Shown piece by piece: positions 1 through 49,240 of a DNA stretch of 49,240 nt (within the stretch, counting starts at the first letter, position 1; every line of letters starts with the position of its first letter). Origin of the DNA: Chloroflexota bacterium. GTDB lineage: Bacteria > Chloroflexota > Anaerolineae > Promineifilales > Promineifilaceae. The DNA is taken from positions 1-49,240 of the forward strand of contig JAGNBF010000054.1 in the NCBI GenBank assembly GCA_018004935.1, read 5' to 3'. The notes under the pieces are model-generated. The model was given only the letters and a program-made list of their open reading frames with translations. It was not told the origin of the DNA and searched no databases. The position numbers were made by a program, and so were the translations under genes.

Positions 1-294
1 AGAAAAGTTCCCCGCCCCTGGGGGCGGGGTTAGGGGTGGGGGCTTCTTACATTTAGCTAAAAATGTGGCAGGTTTAGTCTGAAGACCCATCCCCCATCCC
101 CTTCCCCGAGGGAAGGGGAGAAACCCACCGGCGCGGTTTGGGGGGCAGACGCCCCCCAAACCGCGCCAAGAAAAGTTCCCCGCCCCTGGGGGCGGGGTTA
201 GGGGTGGGGGTAGCCTCGGATGAACCCGGCGCAACATTAACGCAACACGGCGACAGAGCGAAAAAATGTCAGATTATGCCCTTTGGCCGTATCG
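1..294 (+). repeat. MITE-like repeat, tandem and partial copy
   Basis: The segment from 1 recurs from 169 (period 168), so the window opens inside a tandem duplication of a G-rich repeat unit. Each unit carries a long hairpin (arms GGCGCGGTTTGGGGGG and its complement, about 129-167) followed by GGGG-C-GGGG-TTA-GGGG-T-GGGG. The right end near 265-294 (AAAATGTCAGATTATGCCC, then a decayed GGCCGTAT) matches the right terminal inverted repeat of the complete copies at 11990-12259 and 33459-33730. No left terminus is visible. It lies directly upstream of tlyA and may supply part of its promoter region. Confidence 0.8.
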
Positions 295-338
295 TTACGA
301 GAAAAATTCAACTTCTTGACTGAACAGTCAAGGAACAG

Positions 339-1139
339 GTGACCACTTTACCCTTGAGCAAAGAACGACTCGATAAATTACTCGTAGATAAAGGTCTCAT
401 CGCCAACCGGAATAAAGCCCGTGGCATGATCATGGCCGGAGAAGTCCGGGTTGATGGGCAGGTGATAGACAAGCCGGGCCATATGATAAGCACAACGGCT
501 CATCTGGAAGTAACCGAACCGTTGCCGTATGTTAGCCGGGGGGGGTATAAACTGGCGGGAGCCTTGGGGCAATTTGGTCTGGATATTCGCGGCCGCGTTT
601 GTGCCGATGTAGGAGCGTGTACGGGTGGTTTTACGGATGTGCTTCTGCAAAATGGGGCCAGTCGGGTGTATGCCCTGGATGTCGGCTACGGCCAACTGGA
701 TTGGAAAATCCGGCAAGATGCCCGCGTCATCGTCATGGAACGCACCAATGCCCGCTATGTGGAGAGCCTGGCCGAACCAGTCAGCTTTGTCTGCATAGAT
801 GTCTCCTTTATCTCTCTCAAACACATTCTGCCAGCAGTGCAAAAATGGCTCACCCCCCAGGCGGATATCGTCGCCCTCATCAAACCCCAATTTGAGGCTG
901 GCCCCAAGCAGGTAGGCAAGGGGGGTATCGTTAAAGACCCGGCCGTGCATCGGCAGGTAGTGATGGATATACTCACCTGGGCAATAGGCCATGGTTTTAG
1001 CCTTGCCGGTCTCACACGCTCCAGCATTGAAGGTACAGATGGGAATGTGGAGTTCCTTGTCTGGCTACGTATCGGTGGGGAAAACAGCCTGGAGATCGCG
1101 GCCGCGCTTGACGATTTACATCTGCCGCTTACTGCTTGA
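339..1139 (+). CDS. tlyA: TlyA family rRNA (cytidine-2'-O)-methyltransferase
   Basis: A 266-residue protein of typical TlyA length. Known members 2'-O-methylate 16S and/or 23S rRNA using S-adenosylmethionine, and some were first described as haemolysins. An S4 RNA-binding domain (about 5-60) is followed by an FtsJ-like Rossmann methyltransferase: YVSRGGYKL (64-72), the SAM-binding motif DVGACTGGFTD (90-100), IDVSFISL (153-160) and LIKPQFEAG (180-188). K71, D154 and K182 fit the K-D-K catalytic set of the fold. The GTG start at 339 was chosen because AAGGAA lies just upstream; an in-frame TTG at 354 is the alternative. Its stop overlaps the next gene's TTG start, suggesting co-translation. Confidence 0.93.
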   Translation: MTTLPLSKERLDKLLVDKGLIANRNKARGMIMAGEVRVDGQVIDKPGHMISTTAHLEVTEPLPYVSRGGYKLAGALGQFGLDIRGRVCADVGACTGGFTDVLLQNGASRVYALDVGYGQLDWKIRQDARVIVMERTNARYVESLAEPVSFVCIDVSFISLKHILPAVQKWLTPQADIVALIKPQFEAGPKQVGKGGIVKDPAVHRQVVMDILTWAIGHGFSLAGLTRSSIEGTDGNVEFLVWLRIGGENSLEIAAALDDLHLPLTA

Positions 1140-2983
1140 CGTTCCTGTCCATTCTGCTTATGGCCGCTATGATGCAAGGCCTCAATGCTGAGGCTTACGA
1201 CCGACAATATGAAGACCGCGAATTGGTAGCCCGAATCGTGGTTTATTTCCGGCCGCACCGCGGCCGCGTGCTTATCATCGCCTTCTCTGTGCTCATGATG
1301 GCTTTGTTGGGGGCCGCCTTACCTCTGCTGGTTGCCTGGGGAGTCAATATCATGGCTGAGGAAGGGGATACCAGATTGATTCCCCTGTTGATCGCCCTTG
1401 TATTTGGTGAGGGCCTGGGCACCTGGCTCTTTAACTGGGTGCGCCGCCGCCTGACTACCCAGGTGATTGCTGATGTGATTATGAAGATGCGACAAGATGG
1501 GTTTAGCGCGGCCGCGCACCAGGACCTATCCTTTTTTGATGAGTTCAGTACCGGGCGCATTGTCAGCCGCATCACCAGCGACACCGAAGAATTTGGGCAA
1601 ATTATCATTCTGGCCGCGGATGTGGTGCAACAACTGTTCGTAGCTTTTATCCTCATCCTTACCCTCTTTCGTATTGAATGGCGGCTTTCTCTGGCGGTGC
1701 TGGTTATGGCCCCATTTGTCATTGCGGCCGCGCTCAGCTTTCGCCGTCTGGCTCGCCGGGCAACCCGCCAGGGTGCCAGGGCCATGGGCGAAGTCAACAA
1801 AGCGATTCAGGAAGCCGTAACCGGCATCGCTGTTGCCAAAAATTTCCGCCAGGAACAGGCCATCTACAACGCGTTCAGTCAGGTCAACCAGCAATCTTAT
1901 ACCATCAATGTACGCCGTGGTTTTGTCCTGGCCAACATTTTCCCCACCCTCAACGTCCTTTCCGGCATTGGTACAGCGATATTGGTCTATTTCGGCGGCC
2001 GCACCGCCGTTGCCGGTCTCATCAGCCTGGCCGCCTGGTACCTTTTCGTTGCTACCGTAGACCGTTTCTGGTTTCCTGTTACCAACCTGTCCGCCTTCTG
2101 GAGTCAGTTCCAGCAAGGCCTCTCCGCCGCCGAACGTATCTTCGCTCTCATAGATGCCAGCCCTGCCGTTGTGCAAACCGGACAGAAAACTGTTCCATCC
2201 CTACACGGCGAAATTGGGTTTGAACAGGTTTCTTTCCGCTATTCCAGTCAGGAGCAGGTGCTTGACCGCTTCTCCCTTACCATTCAACCCGGTGAAAGTA
2301 TCGCCCTGGTAGGGCACACTGGGGCCGGTAAATCCAGCATCATTAAACTTGTTGCCCGCTTCTATGAATTTCAGGAAGGTCGCATCACCATTGATGGGGT
2401 TGACATCCGCCAATTAGATCTGACCACTTACCGGCGGCAACTGGGAATTGTTTCCCAGGTTCCCTTTCTCTTTGCCGGAACGGTAGCCGAAAACATTCGC
2501 TATGGCCGTCCCGAAGCTACAGACGGGGAAATTGAAGCGATGGCCCGGCGCATTGGCCAGGGGGAGTGGCTAGAAACCTTGCCCGATGGTTTGAACAGCC
2601 AGGTCGGTGAACGGGGAGTTCGCCTTTCTATGGGGCAACGGCAACTGGTTGCTTTGGTACGCGTGTTGGTGCAGGCCCCCAAAATTTTTATTCTGGATGA
2701 AGCGACCGCCAGTGTGGATCCTTTTACGGAAGCACAAATTCAAGAGGCGTTGAATTTGATTATGAGCCACACAACAGCCATTATCATTGCTCACCGTCTG
2801 TCTACTGTGCGGGCCGCGGATCGGATTATTGTTTTGCGTCAGGGGCGTATCATCGAGACGGGGAGCCATAAAACCCTCATGCAACAAGGCGGCCATTACG
2901 CCGAGCTTTACGATACGTATTTTCGCCATCAATCGTTGGAATTTATTAATACATCCTGGCGCGAACGGGGTAGCGTACAGTGA
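1136..2983 (+). CDS. ABC exporter, fused permease/ATPase
   Basis: A 615-residue half-transporter of the MsbA/LmrA-like exporter class, probably an inner-membrane homo- or heterodimer. The N-terminal ~330 residues hold the six-helix ABC transmembrane domain. The nucleotide-binding domain has Walker A GHTGAGKSS (~391), an ABC signature LSMGQRQ (~496; LSMGQ rather than LSGGQ), Walker B ILDEATASVD (~518) and the switch histidine in IIAHRLST (~550). LSMGQ is a common variant and does not by itself suggest a dead site. The TTG at 1136 overlaps the tlyA stop by four bases; an ATG at 1160 is also possible because neither has a clear Shine-Dalgarno. Substrate cannot be told from sequence. Four GCGGCCGC octamers lie in the gene. 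Confidence 0.9.
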   Translation: MTFLSILLMAAMMQGLNAEAYDRQYEDRELVARIVVYFRPHRGRVLIIAFSVLMMALLGAALPLLVAWGVNIMAEEGDTRLIPLLIALVFGEGLGTWLFNWVRRRLTTQVIADVIMKMRQDGFSAAAHQDLSFFDEFSTGRIVSRITSDTEEFGQIIILAADVVQQLFVAFILILTLFRIEWRLSLAVLVMAPFVIAAALSFRRLARRATRQGARAMGEVNKAIQEAVTGIAVAKNFRQEQAIYNAFSQVNQQSYTINVRRGFVLANIFPTLNVLSGIGTAILVYFGGRTAVAGLISLAAWYLFVATVDRFWFPVTNLSAFWSQFQQGLSAAERIFALIDASPAVVQTGQKTVPSLHGEIGFEQVSFRYSSQEQVLDRFSLTIQPGESIALVGHTGAGKSSIIKLVARFYEFQEGRITIDGVDIRQLDLTTYRRQLGIVSQVPFLFAGTVAENIRYGRPEATDGEIEAMARRIGQGEWLETLPDGLNSQVGERGVRLSMGQRQLVALVRVLVQAPKIFILDEATASVDPFTEAQIQEALNLIMSHTTAIIIAHRLSTVRAADRIIVLRQGRIIETGSHKTLMQQGGHYAELYDTYFRHQSLEFINTSWRERGSVQ

Positions 2984-3364
2984 ATTGCTGAAATCGCCCC
3001 AATCTGTTTGCCCTTGCTCCGGCGCTGTCTTATAATCTTTTGCTTGATAAGAAAGAGATAAGTTTTGTTGACTCATTTGCTTGAAGATTAACGTGCCTGA
3101 TTCAAACGATTCGCTACCTGGCAGTCCGAAGGCCCCTAGTAGGCCACAAATTCCACCACCCGATACGAGCGAGGTAATCTCTGGTTATCATTCCCCAACC
3201 AGGATCAGTTATCGGAGCAATCGCCTGACGAGAACAAAAAGTAAGTTGATGAGCGCAACCAATCGTTCAATATATCTAACGATGCGGTGCTCATCCATTC
3301 TGGTTGGTCATTGGTTATTGGCCACACCGGCTATAACGAATACCCCCTATATTCATAACGTTTT
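2984..3364. other. Intergenic stretch, no recognised feature
   Basis: 381 bases between the ABC exporter and the first CNNM gene. It can encode a 96-residue Pro/Ser-rich peptide (3081-3371), but this has no ribosome binding site, no recognisable family, no octamer, and runs into the next gene's start. I treat it as non-coding. No clear terminator hairpin is visible. The TAACG and TATATTC stretches just before 3365 may be promoter material, but no canonical pair could be assigned. Confidence 0.5.
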
Positions 3365-4735
3365 ATGCTGAATGCCCTGACCATCTTCGCAGTTGTGGCC
3401 TTGATGACGTTTATCACGGCTTTGTACGTGGCGGCAGAGTTTGCCACGGTGGCCTCACGGCGTACCCGTGTCCACCGCCTCGCCGCCGAAGGCAACCCCC
3501 TGGCAAAATCGTTGCTGGCCATCCTGGAAGATGGTAATCAACTGGATAATTATGTAGCCGCCTGTCAGCTAGGTATTACTATCGCCTCGTTGGTGTTGGG
3601 TGCGTATGGTGAAAACAAGGTTTCGGCGGATTTGCTTGGCCCGATTACGACGTTGTTACAATGGACAGGGCTGGATATTGACGCGGCCGCGCTCGCGGAA
3701 ACCATCGCCTTCATCATCGTTATTGTGAGTTTCACCACCCTACAAATGGTTTTGGGTGAACTATTGCCCAAATCCATCTCCATCCAATATCCGGAAGCGG
3801 TGGCCATGGCCGTGGTATACCCTTTGCGCGTTTCTATGTATGTGTTGCGGCCGCTTATCTGGCTATTTAACGGTAGCGGCCGCATCATTTTGCGCCTGTT
3901 GGGTCAAGATGCCCACAAGGATTCTTTTGCCCACGTGCATTCCCCGGAAGAGATCGAAATTCTTGTTACCGAAAGTGCCCAGGGTGGTTTGCTCGATTCT
4001 GAAGAACGGCAAATGCTCCGCAATACCTTTCGCCTGCGTGATCTGATCGCCCGGGAGGTGATGGTTCATCGTACCCGGCTCGCGGCCGCACCCGTCGAAA
4101 GCCGCCCCCTGGATCTGATTGAACTGGCCCTGGAAGAAGGGTATAGCCGTATTCCTCTCTATCAGGGAAACATTGACAACATCAAAGGGTTTGTCCATAT
4201 TAAAGATGTCTTCCGGCTGTATATTGAGGAAAATGAAAATCTGCTCCAAATTATGCGCGAGGTAGTGCATGTACCGGAATCGCTCGCGGCCGCGGATGTT
4301 TGGGAAACATTGCGGGCCAAAGGGCAATATGTGGCCATTGTTTTTGATGAATATGGTGGCACCGCCGGTATGGTCACGCTGGAAGACCTGATTGAAGAGA
4401 TTTTTGGGGAATTACAAGACGAATTTGATGATGAAACAGCCGTTATGTCTCTGGACAAAGATGGACGCGTTTATCTACGTGGTGACTTACTCATTGGCGA
4501 TGTTAATGAATATCTGAATTTAACCCTGCCGGATGAAGATGCTGATACGCTTAGTGGTTTGATCTTTAATGCACTGGGCCGCACACCAAAAGTGGGGGAC
4601 ACTGCTCAATTTGGTGATACCGTCATTCGTGTGGAATTGATGGCTAACCTGGGTGTGGCTGAGGTTTCCTTGCCTAAACCCTCAGCGGTGGAAATGCCCC
4701 GAATTGATGAGTGGGGGGTAGAAGAACGTGATTAA
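3365..4735 (+). CDS. CNNM/HlyC-CorC family membrane protein (1)
   Basis: 456 residues with the standard layout of the family formerly called haemolysin C: an N-terminal DUF21/CNNM transmembrane domain (~1-185, including YVAAEFATVASRRTR and QLGITIASLVLGAYGE), a CBS pair (~210-335) with the EVMVHR and VFDEYGGTAGMVTLEDLIEEIFGE signatures, and a C-terminal CorC/HlyC domain (~355-445). Related proteins are linked to Mg2+/Co2+ or Na+ transport, with the CBS pair as a nucleotide or Mg sensor; a haemolytic role is doubtful. The ATG at 3365 has no obvious Shine-Dalgarno. It overlaps the next, homologous gene by 8 bp, so the two are translationally coupled tandem paralogues. Five GCGGCCGC sites. Confidence 0.9.
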   Translation: MLNALTIFAVVALMTFITALYVAAEFATVASRRTRVHRLAAEGNPLAKSLLAILEDGNQLDNYVAACQLGITIASLVLGAYGENKVSADLLGPITTLLQWTGLDIDAAALAETIAFIIVIVSFTTLQMVLGELLPKSISIQYPEAVAMAVVYPLRVSMYVLRPLIWLFNGSGRIILRLLGQDAHKDSFAHVHSPEEIEILVTESAQGGLLDSEERQMLRNTFRLRDLIAREVMVHRTRLAAAPVESRPLDLIELALEEGYSRIPLYQGNIDNIKGFVHIKDVFRLYIEENENLLQIMREVVHVPESLAAADVWETLRAKGQYVAIVFDEYGGTAGMVTLEDLIEEIFGELQDEFDDETAVMSLDKDGRVYLRGDLLIGDVNEYLNLTLPDEDADTLSGLIFNALGRTPKVGDTAQFGDTVIRVELMANLGVAEVSLPKPSAVEMPRIDEWGVEERD

Positions 4736-6140
4736 ATGGCTTGGTTTTATGCTTCTGTTAGGTATGACGGTCGCGGCCGCGCCCCAATTGCCCGCGTTTA
4801 GCGAATTTATTGTGCCGGGTGTCATTATCTTTATTTTTGTCCTCATCAATGGCTTTTTTGTCGCCGCCGAGTTTGCCATCATCGGCGTGCGCCCCAGCCG
4901 TGTCGAACAATTGGCTGATGAAGGCAATGCCCGCGCCCAAAGTATTCAAATGATCCTGGCTTCGCCCCAATTACAAGACCGCTATATCGCTACCGCCCAA
5001 CTGGGTATCACCATTGCCTCGTTAGGGTTGGGCTACTATGGTGAACCGGCTGTGGCCCATCTGGTAGAGCCGTTGCTGGCTATGCTGATGGGTGTCGAGC
5101 CAGAAGCCGCCATTGTGCACACGGTCAGTTACGCCCTGATCCTCAGTGTGCTCACCTATCTGCATGTGGTAGTTGGCGAAATGGTGCCTAAATCGTTATC
5201 GCTCGCGGCCGCGGAGCAAGTGATCCTCGCCATCTACCCCATGATGATGTTGACGGAGGCCGCATTAAGTGTGCCCGTCCGTTTTCTGAATGCCATTGGC
5301 GTCCTTCTGCTCAAACTATTACGTGTGCCCCCGGCCGCAGGTCATGCCCGGCTCCATTCCCCCGAAGAAATTGAGCAAATTGTCAACGAAAGCACCGAAA
5401 GTGGCCTGTTGAATGAAGGGGAACAGGAAATCATTCACAACATTTTTGACTTTGGGGATCGTATGGTTAGCCAGGTTATGACTCCGCGCCCCAAAGTGGA
5501 AGCCATTCCTTACAATATTGACCGCAAAGAGCTGTTACAACTGGTTATCAAAGGCTCCCATACCCGTTTCCCTGTCTACGAAGATGACCTGGATCACATC
5601 ATTGGCATTTTGCATCTCAAAGATTTGGTGCGCCAGCAGGTACAGATGAAGGGAACCCTTGATTTGCGTCTGATTTTGCGCCCTGCGCCTGTTGTGCCGC
5701 CCAATATGCTGGTAGAAAAACTATTAGCTCGCTTCAAGAAACAACGCCTGCATATGGCCATCGTGCTAGATGAATTTGGGGGTATGGCTGGTGTTGTTAC
5801 CCTGGAAGATTTGGTGGAAGAAGTAGTCGGTGAAGTGCGTGATGAGTTTGATGTGGAAAAGGAGCCGCTGGTAGAACTTGGCCCTGGGGCGCTAGAAGTG
5901 ACCGGTTCTTTCCTGGTTGAAGATTTGCAGGAGTATATTTTTCTGGGCGAAGAGGATGATTTGCCGGATGTGGATACAGTGGGGGGATTGATCGTAACCT
6001 GGCTGGCGCGGCCGCCGCAAATCGGTGATGTTGTCACTCATCAACAAACAATCAAATTTACGGTTTTAGATGTATCAGGATTAGCTGTCGCCAGGGTCAA
6101 AATTGAATTTCCCGTCCCGGCACGGACGACTAACCAATAG
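4728..6140 (+). CDS. CNNM/HlyC-CorC family membrane protein (2)
   Basis: 470 residues, same architecture as its upstream neighbour: a hydrophobic leader helix, DUF21/CNNM core (FFVAAEFAIIGVRPSR, QLGITIASLGLGYYGE, VVGEMVPKSLSLA), CBS pair (QVMTPRPKVEAIP; VLDEFGGMAGVVTLEDLVEEVVGE) and a C-terminal CorC/HlyC domain. The extra N-terminal hydrophobic segment (about 4-20) is the main difference from paralogue 1. The start is a GTG at 4728 inside the previous gene, eight bases before its stop; GGGGTAGAAGAAC upstream gives a modest ribosome site. The pairing implies a heteromeric or partly redundant ion-transport function; ion specificity is unknown. Confidence 0.9.
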   Translation: MIKWLGFMLLLGMTVAAAPQLPAFSEFIVPGVIIFIFVLINGFFVAAEFAIIGVRPSRVEQLADEGNARAQSIQMILASPQLQDRYIATAQLGITIASLGLGYYGEPAVAHLVEPLLAMLMGVEPEAAIVHTVSYALILSVLTYLHVVVGEMVPKSLSLAAAEQVILAIYPMMMLTEAALSVPVRFLNAIGVLLLKLLRVPPAAGHARLHSPEEIEQIVNESTESGLLNEGEQEIIHNIFDFGDRMVSQVMTPRPKVEAIPYNIDRKELLQLVIKGSHTRFPVYEDDLDHIIGILHLKDLVRQQVQMKGTLDLRLILRPAPVVPPNMLVEKLLARFKKQRLHMAIVLDEFGGMAGVVTLEDLVEEVVGEVRDEFDVEKEPLVELGPGALEVTGSFLVEDLQEYIFLGEEDDLPDVDTVGGLIVTWLARPPQIGDVVTHQQTIKFTVLDVSGLAVARVKIEFPVPARTTNQ

Positions 6141-6227
6141 TTCCTGACCCGCACAAGGGAGCAATCACCGGGAACTTTTTGACGTGTCGTTTTTCGGGGT
6201 GATCAAAAATGATAACGATACACGTCT

Positions 6228-6290
6228 TCGAGGGCTGAGCTTGTTGAAGCCCGGCTCCGCCTTCGACAAGCTCAGGCAGAGCCATACCCC
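6228..6290. repeat. Dispersed inverted repeat, TGAGCTTGTCGAA family
   Basis: GGCTGAGCTTGTTGAAGCC (6234-6252) faces CTTCGACAAGCTCAGG (6261-6276) in the short space between two convergent genes. Related words occur at 9028-9040, 11936-11948, 13317-13330, 21909-21950, 33829-33863, 40866-40907 and 48651-48690, always between genes. The position suggests a bidirectional terminator-like hairpin, but no T tract follows closely. The same motif is common in many environmental bacterial genomes as a REP-like palindrome. Confidence 0.6.
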
Positions 6291-6314
6291 ACCTGTATAA
6301 ATACAACCCTTTAC

Positions 6315-7412
6315 TTACTCTGCATAAACCAATTGATAAGTTTGTTTCTGGGCTAACTGGGCAATGGTGGTGTCTATTACTTTTTGTTGCTGGAGAAGGG
6401 CCAGACAAATAGCTACTTTGTTATCCAGACGCTGTATATCGGCTGGGGCAATATTCCAGCGGAGTGGATGATTGGGGAGAGATGCCAGCACCAGGCATTC
6501 CTTTAAATTTAGTTGCCACACATTTTTGCCGAAGAAATCCACCGCGGCCGCGCCCACCGTCGTGGCTCCCCTGCCCCAATAAATCGTGTTGAAATACAGT
6601 TCCAGAATATCCTCTTTGCGCAAAAAACGCTCCAACGCCAGGGCAATAGGAATTTCTACCAGCTTGCGGGCAATGCCGCGCCGGGTAATGTGTAAGGCCG
6701 AACGCACCGCCTGCTGGGTAATCGTTGACGCCCCTTCCACAATGCGGCGCTGACGAATATTGGCCCGCACTGCTCCTACGATACGCCACATATCAATGCC
6801 CCTGTGCTGAAAAAAACGCCGATCTTCTACCGCTACCATCGCCCGACGTAAGAAAAGGGGGATTGCGGACAAGGGCAATTCACCGCGCCATAACACGGGG
6901 TAAGAGGTAAGAACCTGGGGTGAAGCTAACCCCTTTTCTACAAGCCATAAGCGAGGATCGAGGGGATGAAAATGCTCCCCATTGTGCTGTGGGGAAAACA
7001 GACTTAGCCCCAGACGCAGTTGTAAGGTATTTGTCTCAGGTACTTCTCCCAGGCATTGTCCCAGAGTGATGGTCTGGCCTACCTGGACAAAACAAGGCCC
7101 AGACCAGTGATAATGCGTGAGCAGGTTATGGTTATGGAGAAGGATGAGATCTGGCGCGGCCGCGATAACCACACCTGGGGCAATGGCTTGAACACCAAAA
7201 GGGGACGCGGCCGCTAGAGTAACCTTTTCCCACCAGGGAAAACCTTCCCGACCCGGCAAAGGGAGATCCGGCAAGTGTAAGGTGGGTTGATGCGCGGCCG
7301 CGACCGGTGATGCGGTTTCAGGCAAGAGACTAAATAATTCGGAGAGTAACACAATAACCGGCCACTTACTTTTTAACGAATTGGGCCAGGCCACCGGACT
7401 GTTGGGCGGCAA
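6315..7412 (-). CDS. GT51 peptidoglycan transglycosylase with M23-like N-domain
   Basis: 365 residues. The C-terminal half is a clear glycosyltransferase-51 domain that polymerises lipid II: AVEDRRFFQHRGID (catalytic E196), EGASTITQQ (226-234), and RKLVEIPIALALE...ELYFNTIYWG (249-280). There is no transpeptidase domain, so it is a monofunctional-type enzyme. Residues ~72-155 (APGVVIAA, HNHNLLTHYHW, VQVGQTITLGQCLGEV, LDPRLW) resemble an M23/LytM beta-sheet fold, but the usual zinc ligands (HxxxD and HxH) are absent, so any such domain is likely non-catalytic. No N-terminal membrane anchor is visible, which is odd for this family. The ATG at 7412 overlaps the upstream gene by 47 bp; a GTG at 7352 (345 residues) is a realistic alternative. 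Confidence 0.85.
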   Translation of the reverse strand: MPPNSPVAWPNSLKSKWPVIVLLSELFSLLPETASPVAAAHQPTLHLPDLPLPGREGFPWWEKVTLAAASPFGVQAIAPGVVIAAAPDLILLHNHNLLTHYHWSGPCFVQVGQTITLGQCLGEVPETNTLQLRLGLSLFSPQHNGEHFHPLDPRLWLVEKGLASPQVLTSYPVLWRGELPLSAIPLFLRRAMVAVEDRRFFQHRGIDMWRIVGAVRANIRQRRIVEGASTITQQAVRSALHITRRGIARKLVEIPIALALERFLRKEDILELYFNTIYWGRGATTVGAAAVDFFGKNVWQLNLKECLVLASLPNHPLRWNIAPADIQRLDNKVAICLALLQQQKVIDTTIAQLAQKQTYQLVYAE

Positions 7413-7869
7413 TGCCTAGCCCCCCTAATGGTGTGGCGATAGATTGAATCGCTGTGCCCAACATCTGGGGCGCTAATCCCCCCACACTGTTCATCAACCG
7501 CTCTAACCTTTGGGGATCGGCCGTCTGGCCCTGTTTGACCTGATCCGCCTGTTTTGTGGCCTCTTTTTCAATTTTGTTTAAGGTATCTAATAAATCCTCT
7601 TTGTCATCTTCATCCAGGTTGGGTAATTTAGCTACTTCTGCCGCCATCTGTTTTTTCCAATTCGCTAACTGCTGGCCAAAATCCGCCGGTACCGAAATTG
7701 TTGACCCACCGGTAGCCACAATGGCCCCTTCGGCGGCGTTAATCGTCGTTATCATATCCCCCCCGGCAATATGACCGATGTTTACATTGGTATTCTGTCC
7801 CCCAGAAACAGTAAAGTTTCCAAAATTAACTCCCCCGCTGGTTTTGCCAGACTCTTTTTCGTGCGACAT
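7366..7869 (-). CDS. Hypothetical Gly/Asn-rich protein, 167 residues
   Basis: Not assigned to a family. The first ~60 residues are rich in Gly, Asn and beta-formers (GGVNFGNFTVSGGQ, NTNVNIGHIAGGD), a short beta-repeat style also seen at the front of some bacterial signalling or effector-associated proteins. Residues ~70-125 form a charged, probably helical segment (LANWKKQMAAEV, DDKEDLLDTLNKIEKEA), and the tail is Gly/Ala/Gln-rich. No signal peptide or membrane helix. The start at 7869 is supported by AAAGGAGCGC upstream. It precedes and overlaps the GT51 gene and may be co-transcribed with it. It is one of only four genes here with no GCGGCCGC octamer, a possible sign of different ancestry. 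Confidence 0.7.
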   Translation of the reverse strand: MSHEKESGKTSGGVNFGNFTVSGGQNTNVNIGHIAGGDMITTINAAEGAIVATGGSTISVPADFGQQLANWKKQMAAEVAKLPNLDEDDKEDLLDTLNKIEKEATKQADQVKQGQTADPQRLERLMNSVGGLAPQMLGTAIQSIATPLGGLGIAAQQSGGLAQFVKK

Positions 7870-7904
7870 TATGCGCTCCTTTGTAAAAAAGTGTAACTAT
7901 ATAG

Positions 7905-8813
7905 CCCCTCACCCTAACCCTCTCCCCCAGGAGAGGGGACGAACTCCCCTCACCTTAATTCTCTCCCCCAGGAGAGGGGACGAACTCCCCTCACCCTAAC
8001 CCTCTTCCCCCAGGAGAGGGGACGAACTCCCCTCACCTTAATTCTCTCCCCCAGGAGAGGGGACGAACTCCCCTCACCCTAACTCTCTCCCCCAGGAGAG
8101 GGGACGAACTCCCCTCACCCTAACCCTCTTCCCCCAGGAGAGGGGGCGAACTCCCCTCACCCTGACCCTCTCCCCCAGGAAAGGGGACGAACTCCCCTCA
8201 CCTTAATTCTCTCCCCCAGGAGAGGGGGCGAACTCCCCTCACCCTGACCCTCTCCCCAGGAGAGGGGACGAACTCCCCTCACCCTGACCCTCTCTCCCAG
8301 GAGAGGGGGCGAACTCCCCTCACCCTGACCCTCTCCCCCAGGAAAGGGGACGAACTCCCCTCACCCTAACCCTCTTCCCCCAGGAGAGGGGACGAACTCC
8401 CCTCTCCCTAACCCTCTTCCCCCAGGAGAGGGGACGAACTCCCCTCACCCTGACCCTCTCTCCCAGGAGAGGGGGCGAACTCCCCTCACCCTGACCCTCT
8501 TCCCCCAGGAGAGGGGGCGAACTCCCCTCACCCTAACCCTCTTCCCCCAGGAGAGGGGACGAACTCCCCTCACCCTGACCCTCTCCCCCAGGAAAGGGGA
8601 CGAACTCCCCTCACCTTAATTCTCTCCCCCAGGAGAGGGGGCGAACTCCCCTCACCCTAACCCTCTTCCCCCAGGAGAGGGGACGAACTCCCCTCACCCT
8701 AACCCTCTTCCCCCAGGAGAGGGGACGAACTCCCCTCACCCTAACCCTCTCCCCCAGGAGAGGGGACGAACTCCCCTCACCTTAATTCTCTCCCCCAGGA
8801 GAGGGGGCGAACT
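7905..8813. repeat. 41-bp tandem array, 22 units
   Basis: Twenty-two head-to-tail units of 40-42 bp fill 909 bp. Each reads CCCCTCACC + a variable core + CTCTCCCCCAGGAGAGGGG + (A/G)CGAACT. Three core variants alternate irregularly: CCTTAATTCTCT, CCCTAACCCTCT(T) and CCCTGACCCTCT; some units have AGGAAAGG instead of AGGAGAGG. Each unit holds a short inverted repeat (CTCTCC/GGAGAG). On the minus strand most units read GGGGGAGAGGGTTAGGGTGAGGGG-like, a G-quadruplex-compatible word. The unit is not a multiple of three, so long ORFs crossing it are artefacts. The flanks (GTGTAACTATATAG and GCGGTTTCATCTT) match those of the simple hairpin at 38174-38223. Confidence 0.97.
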
Positions 8814-9199
8814 CCCCTCTCCCGTTTGGGAGAGGGGCTGGGGGTGAGGGTCAGCGGTTTCATCTTGAAGTAAACCGTCTAGGCAAGATTCTAGCATTGA
8901 CCTCTGGTGTGGTAAAGCACCCTTTCTTGTTTGGGTGTGTGTTACTTTTGTGGGCACGAAGTGGGCACGGTCGGGAGAGCGACCACAGCTATACTGGTAA
9001 CGGGGAACTACTAAGGCTCTCGAGGGCTGAGCTTGTCGAAGCCTCGTGTTACCTTTGCTGTGGCTGGTGTCCTCACCGAGCCATACCGAGCACGGTCAGG
9101 AGACCGGCTCGAGCAACCCCGTAAGTCCTCAATCAGGTTCTTTGGGGTTTCGTGGGGTACGGGCAACCCTTGTGATTGCCTTTTGGCAGGCACAGGGGA
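8814..9199. repeat. Hairpin end of the array and mixed REP-like repeats
   Basis: CCCCTCTCCC-GTTT-GGGAGAGGGG (8814-8837) closes the tandem array and runs into CTGGGGGTGAGGG, the right arm of the parent hairpin. Further on lie a decayed CGGTC..GACC repeat (~8966), GAGCTTGTCGAA (9029-9040) and the palindrome CGGTCAGGAGACCG (9093-9106). The stretch from ~9137 (GGTACGGGCAACCCTTGTG) resembles text at 18330-18360 and 28535-28600. No gene is supported here. Confidence 0.7.
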
Positions 9200-9958
9200 T
9201 CAGGTGTGGAGATGTTGGGCCAGGAAGGCGAATATCTTTTGCCAGCCATCTACCGCCTGTTGTTGTCGGTAGGCGGCACGGTCATAGTAGAAAAAACCAT
9301 GTCCGGCATCTGGGTACATATGGAATTCGTACTCCTTGCCATATTTTTTTAGTTCGGCTTCGTGCTGGGCCACCTGTTGGGGGGTAGGGCTATGATCCTG
9401 TTCGCCGAAAAGGCCAAGAAGAGGGCAGGTCAGATGTTGCGTGTAATCAAGAGGGGCTACGGGGTATTTGTCGTTGAGGTCAGAGGGGGCCATGACGACG
9501 CGGCCGCCCCAACAATCTACCGCGGCCGCAAACCCTGGTATACGGCAGGCCGCCAGGTAAGCGTGGCGCCCCCCGGAGCAAGTACCAAAAACACCTATTT
9601 TGCCATTGCTGTGAGCCTGAGAGCGCAAAAAATGCAACGTTCCGGCTACATCCCCCATTACCTGAGCATCGGCGACACCACCAAAGGCGCGAACTGCGGC
9701 CGCGACATCTTCCGGTGTGCCATGTCCGGCCCGGTAATACAGATTCGGGGAGAGTGCGGCGTATCCATGATAGGCAAATTTACGAGTGGCTTCCCGGTAC
9801 CATTCACCCCAGCCGGGCATGTGATGAACAACAACCATACCGGGAAACGGGCCAGGACCAAGCGGCCGCGCATAATAACCATTGATCGTTTCCCCATTGG
9901 CTCCCACCAGGGCAACCGTTTCCGCTAACATCCCTTCATACTGATTTGTTGTGTACAT
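9200..9958 (-). CDS. Dienelactone hydrolase family protein
   Basis: 252 residues, an alpha/beta hydrolase of the dienelactone hydrolase (carboxymethylenebutenolidase-like) family, cytoplasmic. The nucleophile is the cysteine in GTCSGGRH (C127), with the acid in GEQDHSPTP (D188) and the histidine in DAGHGFF (H220), giving the Cys-Asp-His triad typical of the family. PGMVVVHHMPGWGEW (~39-53) forms the oxyanion-side loop. The ATG at 9958 is preceded by AAAGGA at good spacing. Family members hydrolyse dienelactones or other small esters; the true substrate here is unknown. Four GCGGCCGC sites in 759 bp is an unusually high density. Confidence 0.9.
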   Translation of the reverse strand: MYTTNQYEGMLAETVALVGANGETINGYYARPLGPGPFPGMVVVHHMPGWGEWYREATRKFAYHGYAALSPNLYYRAGHGTPEDVAAAVRAFGGVADAQVMGDVAGTLHFLRSQAHSNGKIGVFGTCSGGRHAYLAACRIPGFAAAVDCWGGRVVMAPSDLNDKYPVAPLDYTQHLTCPLLGLFGEQDHSPTPQQVAQHEAELKKYGKEYEFHMYPDAGHGFFYYDRAAYRQQQAVDGWQKIFAFLAQHLHT

Positions 9959-10040
9959 AACAGATCCTTTGAACGTGAATAGTGGACAATGGACAATGAA
10001 TTGGCTTATCTGGCCCGTAAGCGTTCAGTTTCCTGCCCTC

Positions 10041-11594
10041 TTACCCTTGCCGCCGCACTGAGGCAATCAACTCCTGCTTTAACTGCCACAATTTTGGGGT
10101 TAAGGAAACATGGTAGATATGGGGGTTCAACAACCGTTTAACGCCTACATCCAATCGGGCCAGATCCTGCCGCCGTTGTTCGCGAATTGTTTCCAGAGAG
10201 GGGCATTCATACACCTGGCGGCCATTTTCCAGAATGGGCGTAAGTAATGGCTCGATAGCGGTAACCTCGGCGGGGGCGAGGGTGCGGGACATATGGGCCT
10301 CGCTGGGATGGTGCAAATGGAGGGGGGTCATCTGGCGCGGATCTTCGTCATCCAGGCTGAGAAGATCGGCGGTGGCCAGACCACGCTGATCATAGATGCG
10401 CCAGGCTTGTTTTGCCCCTGGATTAGGGGTTTTGATGGGATTCTCTGATATTTTAATCGCCGGTTGCCAGGTGCCCTGGTTATTTTGTGTAGCTACCAGC
10501 TTGTACACCCCATCGAGCGCCGAATCTCCGGCTGAGGTAATCAGATTTGTACCTACGCCATATACCAGCCGTTTACTCACACTTTCAGGGTCTAGACCAT
10601 AACGCGGTGCTTCTTCCTGAATTTGGGCCAGAATTTGGAGCATGGTCATCTCATCTAACTGGTTGGAGAGAACGATGATGGTGTCTGGGAAACCCGCATC
10701 ATTGAGCCGTGCGGCCGCTTGCACCGAGAGGTAAGCCAGGTCGCCTGAATCTAGCCGAATACCGATGGGTTTGTACCCTTTACGGCGTATTTCTGTAAAC
10801 ACGGTAATGGCGTTAGGAATGCCACTTTCCAATGTGTTAATGGTGTCTACCAAGAGGAGACAATCGTCAGGATAAACATCCGCATAAGCGCGGAAGGCGT
10901 CTAGTTCAGTTTGCCCAATGGAGAGGAAGAGCTGGATGAGGCTATGAGCATGGGTACCTTTGGGGGTAACGCCCATCACTTGCGAGAGGCCCACATTGGA
11001 GGTGAATTGTGCTCCACCGATGAGGGCGGCCCGTGCTCCGGCATTTACGCCTCGTTCGTGGCCGCGCCTCATGCCAAACTCCATGAGCAATTGTCCCCGG
11101 CCTGCCTGGCTGAGTCGGGCGGCCCGGGTGGCGATGAGCGTGGGGTAGTTCAAGAGATTCAGCAGAGGCGTTTCCAGAATTTGGGCCATGGCTACTGGCC
11201 CCTGTACGACGGTCATTGGTACATTGGGATGCACGACGCGCCCTTCGGGGATAGCCCGCAGGCTGATGCTTTCAAAATGACCATGAGTGCGCAACCAGTC
11301 CAGAAAATCATCGGCGAAGAGACGTTCGCCTGCCTGCCCGGTTTGCTGGCGCAGAAAGGCGATGTCGCTTTCATTGAAGCGGGCTTGATGCATCCAATCT
11401 AATAACCACTCTAACCCGGCACTGATGCAATAACCGGCTTTGTGAGAGCCATAATCTGGGTAGCTACGGAAGAAATGGTCAAATTGAGCCGGTGTTTCAT
11501 GTAGACCCATTCGGAAATAGAGATGGGCCATGGTGAACTGGTACATATCGGTGAATAGAATGCCTTCGGCGATAGCTTGTTGTGCGGGTGTCAT
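10041..11594 (-). CDS. pncB: Nicotinate phosphoribosyltransferase
   Basis: 517 residues, close to the longer (PncB2-like) form. It makes nicotinate mononucleotide from nicotinate and PRPP with ATP hydrolysis in NAD salvage. Family features include [14 protein letters not shown] (14-27), a GMRRGHERG segment for PRPP/nicotinate binding, [11 protein letters not shown] with the phosphorylated-histidine region, [12 protein letters not shown], and [11 protein letters not shown] near the phosphate site. The ATG at 11594 is preceded by AGAGGAATA. It may be expressed with the dienelactone hydrolase gene ~80 bp downstream, but the two have no evident metabolic link. Confidence 0.93.
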
Positions 11595-11989
11595 AGGCTG
11601 ATATTCCTCTGGTGCAGAATTTTATGAAAAACGATTGGATAGTGGCAAAGGGCATAATTGGTTTAGCAAAGTGATAGGTAGTCGCTTGGTGGATGGGGGT
11701 ACAACGGCCGAGGTGGGGTTTTTGTTATCACTGGAATGTATGGAGATGGTTTGCCAGTTCATAGAGGTGTATGGATTATTCGTTTTGGCGTGATTGGCTG
11801 TGGGGAGTGGGATGTTGATGAGGAATTGTAACCTAAAATTGGGGAAAGCTCATGAATGGGGAGTGGGGAATGGGGAATGGGAAACTGTTTACCATTCACC
11901 ATTGTATCTATACAGGTGGTGTATGGCTCTGCCGGAGTTTGTCGAAGGGGGAGTCGGGTTTTGGCAAGCTCAGCGCTCGCGGGTGTGTA
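11595..11989. other. Intergenic DNA with decayed repeats
   Basis: Divergent-promoter region between pncB (-) and the EamA gene (+). It contains low-complexity GGGGAGTGGGGAATGGGGAATGGGAAA (about 11857-11883) and a fragment related to the repeat at 6228-6310 in opposite orientation (TACAGGTGGTGTATGGCTCTG, ~11913 on). No gene or clear promoter could be assigned; the complete MITE-like element starts at 11990. Confidence 0.55.
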
Positions 11990-12259
11990 TATACTTACCA
12001 CGGTCATAAAGTGACATTTTGTGGGCAGTAATAGCTTGGGTAGGTTAGGCTGAAGACCCATCCCCCAACGATCCCAGAGAGAAGGGAAGAAACCTACCGG
12101 CGCGGTTTGGGGGCGGACGCCCCCAAACCGCGCCAGAAATAGTTCCCCGCCCCTGGGGGCGGGGTTAGGGGTGGGGGTGGCCTCGGATAAACCTGACGCG
12201 GCGATAAAGCGACACGGCGACACGGCAGGAAAATGTCACATTATGCCCTTGGCAGTATA
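11990..12259 (+). mobile_element. MITE-like element, complete copy A (~270 bp)
   Basis: Ends are imperfect ~30-bp terminal inverted repeats: left TATACTTACCACGG..CATAAAGTGACATTTT (to 12020), right AAAATGTCACATTATGCCC..GGCAGTATA (from 12230). The interior has the GGCGCGGTTTGGGGG hairpin (about 12100-12136) and the G-quadruplex-like GGGGG-C-GGGG-TTA-GGGG-T-GGGGG (12155-12177). There is no room for a transposase, so any movement would be in trans. It ends 36 bp before the EamA start codon and may supply upstream regulatory sequence. Confidence 0.8.
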
Positions 12260-12295
12260 GTTACTCACCATTTACCATTCATCACAAAGGAACCT

Positions 12296-13213
12296 ATGAC
12301 ACAACCTATCAGTTTATCGGCTGTTCGCGGCCGCGTGCCGTTCCATGCTTACCTGGCGTTGCTTTTGGCGATTGTATGCCTGGGCTTTTCTGGGTTATTT
12401 ATCCGTTGGGCCAACGCGCCAGGCAGTGTATCGGCTTTTTACCGCATGGGCGTAGGTTCGGCGGTGATGGTTTTGCCCTTTTTATTCCGTTTTCGGCAAA
12501 GAGTAACAGAAATTGGGGAACTGCCGCGCCGAGAAATTGGTGTAGCCATCTTAGGCGGGCTGTTTTTTGCGGGCGATCTTTTTCTGTGGACCACCGGTGT
12601 GATGCTTAGTGGGGTGACAGTTCCTACCTTGTTGGGGAATACGGCCCCTTTGTGGGTGGGATTGGGGGCACTGTTTTTGTTTCGGGAGAAGCTAAAACGG
12701 AGCTTCTGGTGGGGGGTATTGCTGGCATTGCTGGGTGTGTTGTTGATTGTGGGATTGCCAGAGGAGTTTTCGGCGGAATTTCAGTGGGGGAGTCTGCTTT
12801 CACTGGTGGCCGGGGGGTTTTATGCGGGGTATATTTTGGCGGCCGCACGCGGCCGCAGACGCCTCGATTCCCTTAGTTTTTACTGGCTTTCCACCAGTAG
12901 TAGCGCCATCATCTTACTCCTGGTTGTTCTTTTGTCGGGTGAATCTCTGCTGGGTTATTCACCGGTCACTTACTGGCACTTTTTAGGTATGGGGGTGATC
13001 TCGCAGGCCATCGGTTATCTGGCGATTAATCATGCGCTTGGTCATTTGCCTGCATCCCTCGTTTCGCCCGCCTTGTTGGGCCAACCGGTGATGACGGCCA
13101 TTCTCTCCGCCTGGCTGTTGGGAGAGCGTTTTACCGGGGGGCAATTGTTTGGTGGGTTGGCGGTATTGGGAGGGGTGTATGTGGTGCATCGTGGGGCAGG
13201 GAGTGGTAAGTGA
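12296..13213 (+). CDS. EamA/DMT-family transporter
   Basis: 305 residues with about ten hydrophobic helices in two EamA repeats, the drug/metabolite transporter superfamily layout. Marker segments are LGFSGLFIRWANAPGS, ATGVMLSGVTVPTLLGNTAPLWVG in repeat one and LAINHALGHLPASLVSPALLGQPVMTAILSAWLLGE in repeat two, a common EamA end. The start at ATG 12296 (MTQPISL) is chosen over an upstream in-frame ATG at 12233 because AAAGGAACC lies just before it and the upstream extension is encoded by the right end of a MITE-like repeat. Substrate unknown; relatives export amino acids or other metabolites. Three GCGGCCGC sites. Confidence 0.88.
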   Translation: MTQPISLSAVRGRVPFHAYLALLLAIVCLGFSGLFIRWANAPGSVSAFYRMGVGSAVMVLPFLFRFRQRVTEIGELPRREIGVAILGGLFFAGDLFLWTTGVMLSGVTVPTLLGNTAPLWVGLGALFLFREKLKRSFWWGVLLALLGVLLIVGLPEEFSAEFQWGSLLSLVAGGFYAGYILAAARGRRRLDSLSFYWLSTSSSAIILLLVVLLSGESLLGYSPVTYWHFLGMGVISQAIGYLAINHALGHLPASLVSPALLGQPVMTAILSAWLLGERFTGGQLFGGLAVLGGVYVVHRGAGSGK

Positions 13214-13277
13214 AGGATACCTGACGCGGCGACAAAGTGAAGGCGACAGGCTTAGTAAGCGTCTAAAAATAACCTGG

Positions 13278-13303
13278 GTGGCGCGGTCTCCTGACCGCGC
13301 CAC
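13278..13303. terminator. Hairpin between convergent genes, CGGTCTCCTGACCG family
   Basis: A perfect 11-bp stem, GTGGCGCGGTC / GACCGCGCCAC with a TCCT loop, sits between the convergent EamA and panC genes. It could stop transcription from either side, although no U tract follows. Its core CGGTCTCCTGACCG recurs at 9093-9106, 14487-14500 and 18413-18426, so it is also a dispersed repeat. Confidence 0.5.
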
Positions 13304-13327
13304 AACAAATGTTTGCCTTTGACAAGC

Positions 13328-14218
13328 TCAGGCGACAGGCTTCGTAGTTGCCTGTTGCCCGATAACTGCCTGATAACTCTCTTTTCCCAGGACCAGATTA
13401 TCAATAAGCCGGGTTTTGCCAAAGAAGACCGCCAATGAGGTCAGAGCCGGGCGATCCAGGGTGGTTAATTCTGCTAAGGTTTGTGCATCGGCAATGCTGA
13501 CGTAATCGAGGCGGGCCAATGGCTCCTGGGCGATTGTTTCTTTAATGGTTTGGCGTAAGCGGTCGGCATTGCGCTCTCCGGCGCGGAAGAGGTATTCGGT
13601 TTTGAGTAAGGCGCGATGAAGGATGGGCGCGGCCGCACGTTCTGCCGGTGTTAAATATTTGTTGCGTGAACTCAGGGCCAGCCCATCCGCTTCTCGTACC
13701 GTCGGGCCAATGATAATCTTCAGGTTAAAGTTCAAATCCTGAACCATACGCTGAATGACAATCGTTTGTTGGGCGTCTTTTTGCCCAAAATAAGCCCGGT
13801 GGGGTTGAAAAATGTTGAATAGTTTAGCGACCACCGTAGCAACCCCACGAAAATGGGTGGGGCGTGAGGCTCCTTCCAGCCGTTTTGTCACCTCATCCAC
13901 GGTGACGTAGGTTTGGAAAGTGGGGGGGTAAATGGTCTGGGTTTCCGGAATAAAAACCAGGTCTACCTGTTCGGCACGAAGCAAAGCCAGGTCGCGCTCC
14001 AGGTCACGCGGATAAGTGGAGAGGTCTTCGGTGGGGGCAAACTGGGCCGGGTTGACAAAAATCGAGACAGCGACGCGATCATTTTCGGCCCGGGCCTGGC
14101 GTACCAAAGAGAGATGACCTTCATGGAGATACCCCATTGTGGGCACGAGACCCCAACGCAGAGATGGGTCTTGCCAACGTTGGGAACGAACTTCGGAAAT
14201 AGCGGGGGTGGTTTTCAT
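13328..14218 (-). CDS. panC: Pantoate--beta-alanine ligase (pantothenate synthetase)
   Basis: 296 residues. Joins pantoate and beta-alanine using ATP to make pantothenate for coenzyme A, in the cytoplasm. Class-I synthetase-like motifs are clear: VPTMGYLHEGHLSLVR (25-40, HxGH nucleotide binding), FVNPAQFAPTEDLSTYPRD, HFRGVATVVAKLFNI, YFGQKDAQQ, and GPTVREADGLALSSRN. The start at 14218 (MKTTPAIS) is preferred to an in-frame ATG at 14302 because family members begin near here and AGAGG lies 7-8 bases upstream. panE lies upstream on the same strand, so two pantothenate-pathway steps are adjacent; panB and panD are not in the window. Confidence 0.95.
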   Translation of the reverse strand: MKTTPAISEVRSQRWQDPSLRWGLVPTMGYLHEGHLSLVRQARAENDRVAVSIFVNPAQFAPTEDLSTYPRDLERDLALLRAEQVDLVFIPETQTIYPPTFQTYVTVDEVTKRLEGASRPTHFRGVATVVAKLFNIFQPHRAYFGQKDAQQTIVIQRMVQDLNFNLKIIIGPTVREADGLALSSRNKYLTPAERAAAPILHRALLKTEYLFRAGERNADRLRQTIKETIAQEPLARLDYVSIADAQTLAELTTLDRPALTSLAVFFGKTRLIDNLVLGKESYQAVIGQQATTKPVA

Positions 14219-14363
14219 GGGTGAGCCTCTGGGAATGTGTTGGAACCGAGAAAGGGTTAGTGGTGAATAAAGGGGGAATGGTAAATGCCAGAAAATGGTC
14301 AAGGGAAGGGAAGCGTTCAGTGCCTCTGGAGAAACCAGTTATTTTTAGACGCTCACTTAGGAT

Positions 14364-14444
14364 TTGAGTTTAGAGTTCAGAGCGAGAGCTAGAGGGTTTT
14401 CCAGAGTAATTCCCTCTAGCTCTCTCCTCTAGCTCTAAACTCAA
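14364..14444 (-). mobile_element. 81-bp palindromic element, copy A
   Basis: Ends are TTGAGTTTAGAG and CTCTAAACTCAA. The reverse complement matches 48384-48464 with the same length (81 bp) and only about three differences. It sits in the panE-panC gap. The interior is itself imperfectly palindromic (GCTAGAGG / CCCTCTAGC). No coding capacity. Confidence 0.85.
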
Positions 14445-14562
14445 GTCAGGAATGTGAACTAAATAACTTGTTCGCTGGGAGTGGCACGGTCAGGAGACCG
14501 GCCACAGTAAATGTTCAAATTATTTAATCGTCAATCCTTAATGATTTGCTGTGCCTGAGCAA

Positions 14563-15510
14563 TCACGTGAGTTTTATGCTCAGCAGATGCGCTAACTCCT
14601 GAACGGTCTGCGGCCGCGCTCCGGCCTGGATGAGGTGGTAAAGGTGGGCGTTAAGGGGAGTGATGAGGTGGTGGCTGTGCCCATAACGCAAGATGGCCCC
14701 AGTAATGGCCTCAATTTCCGTGGGCGCACCGCGCAGAACATCTTGAAGCATTGAGGAATAGTTCTGGGCGGTAGTTCGGGCTACTTCCAGGGTTCGGGCT
14801 ACGGGGTCCGGGTAAGGTAGTAAGATTCCTTGAGCCTGGGCTACCTGAGCCGCTTCTAATACGACACGTTCTAATAATAACCGGGCAGTAGGATTTTCGG
14901 CCAGAAAGCCGTTGGGTTGGCGGAGTAGGGCTGTCAGGGGATTGATGCCCGCATTGACGATAAGTTTACCCCAGACCAGGCTTTCTAAATGGGGGAGCAA
15001 TTGGGTTTCCATGCCTGCCAGATTAAACAGGTGGGCCAGCGGCCGCAACCGGGCATCATCTTGCAGGTAGGTGAGTCCATTGCCCGTGTGTTGCACGATG
15101 CCTGGTTGGAGAATGACCGCACTCTGGGCCGTACTGCCTGCCAATACCCGTTCCGGGCCGAGCGTTTGGGCCAGGGTTTCTCTATTACCCAGGCCATTTT
15201 GTAGGGTGAGCGCAAAGCCATGGGGTAAGAGGATGGAGGGAAGGAGCGCGGCCGCGGTTGCCGTTTGCCCGCTTTTTACCAGCACCAGGGCTACATTTGC
15301 TCGCGGGAGCGTTTCTTGAGGCGAGAAAATGGGGATGGGCCATGTTTGCTGACCCCCTATGGCTGGTATGGGAATGAGGGTCAGCCCATCAGCACGGATA
15401 GCGGCGATTTGTTCCGGCCACTGTCCAACCAGGAACAGTTCAACCAAACCCGCCAGCCGGGTGGCCCACAGACAGCCCATCGCACCGATACCGATGATGC
15501 CGATTTTCAT
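14563..15510 (-). CDS. panE: 2-dehydropantoate 2-reductase (ketopantoate reductase)
   Basis: 315 residues. Reduces ketopantoate to pantoate with NADPH. The N-terminus is a Rossmann fold with MKIGIIGIGAMGCLWA (GxGxxG, 7-12); LVKSGQT (~97-103) and LQNGLGN (~119-125) form the cofactor/substrate site, and WGKLIVNAGINPLTAL carries the catalytic lysine region. RGAPTEIEAITGAI is the conserved C-terminal helix. The start at MKIG (15510) is taken because the longer reading from 15540 would overlap the upstream glycosyltransferase and push the Rossmann motif out of place. It is 16 bp from the upstream gene and probably co-transcribed with it. Three GCGGCCGC sites. Confidence 0.93.
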   Translation of the reverse strand: MKIGIIGIGAMGCLWATRLAGLVELFLVGQWPEQIAAIRADGLTLIPIPAIGGQQTWPIPIFSPQETLPRANVALVLVKSGQTATAAALLPSILLPHGFALTLQNGLGNRETLAQTLGPERVLAGSTAQSAVILQPGIVQHTGNGLTYLQDDARLRPLAHLFNLAGMETQLLPHLESLVWGKLIVNAGINPLTALLRQPNGFLAENPTARLLLERVVLEAAQVAQAQGILLPYPDPVARTLEVARTTAQNYSSMLQDVLRGAPTEIEAITGAILRYGHSHHLITPLNAHLYHLIQAGARPQTVQELAHLLSIKLT

Positions 15511-15526
15511 GGGGAAAAGTGAACAG

Positions 15527-17113
15527 TTACCACGCGCCATGCCCTTGGAAAACGGCGGGAATGGTTTTGAGGAGGATATGGCAATCAGTCAGCAGACTAT
15601 AATGCTCAATGTACTCTAATTCCAGGCGCACCCGGTCGTTGAGTGAGAGCGCTCCTCGGCCATTGATCTGCATGGGGCCGGTGATGCCGGGGCGTACGGC
15701 CAGCCGCCGTCTTTGCCAATCGTTGTAGCGGGCAACAATGCGGGCTTCTTCAGGACGTGGCCCCACCAGACTCATATCTCCTTTGAGGACATTCCAGAAC
15801 TGGGGGATTTCGTCCAGACTCCAGCGACGTAGGAAACGGCCCAGGCGGGTGACACGAGGATCATCTTTGATTTTAAAAGCGGGTTCGGTTAAGGTGTCCA
15901 GGTCAATCAACTGATCTAGTGCTTCTTCTGCGTTGGGGTGCATGGAACGAAATTTGACCACAGTAAACGGTTTGCCATCCTGGCCGATGCGTTGTTGGCG
16001 AAAGAAGACTGGGCCGCCTTCCACCACACGAATGATCAGGGCGATCAGGAGCATGAGGGGCAGGCTGAGAAGAAAGAGGCATCCTCCCAGGGTGATGTCT
16101 AGAAGGCGTTTAAAGAAGCGATGGTGCCCACTGAGGATGGGTTTTTGTTGGCGGGCCTGCGGCCGCAAGGCTACCGTACCATAGCCATAACTGTATGCCA
16201 GAGCGACGGCCCGCAAAAATAACAGGGGCAGGGCAATCAATAAGACGGGGGCATCTCGTTGGGCCGTTTTGTGCAGAAAAGGGAGACAACTGAGGATAAA
16301 AGCGGTGAGCCAGCCCGCCCACCCAATAGTCAATGGTTGCCACAGCAGGGGAGCCAAAAGCACAAAGGGTAAGAGTAGGGTTAACCCCATCTGTACTTTG
16401 AGCAATTGGGGGGTGCGCGAATCGCTCACCAGGCGTTCCGGGTGGCGGTGCATGAGCATGGCTTTCCACTTGCCGATGGCAAATTTGCGCCAGAAATAGC
16501 GTGTGGCTGAGGTGAGGTGGCGATGATAGACGCGAGCATCGGGGGCAAAGACCATTTTGTACCCTTTGGCGGCCAGACGGAAGGAGAAATCCTGGTCTTC
16601 GACTTCAGGCAGGGAGCGATCAAAACCGCCATTTTCGAGAAAAATATCACGGCGATACGCGGCCGCGTAGGTGTCAATAAAATTTATTTGTGGCTCGCGG
16701 CGCATACGGTCATACCGTTCTTCCACTTCCACCTGGGTGAAGCGGGCCACCAGCTCTTTCTGCCGGGAGAGATAAGCCCCCTTAACCCCCACCACATCAG
16801 GGTCGTCCTGAAAGGGACGAGTCATACACTCAATCCAATCCTGGCGGGGTTCACAGTCGGCATCGGTAAAAAGAATAATTTCGCCATGGGCGGCTTCGGC
16901 TCCGGCATTACGGACGCCAGATTTGCCTAATTTGGCCGGGGTTAGGACCGTGACCCCACTGGCTCGGGCACAAGCGACGGTATCATCGGTTGAAGCATCA
17001 TCCACAACGATAATCTCGACATGAGTGCTGGGAACGGTCTGGTTTTGTAGGGCTTGCACACAGGCGGTGATGGTCTGAGCCGCATTGTAGGCGGGAATTA
17101 CAACAGAGTACAT
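15527..17113 (-). CDS. GT2 glycosyltransferase fused to phosphoglycosyl transferase
   Basis: 528 residues with two catalytic units. Residues 1-~230 are a GT-A family-2 glycosyltransferase: [26 protein letters not shown] (metal-binding DxD-like), and [15 protein letters not shown] (catalytic base region). Hydrophobic helices occupy ~245-320. Residues ~332-528 are a bacterial sugar transferase (WcaJ/monotopic PGT): [51 protein letters not shown] (catalytic Asp-Glu pair) and SLVGPRPE. PGTs start polysaccharide assembly by placing sugar-1-P on undecaprenyl phosphate; fusion to a GT2 suggests one protein adds the first and second sugars, or acts at both ends of assembly. It lies 9 bp after the flippase-like gene. 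Confidence 0.9.
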
Positions 17114-17122
17114 AGTTAGAAT

Positions 17123-18157
17123 TTATTCCCCCGGCGCGTGGGCCGGTGCGTGTGAGGTGGTGTGCATGGTGGAAGAGAGGCTCCCTAACACGACTTGGGG
17201 CACCACCAGGGCCATATGCCAGAGGAAGGCAAAGGTGAGTGCGGCCGCGTCATTGGCTACACCCATCTGTTGAAGTAAAAACACGGTTACCCCTTCAAAC
17301 ACGCCTACTTTAAACGGAGTGGAAGGGGGCACTGAGCCAACGGTTAATAAAACATGCAGTAAAACAGCTTCGCCCAGCCCCAAGGAGAGGTGAACGGCAG
17401 GAAAGAGAACCAGAGGGGTGAAGATGGCTAGTACGGCCAAAATACCGGTCAGGCCGATGAGGCGCAGATTGGTTTTTTGGTAACGTAAGGCATCTAAACC
17501 GCCTAGACCCGTCACGAGCCATTGGTGTAGACGCTGTGCCAGGGCTGAAGGCAAAAAGCGACCGATTTTCTGGTTAAGATAGATGAGCCACTCCCCCTGA
17601 TAAGCCAATAAGTAGAGACCGGCGAGTGAGAGCAGGGTCGCGGCCGCGATGAGCCAGGGTGATCCACCCATAAAAGCCGGTAACAGGGGAAGCACCACCA
17701 GCAATGAGACCCCCAGGGCGGCTACATCTAACGTCTTTTCTACCACAATTGTGCCCAGCGTGCGCGATGCTCCTACATGTGTCCAGCGTTCCAACCGCAC
17801 TAATCGGGCGACATCCCCCAGCCGGAAAGGCAAAATCAGGTTGAGTAACTGCCCAAAGGTGAGAGACCAGAAAACATCCAGGTAAGCGGGGATAATGCCA
17901 GGGGGGTGGAAAGTTAGCCGCCAACGTACGGCTCGGATAACAATCGTCAATACCACCAGGATAACACTGAGTAAAACATAGAACGGGCGAATGGTGGTAA
18001 AGGTGCGACGAACTTCAGCCAGGGGAATGTCACGAGCGACATACCAGAGAACCAGGCCACCCAAGCCGATGCCCAGGAGCAGACGCACCCAGTACCAGAC
18101 GGTGCGGGTGGGTAACGGGGGTAGTTCAGGAATGGATTTTTGACCTTCAGCCATCAT
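17123..18157 (-). CDS. Flippase-like integral membrane protein (LPG synthase TM family)
   Basis: 344 residues, about eight to nine membrane helices, of the UPF0104 / lysylphosphatidylglycerol synthase transmembrane-region family. Characteristic stretches are VRAVRWRLTF near the second helix, FWSLTFGQLLNLILPFRLGDVARLVRLER and GTIVVEKTLDVAALG, then SVPPSTPFKVGVFEGVTVFLLQQ near the C-terminus. Members without the C-terminal aminoacyltransferase domain are often found in glycolipid and polysaccharide loci and are proposed lipid or glycolipid flippases. The ATG at 18157 has no strong ribosome site; the second ATG at 18154 is equivalent. Context with the adjacent GT2-PGT fusion favours a role in undecaprenyl-linked sugar handling. 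Confidence 0.82.
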   Translation of the reverse strand: MMAEGQKSIPELPPLPTRTVWYWVRLLLGIGLGGLVLWYVARDIPLAEVRRTFTTIRPFYVLLSVILVVLTIVIRAVRWRLTFHPPGIIPAYLDVFWSLTFGQLLNLILPFRLGDVARLVRLERWTHVGASRTLGTIVVEKTLDVAALGVSLLVVLPLLPAFMGGSPWLIAAATLLSLAGLYLLAYQGEWLIYLNQKIGRFLPSALAQRLHQWLVTGLGGLDALRYQKTNLRLIGLTGILAVLAIFTPLVLFPAVHLSLGLGEAVLLHVLLTVGSVPPSTPFKVGVFEGVTVFLLQQMGVANDAAALTFAFLWHMALVVPQVVLGSLSSTMHTTSHAPAHAPGE

Positions 18158-18477
18158 ATGCGGGTGTGTTTTACAACGGGTTTAAGCAGGCGTCAAGGGA
18201 ATGGAAGAGGAAGGGGAAAGGGGCTGTGTTTGGACGCTTACTAAGGGTTCGCTCGCAAATAACTTTTGAGGTTCTTTTGGAATTCGCGGGGTGTGGCTAC
18301 ATGGTGGGGCTGGCCTTGTGCCTGCCCCGTTGAGGGCAACCACAAGGGTTGCCCCTACAGATGGTGTCAACCCCCTGAAATTCCGAAGACCCACTTTTGA
18401 GTTTGCTGTGATCGGTCTCCTGACCGAGCCACTCAACTTAATTTTGAGCAAGCCCTAAGTAAAAAACGTACGATGAC
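18158..18477. repeat. Intergenic dispersed repeats
   Basis: No gene. It contains a GGACGCTTACTAAGGGTTCGC stretch (~18233) related to 13250 and 14340, a region on 'GGCTGGCCTTGTGCCTGCCCC' (~18307) shared loosely with 9150, 28560 and 38655, GATGGTGTCAACCCCCTGAAA (18361 on, repeated at 33290), and the palindrome CGGTCTCCTGACCG (18413-18426). The block separates the C25 operon from the flippase-GT pair, so those may be separate transcripts. Confidence 0.6.
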
Positions 18478-20667
18478 TTAGGGCCGTATGATAACGGTGC
18501 TGGGATCTCCTAACAGGCCAAAGGTATCTATAATTTCTTGAAGCCAGGGAGCAGAGGAAATGTTGACGGCATTTTGGGCCTCAAGCAGGGCATCCCCCAT
18601 GCGGAGATTGTCTGGATTTTGTAGGGCGTGGATGAGGCTTTGGGCAAATGGTTCCTGGTTATTGGGTAAGGTGAGGCTGGTGGCGGCGATGATCAAGACT
18701 GGCCCGTTTTCATGGCTGAGCATTATTTCGGAGATGGATGGGGTTGTGGGATGAGCAAAGAGGCCAGTGAGGCAGGTGAATTGTAAGACGATGGGGGGAT
18801 GGGCTTGCGGCCGCAGATTTTCCAGGGCTTCCAGGGTTAATACCTGCTCTTTGCCCCACATGTCCAAACTGCCGTGCCCATTGTATGTGACCAACCAGGC
18901 TCCTTCATTCCAGGCCGTTGTGAGAGCGGTTGTTGGTTGGCCGTACAATTTGATCACAGAGGCTTCGGTAAAATTGTTTTGGCTAATCAGGTTATCGGCA
19001 AAGTAGCTAAACTGCTCTTCTGTGCCATCGGCGGTAAAAATAGAAAATGAGCTGGGGGAACTCTGTTCATAGGCCAGGGTACGGGCGACAAGGTTAGCGA
19101 CCACATCAGGATCACTGATGGGCCAACGACCCAAAGCCAGATCGGGCACCCCATCATTGTTCAGATCTGCCAGGCGGGTGTCGCTGACCGTTTCACCACT
19201 GAAGGTGACAGGGATGAGGGTTGTGGGGACGACATCAGGTGGTGTTTGCCCTAGATAGTTGCGGAAATCGGTGCTGACATCTCCTACCAGCAAGAGGTAA
19301 CGAGGTAAGGGGGCTGTCCAGTTCTGGTGGGCGTATTGTAGGAAGGTGCGCAGACTATCTGGTCCCACTTCCCCTGCTCCAAATTCATCGTAGATTTCGG
19401 CAACCGGTACAATGAGGGTATGGATACCCTGACTGTCTCGTGTTTCTTTGAGAGGTTGTAAGGCTGGGGCGAGAGCATCTGTTGTGAGGATGAGGAGATC
19501 GGCCTGGTTGGCCGGGTTGTGCCAATCACTCACCCGCAGGCCACGAATTTCGGCGGGCGACAGGAAGGCGGTAGGGCCGATGGCGGCCAGGCGCATGGTG
19601 GAGGTGAGGGTGAGGGGCACGCGGCCGCGGTCTATCACCTCAGTTGTGATTTGGGCCGGGGCGGATGGCTCGGCAATGTCGAACAAAAGCGGCGCTTCAG
19701 TAAAACCCGAAAGCTCTACTGTGCCGTTTACCGGCTCCATGAGAATGTGATCATTCACCGCTGTGGGGGGTGTCTGGTAAGCCAGTTCTAGCCAGTCCAG
19801 GTACATAATGTCTATAAAGGTGGCTCCAGCAACTTTGTTGTCTAATACGAGAGAATTGTCTCCAGTGACCAGCGTGTTGGCTGGGATAGGGAGGGTGGCG
19901 GTGAAATATTGTTGCCCATCCCAACGGATGGTACCCAGGGGCTGATCGTTGAGCCGAACATCCAGGTCGTGATCTAAATCTACCTGATCGCTATATGTGG
20001 ATCCCCATAAGGTGAGGGTGAGCAAGGCCGGTTGGGTGGGAGTAACCAGGGGCAGGTTAAGGTTTTTTTCCAGGATGGCCTCCACACCGATGGTTTCCCA
20101 GAACCAGATGTCCCCCAGCCAGTTGGTGCGAGCCTGACCCTGGTAGTTATGATTTTCTTCCAGGCGTAGGGTGCGGGTAATGGTGGTGAGGGAGGGAGAA
20201 GCGGGCATGGTCGCGGCCGCGGCGATCATTTCCGTACCCGCTTTCCCCAAACTTAGTACATAGGGCCGTCGGGTAGTGTAGGGGCTGGTAGGAGCCAGTC
20301 CGTAAAAAATGAGACTTTCTGCCTGTAGTCGGTATGGGACAACTTCACCTTGGTGTGTTAGTTGCATATTATTGACCTGCCAATCCGTTGCCGTCATGTC
20401 TAATTCGTCTGCCGTAATTTGATAAAAACCGGTGTACGCAACTTCCAAAACGAAGGCATTTGTGCTGGTGATACCGGCAACCGGCGCTGGGGCTAGCTTG
20501 CGCCAGAGAAGCCAGCCGGTGATGGTGAAGAGGGCCAGCCCTAAGACCAAAAAAAAGGCCACAAGGGGCCAGGGGAAACGAGTAGATTGGGGTAATGGGG
20601 GGGGGGAAGTCACCTCTGACAAGGGTTTCTCATCAGAGGTGACTGTTTGCTCAAGTTCGGATGTCAT
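18478..20667 (-). CDS. Membrane-anchored C25 (gingipain-type) cysteine peptidase
   Basis: 729 residues. A cytoplasmic ~30-residue head precedes one membrane helix (WPLVAFFLVLGLALFTITGWLL, ~34-56), leaving the rest outside. Residues ~70-380 form beta-rich domains. The C25 domain (~390-729) has PRYLLLVGDVS, a DxNxDGxPDLALGRWP calcium-like loop, the catalytic histidine in YNGHGSLDMW (~597) and cysteine in LQFTCLTG (~630). C25 includes gingipains and PorU, the type IX secretion sortase, so proteolysis or transpeptidation are both open. The start overlaps the previous gene by 4 bp (ATGA), implying translational coupling. It shares the fold with the 1132-residue C25 protein upstream. No type IX secretion genes are present. 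Confidence 0.88.
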   Translation of the reverse strand: MTSELEQTVTSDEKPLSEVTSPPPLPQSTRFPWPLVAFFLVLGLALFTITGWLLWRKLAPAPVAGITSTNAFVLEVAYTGFYQITADELDMTATDWQVNNMQLTHQGEVVPYRLQAESLIFYGLAPTSPYTTRRPYVLSLGKAGTEMIAAAATMPASPSLTTITRTLRLEENHNYQGQARTNWLGDIWFWETIGVEAILEKNLNLPLVTPTQPALLTLTLWGSTYSDQVDLDHDLDVRLNDQPLGTIRWDGQQYFTATLPIPANTLVTGDNSLVLDNKVAGATFIDIMYLDWLELAYQTPPTAVNDHILMEPVNGTVELSGFTEAPLLFDIAEPSAPAQITTEVIDRGRVPLTLTSTMRLAAIGPTAFLSPAEIRGLRVSDWHNPANQADLLILTTDALAPALQPLKETRDSQGIHTLIVPVAEIYDEFGAGEVGPDSLRTFLQYAHQNWTAPLPRYLLLVGDVSTDFRNYLGQTPPDVVPTTLIPVTFSGETVSDTRLADLNNDGVPDLALGRWPISDPDVVANLVARTLAYEQSSPSSFSIFTADGTEEQFSYFADNLISQNNFTEASVIKLYGQPTTALTTAWNEGAWLVTYNGHGSLDMWGKEQVLTLEALENLRPQAHPPIVLQFTCLTGLFAHPTTPSISEIMLSHENGPVLIIAATSLTLPNNQEPFAQSLIHALQNPDNLRMGDALLEAQNAVNISSAPWLQEIIDTFGLLGDPSTVIIRP

Positions 20668-21803
20668 TGTGGGCCATTTTGTTTACGGGTGAAGAGCAGA
20701 ATCGTACCGAAGACACCAGCGGCAAAAATGAAGAGGCCAGCAATAAAACCAAGCCAAAGAATGACGCGGCCGCTACCCCCAGTGGTTATCGAAGTTGCCC
20801 CATCAGGGGCCGGTAGCGTGCTGTTGGCTCCGGGTACATTGCTGTCGCCAAAATCTGTTACTCCAGGTGTACTTCTCTGGTAAGGATCAGATAGAGTGGT
20901 TGTAACCTCGATGCTTCCCGGGTTTAGCGGGTTGGATGAAAGGGTGGCTTCTGCACCGGGTATGGGTTGTCCATCGGGATAAACACCACCGGCATCCGGC
21001 GGTGTGTCAGGCAATGTCGGGTCTGTGGTGGGCGCGGCACCGGGATACGCTTCTACTGGGTTGGGTGTTATCTGGGCAATGGGAGTGCCATTGCTTTCAC
21101 TGGTGGCGGCACCCGTTGTTGTAGATGCCCGGGTAGGTATATTGTTGTTGCTCCCCCCCGACACTGGGGTAGGGGAAGGCAAAGTTTGATTATTGCCGCT
21201 AACAGGAGTTGTGGTAGCTAGGGGAACAGGGGTGTTTGTGAGGACTGGGGTGTTGGGAATGACCGGAGTTTGTCCGGGAAGGGTTGTGGCTGTGGGCGTT
21301 GCCGTAGGGGTAAAAGTGGCCGTATTTCCCCCGGTATTGCCTCCACCTATGACTGGTAATGTTGGCGTGGGCGACCCAATTATCCCTGCTACTACGGAAA
21401 TGACATCGAAAGCGATAACCTCATCCAAATCAGCTTCAATTTCGATGAGCATATACCAATAGGTCTGTCCTGGTGTAGCTTGGGTATCGGTAACGATGTA
21501 TTCGGCCCCGGTTTCCAGGCCAGTGGCCTGGATGAAACTGAGTGTTTCGCCCTCATATAAGAGGTCAATAAAATCAAAGGGGCCATCTGCCGAACTGCTA
21601 CGCTTCATGCGGAATCCGGCTGTCTGCACTTCTGAACCGGTTATCCATTCCAGGCTGACGCCCTGGGTAATACCCGTGCCGGTGAAGGAATAAACTTCTA
21701 CATTTTGAGAGCCATGGGCCTGCACGGATGGCCTGATGTTATGAGTCAGCCATAAGGCCAGGGAAAAAGACAGAATAATAAAAACAAAAATACGTTTACG
21801 CAT
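20664..21803 (-). CDS. Secreted Fn3-like protein with Thr/Pro stalk and C-terminal anchor
   Basis: 379 residues. A signal peptide (1-~30, FVFIILSFSLALWL, cut likely after VQA) leads to an Fn3-like domain (~35-140) of the 'LEWxTxSExxxAGFxxxRS...YxxTDxxxxPGxxYWYxL' type; this motif often marks surface proteins and is shared with the small membrane protein at 25934-26422. Residues ~145-335 are a low-complexity Thr/Pro/Gly stalk (TATPTATTLPGQTP, VTNTPVPLATTTPV). A C-terminal helix (VILWLGFIAGLFIFAAGVFG) and RKQNGPQ end anchor it. It lies between the two C25 peptidases, overlaps the second by 4 bp, and could be their partner or substrate. Confidence 0.82.
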   Translation of the reverse strand: MRKRIFVFIILSFSLALWLTHNIRPSVQAHGSQNVEVYSFTGTGITQGVSLEWITGSEVQTAGFRMKRSSSADGPFDFIDLLYEGETLSFIQATGLETGAEYIVTDTQATPGQTYWYMLIEIEADLDEVIAFDVISVVAGIIGSPTPTLPVIGGGNTGGNTATFTPTATPTATTLPGQTPVIPNTPVLTNTPVPLATTTPVSGNNQTLPSPTPVSGGSNNNIPTRASTTTGAATSESNGTPIAQITPNPVEAYPGAAPTTDPTLPDTPPDAGGVYPDGQPIPGAEATLSSNPLNPGSIEVTTTLSDPYQRSTPGVTDFGDSNVPGANSTLPAPDGATSITTGGSGRVILWLGFIAGLFIFAAGVFGTILLFTRKQNGPQ

Positions 21804-21838
21804 GGAGAGCCTTCTGATAGATCGTTCAGATAACCCGA

Positions 21839-22037
21839 TTATTTGTGAAAGACCCAGGGATTGTCGTGCCTTTTTTGTAACTTCTCAATATTTTGCAAAA
21901 ACCGTGGCCTGAGCTTGTCGAAGGCCGTTGGTTTCGACAGGCTCAACCAACGGCACCACATATTATTGAGAAAATACCTTTTTTTGTCTCCATTCCTTGA
22001 GCGGTCATCCTTAGAGCCTGAACGTTTGACCTGGTGG
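21839..22037. repeat. Inverted-repeat element between C25 and Fn3-like genes
   Basis: A near-palindromic block: CTGAGCTTGTCGAAGGCCG (21910 on) faces GGTTTCGACAGGCTCAACC (~21930 on), flanked by TTCTCAATA (~21883) and TATTGAGAA (~21963). The same arrangement, TTCTCAATAAAG...GAGAAGATACC, appears at 33794-33892 and 48627-48723. It interrupts the otherwise tight C25 operon, and may be a mobile REP-like hairpin. Confidence 0.7.
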
Positions 22038-25000
22038 TTATTTTTTGAGCAGTGGTAGGTAGAGACTACTCGTGGGGATGAGAATCTGCACCATGACCGA
22101 ATCATTCTCATTGCCCGGATCCCCCTCCAGACCGGTGCCTGTAACGACAGCCTGATTGGTAAGGTTCACAGGGTTGTTAATAGTTGAAGCCACCAGGGTT
22201 GTTAGCGTAATGGTTGCTGTATCACCAGGGAGAAAGGGTGGTTCCAGGGTGAATGTGATTTGATTTCCAGCTACATCTACCGTATGCGCAACGCTAACCG
22301 AATGAGTGACATAGTTTAACCCTGTTGGTAGGGTATCAACAACTGTCAGATGGGTGGGATAAAGACCGGTATTATTGACGCTTAGGGTAAAGGTAACGGT
22401 AGCACCAGGGGTGGCGCTGGTTTGTTGGGTGGTTAAATCCAGGCTGACGGCTGGGCGGTATAGTTGCAGGGCTGGATCACCGTGCAGAGTGAAGGAGTAG
22501 AGTTCGGAGTAGTGGAGATTTGCCAGGGCGTAATTGAGTTTACCGTAAAGAATGGCATCACCAATGGCTGTGAGGCCTTGATCAAGTAAACCATCATAAA
22601 AGCCATGAGCCAGGTAACTATGTTCAGAGGTGAGGCCAAGGCCGGTAGAAGACCAATGCGCGGCCGCGCCCACGGCTCCAGTTGTCCCTGTTGGTTGCCC
22701 GACGATAGTTTCCCCCAAGCCTTCAAAACCGGGAAAGATGAAATGGGCATCCAGGCAATCCATACTTAGAGCGATGACTGGTCGGCTACTGTTGAACCAG
22801 AAACCGGTAGAGGAAACTTGTAGTAGATCACCCGCCCATTGGTCTATAGAACCGTGACCGCGATAGTTGAGCAAAGTAATCCCCTGATTGTTGATGGCTT
22901 CTTTCATGGCCGCCCGCATGAGGGCGGTAGTTGTATATTGGCCTGTTTCGTTGCCCAGGCACATTTCTTGGGTGGTGAAGGGGGCAGAAATCGCGGCCGC
23001 GGTTGCTTCATTTTCACTACAAAAATCACCTGCATCCGGGTCGAACTCATCCGCCGTAAACAAAATGTTTTCCAGCCAGGCATAATTTGTGGGATCACTT
23101 AAGTAACTGAGATGATTTTGCTCATACTGGATGATTTTGGCTACTGATGTTGTCACCTCACTTAAACTCTGTCCGGCTAACCGACCAATGGCCATATCGG
23201 CCAGATTATCATTTCCCGCTAACAAAACAAATGAATAGTCAGTGGGAATCAGACCCTGGAACCGATCAATGATAAGCATGTCTGTATTGACATAGGAAAT
23301 CTGATTCTCATCCCAATAAGTGGGTGAGCCGTTGCCCACCCAAATGTGACGCACATCGGCACTGGCATCACCTACCAGAAGCACATAACTGGGAGCCACC
23401 TGCCAATTGGCCAGGGCGTGAGCCAGGTAGTTGTGAATAGCGGATGGCGTTTCTAACCCATAGCCATATTGATAGATGATGTCTTGTATATCTACAACAT
23501 GGGTTTGATAAGCGCCATAAAGTGCGGCTTGCCGATGGGTAGCTAACTGATTCACTGCGGGCATGAAATCCGAATGACTGATAGCCAGCCATTCGGCCTG
23601 GTTGTTGGGTGGATTGAGGTTAGGGACTAAATAATTCTCTACCGCGGCCGCGGACAGATTGATGATATTGGCATTGGTGGTGGCAATAAACCGGGCGGTA
23701 CTGGCATGGGTACTGCCAAAAGAGTATGTGTATGGCCCACTGCCGCTAATATTAGCCGCCGTCATGGGGACACGGGTCGGTTGATAAGGATTGCTAATGT
23801 TCCACACCAGCACATTGGCGGCATTATTTTGGCTATACCCCTGAATGCTATATTGGTGTGAGCCACTGTTATGGGTAAAGATGAGTTGATCACTGGTAGC
23901 AATAAATTGCCGTTGGTATTCAATCGTCAGCCGGTTGAGGAGGTAGTTTTTCGTGACAGTTGTTGATGAGCTGTGCGTGCCAATGGTAATCTGGTTTGTG
24001 CCGTTCACCAGGGCACTGGCTGATGCATTCCCCACAACATTCACATTAAGATTGTTTGACCAGGTGTTCGTTCCCTTGTAGGTTGAACCATAAGTGCCGT
24101 AGTTCAGATAACTGTTTATCAGATGGCTGGCCGTGCCCCGAGACAGAATTTCGGTTGTGAAGGTAATGGTGCTACTGGATGTAACCGGGTTAGGTGTATC
24201 AATGGTGTAGGTTTTGGTGATAGGGGTAGTAGATTGCGACCAGAGATCCCAGTACCAGGAATCTGTTTCGTTATAGAACCACAATTCTTGGGGCACAAAG
24301 GTGCTGGTAAAACGATTGTTTTGTTCGTGGGTGATGGTTTCAGGGAAAGAGGCGGCCGTGGGAAACCCGGTTGGGTTATTGATAGTGGTAATGCTGGTGG
24401 CCGTTCCCCCAACCCATAACCAGAAAATATTGTCAGTAACATATTGCTGATCATGCCGGGTTCCATTGAAGGCCCAACCATAGAAACGTACCGCATCATT
24501 GGCAGAATCGAAGTTGCTCGTGCCACCCCGATTGACAAATTCGGTTGCCACCGTTTGACCGTTATAGACCATTTGGATGGTAGCGGGGTTGTAACTGCCC
24601 GACATCCCTAACGTGGCATAGGTAACTTCGTAAATACCATCTTGGCTGAGGGCCAGTTTAAAAGCGACCTGGCCCTCAGGCAAAACGGTGGCTGTGCCGC
24701 CCATATTGGCGGGTAAACTGCGCCATTGGCTGGCCTGAGCGGCATTCAGGGCCAGACCAGCGATTGTTTGCAGGTGATTGTCATGGTAGCCAGGGGCGGG
24801 GTGCAGGTTGCTAAAATCACTCCCTGTAAAGGTAATGTCAACCTCTAAAGCTTCGGTTTGGGTAAGAGTATTTTGTGCGGGATTGTACTGGAATGGGTAA
24901 AGGGAGAGTTTTACCAGACGAATATCACGCACATATTGGGGATCAGAAAGGGTATAGGTAAAGGGCGGATAGGCCGTGTCTGTCTGATAGATCGCTGTTT

Positions 25001-25436
25001 CTGGGGAGAGATCTTCTATGAGTATATTACCAGAGGCCAGGGGGCTATCTGTTGGGGGTAAAGTGGCGCTGGGGGCGGGTTGTAATGTGGGAACGGTGTG
25101 GGTGGTCTGGTTGATGATATGGAGGTTGATGTTCGCGGCCGCGTTTGGGGGTAAAACAATATAGGTACTGTAAAAAGGAATAGCGGGTGCGCCCGGGGTA
25201 CTGGTATAAGCACTCAGGCCGGGTGCCGTCAAAAGACCCTCATCGTCTACCGAAAAAACGGGTGTGTTCAGCGTAAAATGAAGACCCGTCTCGGCCAGAA
25301 CCAAATTCTGTACAGTCGTGCTTTGCCCCCCATCAGCTTGGGGAGAGATAGCAGTGATAGGACCACCTATTCTTGTTCCTAACAGAACAAACAAAAATAA
25401 GAATAACCCTTGACGAAATGATTGATATCTATTCAT
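22038..25436 (-). CDS. Secreted C25 (gingipain-type) peptidase with DUF11 domain
   Basis: 1132 residues. A signal peptide (FRQGLFLFLFVLLG, 1-~28) precedes N-terminal beta domains with the C25 propeptide-like style (EGQVAFKLALSQDGIYEVTYATLG, AVRFYGWAFNGTRHD). The C25 catalytic region has PSYVLLVGDAS, DMAIGRLAG, the histidine in NYRGHGSIDQW (~860) and the cysteine in LSMDCLDAHF (~892). Residues ~1015-1115 form a DUF11-type Ig-like domain (TPGATVTFTLSVNNTG, VVDTLPTGLNYV). The protein ends SLYLPLLKK, a hydrophobic Tyr-Leu-Pro-Leu tail reminiscent of other Chloroflexota secreted proteins. ATG 25436 is chosen over 25460 because GAGG is suitably spaced and the signal peptide is then N-terminal. Confidence 0.88.
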   Translation of the reverse strand: MNRYQSFRQGLFLFLFVLLGTRIGGPITAISPQADGGQSTTVQNLVLAETGLHFTLNTPVFSVDDEGLLTAPGLSAYTSTPGAPAIPFYSTYIVLPPNAAANINLHIINQTTHTVPTLQPAPSATLPPTDSPLASGNILIEDLSPETAIYQTDTAYPPFTYTLSDPQYVRDIRLVKLSLYPFQYNPAQNTLTQTEALEVDITFTGSDFSNLHPAPGYHDNHLQTIAGLALNAAQASQWRSLPANMGGTATVLPEGQVAFKLALSQDGIYEVTYATLGMSGSYNPATIQMVYNGQTVATEFVNRGGTSNFDSANDAVRFYGWAFNGTRHDQQYVTDNIFWLWVGGTATSITTINNPTGFPTAASFPETITHEQNNRFTSTFVPQELWFYNETDSWYWDLWSQSTTPITKTYTIDTPNPVTSSSTITFTTEILSRGTASHLINSYLNYGTYGSTYKGTNTWSNNLNVNVVGNASASALVNGTNQITIGTHSSSTTVTKNYLLNRLTIEYQRQFIATSDQLIFTHNSGSHQYSIQGYSQNNAANVLVWNISNPYQPTRVPMTAANISGSGPYTYSFGSTHASTARFIATTNANIINLSAAAVENYLVPNLNPPNNQAEWLAISHSDFMPAVNQLATHRQAALYGAYQTHVVDIQDIIYQYGYGLETPSAIHNYLAHALANWQVAPSYVLLVGDASADVRHIWVGNGSPTYWDENQISYVNTDMLIIDRFQGLIPTDYSFVLLAGNDNLADMAIGRLAGQSLSEVTTSVAKIIQYEQNHLSYLSDPTNYAWLENILFTADEFDPDAGDFCSENEATAAAISAPFTTQEMCLGNETGQYTTTALMRAAMKEAINNQGITLLNYRGHGSIDQWAGDLLQVSSTGFWFNSSRPVIALSMDCLDAHFIFPGFEGLGETIVGQPTGTTGAVGAAAHWSSTGLGLTSEHSYLAHGFYDGLLDQGLTAIGDAILYGKLNYALANLHYSELYSFTLHGDPALQLYRPAVSLDLTTQQTSATPGATVTFTLSVNNTGLYPTHLTVVDTLPTGLNYVTHSVSVAHTVDVAGNQITFTLEPPFLPGDTATITLTTLVASTINNPVNLTNQAVVTGTGLEGDPGNENDSVMVQILIPTSSLYLPLLKK

Positions 25437-25573
25437 GTGAAACCTCAACGCCCAAATCATGATAAAACTAATCAGATGAAGGTAGTATATTACCTTTGTT
25501 TTGTCTGGTCGTGTGTGGGTAGAGTTCTCTTAAAAACCTGTAACGATTATCCCGTCAACCTGACCATAAACAC

Positions 25574-25600
25574 AACAGGTGAGGGATTTCCTCACCTGTT
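25574..25600 (-). terminator. Rho-independent-like terminator
   Basis: A perfect 11-bp stem, AACAGGTGAGG / CCTCACCTGTT with a 5-nt loop, lies just downstream of the PqqD-like gene on the minus strand. It is followed there by the T-rich TGTGTTTATGG. It probably ends the BY-kinase/PqqD transcript before the C25 gene. Confidence 0.6.
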
Positions 25601-25656
25601 TGTCTGGCTCTATCAAAACAAGCTAGAGCGAACCCCGATTGTCGGAAACAGCAAAG

Positions 25657-25944
25657 TCAGGGTGAGGGTTCCCATTGAATTAATCCTTTTTGCTGTAGAT
25701 TAGAGAGAAAATTGTTCAGATCAGACGTAGCCTGTTCCGGAGCTACCGCATAATTCTCCATCATTCGCCTTTCGATTTCCTTTACAGAAAGCCCCTCATT
25801 TTGACTGACAAGACCCCACACAAATGTACCAATGGCATTTATGATGACATAATGACCAGTTTCAGGAATGATGAGCACAGTTTCATCATCCAGCGTACGC
25901 CAGATGACACCCGGAAGTGGCTTGATGGTAGTATTAGAATTCAT
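25657..25944 (-). CDS. PqqD-like (RRE-fold) small protein
   Basis: 95 residues from ATG 25944 (MNSNTTIKP). The sequence PGVIWRTLDDETVLIIPETGHYVIINAIGTFVWGLV followed by a winged-helix-like SVKEIERRMMENYAVAPEQATSDLNNFLSNLQQKGLI is the PqqD family pattern, written here as two adjacent segments. PqqD binds precursor peptides in PQQ and other RiPP pathways. No radical SAM enzyme or precursor peptide gene is visible nearby; PqqD-like proteins are also common in exopolysaccharide loci, where their job is unclear. The ATG lies 11 bp inside the upstream membrane-protein gene, so expression is coupled. A longer reading to 26010 merely covers that gene's end. No GCGGCCGC octamer. Confidence 0.78.
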   Translation of the reverse strand: MNSNTTIKPLPGVIWRTLDDETVLIIPETGHYVIINAIGTFVWGLVSQNEGLSVKEIERRMMENYAVAPEQATSDLNNFLSNLQQKGLIQWEPSP

Positions 25945-26422
25945 ACTCTTTTTTAGTGTAGAGACTACTACTGAGAAGTAAGAGACCAACCAAAGTGCTG
26001 AGAGGTACAATGACGATGGCCCACCACTCTAACCGACGGAAGGAACCTGATATAGGTTCATCAGGATCGGCGTCGTAGATATTAGTACTGCCATCTAACT
26101 CGACTTCTTCCAGACGATAATAATAGACAAGACCCGCTTCGACAGTTTCATCGGTGTAGGTGTATTCGCTCCCGGCAAAGGCATCCTGGGCACTAAGAAT
26201 CATCGTGTCGTTGACGCGGACATATTCGCCGGTGGCCGTTTCACTCCGATAGATGTTATAACCAGCGGTCTCAAACTCTGATTCAGTTTGCCACACGATT
26301 TGGATTTGTGGCTGGCGCACAAGTTGGGTAATAAGGATCGCGGCCGCGAGAGCTAACCATAGTAAGCCCAAACCGATCAGCACGCGCCGATCCCTCGGTT
26401 GTTTTTTGGCGACCCCACTCAT
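25934..26422 (-). CDS. Two-helix membrane protein with extracellular Fn3-like domain
   Basis: 162 residues. An N-terminal helix (VLIGLGLLWLALAAAILITQL, ~14-35) and a C-terminal helix (WWAIVIVPLSTLVGLLLLSSS, ~131-151) enclose an outside Fn3-like domain: IVWQTESEFETAGYNIYRS, EYTYTDETVEAGLVYYYRLEEVELDG. This is the same domain type as in the 20664-21803 protein. The ATG shares one base with the stop of the upstream BY-kinase gene, and the PqqD-like gene starts inside its 3' end, so the three are a tight operon. It may present the domain near the polysaccharide export complex; function unknown. Confidence 0.8.
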   Translation of the reverse strand: MSGVAKKQPRDRRVLIGLGLLWLALAAAILITQLVRQPQIQIVWQTESEFETAGYNIYRSETATGEYVRVNDTMILSAQDAFAGSEYTYTDETVEAGLVYYYRLEEVELDGSTNIYDADPDEPISGSFRRLEWWAIVIVPLSTLVGLLLLSSSLYTKKEYEF

Positions 26423-28035
26423 TAACGTTTACTCAAACTAGAAATCCAACTTGATAAACTCCAACCCCGGCGGTTATTGCGACGACTGGAATAATCATAA
26501 GAATAGTAGCGATAGTAGTAATAATCATAGTAACCAGTGCGGCCGCTACGCAATTGATTCATCACCACCCCCAATAAATGAGCGCCACTCTTTTCCAACC
26601 GTTCCGCCGCGTCTACCAGGGCATCCATGCGCGTCTTGCCCCCTTCAACAACCAACACACAGCCATCTACCTGCGGTGCCAGAATAGATGCATCGGCCAC
26701 CGTAAGTGTAGGCGGAGAGTCAAAAACTAAAATATCAAACTGCTCTTTCAACTCCTCAAGAACTTTACCCATACGTTGAGAGTTTAAGAGTTCCGCAGGG
26801 TTTGGGGGAATGGGACCACTGGTCATCACACTCAAACCAGAGATCTTGCTGATCTGCACATGATTGATAACCGGTGTGGCCGCATCTAACAGAGCCGTGG
26901 TCAGACCATGATTATTGGGTGTAGCAAAAATCTTGTGTTGCATAGGGCGACGTAAGTCCGCGTCTACAATGCAGATCTGTTTGCCCGTTTGCGCTAACAC
27001 CACTGCCAGGTTAGCCGTGGTTGTGGATTTCCCTTCAGAGGGGGACGAACTGGTTACTAAAATGGCTTTTAAATCCCCATCCACAGCCGCAAAATTTAAA
27101 TTGGTACGTAGCACCCGGTATGCTTCAGAGACAGGGGCACGTGGGGTATGGACGGTGATGAGGCGATCATTCGGGTTACTCCCTTTGATGAAAGCAATAG
27201 CGCCCAAAGTAGAAAGTGCGGTTACTTCGGCCACCTGTTCGGGATTTTTGACCGTATCATCCAGATAATCAATGAGAAAAATGACACCAAGTGCCAGAAG
27301 TGCCCCAATCGTAACCGCCAGAACGGTATTGGTTTCTGGTCGGGGGCGTATGGGGCTGGTGTTGACAATTGCACTCTGAAAAATCTCAATTTTGTTGGTT
27401 TCTCGAGCTTGAGAAATACGTAAGGCTTCCAGGTCGTTGAAATTTTGATTGTGTTGAACTTCAATCTCGCGCAATTGGGTTTCTAAACGGGCCAGGGCCG
27501 CCTGCCCTTCTGCCGTTTGCGGTTCCCCTAACTCCGTCACCTGAATCATGACATTTTCGCGCTCATCCCGTAATAGATCCAGAGAGGTTTCGTAGCGTGC
27601 AATGGAAGCGGCATAACGACTTGTTTCACGTTGCTGATTCTTTTCAATAAAAACTTCCCCTACCATATTAGCGATGTTAGCGGCATCTGCGGGGGCATTG
27701 GCTTCTACCTGAATGTCAATGATTTGCGTCCCTTCTGGGCTAGAAACAGTAATGTTAACCGCACCCAATGATTCTCGGCCCAACCGGCTGGCGACTTCTT
27801 GCAACACATCGCGTGATCTGATCACCTGTAAATAGGTGGCAATAAGCCGTTGTTCCAGGTCAATCTGGCTGACGGTGGCTCCTGGTGCGGCGTCCACAAT
27901 CAGACGGGCACTGGCACTATATACTTTGGGACTGTTGATGCTGACGATATAGGTAATCCCGCCAGCGACAATGGCACTTAGGATTATCAGCCATAGCCAT
28001 TGGCGTACGAGTGCCAGATAATGTTTAATTTCCAT
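26422..28035 (-). CDS. Wzz/BY-kinase: polysaccharide chain-length regulator fused to tyrosine autokinase
   Basis: 537 residues. N-terminal Wzz domain with helices at ~12-32 and ~235-256 flanking an outside coiled coil (SIARYETSLDLLRDERENV, ARLETQLREIEVQHNQNF). The cytoplasmic kinase domain (~285-510) has Walker A SSPSEGKSTTTANLA, Walker A' ICIVDADLRRPMQHKIF and Walker B ILVFDSPPTLTVADA, the three BY-kinase marks. The tail has an exceptional tyrosine cluster (YYDYYYYRYYSYDY) followed by basic RRNNRRGW, where autophosphorylation would occur. It regulates chain length and export of capsule/EPS in relatives. GGAG precedes ATG 28035. Operon with the small membrane gene upstream and the Fn3-like and PqqD-like genes downstream. 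Confidence 0.93.
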   Translation of the reverse strand: MEIKHYLALVRQWLWLIILSAIVAGGITYIVSINSPKVYSASARLIVDAAPGATVSQIDLEQRLIATYLQVIRSRDVLQEVASRLGRESLGAVNITVSSPEGTQIIDIQVEANAPADAANIANMVGEVFIEKNQQRETSRYAASIARYETSLDLLRDERENVMIQVTELGEPQTAEGQAALARLETQLREIEVQHNQNFNDLEALRISQARETNKIEIFQSAIVNTSPIRPRPETNTVLAVTIGALLALGVIFLIDYLDDTVKNPEQVAEVTALSTLGAIAFIKGSNPNDRLITVHTPRAPVSEAYRVLRTNLNFAAVDGDLKAILVTSSSPSEGKSTTTANLAVVLAQTGKQICIVDADLRRPMQHKIFATPNNHGLTTALLDAATPVINHVQISKISGLSVMTSGPIPPNPAELLNSQRMGKVLEELKEQFDILVFDSPPTLTVADASILAPQVDGCVLVVEGGKTRMDALVDAAERLEKSGAHLLGVVMNQLRSGRTGYYDYYYYRYYSYDYSSRRNNRRGWSLSSWISSLSKR

Positions 28036-28036
28036 A

Positions 28037-28318
28037 TTATTGATGACTCCTTACTGGTCGCCATTTTTTGAGCAGATTTAACAAACTGATCAAAAGTAAA
28101 ATAATCCAGATGATGGCTTCCCATAGAGTGTTACTGGTTCCTACCAGACCGAGGGTGATAAGGGTGAGGCCAAGCCATAGCAGACGGATGAAGGGGGTGG
28201 TGTTTAGTTGTGCACGTAAGGGAAGATTTTTTTGGTTCGCCTGCCACTGATGATAGCTGAATGCGGCCAGAATGATCGCTAATCCCCCAATCCAGACAAT
28301 ATGAAACAGCAAGGACAT
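28037..28318 (-). CDS. Small hydrophobic membrane protein
   Basis: 93 residues from ATG 28318 (MSLLFHIVW). Three hydrophobic segments: IVWIGGLAIILAAFSY, FIRLLWLGLTLITLGLVG and LWEAIIWIILLLISLLNLL, ending in a basic KKWRPVRSHQ. No family recognised. A longer start at 28363 (108 residues) is possible, but a perfect TATAAT on the minus strand lies inside that extension, favouring the shorter form. It is one base upstream of the BY-kinase gene and likely the first gene of that operon, so a role in polysaccharide export or regulation is a guess from position. No GCGGCCGC octamer. Confidence 0.65.
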   Translation of the reverse strand: MSLLFHIVWIGGLAIILAAFSYHQWQANQKNLPLRAQLNTTPFIRLLWLGLTLITLGLVGTSNTLWEAIIWIILLLISLLNLLKKWRPVRSHQ

Positions 28319-28337
28319 CCAGTCTATCACGGCAGAG

Positions 28338-28366
28338 ATTATAGCATAGGCTATAATTGTCACAAT
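28338..28366 (-). promoter_or_regulatory. Candidate promoter of the EPS/BY-kinase operon
   Basis: On the minus strand TTGTGA (about 28360-28365) and a perfect TATAAT (28338-28343) are separated by 16 bases. This would start transcription near 28331, just before the small membrane gene. The assignment rests on consensus match only. Confidence 0.4.
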
Positions 28367-28720
28367 AGTTCTATGGGGTAATCCACAGGGGGATGCCTCC
28401 CGCGATTTTCCTCAACCCCACTCCCTTTCTGAAGGCGGGAGCTTTCTACGACGGGTAAAAGGATAGAACTGCGTCCTATAACACCTGTATAGATACCTCA
28501 TTTGTAACTATAGCTTTTAAGAAAAAGATTTTGACTGTACGGGCAACCTTTGTGGTTTCCCCAGTGGAGGGCAGGCACAGGGCCAGCCCCTACTCAAAAT
28601 CATTATCTTAAGGTCTATATATACATCAGAAACCGGGTTTTTGCTTAGGCAAACTTATGCCCTACAAGAGCAAAACCCGGTTTCTCCAGCGAGGCTGTAT
28701 AGCTACCCTCATTTTAAGGA
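28364..28720. repeat. Intergenic repeats upstream of radA
   Basis: Divergent region. It holds the inverted repeat AGAAACCGGGTTTTTGCT (28628 on) / AGCAAAACCCGGTTTCT (28669-28685), whose relative AAAGCCCGGTTTCT...GGAAACCGGGCTTT lies at 40707-40763. Another block, GTACGGGCAACCTTTGTGG (~28537), is shared loosely with 9155 and 18345. No gene or tRNA seen. Confidence 0.65.
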
Positions 28721-28729
28721 ATGGTTGGA

Positions 28730-30100
28730 ATGGCAAAAGCAAAATTGCAGTATGTATGTTCAGCCTGCGGCCGCGTTACCCCTGGTTATATGGGTCGGTG
28801 TCCCCGTTGTGGGGAGTTTGGCACGATGGAAGAGCAACTGGTAGAGAGTGGACCGGCAACCGGGGATAGTCGGCGCAGTGCGGCCGCGAACAGTAACCCG
28901 CAACGTATCGCTGACATCACCACCGATGGCGTAGAGCGCCAGGCGCTTCCTCTGGTGGAGTTTACCCGGGTGTTGGGCGGTGGCATTGTGCCCGGCTCTC
29001 TGGTTTTGGTAGGTGGGGATCCCGGCATTGGCAAATCCACATTGTTACTCCAGGTGGCCGCGCTGATGGCTCAGGAACATGGGATTACCCTGTATATCTC
29101 GGGTGAAGAAAGTGCGCGTCAGATCAAAATGCGTGCTGATCGTATGGATGTGAAGGCCCATGACCTGTTTCTGGTGACAGAGACCAACCTGGGAGCCATT
29201 TTGCAACACATTGCCAATGTAAAGCCTAATCTGGTGATTATTGACAGTATTCAGACAACCTACGACGAACAGCGGGAATCTTCGGCTGGGAGTGTGACGC
29301 AGGTGCGTGAATGCGCCAGCCGTTTTCAGGATGTGGCCAAATCAAGCGGCACCTCAATTGTGCTGGTAGGGCATGTAACGAAAGAGGGCGCTATTGCTGG
29401 CCCCCGGGTGCTGGAACATATTGTGGATACGGTATTATATCTAGAAGGAGACCCTTTCCATCGTTACCGTCTATTGCGTAGTGTGAAAAACCGTTTTGGG
29501 GCGACCAGTGAGGTGGGGGTGTTTGAGATGGGGGAAAAGGGGTTGCTGGAAGTGTTGAACCCCTCGGAAGCGTTTTTGGCGGAGCGACAGGTAAATGTAC
29601 CCGGTTCGGCGATTGCCGTGACGATGGAAGGCACGCGGCCGCTACTCGTTGAAATTCAAGCTCTGGCCAGCCCTACTGCGTTTACCAATCCCCGGCGCAC
29701 AGCCAATGGTATTGATTATAACCGGCTACTCCTTCTCTCGGCGGTTTTATCGCGCCGGGTAAATCTGCCTTTACCAACTCGTGACCTCTTTGTGAATGTT
29801 ATCGGTGGTTTGCAAATTGATGAACCGGCGGCTGACCTGGCGGTGGCGGTTGCTGTGACCAGCAGTGTTAAAGACCGCGCCGCCCATGCAGATATGGCGT
29901 TTATTGGGGAAGTGGGGTTAAGTGGAGAGTTGCGGGCGGTGAGCCAGTTGGAAGCCCGGCTCAATGAGGCGGTGAAGTTAGGCTTCCGGCGTTGTGTTGT
30001 GCCCCGTTCGACTGGTAAACGCACATACAAAACGCCGGAAGGGTTGGAACTAATATCCTGCCGTTCGTTGACAGATGCATTGGAAAATGCCCTTATCTAG
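28730..30100 (+). CDS. radA: DNA repair protein RadA
   Basis: 456 residues, the normal RadA length. A RecA-superfamily, branch-migration ATPase for recombinational repair. N-terminal C4 zinc finger CSACGRVTPGYMGRCPRCGEFG-type (cysteines spaced C-x2-C...C-x2-C, ~9-29, given here in part), Walker A GGDPGIGKSTLLLQ (~95-108), Walker B LVIIDSIQT, the RadA-specific KNRFG motif (VKNRFGAT), and a C-terminal Lon-protease-like domain (VNVIGGLQIDEPAADLAVAVA). The start at ATG 28730 is taken because AAGGA is 9 bases upstream; the ATG at 28721 touches that AAGGA. Three GCGGCCGC sites. Transcription probably ends at the palindrome at 30159. Confidence 0.95.
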   Translation: MAKAKLQYVCSACGRVTPGYMGRCPRCGEFGTMEEQLVESGPATGDSRRSAAANSNPQRIADITTDGVERQALPLVEFTRVLGGGIVPGSLVLVGGDPGIGKSTLLLQVAALMAQEHGITLYISGEESARQIKMRADRMDVKAHDLFLVTETNLGAILQHIANVKPNLVIIDSIQTTYDEQRESSAGSVTQVRECASRFQDVAKSSGTSIVLVGHVTKEGAIAGPRVLEHIVDTVLYLEGDPFHRYRLLRSVKNRFGATSEVGVFEMGEKGLLEVLNPSEAFLAERQVNVPGSAIAVTMEGTRPLLVEIQALASPTAFTNPRRTANGIDYNRLLLLSAVLSRRVNLPLPTRDLFVNVIGGLQIDEPAADLAVAVAVTSSVKDRAAHADMAFIGEVGLSGELRAVSQLEARLNEAVKLGFRRCVVPRSTGKRTYKTPEGLELISCRSLTDALENALI

Positions 30101-30158
30101 GGCATCTTTGACCAATGGTTTCCGCCACCCCCGCCCCAGGGGTGGGGAACGTTCTCCT

Positions 30159-30198
30159 GTGCCGGTTTTTGAGCGCGGCCGCGCTCAAAAACCGGCAC
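30159..30198. terminator. Perfect 40-bp palindrome, bidirectional terminator candidate
   Basis: GTGCCGGTTTTTGAGCGCGG and its exact complement form a 20-bp-arm palindrome with no loop, between convergent radA and the C39 gene. The arm carries A5/T5 runs next to CCGGC, as in bidirectional terminators. Its centre is GCGGCCGC (30175-30182), the only copy of that octamer outside a gene in this window. Confidence 0.65.
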
Positions 30199-30303
30199 TC
30201 CTGGTATTTCCCCAGGTCAACGACCTTCATTGCGATAGTCCAGTCCGTTTTACGGCCGGGTGATCGCTCTTCCCACCAGGAATCGTCAGTCGTCAGTGCC
30301 TCT

Positions 30304-31674
30304 TTATCCGCCGATGGAGTCCAGGGCAATTTGGGCGGGGTAGAAGTTGGCGTTAAGTTCTAGAGCACGTTGGTAGGCGGCACGAGCCTGAATGATGTCA
30401 CCCAGGAAGGCGAAGGCGTGACCGCGATAGAGATACGTTTCTTCCACATAGGTGGAGCCATCCCGCACCCGTGGGTCAGAGTTGCTGAGCATGGCGTCGG
30501 TCAGGCTGACCATGTCCTGGTAACGACCGATTTTCATGTAGGCGATGTAGGTGCGGAACTGATACCAGAGCATCCGGCCCGGTACACCTACAGCAAAAGC
30601 GCGATCAAACGCGGCCGCGCCCTGTTGGTAAAACGCATTATCCCCTGTTATTTCCCCCATTGCCGTAATGCTCGTGCCTAGATTAAACCAGGCAAACGCA
30701 TCTTCACTGTCGGCTTCGCTTTCTTCCTGGGCTTTCAGAGCCGCCTGTTGCCACATGGTTAAGGGGTCGGCCATGTCTGGCCCGACAATTTGTTGGACCA
30801 GGGCCTCTTGCTCGGGCCGGTAAATGGCGATGAAGGTGTAGTTGAATGCCTTCCAACCTTCCAAAATGTCCGTATAGGAGTCCATGCGGCTGGTGCCATC
30901 AAAGGGGCCGAGGTAGGTGTCTTTGCTAAAAAAGACCAGCCCTTCATCATCATAACCATGAACGGTGAGATAATGGCCGTACCAGCCTTCGCCACGACCG
31001 GGGTCATACCCCTTTTCAATGATGACAGGGATGCCATTCGCGACAAATTGTTTTAGTAAGTTCAGGTCGCCCCCCACGTATACATCAGCCTGAATACCGG
31101 GAATGAATTCATTCACATAATCGGCCATTTGCCAGGGGCTAACGTTACGGTCTTGAAGATTGGGTTTCAGGTACGCGGCCGCGTCTGCCTGGGTAATTGC
31201 CTGACCATAAAAATTAAGCACCATCGTCATATTTGTGGGGCCACAATTGTTGAAATTTTGCGGTTCGACTACCAACCCATCAATTGTAAAGGCAGAGGGT
31301 GGGGGTGGTAGAGTGGGAACAGCCGTTGGGGATGGTGTAGGACTGGGTTCCTGGGTAGCGGTGGGAGCGGTGGCCGCAGTTGTCACCGAGGGGGGGGTGG
31401 CAGTGGGTTGGGTAGTAGGGGTTGGTGTTGTTGAGGGTAATACAGGAATGACAACCTCGGCCAGGCTGGCGCCGCTTAGGGGAGCACTGATGGTCGGATA
31501 GGGGGTCGAAACGAGTTCCATCACTTCAGCGGCCAGGACACTACGCTCAGCGAGGACATCTTTGTAGGTGGTGGGAATGGCTTCTACTACTTTGGGCAGG
31601 GCCAAAAAACCAATGATGGCTATGAGTTGTAACATGGCAATGGCAATGATGATTCGTTTGGTGGATGTTTTCAT
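30304..31674 (-). CDS. Stalked C39-family peptidase with TPR repeats (1)
   Basis: 456 residues. An N-terminal signal/anchor helix (IIIAIAMLQLIAIIGFLAL, ~8-26) and a Thr/Pro-rich stalk (~75-120) lead to a papain-like C39 (peptidase_C39_2) domain: catalytic cysteine in NFNNCGPTNMTMVLNFYG (~143), histidine in GHYLTVHGYDD (~234), and the acid likely in FFSKDTYLGP. The C-terminal ~165 residues are TPR-like (FAWFNLGTSITAMG, YRGHAFAFLGDIIQARAAYQRALELN). C39 enzymes trim Gly-Gly leader peptides in bacteriocin exporters, but the anchored, TPR-bearing form is separate and of unknown substrate. ~40% visually similar to its neighbour, so a duplication. Two GCGGCCGC sites. Confidence 0.85.
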   Translation of the reverse strand: MKTSTKRIIIAIAMLQLIAIIGFLALPKVVEAIPTTYKDVLAERSVLAAEVMELVSTPYPTISAPLSGASLAEVVIPVLPSTTPTPTTQPTATPPSVTTAATAPTATQEPSPTPSPTAVPTLPPPPSAFTIDGLVVEPQNFNNCGPTNMTMVLNFYGQAITQADAAAYLKPNLQDRNVSPWQMADYVNEFIPGIQADVYVGGDLNLLKQFVANGIPVIIEKGYDPGRGEGWYGHYLTVHGYDDEGLVFFSKDTYLGPFDGTSRMDSYTDILEGWKAFNYTFIAIYRPEQEALVQQIVGPDMADPLTMWQQAALKAQEESEADSEDAFAWFNLGTSITAMGEITGDNAFYQQGAAAFDRAFAVGVPGRMLWYQFRTYIAYMKIGRYQDMVSLTDAMLSNSDPRVRDGSTYVEETYLYRGHAFAFLGDIIQARAAYQRALELNANFYPAQIALDSIGG

Positions 31675-31705
31675 AAAACTCCTCTAGAAAAGGGTTAGGG
31701 TGAGG

Positions 31706-31861
31706 GATAAGCGTTCATTTATCCCGCCCGGTGGTCATTGTTGATTAAATGATTGATCAGGTAATGAGTTGATTCGCCAGGCCAGCGGCCTTTGTCACAA
31801 TAGCCCGGCCGTTTTACGACCGGGCGGATTTGATGGATGAACAGCCTGACTGAACGGTTAC
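31706..31861. mobile_element. 156-bp element with GTAAGCGTTCAGT-like ends, copy A
   Basis: Ends GATAAGCGTTCAT and ACTGAACGGTTAC are inverted repeats. The interior (CCAGCGGCCTTTGT, ATAGCCCGG, CGACCGGGCGG) matches the element at 33913-34068 and both are 156 bp. It lies just upstream of the C39 (1) start. Non-coding. Confidence 0.8.
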
Positions 31862-31888
31862 AGTGAGGGGCTGATGGGTTTTATTTTC

Positions 31889-33199
31889 CTAGTTCAATTG
31901 GGCCAGGGCTTCAACGGCGGGAGTAAATTGAGGGTTAAACGCGGCCGCTTTTTCTAGATCTGTGCGTGCCGAAATAAGGTCTCCCAGAGCCTGTTCTGCT
32001 ATCCCCCGATAATATAATGCTTCTTCAAAGTAGTCATATGTTTGCAGGGTAGCATTGGTGAGGGTGATGACATCTTCATAGCGGCCCATCTGGTAGTAGG
32101 CTTCATAAGGGCCAAACTGGTACCAGAGCATCCGCCATGGTAAGCCGATTGCCCGTGCCTGGTCGTAGGCCGCGGCCGCACGCACATAATCGCCCAGGTG
32201 ATTGTAAGCCGTGCCCATATTGAACCAGTAAAAGGCGTTTTCCGGGGTGTTGGTGGCCTCATTTTGTGAGCGTACCAGGGCATTTTGCCACATTAGCGTA
32301 TCATCCCATTCCGCCCCGATGATTGCCTGAAGGGTGCTTTCCTGCTCCTGAGAATACAAAGTAATGTATGTACGGTTGAACTGTGCCCAATAATTCTCCA
32401 GGTTTTCGTAGGTGACAATCCGGCCAAAGGAATGTTTATTTTCTAGGGGCACTTCACTGGTACCAAACCAGGAGTCATATACCCAGATTTGCCCCTGAGC
32501 ATCGTCATAGGCTACCACTAGCAGGTAGTGGCCATACCATTCTAACCAGGCATACTCACCCGGCGGGTCCAAACCGATTTCGATGATGACGGGGAAACCC
32601 GCATCGAGCAGGCGGCGCAGGGTATCCAGATTGCCGTTGACCCGATCGATTGCCCGAATGTCTGTTTGAGTGTTGACATAGGCGGCCATTTCATTGGGGC
32701 TGACGTTGCGATCTTCTTGGCTGGGTTTTAAAATGGCGGCCGTTTCTGTTTGATTGGGGGCCAGACCAAAATAGGAGAGGGTCATGGCCAGAGTCGCCGG
32801 ACCACAGTTGTTCCAATCCTGAAACTGGTGGTAGATGCCTTCCAGACGGGCGTTGCCGATGATGGGGATGGGCGGTGTGGTGGCTGTGGGGATAGGCGTG
32901 CTGGTAGGGATAGGGGTTGGGGTGGCGGGTGGCCCTCCGGTTGCCCGCACAACAGGAGTCGGCAGGCTGGTGGGGATGGTGGTAGGGGCCAGGAGCGCGG
33001 CCGCGTCTGAGGGTGCGGCCGCGGTGGGTAAAATCGGATTTTGCTCCCCACGGGCAATTTCCTGAATGAAGTCTGGCGCACGGAACAGGTAACGGCTGGG
33101 AATGGTACGTAAAAGGGCCGGTAACTGCCAGATAAAAAGCAGTATCAGGATAAATATAATTGCCAGTGAAACAACCGGCCGTCTTTTTTGACGTCGCAT
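31889..33199 (-). CDS. Stalked C39-family peptidase with TPR repeats (2)
   Basis: 436 residues from ATG 33199 (MRRQKRRPVV), with AGGGAAG upstream; a longer reading to 33322 has no support. Anchor helix (VVSLAIIFILILLFIWQLPAL, ~9-29), then a Pro/Thr-rich stalk (PTPIPTSTPIPTATTPP), a C39 domain with catalytic cysteine in DWNNCGPATLAMTLSYFG (~130) and histidine in GHYLLVVAYDD (~223), and TPR-like repeats at the end (FYWFNMGTAYNHLGDYVRAAAAY; YYRGIAEQALGDLISARTDLEKA, quoted in part). Same order of domains as the downstream paralogue, and the same RNVSPxxMAxYVN segment. Likely outside the cell and membrane-tethered. Four GCGGCCGC sites, two only ten bases apart in the stalk. Confidence 0.85.
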   Translation of the reverse strand: MRRQKRRPVVSLAIIFILILLFIWQLPALLRTIPSRYLFRAPDFIQEIARGEQNPILPTAAAPSDAAALLAPTTIPTSLPTPVVRATGGPPATPTPIPTSTPIPTATTPPIPIIGNARLEGIYHQFQDWNNCGPATLAMTLSYFGLAPNQTETAAILKPSQEDRNVSPNEMAAYVNTQTDIRAIDRVNGNLDTLRRLLDAGFPVIIEIGLDPPGEYAWLEWYGHYLLVVAYDDAQGQIWVYDSWFGTSEVPLENKHSFGRIVTYENLENYWAQFNRTYITLYSQEQESTLQAIIGAEWDDTLMWQNALVRSQNEATNTPENAFYWFNMGTAYNHLGDYVRAAAAYDQARAIGLPWRMLWYQFGPYEAYYQMGRYEDVITLTNATLQTYDYFEEALYYRGIAEQALGDLISARTDLEKAAAFNPQFTPAVEALAQLN

Positions 33200-33458
33200 A
33201 ACTTCCCTTTGGGCAAGAGGCTTGAAATTGTGCTCCCCTAAGCGCAAGAGGAGATTATAACGGGGGAATTCGTGAGGCGTGTCTACAGATGGTGTCAACC
33301 CCCTGAAACCCTGAAGACCCATTATAACGAATTGAATATGTCTGCCAACGATAGGGTGGAAGGGTTAACCACTTTCTTAGACCTGATTCAGGCGGGTTGG
33401 GTCATGGGTGTATCTTTATCTCTTCTTCATCACCTTCAGGATTGACGATTAAATATAC

Positions 33459-33730
33459 TATACTTACCATGGTTATAAAGTGACATTTTGTTGGCGGCAA
33501 CAGATGGGGTAGGTTTGGGCTGAAGACCCATCCCCCGTCCCCTTCCCAGAGGGAAGGGGAGAAACCCACCGGCGCGGTTGGGGGCAGACGCCCCCAACCG
33601 CGCCGAAAAAAGTTCCCCGCCCCTGGGGATGGGGTTAGGGGTGGGGGTGGTCTCGGATGTTCCCAACATGGGGATAAAGCGGCACGGCGACACGGCAGGA
33701 AAATGTCAGATTATGCCCTTTGGCAGTATA
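33459..33730 (+). mobile_element. MITE-like element, complete copy B (~272 bp)
   Basis: Same structure as 11990-12259. Left end TATACTTACCATGG..ATAAAGTGACATTTT, right end AAAATGTCAGATTATGCCC..GGCAGTATA. The internal hairpin GGCGCGGTTGGGGGC / GCCCCCAACCGCGCC and a G-run block (33625-33647) are present. Compensating changes between the copies keep the hairpin, although one G run is interrupted here (GGGGATGGGG). Confidence 0.8.
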
Positions 33731-33793
33731 TCAACTGCTGTGACCGGTCTCCCACCCATGCCACCCAACTTAATTTTGAGTGAACCTTTCGTA

Positions 33794-33892
33794 TCTTCTC
33801 AATAAAGGGTGGTGAAGTTGGTTGAGCCTGTCGAAACCAACGGCCTTCGACAGGCTCAGGCCTCGTTTGCCCCGAAATGTGGAGAAGATACC
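33794..33892. repeat. Palindromic repeat, GAGCCTGTCGAA type
   Basis: TTCTCAATAAAGGGTGG...GAGAAGATACC encloses GTTGAGCCTGTCGAAACC facing GGCCTTCGACAGGCTCAGG. A close copy lies at 48627-48723 and a third, more diverged, at 21880-21975. Non-coding. Confidence 0.75.
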
Positions 33893-33912
33893 TCGGTGTT
33901 TCTTCTTTTGGG

Positions 33913-34068
33913 GTAAGCGTTCAGTAACCCCGCCCGGCGGTCAAACCGCCGGGCTAAACCTACGGAGCTTTGCGGGCTAAAAGCCCAGCCAGCGGCCTTT
34001 GTAACCATAGCCCGGGCGTTTGCGACCGGGCGGGTCTGGCGGATGAATAGTTATGACTGAACGCTTAC
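33913..34068. mobile_element. 156-bp element with GTAAGCGTTCAGT ends, copy B
   Basis: Terminal inverted repeats GTAAGCGTTCAGT and ACTGAACGCTTAC are perfect over 13 bp. The interior carries CCGCCCGGCGGTCAAACCGCCGGGC and a CCCGGGCG..CGACCGGGCGGG stem. The same 156-bp element is at 31706-31861. Its right end overlaps the stop codon of the acetyltransferase gene (34065-34067), so an insertion there may have set the C-terminus. Confidence 0.82.
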
Positions 34069-34538
34069 CTGTTGGGGTCAGGAGGGGAAGAGAGCAAGAG
34101 GTGTAAGTGGATACTTTCTTCATCACGACTATATTCGCTGAAGCCCAAATTTTCGTATAGACCAATGGCGTCCCACCAATCCAGGTTGGTTTCGATGACG
34201 AGACGTTCATCCCCCTGTGCCCATGCCTGTTGCATCAAGTATTTTACCAGTTGGCGACCAATGCCTTGCCGTTGGTGGAGCTGACTTACGGAGATGCGCA
34301 CCATCCGACTGACCCCAGGAGCCTCGTGGATGAGTGCTCCTGTGCCCACGATGATGCCATCTTTTTCCGCGACAATAAACAGGTTGCCCTGATCAAGGTA
34401 CTGTTGTTGGATGTTGTCCAGGTCAGGATTGCGGTTTTCATCTATCCAGCCGAAATGTTGGCCTAACCCTGCCAGGATGAGCCGTCGTGCAGGAATTTGA
34501 TCCTCGGGGGTGAAGGAGCGGATGGTGAGAGAAGACAT
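34065..34538 (-). CDS. GNAT-family N-acetyltransferase
   Basis: 157 residues from ATG 34538 (MSSLTIRSF). The GNAT fold is seen in the acetyl-CoA loop VSQLHQRQGIGRQLVKYLMQQA and the following LVIETNLDWWDAIGLYENLGF (beta5-alpha4 signature). Such enzymes acetylate small amines or protein N-termini; the acceptor is unknown. An in-frame upstream ATG at 34622 is rejected because it lies in a repeat, but the chosen start has only a weak ribosome site, and the whole upstream region is the truncated MITE-like copy at 34549-34710. Its TAA is inside the terminal repeat of the 156-bp element. No GCGGCCGC octamer. Confidence 0.85.
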   Translation of the reverse strand: MSSLTIRSFTPEDQIPARRLILAGLGQHFGWIDENRNPDLDNIQQQYLDQGNLFIVAEKDGIIVGTGALIHEAPGVSRMVRISVSQLHQRQGIGRQLVKYLMQQAWAQGDERLVIETNLDWWDAIGLYENLGFSEYSRDEESIHLHLLLSSPPDPNR

Positions 34539-34548
34539 GGTGAAAAGT

Positions 34549-34710
34549 ATATAGTTACCACGGTCATAAAGTGACACTTTGTTGGCGGCAACAGCTTGGG
34601 TAGGTTTAGGCGGAAGACCCATCCCCGGTCCTCTTCCCAGAGGGAAGGGGGGAGACCTACCGGCGCGGTTTGGGGGCGTCCGCCCCTAAACCGCGCCGGA
34701 AACTGTTCCT
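34549..34710 (+). repeat. MITE-like element, 3'-truncated copy C
   Basis: The left end (TATATAGTTACCACGGTCAT, then AAAGTGACACTTTG) and the GGCGCGGTTTGGGGGC hairpin match copies A and B, but the sequence diverges after CCGCGCCGGAAACTGTTCC. The G-run block and right terminus are missing. Confidence 0.75.
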
Positions 34711-34830
34711 CAGGCGACAACATGAACGGGTGTACACACTAAGAGGAATAAAAATAACGCCACCATTTTCGTCCTCATCCGTGTTTCTTGTATCAGTCGT
34801 TATTTTCGTAGGGATGGACTCTTTACTGGT

Positions 34831-35487
34831 CTAAATTAGCCCGGACTCTTTTGCCCAGAGAGCGGCCTGGGTGCGGTCACGGGAGCCGGTTTTTTGCAGG
34901 ATGTTGGTGACATAGTTTTTGATAGTGCCTTCGGCCAGATGCAGTTTGGTGGCAATTTCTGGGTTGCTAAGTCCTTGGGCCAAGAGTTGCAGGATTTCCT
35001 GCTCTCTTTCGGAGAGGGGTTCAAAGGGTGATTCGAGCCGCGGCCGCGTTGCGGGCATGTTTCGATTCAGTTCACCTAACACTTTTCGGGCCACTGAGGG
35101 GCCGATCTGCGCCCCCCCGGCGGCTATTGTGCGCACGGCATTGGCCAGCTCTTGCCCAGAGACATCTTTGAGTAGATAACCTAAGGCTCCTGCCCGCAAT
35201 CCTTCAAATACATAAGCATCATCATCAAAAGTGGTCAGAATCAGAATATGCGCTCCTGGCCATTGCTGGCACAGTTGGCGGGTGGCTTCGACCCCATCCA
35301 GCACCGGCATACGAATGTCCATGAGAACCACATCGGGCTGAAATTCGGCGTAAGCGAGCAACGCGGCCGCGCCATCTCCTACTTCACCCACAATAGCCAT
35401 GTCTGGCTCTAATTCCAGGAGTGTGCGTAACCCTTCCCGCATGAGGCGTTGATCATCCACAAGTAGAATACGGAGGGAATGAGACAT
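34831..35487 (-). CDS. NarL/LuxR-type response regulator
   Basis: 218 residues from ATG 35487 (MSHSLRILLVDDQ). Receiver domain with the acidic pair in LVDDQ, phosphoacceptor in VVLMDIRMP, and KDVSGQE with the conserved Lys. The C-terminal LuxR-type HTH is LSEREQEILQLLAQGLSNPEIATKLHLAEGTIKNYVTNIL (quoted in part here: EREQEILQLLAQGLSN). It is the partner of the histidine kinase directly upstream, from which it is separated by 17 bp. A longer in-frame start at 35535 would overlap the kinase stop and is possible. Two GCGGCCGC sites. Confidence 0.93.
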   Translation of the reverse strand: MSHSLRILLVDDQRLMREGLRTLLELEPDMAIVGEVGDGAAALLAYAEFQPDVVLMDIRMPVLDGVEATRQLCQQWPGAHILILTTFDDDAYVFEGLRAGALGYLLKDVSGQELANAVRTIAAGGAQIGPSVARKVLGELNRNMPATRPRLESPFEPLSEREQEILQLLAQGLSNPEIATKLHLAEGTIKNYVTNILQKTGSRDRTQAALWAKESGLI

Positions 35488-35504
35488 CGTACTGGGCACC
35501 TCGT

Positions 35505-36686
35505 TCACGGCACTGGGTTCATCGGTAGTTGCCACAAAATCAGTGTACCGCCTTCCGGTGGAGCTGACAAGGTGAGGGTACCGCCCAGGTGGGCGGCACG
35601 TTCCTGGAGACCCTGCAAACCAAAGCGACCATCGGGGATGGTTAGGGGCAGACCCTGACCATCGTCACGGATGGTGAGGGTGATGTGCTGGGTGTCGTGG
35701 GTGAGGGTGATCCAGGCCTGGTGTGCGGCCGCGTGCCGTTGCACATTGGTTAACCCTTCCTGGGCCGCCCGGTAAAAAGCCAGCCGTTGCTCCGGGGTTA
35801 AGGGGGGGAGTTGCGGGGGAAGTTGGAGGTGAATCGTCAGACCGGTGGCTTCGCGAAAGGTATAGACCAGTTCCGTGAGGGCTTCATCAAGTGGGGCCGT
35901 ATTCTCATCTGTGTTTGTGGGTGTGCGCAGGGTGGATACGGTATGGCGTAGTTCGGCCAGGGCTTCCTTTAATTGCGCCCGCATTGTGCCGATCATTTGA
36001 GCGGCCCGTTCTGGGTGGGTGGGAATAAGTCGCTGTGCTCCTTCTAATTGGACGACGGCGACAGTGAGACGGTGTCCCAGTGAATCGTGCATTTCCCGGG
36101 CCAGACGATTTCGCTCTTCTGCGGCCGCGAATTGGCGTGTTTGTTCCGCATAATGTTGCAACTGTTGGTGCGCCTGCTGTAACTCTGCCAGTAGCTGATC
36201 ACTACGTTGTCGTGCTGAAGTGGCCGTGCGTAATGCCCCCCCAAACAGGCCGAAAAAGGAGTAACCACCGACATAGGGCAACGTGTTGAGGGCCAGACAA
36301 GCACAAGTCAGACTGTTGGGGAGGAACGTAAGCCCAAAGAAGAGGGTAATCCAGACGAGGGCTGTGGGGAGGGGCAGAAAGAGCATGGTTTGGGCACTTA
36401 GAATAAAAAACAGGAGAAAGATGAGGGTCATTTTGGGTTCTAACAGATAAATGGCCGGAATGAGGCTACTTTGTAGACCCAAATAAAAATGGAACCAGCG
36501 CGGCCGCATTTGTGTGTAAGGCATTAACACCATATTGATGCCAAAAAGGATCAGCAAGATGACAATGAGAACCGGGTAGCGGCTATCGGCGATGTCGTAC
36601 CAGGACGCGGCCGCGATGGTAATCCAAGTCACATAAGCGGCCAGATTGAGAAGTAGGTAGCTGTTGTCAGAAGAATGAGAAGGCAT
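35505..36686 (-). CDS. NarX/DesK-type sensor histidine kinase
   Basis: 393 residues. About five to six membrane helices in the first ~165 residues, a short coiled coil (LLAELQQAHQQLQHYAEQ), then the HisKA_3 phosphoacceptor in ERNRLAREMHDSLGHRL (H in MHDSLGH). The ATPase domain ends with IRDDGQGLP and GRFGLQGLQERAAHLGG. This is the kinase type that pairs with LuxR-family regulators, and such a regulator follows immediately. The signal is unknown and the sensor is purely membrane-embedded, which suggests a membrane or lipid cue. Four GCGGCCGC sites. Starts at 36686, 11 bp after the ABA4-like gene. Confidence 0.92.
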   Translation of the reverse strand: MPSHSSDNSYLLLNLAAYVTWITIAAASWYDIADSRYPVLIVILLILFGINMVLMPYTQMRPRWFHFYLGLQSSLIPAIYLLEPKMTLIFLLFFILSAQTMLFLPLPTALVWITLFFGLTFLPNSLTCACLALNTLPYVGGYSFFGLFGGALRTATSARQRSDQLLAELQQAHQQLQHYAEQTRQFAAAEERNRLAREMHDSLGHRLTVAVVQLEGAQRLIPTHPERAAQMIGTMRAQLKEALAELRHTVSTLRTPTNTDENTAPLDEALTELVYTFREATGLTIHLQLPPQLPPLTPEQRLAFYRAAQEGLTNVQRHAAAHQAWITLTHDTQHITLTIRDDGQGLPLTIPDGRFGLQGLQERAAHLGGTLTLSAPPEGGTLILWQLPMNPVP

Positions 36687-36697
36687 AGCGTTTGTGC

Positions 36698-37120
36698 TCA
36701 GGGTTGTGGGCGTTTCTCCTGTCCGCGCATGAGTAGATATACCAGATAACCCAGTGGGCCAAACATGAGAACGAGGAACAAGATCGGAGCCATGAGCCAG
36801 GGGGTGATCCCTTTTTCCTGGCTATCCAGGTAGACCCACCGGCCCACGAAGAGATCAAAGGTAAGGAAGTGGACCCAGCTTACGATAGCCCCGGCGGGTG
36901 TACCCAACGCGGCCGCGATGTTGCCCAGGGCTGGGTTTAACAAATCGGCAAACAGAGAACCGAGTTGCGGCACGATAAGCCCAGTGTAAAGGATCGCCAG
37001 CGGGGCAACGATGAGAGGTGAACTGATAATTTGTTTTGTCCTGCGCCAACGGGGTAAAGCTATCATGAGAAACCAGAAGGGCATGATGTAAGCATTGCTG
37101 AGGAGAAAAAGGGTATCCAT
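36698..37120 (-). CDS. ABA4-like (DUF4281) membrane protein
   Basis: 140 residues, four hydrophobic helices. The segment VSWVHFLTFDLFVGRWVYLD is the ABA4/DUF4281 hallmark (HFLxFDLFVGRWxYLDS), known from plant neoxanthin-related ABA4 proteins and bacterial homologues. In bacteria its function is not established. The start has AGGAAC at good spacing. It lies in a four-gene run with a larger membrane protein upstream and the sensor kinase and regulator downstream, so a sensing or stress role is possible. One GCGGCCGC site. Confidence 0.82.
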   Translation of the reverse strand: MDTLFLLSNAYIMPFWFLMIALPRWRRTKQIISSPLIVAPLAILYTGLIVPQLGSLFADLLNPALGNIAAALGTPAGAIVSWVHFLTFDLFVGRWVYLDSQEKGITPWLMAPILFLVLMFGPLGYLVYLLMRGQEKRPQP

Positions 37121-37141
37121 AAAGAAGTTCCTGATTGTTAT

Positions 37142-38104
37142 TTAACGGCGGAGAATTGTCGCGGCCGCGCTGATGGTCACACTTACCAACAATACAGCCA
37201 GGGCCAGAACAGTCAGCGAATCTGGGGCCAGCAGGGCTTGGCCCCTTAGCGCCTGCCACCAGACCAAAATTGTTAGCCCCAAATACCCCATTGCGCCAAT
37301 CCACACTAACCGGGTGCGCCGCCGTTCCTCTAGTTTATCTGCCCACATCCGATTAATCACCAATCCCAGCACCGGCACAAATTGCAGGGCATGGAGACCC
37401 ACAAAGTGGGCAATCCGTAAGTCACCCCCCTCGGTGCTCCAACCGGTAAAGGGTAGACCAGCGCCGCCATCCTCCACGCCCACACTATGCGCCCCCATGA
37501 ATTGCGGCATTTGTCCTGTTTGTATCGTTGCCAATTGATCCGTATTGGGCAAAGTCATTGTTGCCCCCATACCAGCCCCTACCACGGTGATAATCAACCC
37601 CAGACGCACGCTCCAGGCCAGCACTGCATTCGCGAACTCTTGTCGCATCAGTAGTATGGCCGCTATGAGGTTCAGCACCCAGCCCACCAGAATAAAACTG
37701 CCCATGATGGAAAAAACAGCGCCATCAAACAGGGTACTGTAGTTAAAATGGCTACGAACCCCTCGAATCGCCTGCATCACAATCAACACAATCTCCACCA
37801 ACAAAACGATAGCCGTGCCTGTGCCTATCAGGTTGACCCAGAAACGTTGTCTTTGCACAAAACTAAGCATCCAGACTAAAGTGCCACAGTACAGCACAGA
37901 AGAAATGGCGAACTTCATTGGCTTAATCCAGACGGGAGCCTCATTGACCAGGCGGGTATCCATAATGGACAGGGCGATAGTGGCTACAAAGAGCAGGCTG
38001 TAGACAACGACACTCATAAGCAAAAAACGATTTGTTTGGTACAACTTTTTCCAAAGAGGCGACAATGTTTCTCGGGCTGTTTGATCGAGGGTTAGTGAAC
38101 TCAT
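37142..38104 (-). CDS. Conserved polytopic membrane protein, function unknown
   Basis: 320 residues with about eight membrane helices. Conserved-looking motifs include APVWIKPMKFAISSVLYCG and MGAHSVGVEDGGAGLPFTGWS followed by GDLRIAHFVGLHALQFVPVL; the histidines in AHF and GLHALQ could bind metal or haem, but this is a guess. I do not recognise a functional family. The ATG at 38104 has AAGGAAGG just upstream, one of the best ribosome sites in the window, marking it as the first gene of the two-component operon. One GCGGCCGC site near the C-terminus. Confidence 0.8.
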   Translation of the reverse strand: MSSLTLDQTARETLSPLWKKLYQTNRFLLMSVVVYSLLFVATIALSIMDTRLVNEAPVWIKPMKFAISSVLYCGTLVWMLSFVQRQRFWVNLIGTGTAIVLLVEIVLIVMQAIRGVRSHFNYSTLFDGAVFSIMGSFILVGWVLNLIAAILLMRQEFANAVLAWSVRLGLIITVVGAGMGATMTLPNTDQLATIQTGQMPQFMGAHSVGVEDGGAGLPFTGWSTEGGDLRIAHFVGLHALQFVPVLGLVINRMWADKLEERRRTRLVWIGAMGYLGLTILVWWQALRGQALLAPDSLTVLALAVLLVSVTISAAATILRR

Positions 38105-38173
38105 GATATCCTTCCTTATTTAATGATACCGGGCGGATTCCGAAAGAACCCTAAAATATTTGTGACTATACAG

Positions 38174-38223
38174 CCCCTCACCCCCGACCCCTCTCCCTGG
38201 GGAGAGGGGTCGGGGGTGAGGGG
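38174..38223. repeat. Perfect 24-bp-arm hairpin, parent form of the 41-bp array
   Basis: Arms CCCCTCACCCCCGACCCCTC.. and their exact complement, 24 bp each, have a 2-nt loop. The flanks ACTATACAG and GCGGTTTCACCTT match those of the 22-unit array at 7905-8837, so the array is an expanded version of this element. It may also act as a terminator for either side. Confidence 0.8.
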
Positions 38224-38353
38224 TAGCGGTTTCACCTTCTCATTCTACGCTCGGCGTCGTGTAGGACGCAGAGCGTCCCAGAGGGAATTCCCACGCCGAG
38301 CGTGGGAATAAGTTGTGACACCTGAATAGTTACAAATATCTTGTTATTGTGGG

Positions 38354-38489
38354 GTGAGCGTTCAGTCCAAAGGCGATTTTGTGCCATTTTGAATGACATC
38401 AACAGATTTTGAAAGGAACGGATTAAAGGCGACCTTTGGAAAAACCGTTTGTTTTCTAATCCGTTGATGTCATCCGACTGAATGCTTAC
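38354..38489. mobile_element. 136-bp element, uninterrupted copy
   Basis: Ends GTGAGCGTTCAGT and ACTGAATGCTTAC. The interior (AAAGGCGATTTTGTGCCATTT, TGACATCAACAGATTTTGAAAGG) matches 48279-48502, which is interrupted by the 81-bp palindromic element. It shares its terminal repeat with the 156-bp family. Confidence 0.8.
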
Positions 38490-38772
38490 GTTGTGGGCAG
38501 AATATCAACCAGCGCGTCATGTCTGATAGTGTATATGGTCACATGACCGGTCACAAAAGGTAGGGCCATTTTTCGCGGGCGAATGCCCGCGAAAAATGGC
38601 CTAAATTCGTTTTTTTGGTTCTTTGGGAATTCAGGGGGTTGACACCAGATGTAGGGGTTGGCCTTGTGCCCGGCCCGTTTTACGGCCGGGCGGCCTCGGC
38701 CTTTGTTGAGGCCCAGGCCCAATTGAGAATTGTTGCTAGAAGTGACAAATAGGGGTCATTTAGGGGGAATTG

Positions 38773-38781
38773 TGGTATAGT
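38773..38781 (+). promoter_or_regulatory. Candidate extended -10 promoter element
   Basis: TGGTATAGT fits the extended -10 consensus (TGnTATAAT). No good -35 is present, as usual for this class. It lies ~40 bases upstream of the leader ORF of the M1 peptidase gene. Confidence 0.35.
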
Positions 38782-38811
38782 TTGTGGTTATTGAGTTTAG
38801 TGCGTCTAATT

Positions 38812-38931
38812 TGCAGGAGTTCCCCATGAGCGGGGTGCTCACCAGGTGGAATGAAAATTTGTAGGACGATTTTTTAAATCGTCCACTGGGCGATTTAAAA
38901 AATCGCCCTACATTTTCGCAGGAGCAACCTT
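38812..38931 (+). promoter_or_regulatory. Leader module 1: 12-codon ORF plus twin hairpins
   Basis: AGGAG (38815-38819) precedes an ORF at 38826-38864 encoding MSGVLTRWNENL. Its TAG stop lies in the closing stem of a 51-nt two-hairpin fold (38861-38911: GTAGG...CCTAC outer pair, GGACGATTT/AAATCGTCC and GGGCGATTT/AAATCGCCC). The next ribosome site (AGGAG, 38921-38925) serves the peptidase start at 38933. Modules 2 and 3 are close copies. Confidence 0.6.
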
Positions 38932-38932
38932 T

Positions 38933-40552
38933 ATGAAGTGTTATCTCTTTTTTCTCGGTGTGTGTGCCTTACTTTTGGTCGGGTGTCGTGATGAACCAAA
39001 CGCGGCCGCAACCAGTACCCTTCCCTCACTCAACCCCACCCCCATAACGCCACCGCCGACATTAACATCCATTCCCATGACGGCCGAAGCTCCTCCCCCT
39101 ACCCCTACCACCACCGGGCTTGACCCGGAGGGGCCACCCCCATCTGGTTTGTTCGATGTGGCCTGGGAAGAACGCTCCCTCTTTGCTACCAACCTCATAC
39201 CTAACGAACAGGGCATCCTGAGCGGATTGCCAGGGGCAACGGTGTACCATCTGGATATTACGATTGATGAGAGTTTGACAGGGATACGCGGCCGCGTCGA
39301 ACTCCTCTACACCAATCGCGATGACACTCCCCTGAATGAAATCTACCTGCGCCTCTTCCCGCAACTATTTGGTGGCGCATCCACCGCCAGCGAGGTACAA
39401 GTCAACCGTCAGGCTATCACCCCTGACCTGGAACTAAACGGCAGTGCCTTGCGCCTGCCTCTAATAACCCCTCTGGAACCAGGGGCACAGGTCGTTATCA
39501 GTATGAACTTCGTTGTCACCGTACCCACTACCCCCGAAGGCAACTATGGCGCCTTTGCCACCATAGACAGCATCATGGCGCTGGCTCATTTCTACCCCAT
39601 GGTTACGGTTTTTGATGACGAAGGGTGGAATATTGAAATTGCCCCACCCGCTGGTGATGTGGTATATGCTGAGGCCAGTTTTTATTTGGTGCGGATCACC
39701 GCCCCCGCCGATCTGATTCTGATCACATCCGGGGTAATTACTGAGCGGCAAATGGTGGATAATCAACAAATTGTGACCGCGGCCGCGGGGCCAGCCCGTG
39801 ATTTTTACATCGCCGGTAGCCCCCGTTTTGTCGCCGTTTCTGGGGCCTCGGGTGAAAGCATAGTCACCAGCTACACCCTACCCGAATACGAAGACCGCGC
39901 CCGCGAGGTACTAGATTACGCTCTTTATGCCCTGAATGTGTACGGAACTCACTATGGTCCCTATCCCTACACCGAACTGGAGATCGCCAGCACCCCCAAT
40001 CAGGCTCTGGGTATCGAGTATCCCGGGGTATTCGTCAACACCATGACCCTATACACCCCAGAGCAAGAGTTCAGCGTTCCTGATAGCTATTACATCGAGT
40101 CCACCACGGCCCATGAGACGGCGCATCAATGGTTTTACAACACAGTAGGCAACGATCAGTTGGATGATCCCTGGCTGGACGAAGCAATGGCCCAGTTTTC
40201 CACCTATTTGTACTTTCTAGATCGGTATGGTGTGGAAGGGGCACAAGGATTTGCGGACTCATTTACTCTGCGTTGGGAGCGGGGTGCCAACAATGCGGAT
40301 ATTCCCGTTGGTTTGCCGGTGCGTGATTATACCGGCCCAGAATATAGCGCGATTGTCTATGGGCGCGGCCCACTTTTTTTCCTGGCCTTACAGGATGAAA
40401 TGGGGCTTGAACCATTTGCCGCTTTCTTACAAGATTATTATCGTAGTTATCAATGGGGTATCGCTACCACCGAAGGGCTACAGGCGGTGGCCGAAGCCCA
40501 TTGTGGTTGTGATTTAACTACCCTGTTTGCCGCCTGGGTTTTACCTCATTAA
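38933..40552 (+). CDS. M1-type metallopeptidase lipoprotein (1)
   Basis: 539 residues. Lipoprotein signal peptide with lipobox LLLVGC (C18), so it is membrane-tethered outside. A Pro/Thr/Ala-rich linker (~25-70) leads to an M1-like (aminopeptidase N/leukotriene A4 hydrolase-like) domain: VYHLDITIDESLTGIRGRVELLY, then the zinc motif HETAHQWFYNTVGNDQLDDPWLDEAMAQ (HExxH at ~392 with the downstream E in LDEA; quoted here only in part). The C-terminus has an odd CGCDLTTLFAAWVL. RBS AGGAG, ATG 38933. Likely an extracellular peptidase; substrate unknown. Upstream is leader module 1. Three GCGGCCGC sites. Confidence 0.88.
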   Translation: MKCYLFFLGVCALLLVGCRDEPNAAATSTLPSLNPTPITPPPTLTSIPMTAEAPPPTPTTTGLDPEGPPPSGLFDVAWEERSLFATNLIPNEQGILSGLPGATVYHLDITIDESLTGIRGRVELLYTNRDDTPLNEIYLRLFPQLFGGASTASEVQVNRQAITPDLELNGSALRLPLITPLEPGAQVVISMNFVVTVPTTPEGNYGAFATIDSIMALAHFYPMVTVFDDEGWNIEIAPPAGDVVYAEASFYLVRITAPADLILITSGVITERQMVDNQQIVTAAAGPARDFYIAGSPRFVAVSGASGESIVTSYTLPEYEDRAREVLDYALYALNVYGTHYGPYPYTELEIASTPNQALGIEYPGVFVNTMTLYTPEQEFSVPDSYYIESTTAHETAHQWFYNTVGNDQLDDPWLDEAMAQFSTYLYFLDRYGVEGAQGFADSFTLRWERGANNADIPVGLPVRDYTGPEYSAIVYGRGPLFFLALQDEMGLEPFAAFLQDYYRSYQWGIATTEGLQAVAEAHCGCDLTTLFAAWVLPH

Positions 40553-40947
40553 TTCCTATCTTTGTCAGAATTTCGCCCACAAATCAGGTTCCCCCTTCCC
40601 GTTGGGAAGTAAGTTTGTGGGTAAGCTCCAAACCTACCAATCTGTTGCCGTCAACAAAATGTCACTTTATGACCGTGGTAAGTATATATGACTGAGTCTA
40701 CTGCAAAAGCCCGGTTTCTGACTAATTTAACCGTCGCTTCCAGAGAAAAGGAAACCGGGCTTTCAACTGTTTTGACCTTTTTTCAGTGGACTCATGACTG
40801 AACGCTTACATTTGTTTGGGGATAAACGTACCGATTTCCAAGGAGCATATAACTACTAAACCGTTGCCTGAGCTTGTCGAAAGCAATACAGCAGTTCGAC
40901 AGACTCAGCCCCCGAGAGCGTTAGTAGTTACAGGAGCATACAATTTC
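40553..40947. repeat. Intergenic repeats, partial inverted MITE copy D
   Basis: The stretch at about 40650-40690 (GACGTCAACAAAATGTCACTT-like, then TATGACCGTGGTAAGTATA) is the left terminus of the MITE-like element in reverse orientation, with no matching right end. AAAGCCCGGTTTCT (40707 on) and GGAAACCGGGCTTT (40750-40763) form an inverted repeat like that at 28628. TGACTGAACGCTTAC (40795-40809) is an isolated terminal repeat of the 136/156-bp families. GAGCTTGTCGAA (40869-40880) also occurs. No gene. Confidence 0.7.
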
Positions 40948-42588
40948 ATGAAACACACGCTCTTTCTTTGTTGCCTGTTTGTATTTGTTCTGGTTGGTTG
41001 TGGTAATGAACCGAACGCGGCCGCGACCCAGTCCCCCCCTTCTTTACCCACAGTAACTGCCCTTACCCTGCCAACGCCCTCACCTGTTGTGCCCTCCGCG
41101 GCCGCGACGCCTGAGGCAGACACTGGCTTGCTGACCCCCACCCCCGCCGAGACTACGGTGGGTTCCTTGCCTGCGCCCACCCTTTTTGAGGTAGCCTGGG
41201 CGGATCGCACACCCTATGCCGCTAACTTGATTCCCACGGAGCAGGGCATTCTGGGGGAGTTGCCGGGAGCAACCGTGTACCACCTGGATATGGAGTTAGA
41301 TGCGAGCCTGACGGGATTACGCGGCCGCGAAGAAATCCTATACACCAACCGTGAAACCCTTCCCCTTAGCGAAATCTACCTGCGTCTCTTCCCCAACCTC
41401 GTTGGGGGCATCTCACGTATTAGTGAGGTACAGGTAAACGGCCGTCCCATCACCCCCACCCTCACACTAGAAGACAGCGCCCTCCGTATCCCCCTAAAAC
41501 CACCCGTCAACCCAGGGGCACAGGCCGTTATTAGCCTCACCTTTACCATATCCGTGCCCACCTTCCCGGAAAAAAGTAACTATGGAGCCTTCGCCTATCA
41601 GGAAGAAATTGCCGCGCTGGCTCACTTTTACCCCATGGTAGCCGTCTATGATGACGAAGGGTGGAACCTCGAGATCGCCTCTCCCTATGGCGACATCATT
41701 TACGCCGAAGCCAGCTTTTACCTGGTACGCCTGACGGCCCCAGCCAATCTGGTGCTGGTTACTTCCGGCGCCATCACGACCCGAGAACAACAAGGGAATC
41801 AGCAAACCGTAACCATAGCGGCCGGGCCTTCGCGTGACTTTTATCTGGCGGCCAGTTCCCGTTTTGTCCCTGTTTCCGGCACCGTTGGTGATGTCACAGT
41901 TATCAGTTATAGCCCCCTTGAATATCAGAACCGTGCCCTGGAAATGCTTGATTACGCCATGTATGCCGTCAATTTTTACAGCACAATGCTTGGCCCTTAT
42001 CCCTTTACCGAATTAGAAATCGCCAGCACCATTAACGAAGAAACAGGGATCGAATACCCTGGTGTTTTTGTCATGAGCAAGGTGCTCTATACACCAGAGC
42101 AGGAATATAACGTCCCAGATAGTTATTACATTGAGTCCACCACCGCCCACGAAACCCTGCACCAATGGTTTTACAACATTGTTGGTAACGATCAACTAGA
42201 CGAACCCTGGCTCGATGAGGCCGTGGCCCAATACATTACCTATCGTTACTTTCTGGATCGGTATGGGGAAGAGGGGGCGCAAGCCTTTTTTGAAACCTTT
42301 GACCGCCGCTGGGGACGGGGTTCCAACTATGCGGATCTGCCGATAGGATTGCCCGTACGGAATTATATTGGCCTGGAGTATAGTGCCATAATCTATGGCC
42401 GTGGCCCGCTTTTTCTGGTGGCCCTGGAAGAGGTGATGGGGGTAGAAACATTCACCACCTTTTTGCATGATTATTACCAGCAATATAAATGGGGGATTGC
42501 CACCACGGAAGATTTCCGCGCCCTGGCTGAAATCCATTGTGGCTGTGATCTGACAACTCTATTTACTACCTGGGTTTATCCCCGCTGA
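40948..42588 (+). CDS. M1-type metallopeptidase lipoprotein (2)
   Basis: 546 residues from ATG 40948 (MKHTLFLCCLFVFVLVGC, lipobox FVLVGC with C18). CAGGAG is 11 bases upstream. An upstream in-frame start at 40816 would add 44 residues from repeat DNA and displace the signal peptide, so it is rejected. Same layout as paralogue 1: linker rich in Pro/Ala/Thr, then M1 domain with HETLHQWFYNIVGNDQLDEP (HExxH ~400), LDEAVAQY and a CGCDLTTLF end. Visually most of the catalytic domain is shared with paralogue 1, so it is a tandem duplicate. Unlike paralogue 1 it has no leader module. Three GCGGCCGC sites. Confidence 0.88.
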   Translation: MKHTLFLCCLFVFVLVGCGNEPNAAATQSPPSLPTVTALTLPTPSPVVPSAAATPEADTGLLTPTPAETTVGSLPAPTLFEVAWADRTPYAANLIPTEQGILGELPGATVYHLDMELDASLTGLRGREEILYTNRETLPLSEIYLRLFPNLVGGISRISEVQVNGRPITPTLTLEDSALRIPLKPPVNPGAQAVISLTFTISVPTFPEKSNYGAFAYQEEIAALAHFYPMVAVYDDEGWNLEIASPYGDIIYAEASFYLVRLTAPANLVLVTSGAITTREQQGNQQTVTIAAGPSRDFYLAASSRFVPVSGTVGDVTVISYSPLEYQNRALEMLDYAMYAVNFYSTMLGPYPFTELEIASTINEETGIEYPGVFVMSKVLYTPEQEYNVPDSYYIESTTAHETLHQWFYNIVGNDQLDEPWLDEAVAQYITYRYFLDRYGEEGAQAFFETFDRRWGRGSNYADLPIGLPVRNYIGLEYSAIIYGRGPLFLVALEEVMGVETFTTFLHDYYQQYKWGIATTEDFRALAEIHCGCDLTTLFTTWVYPR

Positions 42589-42868
42589 TACACCTGGACA
42601 GTGGATACACTCTTGGCAAACAACTGTCACTTTTGTCTGGTCACTGAGTCTAAATCATGAAGTAGGGGTTTATGGTGTGCAAGGTGGAATGAAAACAGCC
42701 AGTAGGCGTTCACTCGCCACTCGCATACTCCCCGCTCGCAACTTATTTTCTCAGGGGTTCCCCATGGGCCTACGGTGCACCAAGAGGAATGAAAATCTGT
42801 AGGACGATTTTGTAAATCGTCCATCGGGCGATTTGCCAAATCGCCCTACATTTTCGTAGGAGTAAATT
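42589..42868 (+). promoter_or_regulatory. Leader module 2 and flanking repeats
   Basis: AGGGG (42753-42757) precedes a 12-codon ORF (42764-42802, MGLRCTKRNENL). The stop enters the twin-hairpin fold (42799-42849), again 51 nt. The AGGAG at 42858-42862 serves the DUF302 gene at 42869. Upstream, a decayed module (ATGGTGTGCAAGGTGGAATGAAAA, ~42671 on, given in part) is followed by CACTCGCCACTCGCAT repeats. Confidence 0.6.
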
Positions 42869-43279
42869 ATGACAATAGCAAAACCCGCCTTGGGTTTTAT
42901 GGTTTCTTTACCGACCGATTTTGCGCTGGCGCTAGTTCAAGTTACCGACGCCCTAAAGGCTGAGGGATTTGGTGTTTTGACAGAAATTGATGTTCAAGCT
43001 ACATTGAAGAAACGCCTGGATGTGGATTTTCGCCCTTACAAAATCTTGGGTGCCTGTAATCCGACTTTGGCCCATCGTGCGTTATCAGTGGCACCTGAGG
43101 TGGGGTTGTTGTTGCCCTGTAATGTAACGGTAGCGCAGGGAGAGAATGGGGTGGTGGAAGTATCGTTGGTGGATCCGTTGATGATGTTGGGCGCGGCCGC
43201 AGACCCTGCTCTAGATGCCATTGCCCAAGAAGCCCATGAGCGCCTGGCCCGTGTCGCGGCCGCGTTACGCCACAATTAA
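42869..43279 (+). CDS. DUF302 family protein
   Basis: 136 residues matching the DUF302 family: FALALVQVTDALKAEGFGVLTEIDVQATLKKRLDVDFRPYKILGACNP is the typical block (quoted in pieces), with the conserved GVLTEIDV and KILGACNPxLAHRAL. Cytoplasmic, small, likely dimeric; members have been linked to redox or copper responses but no activity is proven. ATG 42869 has AGGAG at good spacing, supplied by leader module 2. Two GCGGCCGC sites near the C-terminus encode AAA stretches. It is followed by OsmC, which supports a stress role. Confidence 0.88.
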   Translation: MTIAKPALGFMVSLPTDFALALVQVTDALKAEGFGVLTEIDVQATLKKRLDVDFRPYKILGACNPTLAHRALSVAPEVGLLLPCNVTVAQGENGVVEVSLVDPLMMLGAAADPALDAIAQEAHERLARVAAALRHN

Positions 43280-43580
43280 CACCTTACCCGTCAACTTCTT
43301 GTACAGTTAGCAAGAAGTTTCGCGCAGAGTCCCCCTTCGTAGGAGTTTTCCATGAGCGGGCGCTCACTAAATGGAATGAAAATAGTGAGTATGCGAGTAG
43401 CGAGTGGGCGAGTAAGCGTTCACTCACCACTCGCAAACTCGCCACTCGCAACTTATTTTCTCAGGAGTTCCTCATGGGCCTACAGCGCACCAAGGGGAAT
43501 GAAAATTTGTAGGACAATTTTGTAAATTGTCCACCGGGCAATTTACAAAATTGCCCTACATTTTCGTAGGAGTCATATTG
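43280..43580 (+). promoter_or_regulatory. Leader module 3 plus a decayed module
   Basis: AGGAG (43463-43467) precedes a 12-codon ORF (43474-43512, MGLQRTKGNENL), then the 51-nt twin hairpin (43509-43559). Here the stems read GGACAATTT/AAATTGTCC and GGGCAATTT/AAATTGCCC, compensatory changes relative to the other modules. AGGAG at 43568-43572 serves osmC. A frameshifted older module starts at 43352 (ATGAGCGGGCGCTCAC). CGAGTAGCGAGTGGGCGAGT and its reverse (43393-43452) form a further palindrome. Confidence 0.6.
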
Positions 43581-44003
43581 ATGAAAGCTTCAGCCAGTTG
43601 GCAAAATAATAGCTTGTCCTTCAGCGGAACAGCCGCGACAGGTTTTGTTGTCCCCATGGGATCAGATGATGATGGGTTCCGGCCAATGGAACTGCTCTTA
43701 GTGAGCCTGGCCGGTTGTACAGGGATGGATGTCATCTCCATTTTGCAGAAAAAGCGGCAAGATGTCACCGATTTTCAGGTGCAGATCGATTCTGACCGGG
43801 CAACGGATCACCCCAAAGTGTTTACCCATATTCGGGTACATTATGTGGTGCGCGGCCGCAACATAGACCCCAAAGCCGTCGAACGAGCGGTGGAGTTGTC
43901 CAAAGACAAATATTGCTCCGTTTCAGCGATGTTGAGTCAGGCGGCTCAGGTGAATCATACGTTTGAGGTGGTAGAAGAAGCAATGGCTACACTTCAACAT
44001 TGA
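43581..44003 (+). CDS. OsmC-family protein
   Basis: 140 residues from ATG 43581 (MKASASWQN), with TAGGAG 8 bases upstream; an in-frame start at 43527 would use leader DNA. OsmC/Ohr fold with the two redox cysteines in LLVSLAGCTGMDVIS and SKDKYCSVSAML. Members reduce organic hydroperoxides. Cytoplasmic. Its 3' end overlaps the convergent receiver-kinase gene by 17 bp. Together with DUF302 upstream it suggests a small oxidative-stress block; the shared leader module may co-regulate them. One GCGGCCGC site. Confidence 0.92.
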   Translation: MKASASWQNNSLSFSGTAATGFVVPMGSDDDGFRPMELLLVSLAGCTGMDVISILQKKRQDVTDFQVQIDSDRATDHPKVFTHIRVHYVVRGRNIDPKAVERAVELSKDKYCSVSAMLSQAAQVNHTFEVVEEAMATLQH

Positions 44004-45069
44004 AAATGGCACCCCGGGGTTCATTGGCGGTGACATAGATGCGGCCGCGATGGGCTTGCACAACCATTTTGCAAAACGCCAACCCCAGCCCGACCTGCGT
44101 TACATCCCGCTGACCGCTGGCGACAATCTCAAACTGATCGAAAATAGTTTCGCGATAAGCAGGGGGAATTCCAGGCCCTTCGTCAATAATCTGGAGAAGG
44201 AAATGGGTACCCTCATAATTGGACACCGGCGCTGTCAGGCGTAAGGTGACCGCCCCATTTGCAAGCGAAAACTTAAGGGCATTAGAAATCAGGTTATCTA
44301 ACAATCTTTGCCACAGGTTGGCATCCAGGTATTGACGCAGGCTGTTTTCGGGCAGGTCTAACACGAATGTTAGCTTTCTTGATTCGGCCAGGGGTAGAAA
44401 ACTACGATATGCGGCCGCGACAAGGTCCCGCACATCCACCCATACCTGGTTCAACAGTAACTTCCCCTGCTCCATCTTCGCCATCAACAGCATATCCGTC
44501 AAAAAGGAGTTCATCCGGATCGCCTGATTACGCAAGGTATCAAGAAAACGATTCTGTTTCTCCGAGAGTGGCTCTTTTTCCAACAAATCACAATAGATCA
44601 ACATCGCTGTCAGAGGGGTGCGAATATCGTGCATGAGCATCCGTGATAAATCTTCACGCAGGTGCAAGATCTTCACCATGTCATCATGCCGGGCTTTGAT
44701 GCGCAACATAGAGCGTACCCGTGCCCGTAGCTCCAGTTTATTGATGGGTTTGTTGACAAAATCATCGGCACCGGCTTCCAGGCCGCGCACCATATTCTCT
44801 TTACTATCCAGGGCAGTCACCAGGATGATGGGGATGTGTTTCCAGGCATCAGTAGCTTTCAGCCGACGACACACCTCGAACCCGTCTACTCCGGGCATCA
44901 TCACATCCAGCAGAATGACATCGGGTTGCACGTCAGGCAACGCCGCAATCGCTTCCAGGCCACTGGTTGCAAAAAGGATCTCATACCCTTCCGTCAGTAA
45001 CAACATATGTGCTGTTTCACGGGCACCCGGGTCATCATCTACAATGAGAATTCGCGGCCGCTCACTCAT
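43987..45069 (-). CDS. Response-regulator/histidine kinase (receiver-first hybrid)
   Basis: 360 residues. A receiver domain (1-~120, LIVDDDPGA; phosphoacceptor D55 in VILLDVMMPG; K in VNKPI) is followed by HisKA (phosphoacceptor H ~146 in MLMHDIRTPLT) and an HATPase domain (NLISNALKF N-box, DEGPGIPP G1, VGLGLAFCK G2). Such receiver-kinases are output-side relays: they take phosphate from another kinase and pass it on. The gene shares a 4-bp ATGA overlap with the hybrid kinase upstream and its phosphotransfer partner is very likely that kinase. Three GCGGCCGC sites, one spanning the start region. Confidence 0.92.
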   Translation of the reverse strand: MSERPRILIVDDDPGARETAHMLLLTEGYEILFATSGLEAIAALPDVQPDVILLDVMMPGVDGFEVCRRLKATDAWKHIPIILVTALDSKENMVRGLEAGADDFVNKPINKLELRARVRSMLRIKARHDDMVKILHLREDLSRMLMHDIRTPLTAMLIYCDLLEKEPLSEKQNRFLDTLRNQAIRMNSFLTDMLLMAKMEQGKLLLNQVWVDVRDLVAAAYRSFLPLAESRKLTFVLDLPENSLRQYLDANLWQRLLDNLISNALKFSLANGAVTLRLTAPVSNYEGTHFLLQIIDEGPGIPPAYRETIFDQFEIVASGQRDVTQVGLGLAFCKMVVQAHRGRIYVTANEPRGAIFNVEV

Positions 45070-48000
45070 ATTTTTTCTGCTAACAAGTCTTCAATCATAT
45101 GGATAAGGTGGGTCAGACCAACAGGTTTGCTTATATAACGGTTGGCCCCCGCTTGCAAGCATTTATCTTTGTCCGTTGACAGGGCCAACGCCGTAAGCGC
45201 GATGATGGGCACACGACAGACATTACTCTGATCCGCCCGAATACGCCGAATTGCCTCTAAACCATCCAATCCCGGCATCTGTATATCCATCAACACAACA
45301 TCAGGATGGGAGGCCAGCGTCCGTTCAATAGCCTCATAACCATTTTGGGCCAGTAGCACCTGGTATCCTTTGAAGCGTAAATATTCATCCAGAGCTGTGG
45401 CAATCACCTCGTTATCTTCGGCGATTAAAACAGTCGCCTGATGTGAAACGGGGCCATGAAACACCATAGCCTGACCTTCGCCTGGTCCAACCAGTATGTT
45501 TCCCTGTAGCCAGGGTAACGTAACTGTAAAACGGCTTCCCTGCCCCACGACACTTTCTAATGATACCTGCCCCCCGTGCAAAGCCGTCAGTCGGCTTACC
45601 AGAGATAACCCCAGACCAGTACCGGTATATTGGCGAGATAAAGCACTGTCCAACTGCACAAACGGTTGAAACAGGCGCTCCCTATCCTCTGGGGCAATCC
45701 CAATGCCGGTATCCCACACGGTCAAAGAGAGTGTTTGAGAAGCTTCATCCCCCCGAACATCCAGGCCAATCTGTCCCCCTGAGGGGGTAAATTTGACGGC
45801 ATTGCTCAATAAATTGACGAGAATTTGTTTAAGCCGTCGCTCGTCGGCCTGAATTACGGAAACGAATGAGTCTCGTTGAAATTGAATATTGAGCCGTTTT
45901 TTCTGGGCTTCCCCTTTGATGAAATTCAAACTAGCCTGACACACAGCTTCCACAGAGACGGGTTCGAGTTCCAATTCCAGTTTGCCTGCTTCCACTTTAG
46001 ATACATCCAGAATGTCATTGATGAGGGCCAGCAGGTGGCGGCCACTGGTCTCAATGTGTTTTAATGAACTACGTTGTTTCTCATTCATCGGGCCATAGAC
46101 ATCTTCTTGCAAGGCATCAGACATACCCAAAATAGTATTGAGGGGGGTACGCAGTTCGTGGCTCATGCTGGCCAGGAATTCATCCTTAAGGTGCATAGCC
46201 CGCTCCAATTCGCTGTTGGTGGCGGTGAGGGCGGCGGTACGTTCTTCTACACGGTGCGTCAGTAAAGCCCGTTCGGCTTCCAGAGCTGATTCAGCCCGTT
46301 TGCGTTCATTAATTTCTTGTTGGGCCTGTTCATAAAGGCGTGCGTTTTCAATGGCGACGGCCGCCGGGTTAGCGACTCGGGTCAGCAGGCGCAAATCTTC
46401 TTCATCAAAGGGGCCACTTTTTTTGTTGAGTGTTTCGATGGCACCAATGGTTTCATCTTTGGCCTGTAAGGGTACGCAAAGAATGGATGAGGCGGTAAAA
46501 CCGCTCTTTTCATCAAAGGCGGCGAAGTAACGAGTATCTTGACGGACATCGGGGACGAGGACGGGTTGGCCCTCTTGGGCGACCCACCCAAGGATGCCTT
46601 GCCCCAGGGCCAACCGTTTACCCAGGACAAAATCGGCGGCTTCACCGGACGCGGCCGCGAACCATAAATCACCGTTCTCCTTATCTACCAACACCACTGA
46701 AGTCGCCGCCACATCCAATAAATCAGTCGTGTGTTGCGTCACAAAACGAAGCGTTGTCTGCAAATCTAACGTTGATGTCACCAACTGGCTAATACGATTC
46801 AGCGTGGTCAGTTCGGCTACCCGCTTCTGTAAGGCTTCATAGAGGCGGGCATTCTGAATGGCAATAGAGGCCTGTCCGGCAAAAGCTGTCAGACCGGGTG
46901 CGTCTTTGAGTTGGTAAAAACCTGGCTGACTGTGATTCAATGCCAGGAAGGCGACCACTTCCCGTTGCACCATAATGGGTGCACCTGCCCAAGAACACAC
47001 ATGGGGGGAAGCCTCTGCCTGCACCCACTCGGGATGAGCGGTTGTATCTGGCACAACAAATGGTTGCCCTGTATTCGCCATACGTTCCAGGGTAGGCATG
47101 GTGCTCAAGGCAAATTGCGTAGGCACACCAGGTTGAGTCACGCCATAGCCCCGGGTGCAAACAATATTGACCATATTCCCTTCCACCAACATGACATTGG
47201 CGGTGTCGTAAGGCAAAACGCGGGCAATCTGATCCAATAAACCATCCAACAGGTGATTAAACTCCAACGTAGAACTCAGGGCATTACCCACTTCCCGCAA
47301 TGCTTCAGCCAGTTGGCGGTGTTCGTGTTCGGCTTTTTCAGCCCGGAAGCGTTCGGCTATTTCTCGTTGTAATGATTCATTGGCTGTGGCCAGTTGAGTA
47401 CTATGTTGTTCCGCCCGCTTGATAATGTTAAATATACTAATGAGTAATCCCACAAAAATACAGAGATAACTAAGTAATTTTAAGACATGGGCCACCGTTA
47501 ACAGGGGGACAAAAGATGTATAGGCGGGAAAGAGGAAAAAGGTTTGCCCCGCATAACTCAAGATTAAGGACAGAATTATCCAATGGTCAAAACGGTTAAC
47601 CTGCCATATTTTTTTATCGAGAAAGCCTACTAAAGCCCAGAGGAAACAGGTGGCTGAAAAAAAGATTTCGAGGCGACCTAAGGTAGAGGTTGTTGGCTGG
47701 GGAACAACGGGAAGGCGAATAAAAAGTAGGACGTGTACCAGGGTAACAATAATGAGAGCGAGAACAATATAACCACGAGTGAGAAGGGTTGATGCCTCGG
47801 GTTTTTTCTCTCGGTACCATTGGAGCCAACTAATCAGGAGCAGAACGGCCAGGAAGGTGCGAGAAAGATTCCATGTCCAAGCAAACATGGCATGGGTTGG
47901 GGAATTGAATAGGCCTTGTGTTTCGCGCAGAAGGGTTGTCACATAGTAAATATCTAGCAGGCCAGCCCCTAGCAGTCCGATACCGATAAACAGGTAGGTA

Positions 48001-48224
48001 TTATTATTTTTGGTATAGAAACGAACCATAGCCAAAACACCACCAACGACGGCCAGAATCGCGGCCGCGAACTCCATCATAATATGGGCAGATAAATCGT
48101 GGGGTGGAATCGCTGTCTCAGGGAGCAGATAATATAGCCAAACCAGTATGGTCAATAATAGGCAATAAAGTGTAATTCGATTTCTTGTCACAGTTAATAA
48201 GTTTGGGGTCATAGGATTTGTCAT
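45066..48224 (-). CDS. Membrane hybrid sensor kinase (7-helix sensor, GAF-GAF-HisKA-HATPase-REC)
   Basis: 1052 residues from ATG 48224. Seven-helix MASE3-like sensor (~15-270; YLFIGIGLLGAGLLDIYYV), a short coiled coil, a GAF domain (~330-480, LREVGNALSSTLEFNHLLDGLL; YDTANVMLVEG), a second GAF (~495-650), HisKA with MSHELRTPLN (H ~688), HATPase (VNLLSNAVKF; DTGIGIAPEDRERLF; GTGLGLSLV) and a C-terminal receiver (VLMDIQMPGLDG; KPVGL). Two GAF domains may bind cyclic nucleotides, haem or other ligands; none can be told. The start at 48224 lacks a clear ribosome site, and 48212 is an alternative. Two GCGGCCGC sites. It has a 4-bp overlap with the receiver-kinase gene. Confidence 0.92.
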   Translation of the reverse strand: MTNPMTPNLLTVTRNRITLYCLLLTILVWLYYLLPETAIPPHDLSAHIMMEFAAAILAVVGGVLAMVRFYTKNNNTYLFIGIGLLGAGLLDIYYVTTLLRETQGLFNSPTHAMFAWTWNLSRTFLAVLLLISWLQWYREKKPEASTLLTRGYIVLALIIVTLVHVLLFIRLPVVPQPTTSTLGRLEIFFSATCFLWALVGFLDKKIWQVNRFDHWIILSLILSYAGQTFFLFPAYTSFVPLLTVAHVLKLLSYLCIFVGLLISIFNIIKRAEQHSTQLATANESLQREIAERFRAEKAEHEHRQLAEALREVGNALSSTLEFNHLLDGLLDQIARVLPYDTANVMLVEGNMVNIVCTRGYGVTQPGVPTQFALSTMPTLERMANTGQPFVVPDTTAHPEWVQAEASPHVCSWAGAPIMVQREVVAFLALNHSQPGFYQLKDAPGLTAFAGQASIAIQNARLYEALQKRVAELTTLNRISQLVTSTLDLQTTLRFVTQHTTDLLDVAATSVVLVDKENGDLWFAAASGEAADFVLGKRLALGQGILGWVAQEGQPVLVPDVRQDTRYFAAFDEKSGFTASSILCVPLQAKDETIGAIETLNKKSGPFDEEDLRLLTRVANPAAVAIENARLYEQAQQEINERKRAESALEAERALLTHRVEERTAALTATNSELERAMHLKDEFLASMSHELRTPLNTILGMSDALQEDVYGPMNEKQRSSLKHIETSGRHLLALINDILDVSKVEAGKLELELEPVSVEAVCQASLNFIKGEAQKKRLNIQFQRDSFVSVIQADERRLKQILVNLLSNAVKFTPSGGQIGLDVRGDEASQTLSLTVWDTGIGIAPEDRERLFQPFVQLDSALSRQYTGTGLGLSLVSRLTALHGGQVSLESVVGQGSRFTVTLPWLQGNILVGPGEGQAMVFHGPVSHQATVLIAEDNEVIATALDEYLRFKGYQVLLAQNGYEAIERTLASHPDVVLMDIQMPGLDGLEAIRRIRADQSNVCRVPIIALTALALSTDKDKCLQAGANRYISKPVGLTHLIHMIEDLLAEKI

Positions 48225-48278
48225 CGTTGGTACAGGACAACAATATCTCCAGCCTACGCCAAGGGTAATCGTTTGGCC

Positions 48279-48502
48279 GTAACCGTTCAACCCAAAGACG
48301 ATTTTGTGTCATTTTGAATGACATCCACAGATTTTGAAAGGAACAGATTAAAGGCGACCTCTGGAAATCCGTTTGTTTCTTACTTGAGTTTAGAGCTAGA
48401 GGATAGAGCAAGAGGGAATTATTCTGGAAAACCCTCTAGCTCTCGCTCTGAACTCTAAACTCAAATTCTTAACCCGTTGATGCAATCCGACTGAACGCTT
48501 AT
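48279..48502. mobile_element. 136-bp element interrupted by 81-bp palindromic element
   Basis: Outer ends GTAACCGTTCAA and ACTGAACGCTTAT, and interior GACGATTTTGTGTCATTTTG, match the uninterrupted copy at 38354-38489. Total length 224 bp equals ~137 + 81 + 6. The right outer end is near 48502. Confidence 0.8.
48384..48464 (+). mobile_element. 81-bp palindromic element, copy B (nested)
   Basis: TTGAGTTTAGAG...CTCTAAACTCAA, 81 bp, inserted in the 136-bp element. TTCTTA occurs directly on both sides (48377-48382 and 48466-48471), as a 6-bp target duplication would. The copy at 14364-14444 is in the opposite orientation. Confidence 0.82.
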
Positions 48503-48626
48503 GTTCAGCCTACCGAAAGTTTGTACCACTGATCAACATCTACACCGAAACCTTCAGAAGGTGCATTTTCTCAAGGAACTGAATGCTTACGGTCAAGGTA
48601 GTGATTTGACATACTTCCATAATATC

Positions 48627-48723
48627 TTTTCAATAAAGTGTGGTGAAGTCGGTTGAGCCTGTCGAAATCAATGGCCTTCGACAAGTTCCGGCCTCGTTTT
48701 GCCCCGAAATATTGAGAAGATAC
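48627..48723. repeat. Palindromic repeat, GAGCCTGTCGAA type, second copy
   Basis: Same block as 33794-33892 (TTTTCAATAAAG...GAGAAGATACC) with GTTGAGCCTGTCGAAATC facing CCTTCGACAAGTTCCGG. Slight decay of the right arm. Non-coding. Confidence 0.7.
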
Positions 48724-48915
48724 CTTCCATAGGTTATAAAATCAATCCTTTAAAAAACACAACCATTTTAGAGATTAGCATAATTTATCACTTTAATCCA
48801 TGCCCATTCCGGCTACTTTTGTACTCTCTCCTTATTACAAAATCCGGCCAATAAATTTTCTGTGGCTTAGCCAAAGAACTCCTAAAACCTGGCGTGATCT
48901 GTTGCGGTTTTTTTA

Positions 48916-49240
48916 CGTTCAGGCCAAAGTTTGAGGGGGGTTTAGTCTGAAAACCCATCCCCCGTCCCCTTTGCAGGGGGAGGGAGGAAACCCACAGCGC
49001 GGTTTGGCGGGAGACGCCCGCCAAACCGCGCCAGAAGAGTCCCGCGCCCCTGGGGGGCGGGGTTAGGGGTGGGGTTTTCTACGTTGAGGCCAAAGTTTGA
49101 GGGGGGTTTAGTCTGAAAACCCATCCCCCGTCCCCTTTGCAGGGGGAGGGAGGAAACCCACAGCGCGGTTTGGCGGGCAGACGCCCGCCAAACCGCGCCA
49201 GAAAAGTCCCCTGCCCTGGGGGGCGGGGTTAGGGGTGGGG
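48916..49240 (+). repeat. Tandem 166-bp repeat of the MITE-like unit, window-truncated
   Basis: CGTTCAGGCCAAAGTTTGAG (48916 on) and CGTTGAGGCCAAAGTTTGAG (49082 on) start two near-identical units 166 bp apart. Each has the GGCGCGGTTTGGCGG hairpin and a G-run block (49052-49074; 49218-49240). The same unit with a 168-bp period opens the window at 1-230. The window ends inside the second copy, so the array length is unknown. Confidence 0.85.

Follow-up and report, generated by a model that had tools for sequence, protein, structure and literature searches.

A conserved pair of PorU-like C25 peptidases in Chloroflexota and its co-occurrence with the YLP-box, a C-terminal tag on secreted proteins

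The locus described here lies in a 49,240-nucleotide stretch of DNA (hereafter the window) from a Chloroflexota bacterium of the family Promineifilaceae, and its genes between positions 15527 and 28363 are read from the minus strand. Three of them form its core. The first encodes a long C25 peptidase (22038-25460), 1140 amino acids in length if the first ATG is the start and 1132 if the start is the ATG at 25436; the protein runs from a signal peptide through a gingipain-type propeptide, a PorU-like region, the C25 domain (22461-23588) and DUF11 to a C-terminal tag, YLPLLKK, encoded at the extreme end of the gene (22041-22061). The second is a stalk protein of 379 amino acids (20664-21803), recognised as an open reading frame with homologues that adjoin C25 pairs in relatives, in which a signal peptide is followed by an Fn3-like domain, a Pro/Thr-rich linker, a C-terminal transmembrane (TM) segment and a basic tail. 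The third, supported by Pfam, its open reading frame, alignment and a structure model, is a short C25 peptidase of 729 amino acids (18478-20667) with an N-terminal TM segment, PorU-like N-terminal domains and a C25 domain (18496-19494). The start of the short C25 gene overlaps the stop of the stalk gene by 4 bp (ATGA). A preliminary description of this DNA, made from its letters alone, had already recognised two C25 peptidases bracketing an Fn3-like stalk protein and the overlap between the last two genes, all of which stands, with both catalytic dyads intact; it made no mention of the YLPLLKK end of the long C25. The interval between the long C25 and stalk genes (21805-22037) holds an intergenic inverted repeat (TTGAGCCTGTCGAAACCAACGGCCTTCGACAAGCTCAGG) that appears MITE-like by eye.

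On the upstream side, these genes are preceded by those for a PqqD-family protein of 95 amino acids (25657-25944; PF05402, E=4e-16), an Fn3-like membrane protein of 162 amino acids (25934-26422), a Wzz/BY-kinase fusion recognised by its Pfam domains and combining polysaccharide co-polymerase with tyrosine autokinase (26422-28035), and a small membrane protein of 108 amino acids (28037-28363) whose place by radA is kept in relatives. The 162-residue protein, with one Fn3-like domain and TM segments on either side, is thus a second Fn3-like protein besides the stalk, placed between BY-kinase and PqqD. Downstream lie a flippase-like LPG_synthase_TM protein of 344 amino acids (17123-18157; E=3e-36) and a GT2 domain fused to a polyprenyl glycosylphosphotransferase (PGT) of the WbaP/EPS class, 528 amino acids long (15527-17113; Bac_transf E=7e-67). 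Pfam therefore bears out the exopolysaccharide (EPS) neighbourhood named in the preliminary description, namely BY-kinase/Wzz, PqqD-like protein, GT2-PGT fusion and flippase-like protein; of the parts of a Wzx/Wzy-type EPS system, the PGT, Wzz/BY-kinase and flippase-like proteins are present in the window and no polymerase was recognised there. Beside radA are two adjacent membrane-anchored C39-like peptidase/TPR proteins (30304-31674 and 31889-33322).

Both enzymes pass the curated cut-off of PF01364 by a wide margin (220 and 215 bits against 23; E=6e-65 and 2e-63) with catalytic His and Cys in place, and so belong to peptidase family C25. The dyad of the long enzyme, H869/C902, is invariant in an alignment with 27 long relatives, and that of the short one, H598/C632, in an alignment with 19 short relatives, several of which have a lipobox-like N-terminus resembling a lipoprotein signal. 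In the long C25, Pfam also finds Propeptide_C25 (4e-16) and DUF11 (9e-11). Profile comparison places the enzymes nearer to PorU than to the gingipains, in support of the comparison with PorU drawn earlier: the short C25 profile matches PorU (PDB code 6za2) at E=8e-49 over nearly its whole length, with gingipains weaker, while the long C25 profile gives E=5e-66 for PorU and 1e-34 for gingipain R, and matches gingipain pro-domains as well. The same is seen at the level of fold: as modelled by AlphaFold2 (pLDDT 86), the short C25 has PorU for its best PDB match (Foldseek E=9e-30), with the gingipains behind. However, scores of 166 and 182 bits against NF033707, the NCBIfam model for PorU, fall far under its cut-off of 420, so that the enzymes are PorU-like and not PorU.

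The Fn3-like domain was modelled confidently as an Ig/Fn3 sandwich, but its best matches among Fn3 structures are modest (E about 3e-3 to 5e-3) and Pfam gives no match to it; the Fn3-like label is based on this modest structural match. At two loci (L029 and L030), the stalk is fused to an S24/S26-like peptidase domain.

C25 genes are present in 32 of 39 relatives, and twenty regions were read for comparison of the locus. The gene order of the window, which we call type 1, is found again in about ten genomes from this family, sometimes cut by contig ends: small membrane protein, Wzz/BY-kinase, Fn3-like protein, PqqD and long C25, followed by stalk, short C25, flippase and GT2-PGT. Several examples continue beyond the GT2-PGT gene with a TMEM260-like GT-C protein, DUF4012 and an SH3 protein. 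The gene set is therefore shared among relatives, a check that had been proposed. A second, paralogous C25 pair in the same genome (contig C218) has the type 2 order, comprising Fn3-like, HprK-like, PqqD, radical SAM/SPASM, small peptide, long C25, S26-like, stalk and short C25, and no EPS genes; type 2 was also found in genome G007 and, in part, in G011, and L029 mixes elements of both types. The C25 genes of three genomes, G147, G139 and G194, which are probably Chloroflexus aurantiacus, Herpetosiphon aurantiacus and Roseiflexus RS-1, respectively, likewise have no EPS neighbours, as is mostly the case for other C25 genes in the phylum. EPS genes are consequently one setting among others, and in many of the family's C25-bearing genomes the C25 pair and its stalk are kept together, in two different settings.

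The small peptides encoded between the radical SAM and long C25 genes of type 2 loci (L008:12651-12800; L017:14728-14946, minus strand; L023:1009-1167; L117:11532-11711, minus strand) share a conserved pattern, Y-E/V-KP ... LE-S/A ... A-G/S-x-C, and are likely RiPP precursors; the L008 peptide has no NCBIfam match.

The long C25s read first in relatives almost all end, like that of the window, in an aromatic-L-P-hydrophobic motif. In a census of 95 C25 proteins, sorted by eye into long and short types, the strict ending [YF]-L-P-h-h-x-[RK] was present in 47 of 59 long-type Chloroflexota enzymes, with about six more nearly conforming, and in none of 27 short C25s, three giant gingipain-like proteins or six C25s from other phyla; three short C25s that end in IVRP... 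had been flagged automatically, but these were regex artefacts and were discounted by eye. The proline does not vary across 27 aligned long C25s. Since the linkers ahead of the tag differ (DUF11, P/T-rich or none), it is the tag itself that is conserved.

The tag also ends many unrelated secreted proteins, so that a common C-terminal motif, whose absence was to have counted against the preliminary hypothesis, is indeed present. The consensus of 98 unique tagged proteins, of which 58 are other than C25, is [VIL][YF]LP[LVIM][IVL]x[RK]-COOH, and 71 of the 98 end exactly four residues past the proline; no TM segment or common upstream domain was found in this set. Among the cargo are a GH9 cellulase, proteins with DUF11 repeats, and propellers of RCC1 and lyase type. 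A DNA pattern for the tag has 25 matches in the window's own genome against 12 for the reversed control, and a narrower TAY...TRA pattern nine against two, all nine at the ends of long open frames; of the matches checked in other C25-positive genomes, 21 of 23 likewise end long open frames. Large tagged proteins adjoin C25 genes in several loci (L101, L107, L108, L114 and L117), often with a stalk-type Fn3-like domain. The ones at L110:13286-17440, L108:12300-14669, L114:11241-16913 and L117:1283-7207, all beside C25 genes, carry such a domain at the end, followed by the tag.

The motif is not new. NCBIfam lists NF050076 and NF053834 under the one name 'YLP-box putative sorting motif-containing protein', and these two models match tagged proteins of the present set: the C-termini of a long C25 (L020) and a secreted protein (L128) match both, and that of a further long C25 (L016) matches NF053834, each of the three reaching one or more of the curated cut-offs. 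The YLPLLKK end in the window fits the motif yet matches neither model at E<=1. Because the YLP-box is listed there, the tag was already catalogued, and its treatment as a new motif has been withdrawn; what the present analysis adds is the link to C25. A literature search found no paper naming an enzyme or machinery for the YLP-box or treating Chloroflexota C25 peptidases, although a curated or published link between the two may already exist. The C25 enzymes offer a concrete candidate.

Across 161 genomes sampled from the phylum, C25-positive genomes being those with E<=1e-35 and the reversed pattern serving as control, all 24 C25-positive genomes had motif matches (121 in total against 25 for the control), compared with 27 of 137 C25-negative genomes (36 against 44, no enrichment). 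The corresponding Fisher value is 9e-15, and at least three matches were found in 19 C25-positive genomes but in one C25-negative genome (p=4e-19); these and the following p-values are descriptive, since the E-value cut-offs, motif pattern and log transform were chosen after the tag had been seen in the family. A sample of 150 genomes from the class, meant to lessen the problem of shared ancestry and not fully independent of the first since some genomes are common to both, gave 400 matches against 71 for C25-positive and 64 against 40 for C25-negative genomes (Mann-Whitney 5e-6), a weaker link than in the phylum. Permutation within families having both C25 states, with the same aim, gave p=6e-4; three families (f12, f91 and f93) show the opposite trend or none, and 22 of 98 C25-positive genomes of the class lack any match to the narrow pattern. 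The distribution of the motif thus follows that of C25 across the phylum without strict one-to-one dependence, the latter being ruled out by five genomes with real tagged proteins in which no C25 was found: G021 (11 of 12 matches real; 83% complete), G178 (both of two matches real; 99% complete) and three from the class sample, G283, G260 and G287. In other C25-negative genomes (G153, G109, G186, G192 and G195) the matches belong to short frames, 7-86 codons long.

Two competing enzyme families, LPXTG sortases and exosortases, were compared with the tag. Sortase (PF04203) is present in 109 of the 161 genomes, 86 of them C25-negative and so in a group showing no tag enrichment, while one genome (G196) has tag matches and no sortase; exosortase (PF09721) occurs in 10 of 161 genomes, one of them C25-positive, and was not found in the window's own genome. 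Neither distribution follows that of the tag, and both were rejected as the tag enzyme. In the Herpetosiphon-like genome G139 a sortase gene (L113:6479-7387) does directly adjoin the C25 gene, an arrangement that coordinates also indicate for G067, G075, G099, G107 and G131.

The most likely reading, to which we give a probability of about 0.5, is sortase-type, PorU-like processing of the C-termini of YLP-box proteins, outside type IX secretion. In Porphyromonas gingivalis, a sortase-like reaction cleaves the cargo of type IX secretion and couples the C-terminus so formed to A-LPS (PMC4560394); PorU is the implicated sortase, and enzymes of the gingipain family serve as transpeptidases (PMC7468200). 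On the present reading, both C25 peptidases together with the stalk would form an extracytoplasmic unit processing secreted proteins that end in a YLP-box, and the conserved trio may recognise a tag of the ...YLPLVxR type. The long C25, which is itself tagged, as PorU bears the type IX C-terminal domain (CTD), would be secreted; the short one would be held at the membrane by its TM segment or a lipid anchor, with the TM-anchored stalk as a putative scaffold or docking subunit. Cleavage by the C25 active site would fall at the tag or immediately before it, and the new C-terminus would be passed to a surface acceptor by sortase-like transpeptidation. At type 1 loci that acceptor could be a glycolipid or polysaccharide of the adjoining BY-kinase/PGT/flippase genes.

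The resemblance to PorU thus extends from the C25 fold, His/Cys dyad and similar N-terminal architecture to an enzyme that bears the C-terminal signal itself and a cargo of many secreted proteins. The differences are a cargo signal of about 8 residues with variable upstream sequence, where that of the PorU system is a CTD of roughly 80 residues; the presence of two C25 enzymes and a stalk; and the LPS acceptor, which is not expected in Chloroflexota. These organisms are not known to have LPS. The SprA/Sov translocon (PF14349) was not found in the window's own genome, in a search in which no control genome gave a match either. The gingipains RgpB and Kgp share the C25 domain, and their type of propeptide is present in the long C25; however, they match less well than PorU, the short C25 has no propeptide of this type, and the EPS or radical SAM loci and stalk partner set the present enzymes apart. 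LPXTG and exosortase/PEP-CTERM systems similarly mark many exported proteins with a dedicated C-terminal signal, and exosortases are frequent in EPS loci, but in those systems a TM segment and a basic tail follow the motif, whereas the tag here ends the protein and has no TM segment behind it. The YLP-box models describe the identical tag, while their model lines name no enzyme. More tentatively still, the Chloroflexota C25s might represent a second PorU-like sortase lineage, independent of type IX secretion, that reads a TM-free tag of some 8 residues and attaches dozens of secreted proteins to a surface glycan other than LPS.

The chief competitor to C-terminal processing by the C25 pair holds that the C25s are ordinary secreted proteases, engaged in degradation or maturation of exoproteins, and are themselves cargo of a YLP-box anchoring carried out by another enzyme or by non-covalent binding. 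The gingipain-type propeptide of the long C25, its being tagged like other cargo and the genomes with tagged proteins and no detectable C25 are consistent with this explanation, which we nevertheless consider rather unlikely: tag and C25 co-occur across the phylum and within families, the profile resembles PorU and not the gingipains, the pairing with a membrane-held C25 and a stalk is conserved, and the tag shows no trend with sortase or exosortase.

The preliminary description had gone further, with a separate system linking surface proteins to the polysaccharide made by the same locus. A shared tag and gene set agree with a separate system for surface proteins; the EPS linkage, in contrast, is rejected as a general rule by the paralogous pair on C218 and by the C25 genes of other families, including the probable Chloroflexus, Roseiflexus and Herpetosiphon, that lie apart from EPS genes. 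The occurrence of C25 genes in relatives without EPS genes had been named in that description as grounds for refuting it. As the specific role of the pair in the window it is improbable, despite the conservation within the family of the type 1 order, TMEM260-like GT-C and DUF4012 included, and despite the precedent of P. gingivalis, where cells that lose the PGT WbaP no longer have A-LPS and release their CTD proteins (PMC4560394). Least probable is a RiPP-like maturation, with PqqD, radical SAM and S26-like proteins preparing a small precursor, C25 removing its leader and the EPS setting secondary, since the PqqD, radical SAM/SPASM, HprK-like and S26-like genes and conserved peptide of type 2 loci have to be set against type 1 loci without radical SAM or a recognisable precursor and Chloroflexus- and Roseiflexus-like C25s that have neither.

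Were sortase-type processing by C25 correct, the PorU-type reaction would be tied neither to type IX secretion nor to LPS, and many Chloroflexota cellulases and adhesins would be covalently bound to the surface. With the candidate present in genomes that are probably Chloroflexus, Roseiflexus and Herpetosiphon, the question can be put to the test.

A further feature of the window is the abundance of the NotI octamer GCGGCCGC, which occurs 76 times in positions 1-49240 (for example at 589, 1098, 22660 and 25135) against a mean of 0.93 and a maximum of 4 in the shuffled window. In 461,617 bp of its own genome there are 720 copies, compared with 36 expected from an order-3 Markov model, and each of eight 17-20 kb stretches from relatives has 0-2; the octamer is a HIP1-like highly iterated palindrome.

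Follow-up and report, generated by a model that had tools for sequence, protein, structure and literature searches.

The window analysed here is a 49,240-nucleotide stretch of a Chloroflexota genome (GenBank assembly GCA_018004935.1, contig JAGNBF010000054.1, forward strand) and contains two families of small mobile repeats, one of which is found inside the other (Table 1). A first-pass annotation had described a 136-bp repeat at 48279-48502 that is interrupted at TTCTTA by an 81-bp palindrome, with TTCTTA duplicated on either side; its coordinates and sequences were correct, as was its reading of TTCTTA as a 6-bp target duplication. The insert itself is longer than was supposed. One base on each side of the palindrome, usually C...G and here C...A, belongs to the mobile unit, which is therefore 83 bp and not 81 bp (C-[81]-A), and the 224 bp add up as 135+83+6 rather than as 137+81+6, removal of the insert and one TTCTTA leaving 135 bp.

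The 83-bp element has the ends CTTGAGTTTAGAG / CTCTAAACTCAAG and inverted arms of 33-36 nt, and is without a transposase gene. The copy at 14364-14444, previously noted as near-identical and inverse, is 96% identical to the palindrome at 48384-48464 and does lie in the inverse orientation; its 6-bp duplication carries one mismatch. By its size (within 50-500 bp), its terminal inverted repeats, its duplications and the ends that it shares with IS elements, the 83-bp element is a MITE of a known kind. The window also holds a long array at 7842-8837 with a unit of ~41 bp (CCCCTCACC...CCCAGGAGAGGGG) and a second palindromic repeat family (GCGCGGTTTGGGGG...CCCCCAAACCGCGC) with five copies, at 109-208, 12076-12175, 33546-33645, 48974-49073 and 49141-49240.

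Table 1. Features of the two MITE families in the window
Feature	Position	Strand	Remarks
83-bp MITE	48383-48465	+	81-bp palindrome 48384-48464 plus one base each side
Target duplication of 83-bp MITE, left	48377-48382		TTCTTA
Target duplication of 83-bp MITE, right	48466-48471		TTCTTA
Second copy of 83-bp MITE	14363-14445	-	palindrome 14364-14444; outside any 136-bp element
Target duplication of second copy	14357-14362		TTAGGA; 1 mismatch to partner copy
Target duplication of second copy, other side	14446-14451		TCAGGA
Composite, 224 bp	48279-48502	+	136-bp-family host MITE interrupted by 83-bp element
Outer 8-bp duplication of composite, left	48271-48278		GTTTGGCC; 2 mismatches to right copy
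Outer 8-bp duplication of composite, right	48503-48510		GTTCAGCC
Uninterrupted 136-bp MITE	38354-38489	+	flanking 8-mers ATTGTGGG/GTTGTGGG, 1 mismatch

The 136-bp host repeat and the composite

The host repeat is a mobile element itself, with ends GTAAGCGTTCAG / CTGAACGGTTAC and 8-bp duplications, and 40 places are listed for it in the source genome. Its flanking 8-mers agreed with at most one mismatch in 23 of 46 end pairs (a set in which some pairings at a single locus overlap), compared with 0.7 (maximum 4) when shuffled. The uninterrupted copy at 38354-38489, which had been proposed as the empty site, reads TTTTCTAATCCG at the insertion site and is not the best one; among the loci read, the intact site CCGTTT[A/G]TTTCTTAATCCGTTG was found in six unfilled rows (L038, L051 twice, L053, L078 and L079) versus six filled.

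Six host copies are filled by the 81-bp element at the identical internal TTCTTA and have differing outer flanks. The outer repeats of these composites are exact in L006 (8 bp) and L063 (9 bp); a single mismatch separates them in L004 and in L030, and two in L005 and in the window's own copy (L001). For four further copies (L013, L069, L127 and L299), the adjoining host consists of its right side alone or of the host minus its loop. These different outer flanks, together with the 8-bp duplications of its own, mark the 136-bp repeat as a second MITE and indicate that the composite spread as a unit. Since the same internal site is filled in six copies with different outer flanks, the filled copy in the window was probably brought in as a composite rather than formed on the spot, and the six are best accounted for by a single insertion after which the composite itself moved. 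The filled and empty repeats had been offered as direct evidence that a very small element transposes. The element is indeed mobile and very small, with a 6-bp target duplication and terminal inverted repeats, although this site is probably not one of in-place insertion. Separately, in the 136-bp MITE copy at L074 (C143:26964-27820) the interruption is another insert, ~117 bp long and bordered by AATCCGTTG at either end.

Copies and target duplications in the genome

Across the 8-Mb source genome we counted 245 occurrences of the end motif TKGAGTTTAGAG against a single one of the reversed control, and we estimate ~120 copies of the 83-bp element there. These counts, along with hairpin z-scores of -5.7 and -8.5 for the two window copies (folding versus shuffles), exclude a chance origin of the repeats. 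We read 75 of the ~120 copies with both ends and flanks. They come from the 40 best BLAST places, from places in contigs C2-C97 where the end pattern occurs as a pair, and from places whose ends are unusual; beyond C97, the sample draws on the first and third of these sources alone. To be kept, a copy needed two ends with no more than one mismatch, a length of 50-140 bp and at least 30 bp of flank.

Inspection of these flanks for 6-bp direct repeats, as the first-pass annotation had suggested, bore out the duplication. At the fixed boundary C-[81]-G, exact direct repeats of 5-7 bp were present in 51 of the 75 copies (6 bp, n = 40; 7 bp, n = 9; 5 bp, n = 2), whereas in 1,000 trials with right flanks shuffled among copies the number of exact duplications averaged 2.5 and never exceeded 8. 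The target preference was TNNNNA: among the 34 sites with distinct left flanks and a 6-bp repeat, T came first in 30 and A last in 28. No exact duplication of at least 5 bp was seen in the other 24 copies, some of which are one mismatch off by eye (e.g., TCATCA/TTATCA in L024). Longer non-autonomous forms with identical ends were also observed, one of 215 bp (L113, C24:21557-21771; 6-bp duplication AGGTAA) and one of 194 bp (L124, C150; 6-bp duplication AGATGA).

A search of 52 genomes of the family with the 81-bp element gave four relatives besides the source genome (E 1e-5); those that were read had mostly a GAGCTAGAGG-type core without the MITE ends. Hairpins of the GAGCTAGAGG type without TTGAGTTTAGAG ends are found in sister genera (L133, L135, L136 and L138-L141, from G010, G017 and G018), and the interior of the MITE may have its origin among them.

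NF041680 elements with matching ends

A transposase with the same ends, which the earlier annotation had recommended looking for, was found in elements of the NF041680 group. Searched for across 396 genomes of the class, NF041680 was detected in 34 (E 1e-30), and complete elements with the exact end motif TTGAGTTTAGAG...CTCTAAACTCAA are present in G394 and G211. The two complete elements with the identical motif are L337 (862-2422), at which no target duplication was found, and L338 (1375-2871), which stops at the contig end. These two and L333, which have the same or near ends, contain DDE_5 and DDE_Tnp_1, and their whole-profile NF041680 scores (329 bits for L337, 324 for L338 and 401 for L333) lie below the curated cut-off of 440 bits. 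The IS4 superfamily is characterized by the spacing Y-2-R-3-E-6-K, which is recognisable in L337 (YLWRFAIEHMFRFLK).

Paired ends of the TTGAGTTTAGAG type were found in 22 of the 30 NF041680 loci scanned, of which nine have duplications of 6-8 bp and one of 4 bp, the rest having none or lying at a contig end; a Nostoc plasmid carries an NF041680 element with CTGGAGTTTAGACT ends, flanked by a 6-bp duplication. The 83-bp element is like the NF041680 elements (NCBIfam; L337, L338, L352 and others) in its end motif, TTGAGTTTAGAG or close variants, and in its duplications; those elements, however, encode a transposase in ~1.4-1.7 kb, while the MITE codes for nothing. A full NF041680 element in G012 (L273) was set aside for its TTGGACTTTTGAC-type ends. 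L265, L267 and L269 bear the 13-mer, yet no transposase was recognised alongside, and the exact 14-mer matches in viral_contigs (at least 120) were judged to be chance and were not used.

A search for a complete NF041680 gene in the source genome returned no matches, so the partner element was pieced together from contig ends; PF01609 likewise had none in this genome. Longer repeats with MITE-type ends run into nine contig ends, six of them with end A (TTGAGTTTAGAGTTCAGTTGGG) and three with end B (TTGAGTTTAGAGCCGCAGTGCG). Their location fits that of collapsed multicopy repeats, and we regard the long element as multicopy in the source genome. Each of the B ends has a partner among the A ends with which it shares a 5-6 bp duplication (C84 with C129, C167 with one C96 end and C80 with the other; chance 0.00095, with MITE flanks as background), and three A ends remain unpaired. 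Contig C84 extends 258 bp into the long element and encodes a 45-residue C-terminus matching NF041680 at 410-438 of 439 (E 0.0035); the end-B tail is 54% identical to L337. The peptide coded at end A of the source genome is too short to scan, and the N-terminus adjoining the homologous end in another genome, G024, matches NF041680 at 2-26 of 439 (E 2.2e-5). The source genome yields end fragments only, with no DDE domain visible in them, and a DNA search with end B across the 52 family genomes had matches in the source genome alone.

The likely mobiliser, judged from these sequence likenesses, is a multicopy IS of the NF041680 transposase group, of the DDE type and IS701/IS4-like, which has the same ends and whose body is missing from the assembly. 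Some other transposase that happens to use similar ends might have moved the MITE instead; the source genome has no intact NF041680 gene, and the long element and the MITE share only their outer 13-17 bp. We consider this unlikely, since the multicopy long element matches the MITE in ends, flank type and duplication length and codes for an NF041680 tail, and complete NF041680 elements elsewhere bear the identical ends.

Spread of the element and its nesting

What preserves the palindrome could be a role of its own, for instance as a terminator or RNA hairpin, with mobility as old history, and the strong hairpins of both window copies would suit such a role. However, recent movement is suggested by the intact duplications and by listed copies that retain 91-98% identity to the window copy, and the copies lie in unrelated backgrounds; a retained function is therefore very improbable, and the MITE looks recently active.

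Grouped by sharing of both flanks, the 75 copies fall into 67 separate backgrounds. Shared flanks on both sides explain eight copies, in clusters of 6, 2 and 3, with the window's own copy in the cluster of 6, and one flank is common to 33 further pairs. Such sharing would be expected if the copies had spread by larger segmental duplication or recombination, the short direct repeats being coincidental. The number of backgrounds and the 51 exact duplications, against at most 8 after shuffling, refute this for most copies; it holds for the composite only and is highly improbable for the family. The first-pass annotation had named missing duplications and always-shared longer flanks as signs of such spread, and the 67 backgrounds run counter to them. 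The independent proof of transposition is the other copies in unrelated flanks.

HUH enzymes are not known to make 6-bp target duplications. It is scarcely credible that the element belongs to the REP/REPIN-type palindromes and owes its movement to a RAYT (HUH tyrosine) transposase: although it is short, palindromic and of high copy number, as are the REP/GTAG palindromes with RAYTs, including Chloroflexi GTAG repeats, reported in the available part of PMC3733652, the 75 copies read have CTTGAG/CTGGAG ends without a GTAG or CGTC tag, the 6-bp duplications are fixed, and identical ends flank a DDE transposase.

The reading that we prefer, and hold to be very probably correct, is that the palindrome is the body of a MITE likely mobilised in trans by an NF041680 IS, with one copy of the MITE then carried in a composite of a second family. 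The NF041680 transposase would bind the ends common to the IS and the MITE and excise the MITE, which would be joined to a 6-bp staggered cut at TNNNNA, with repair producing the 6-bp direct repeats. One copy would have inserted into TTCTTA within a 136-bp MITE from another family, one that makes 8-bp duplications; the transposase of that family would then have moved the composite, 48279-48502 being one such composite. The ends and their occurrence on an IS, the duplications, the copy number, the independent sites and the differing outer flanks of the composite are observed, whereas we infer both the movement in trans and the cutting chemistry.

Bacterial MITEs, as the available part of PMC10969869 describes them, are geneless elements of 50-500 bp with terminal inverted repeats that are mobilised in trans by a related IS. 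The 83-bp element is like them in size, inverted repeats and absence of a gene, and presumably in its trans mobilisation; unlike those described there, its interior consists of a single palindrome that has nothing in common with the IS apart from the shared outer bases, and it is nested in a second MITE and moved as a passenger. Copies of 113-138 bp in the source genome (L069, L299, L305, L116 and L131) have a GAGCGAGAGGA-type palindrome unit tandemly repeated. In the part of PMC4596501 available, the Porphyromonas gingivalis MITE BrickBuilt has an internal tandem repeat of varying number, as do the 93-138 bp variants here; its sequence is unrelated, and its duplications are few and unequal in length. 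The NF041680 proteins are like the IS701 family in that they score to NF049999, NF033540 and DDE_5, below the IS701 cut-offs. The IS701 entry in a Thermus table, within the part of PMC6352166 available, gives a 4-bp duplication, unlike the 6-7 bp seen here, where the MITE has 6 bp and just one of the 22 paired-end NF041680 loci has 4 bp.

On balance, we favour the view that the 83-bp element spreads via two unrelated systems, the NF041680 IS with 6-bp duplications and, when it travels as a passenger in the second MITE, a system with 8-bp duplications. In this view the NF041680 elements, whose ends are of the CTTGAGTTTAGA / TTGGACTTTGGAC type and whose duplications are mostly of 6-7 bp, would make up a separate IS group distinct from IS701. 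In a literature search judged by titles and the beginnings of abstracts, we recognised no study on such a MITE in Chloroflexota, and NF041680 was not found. With inner and outer duplications of unequal length, a single locus records two transposition systems; nested small elements are separable by duplication length, and a filled repeat paired with an empty one does not on its own demonstrate that the insertion happened there. Concrete ends and a duplication length can now be assigned to a putative transposase group that had only a number, and the group is tied to an amplified MITE of the Chloroflexota.
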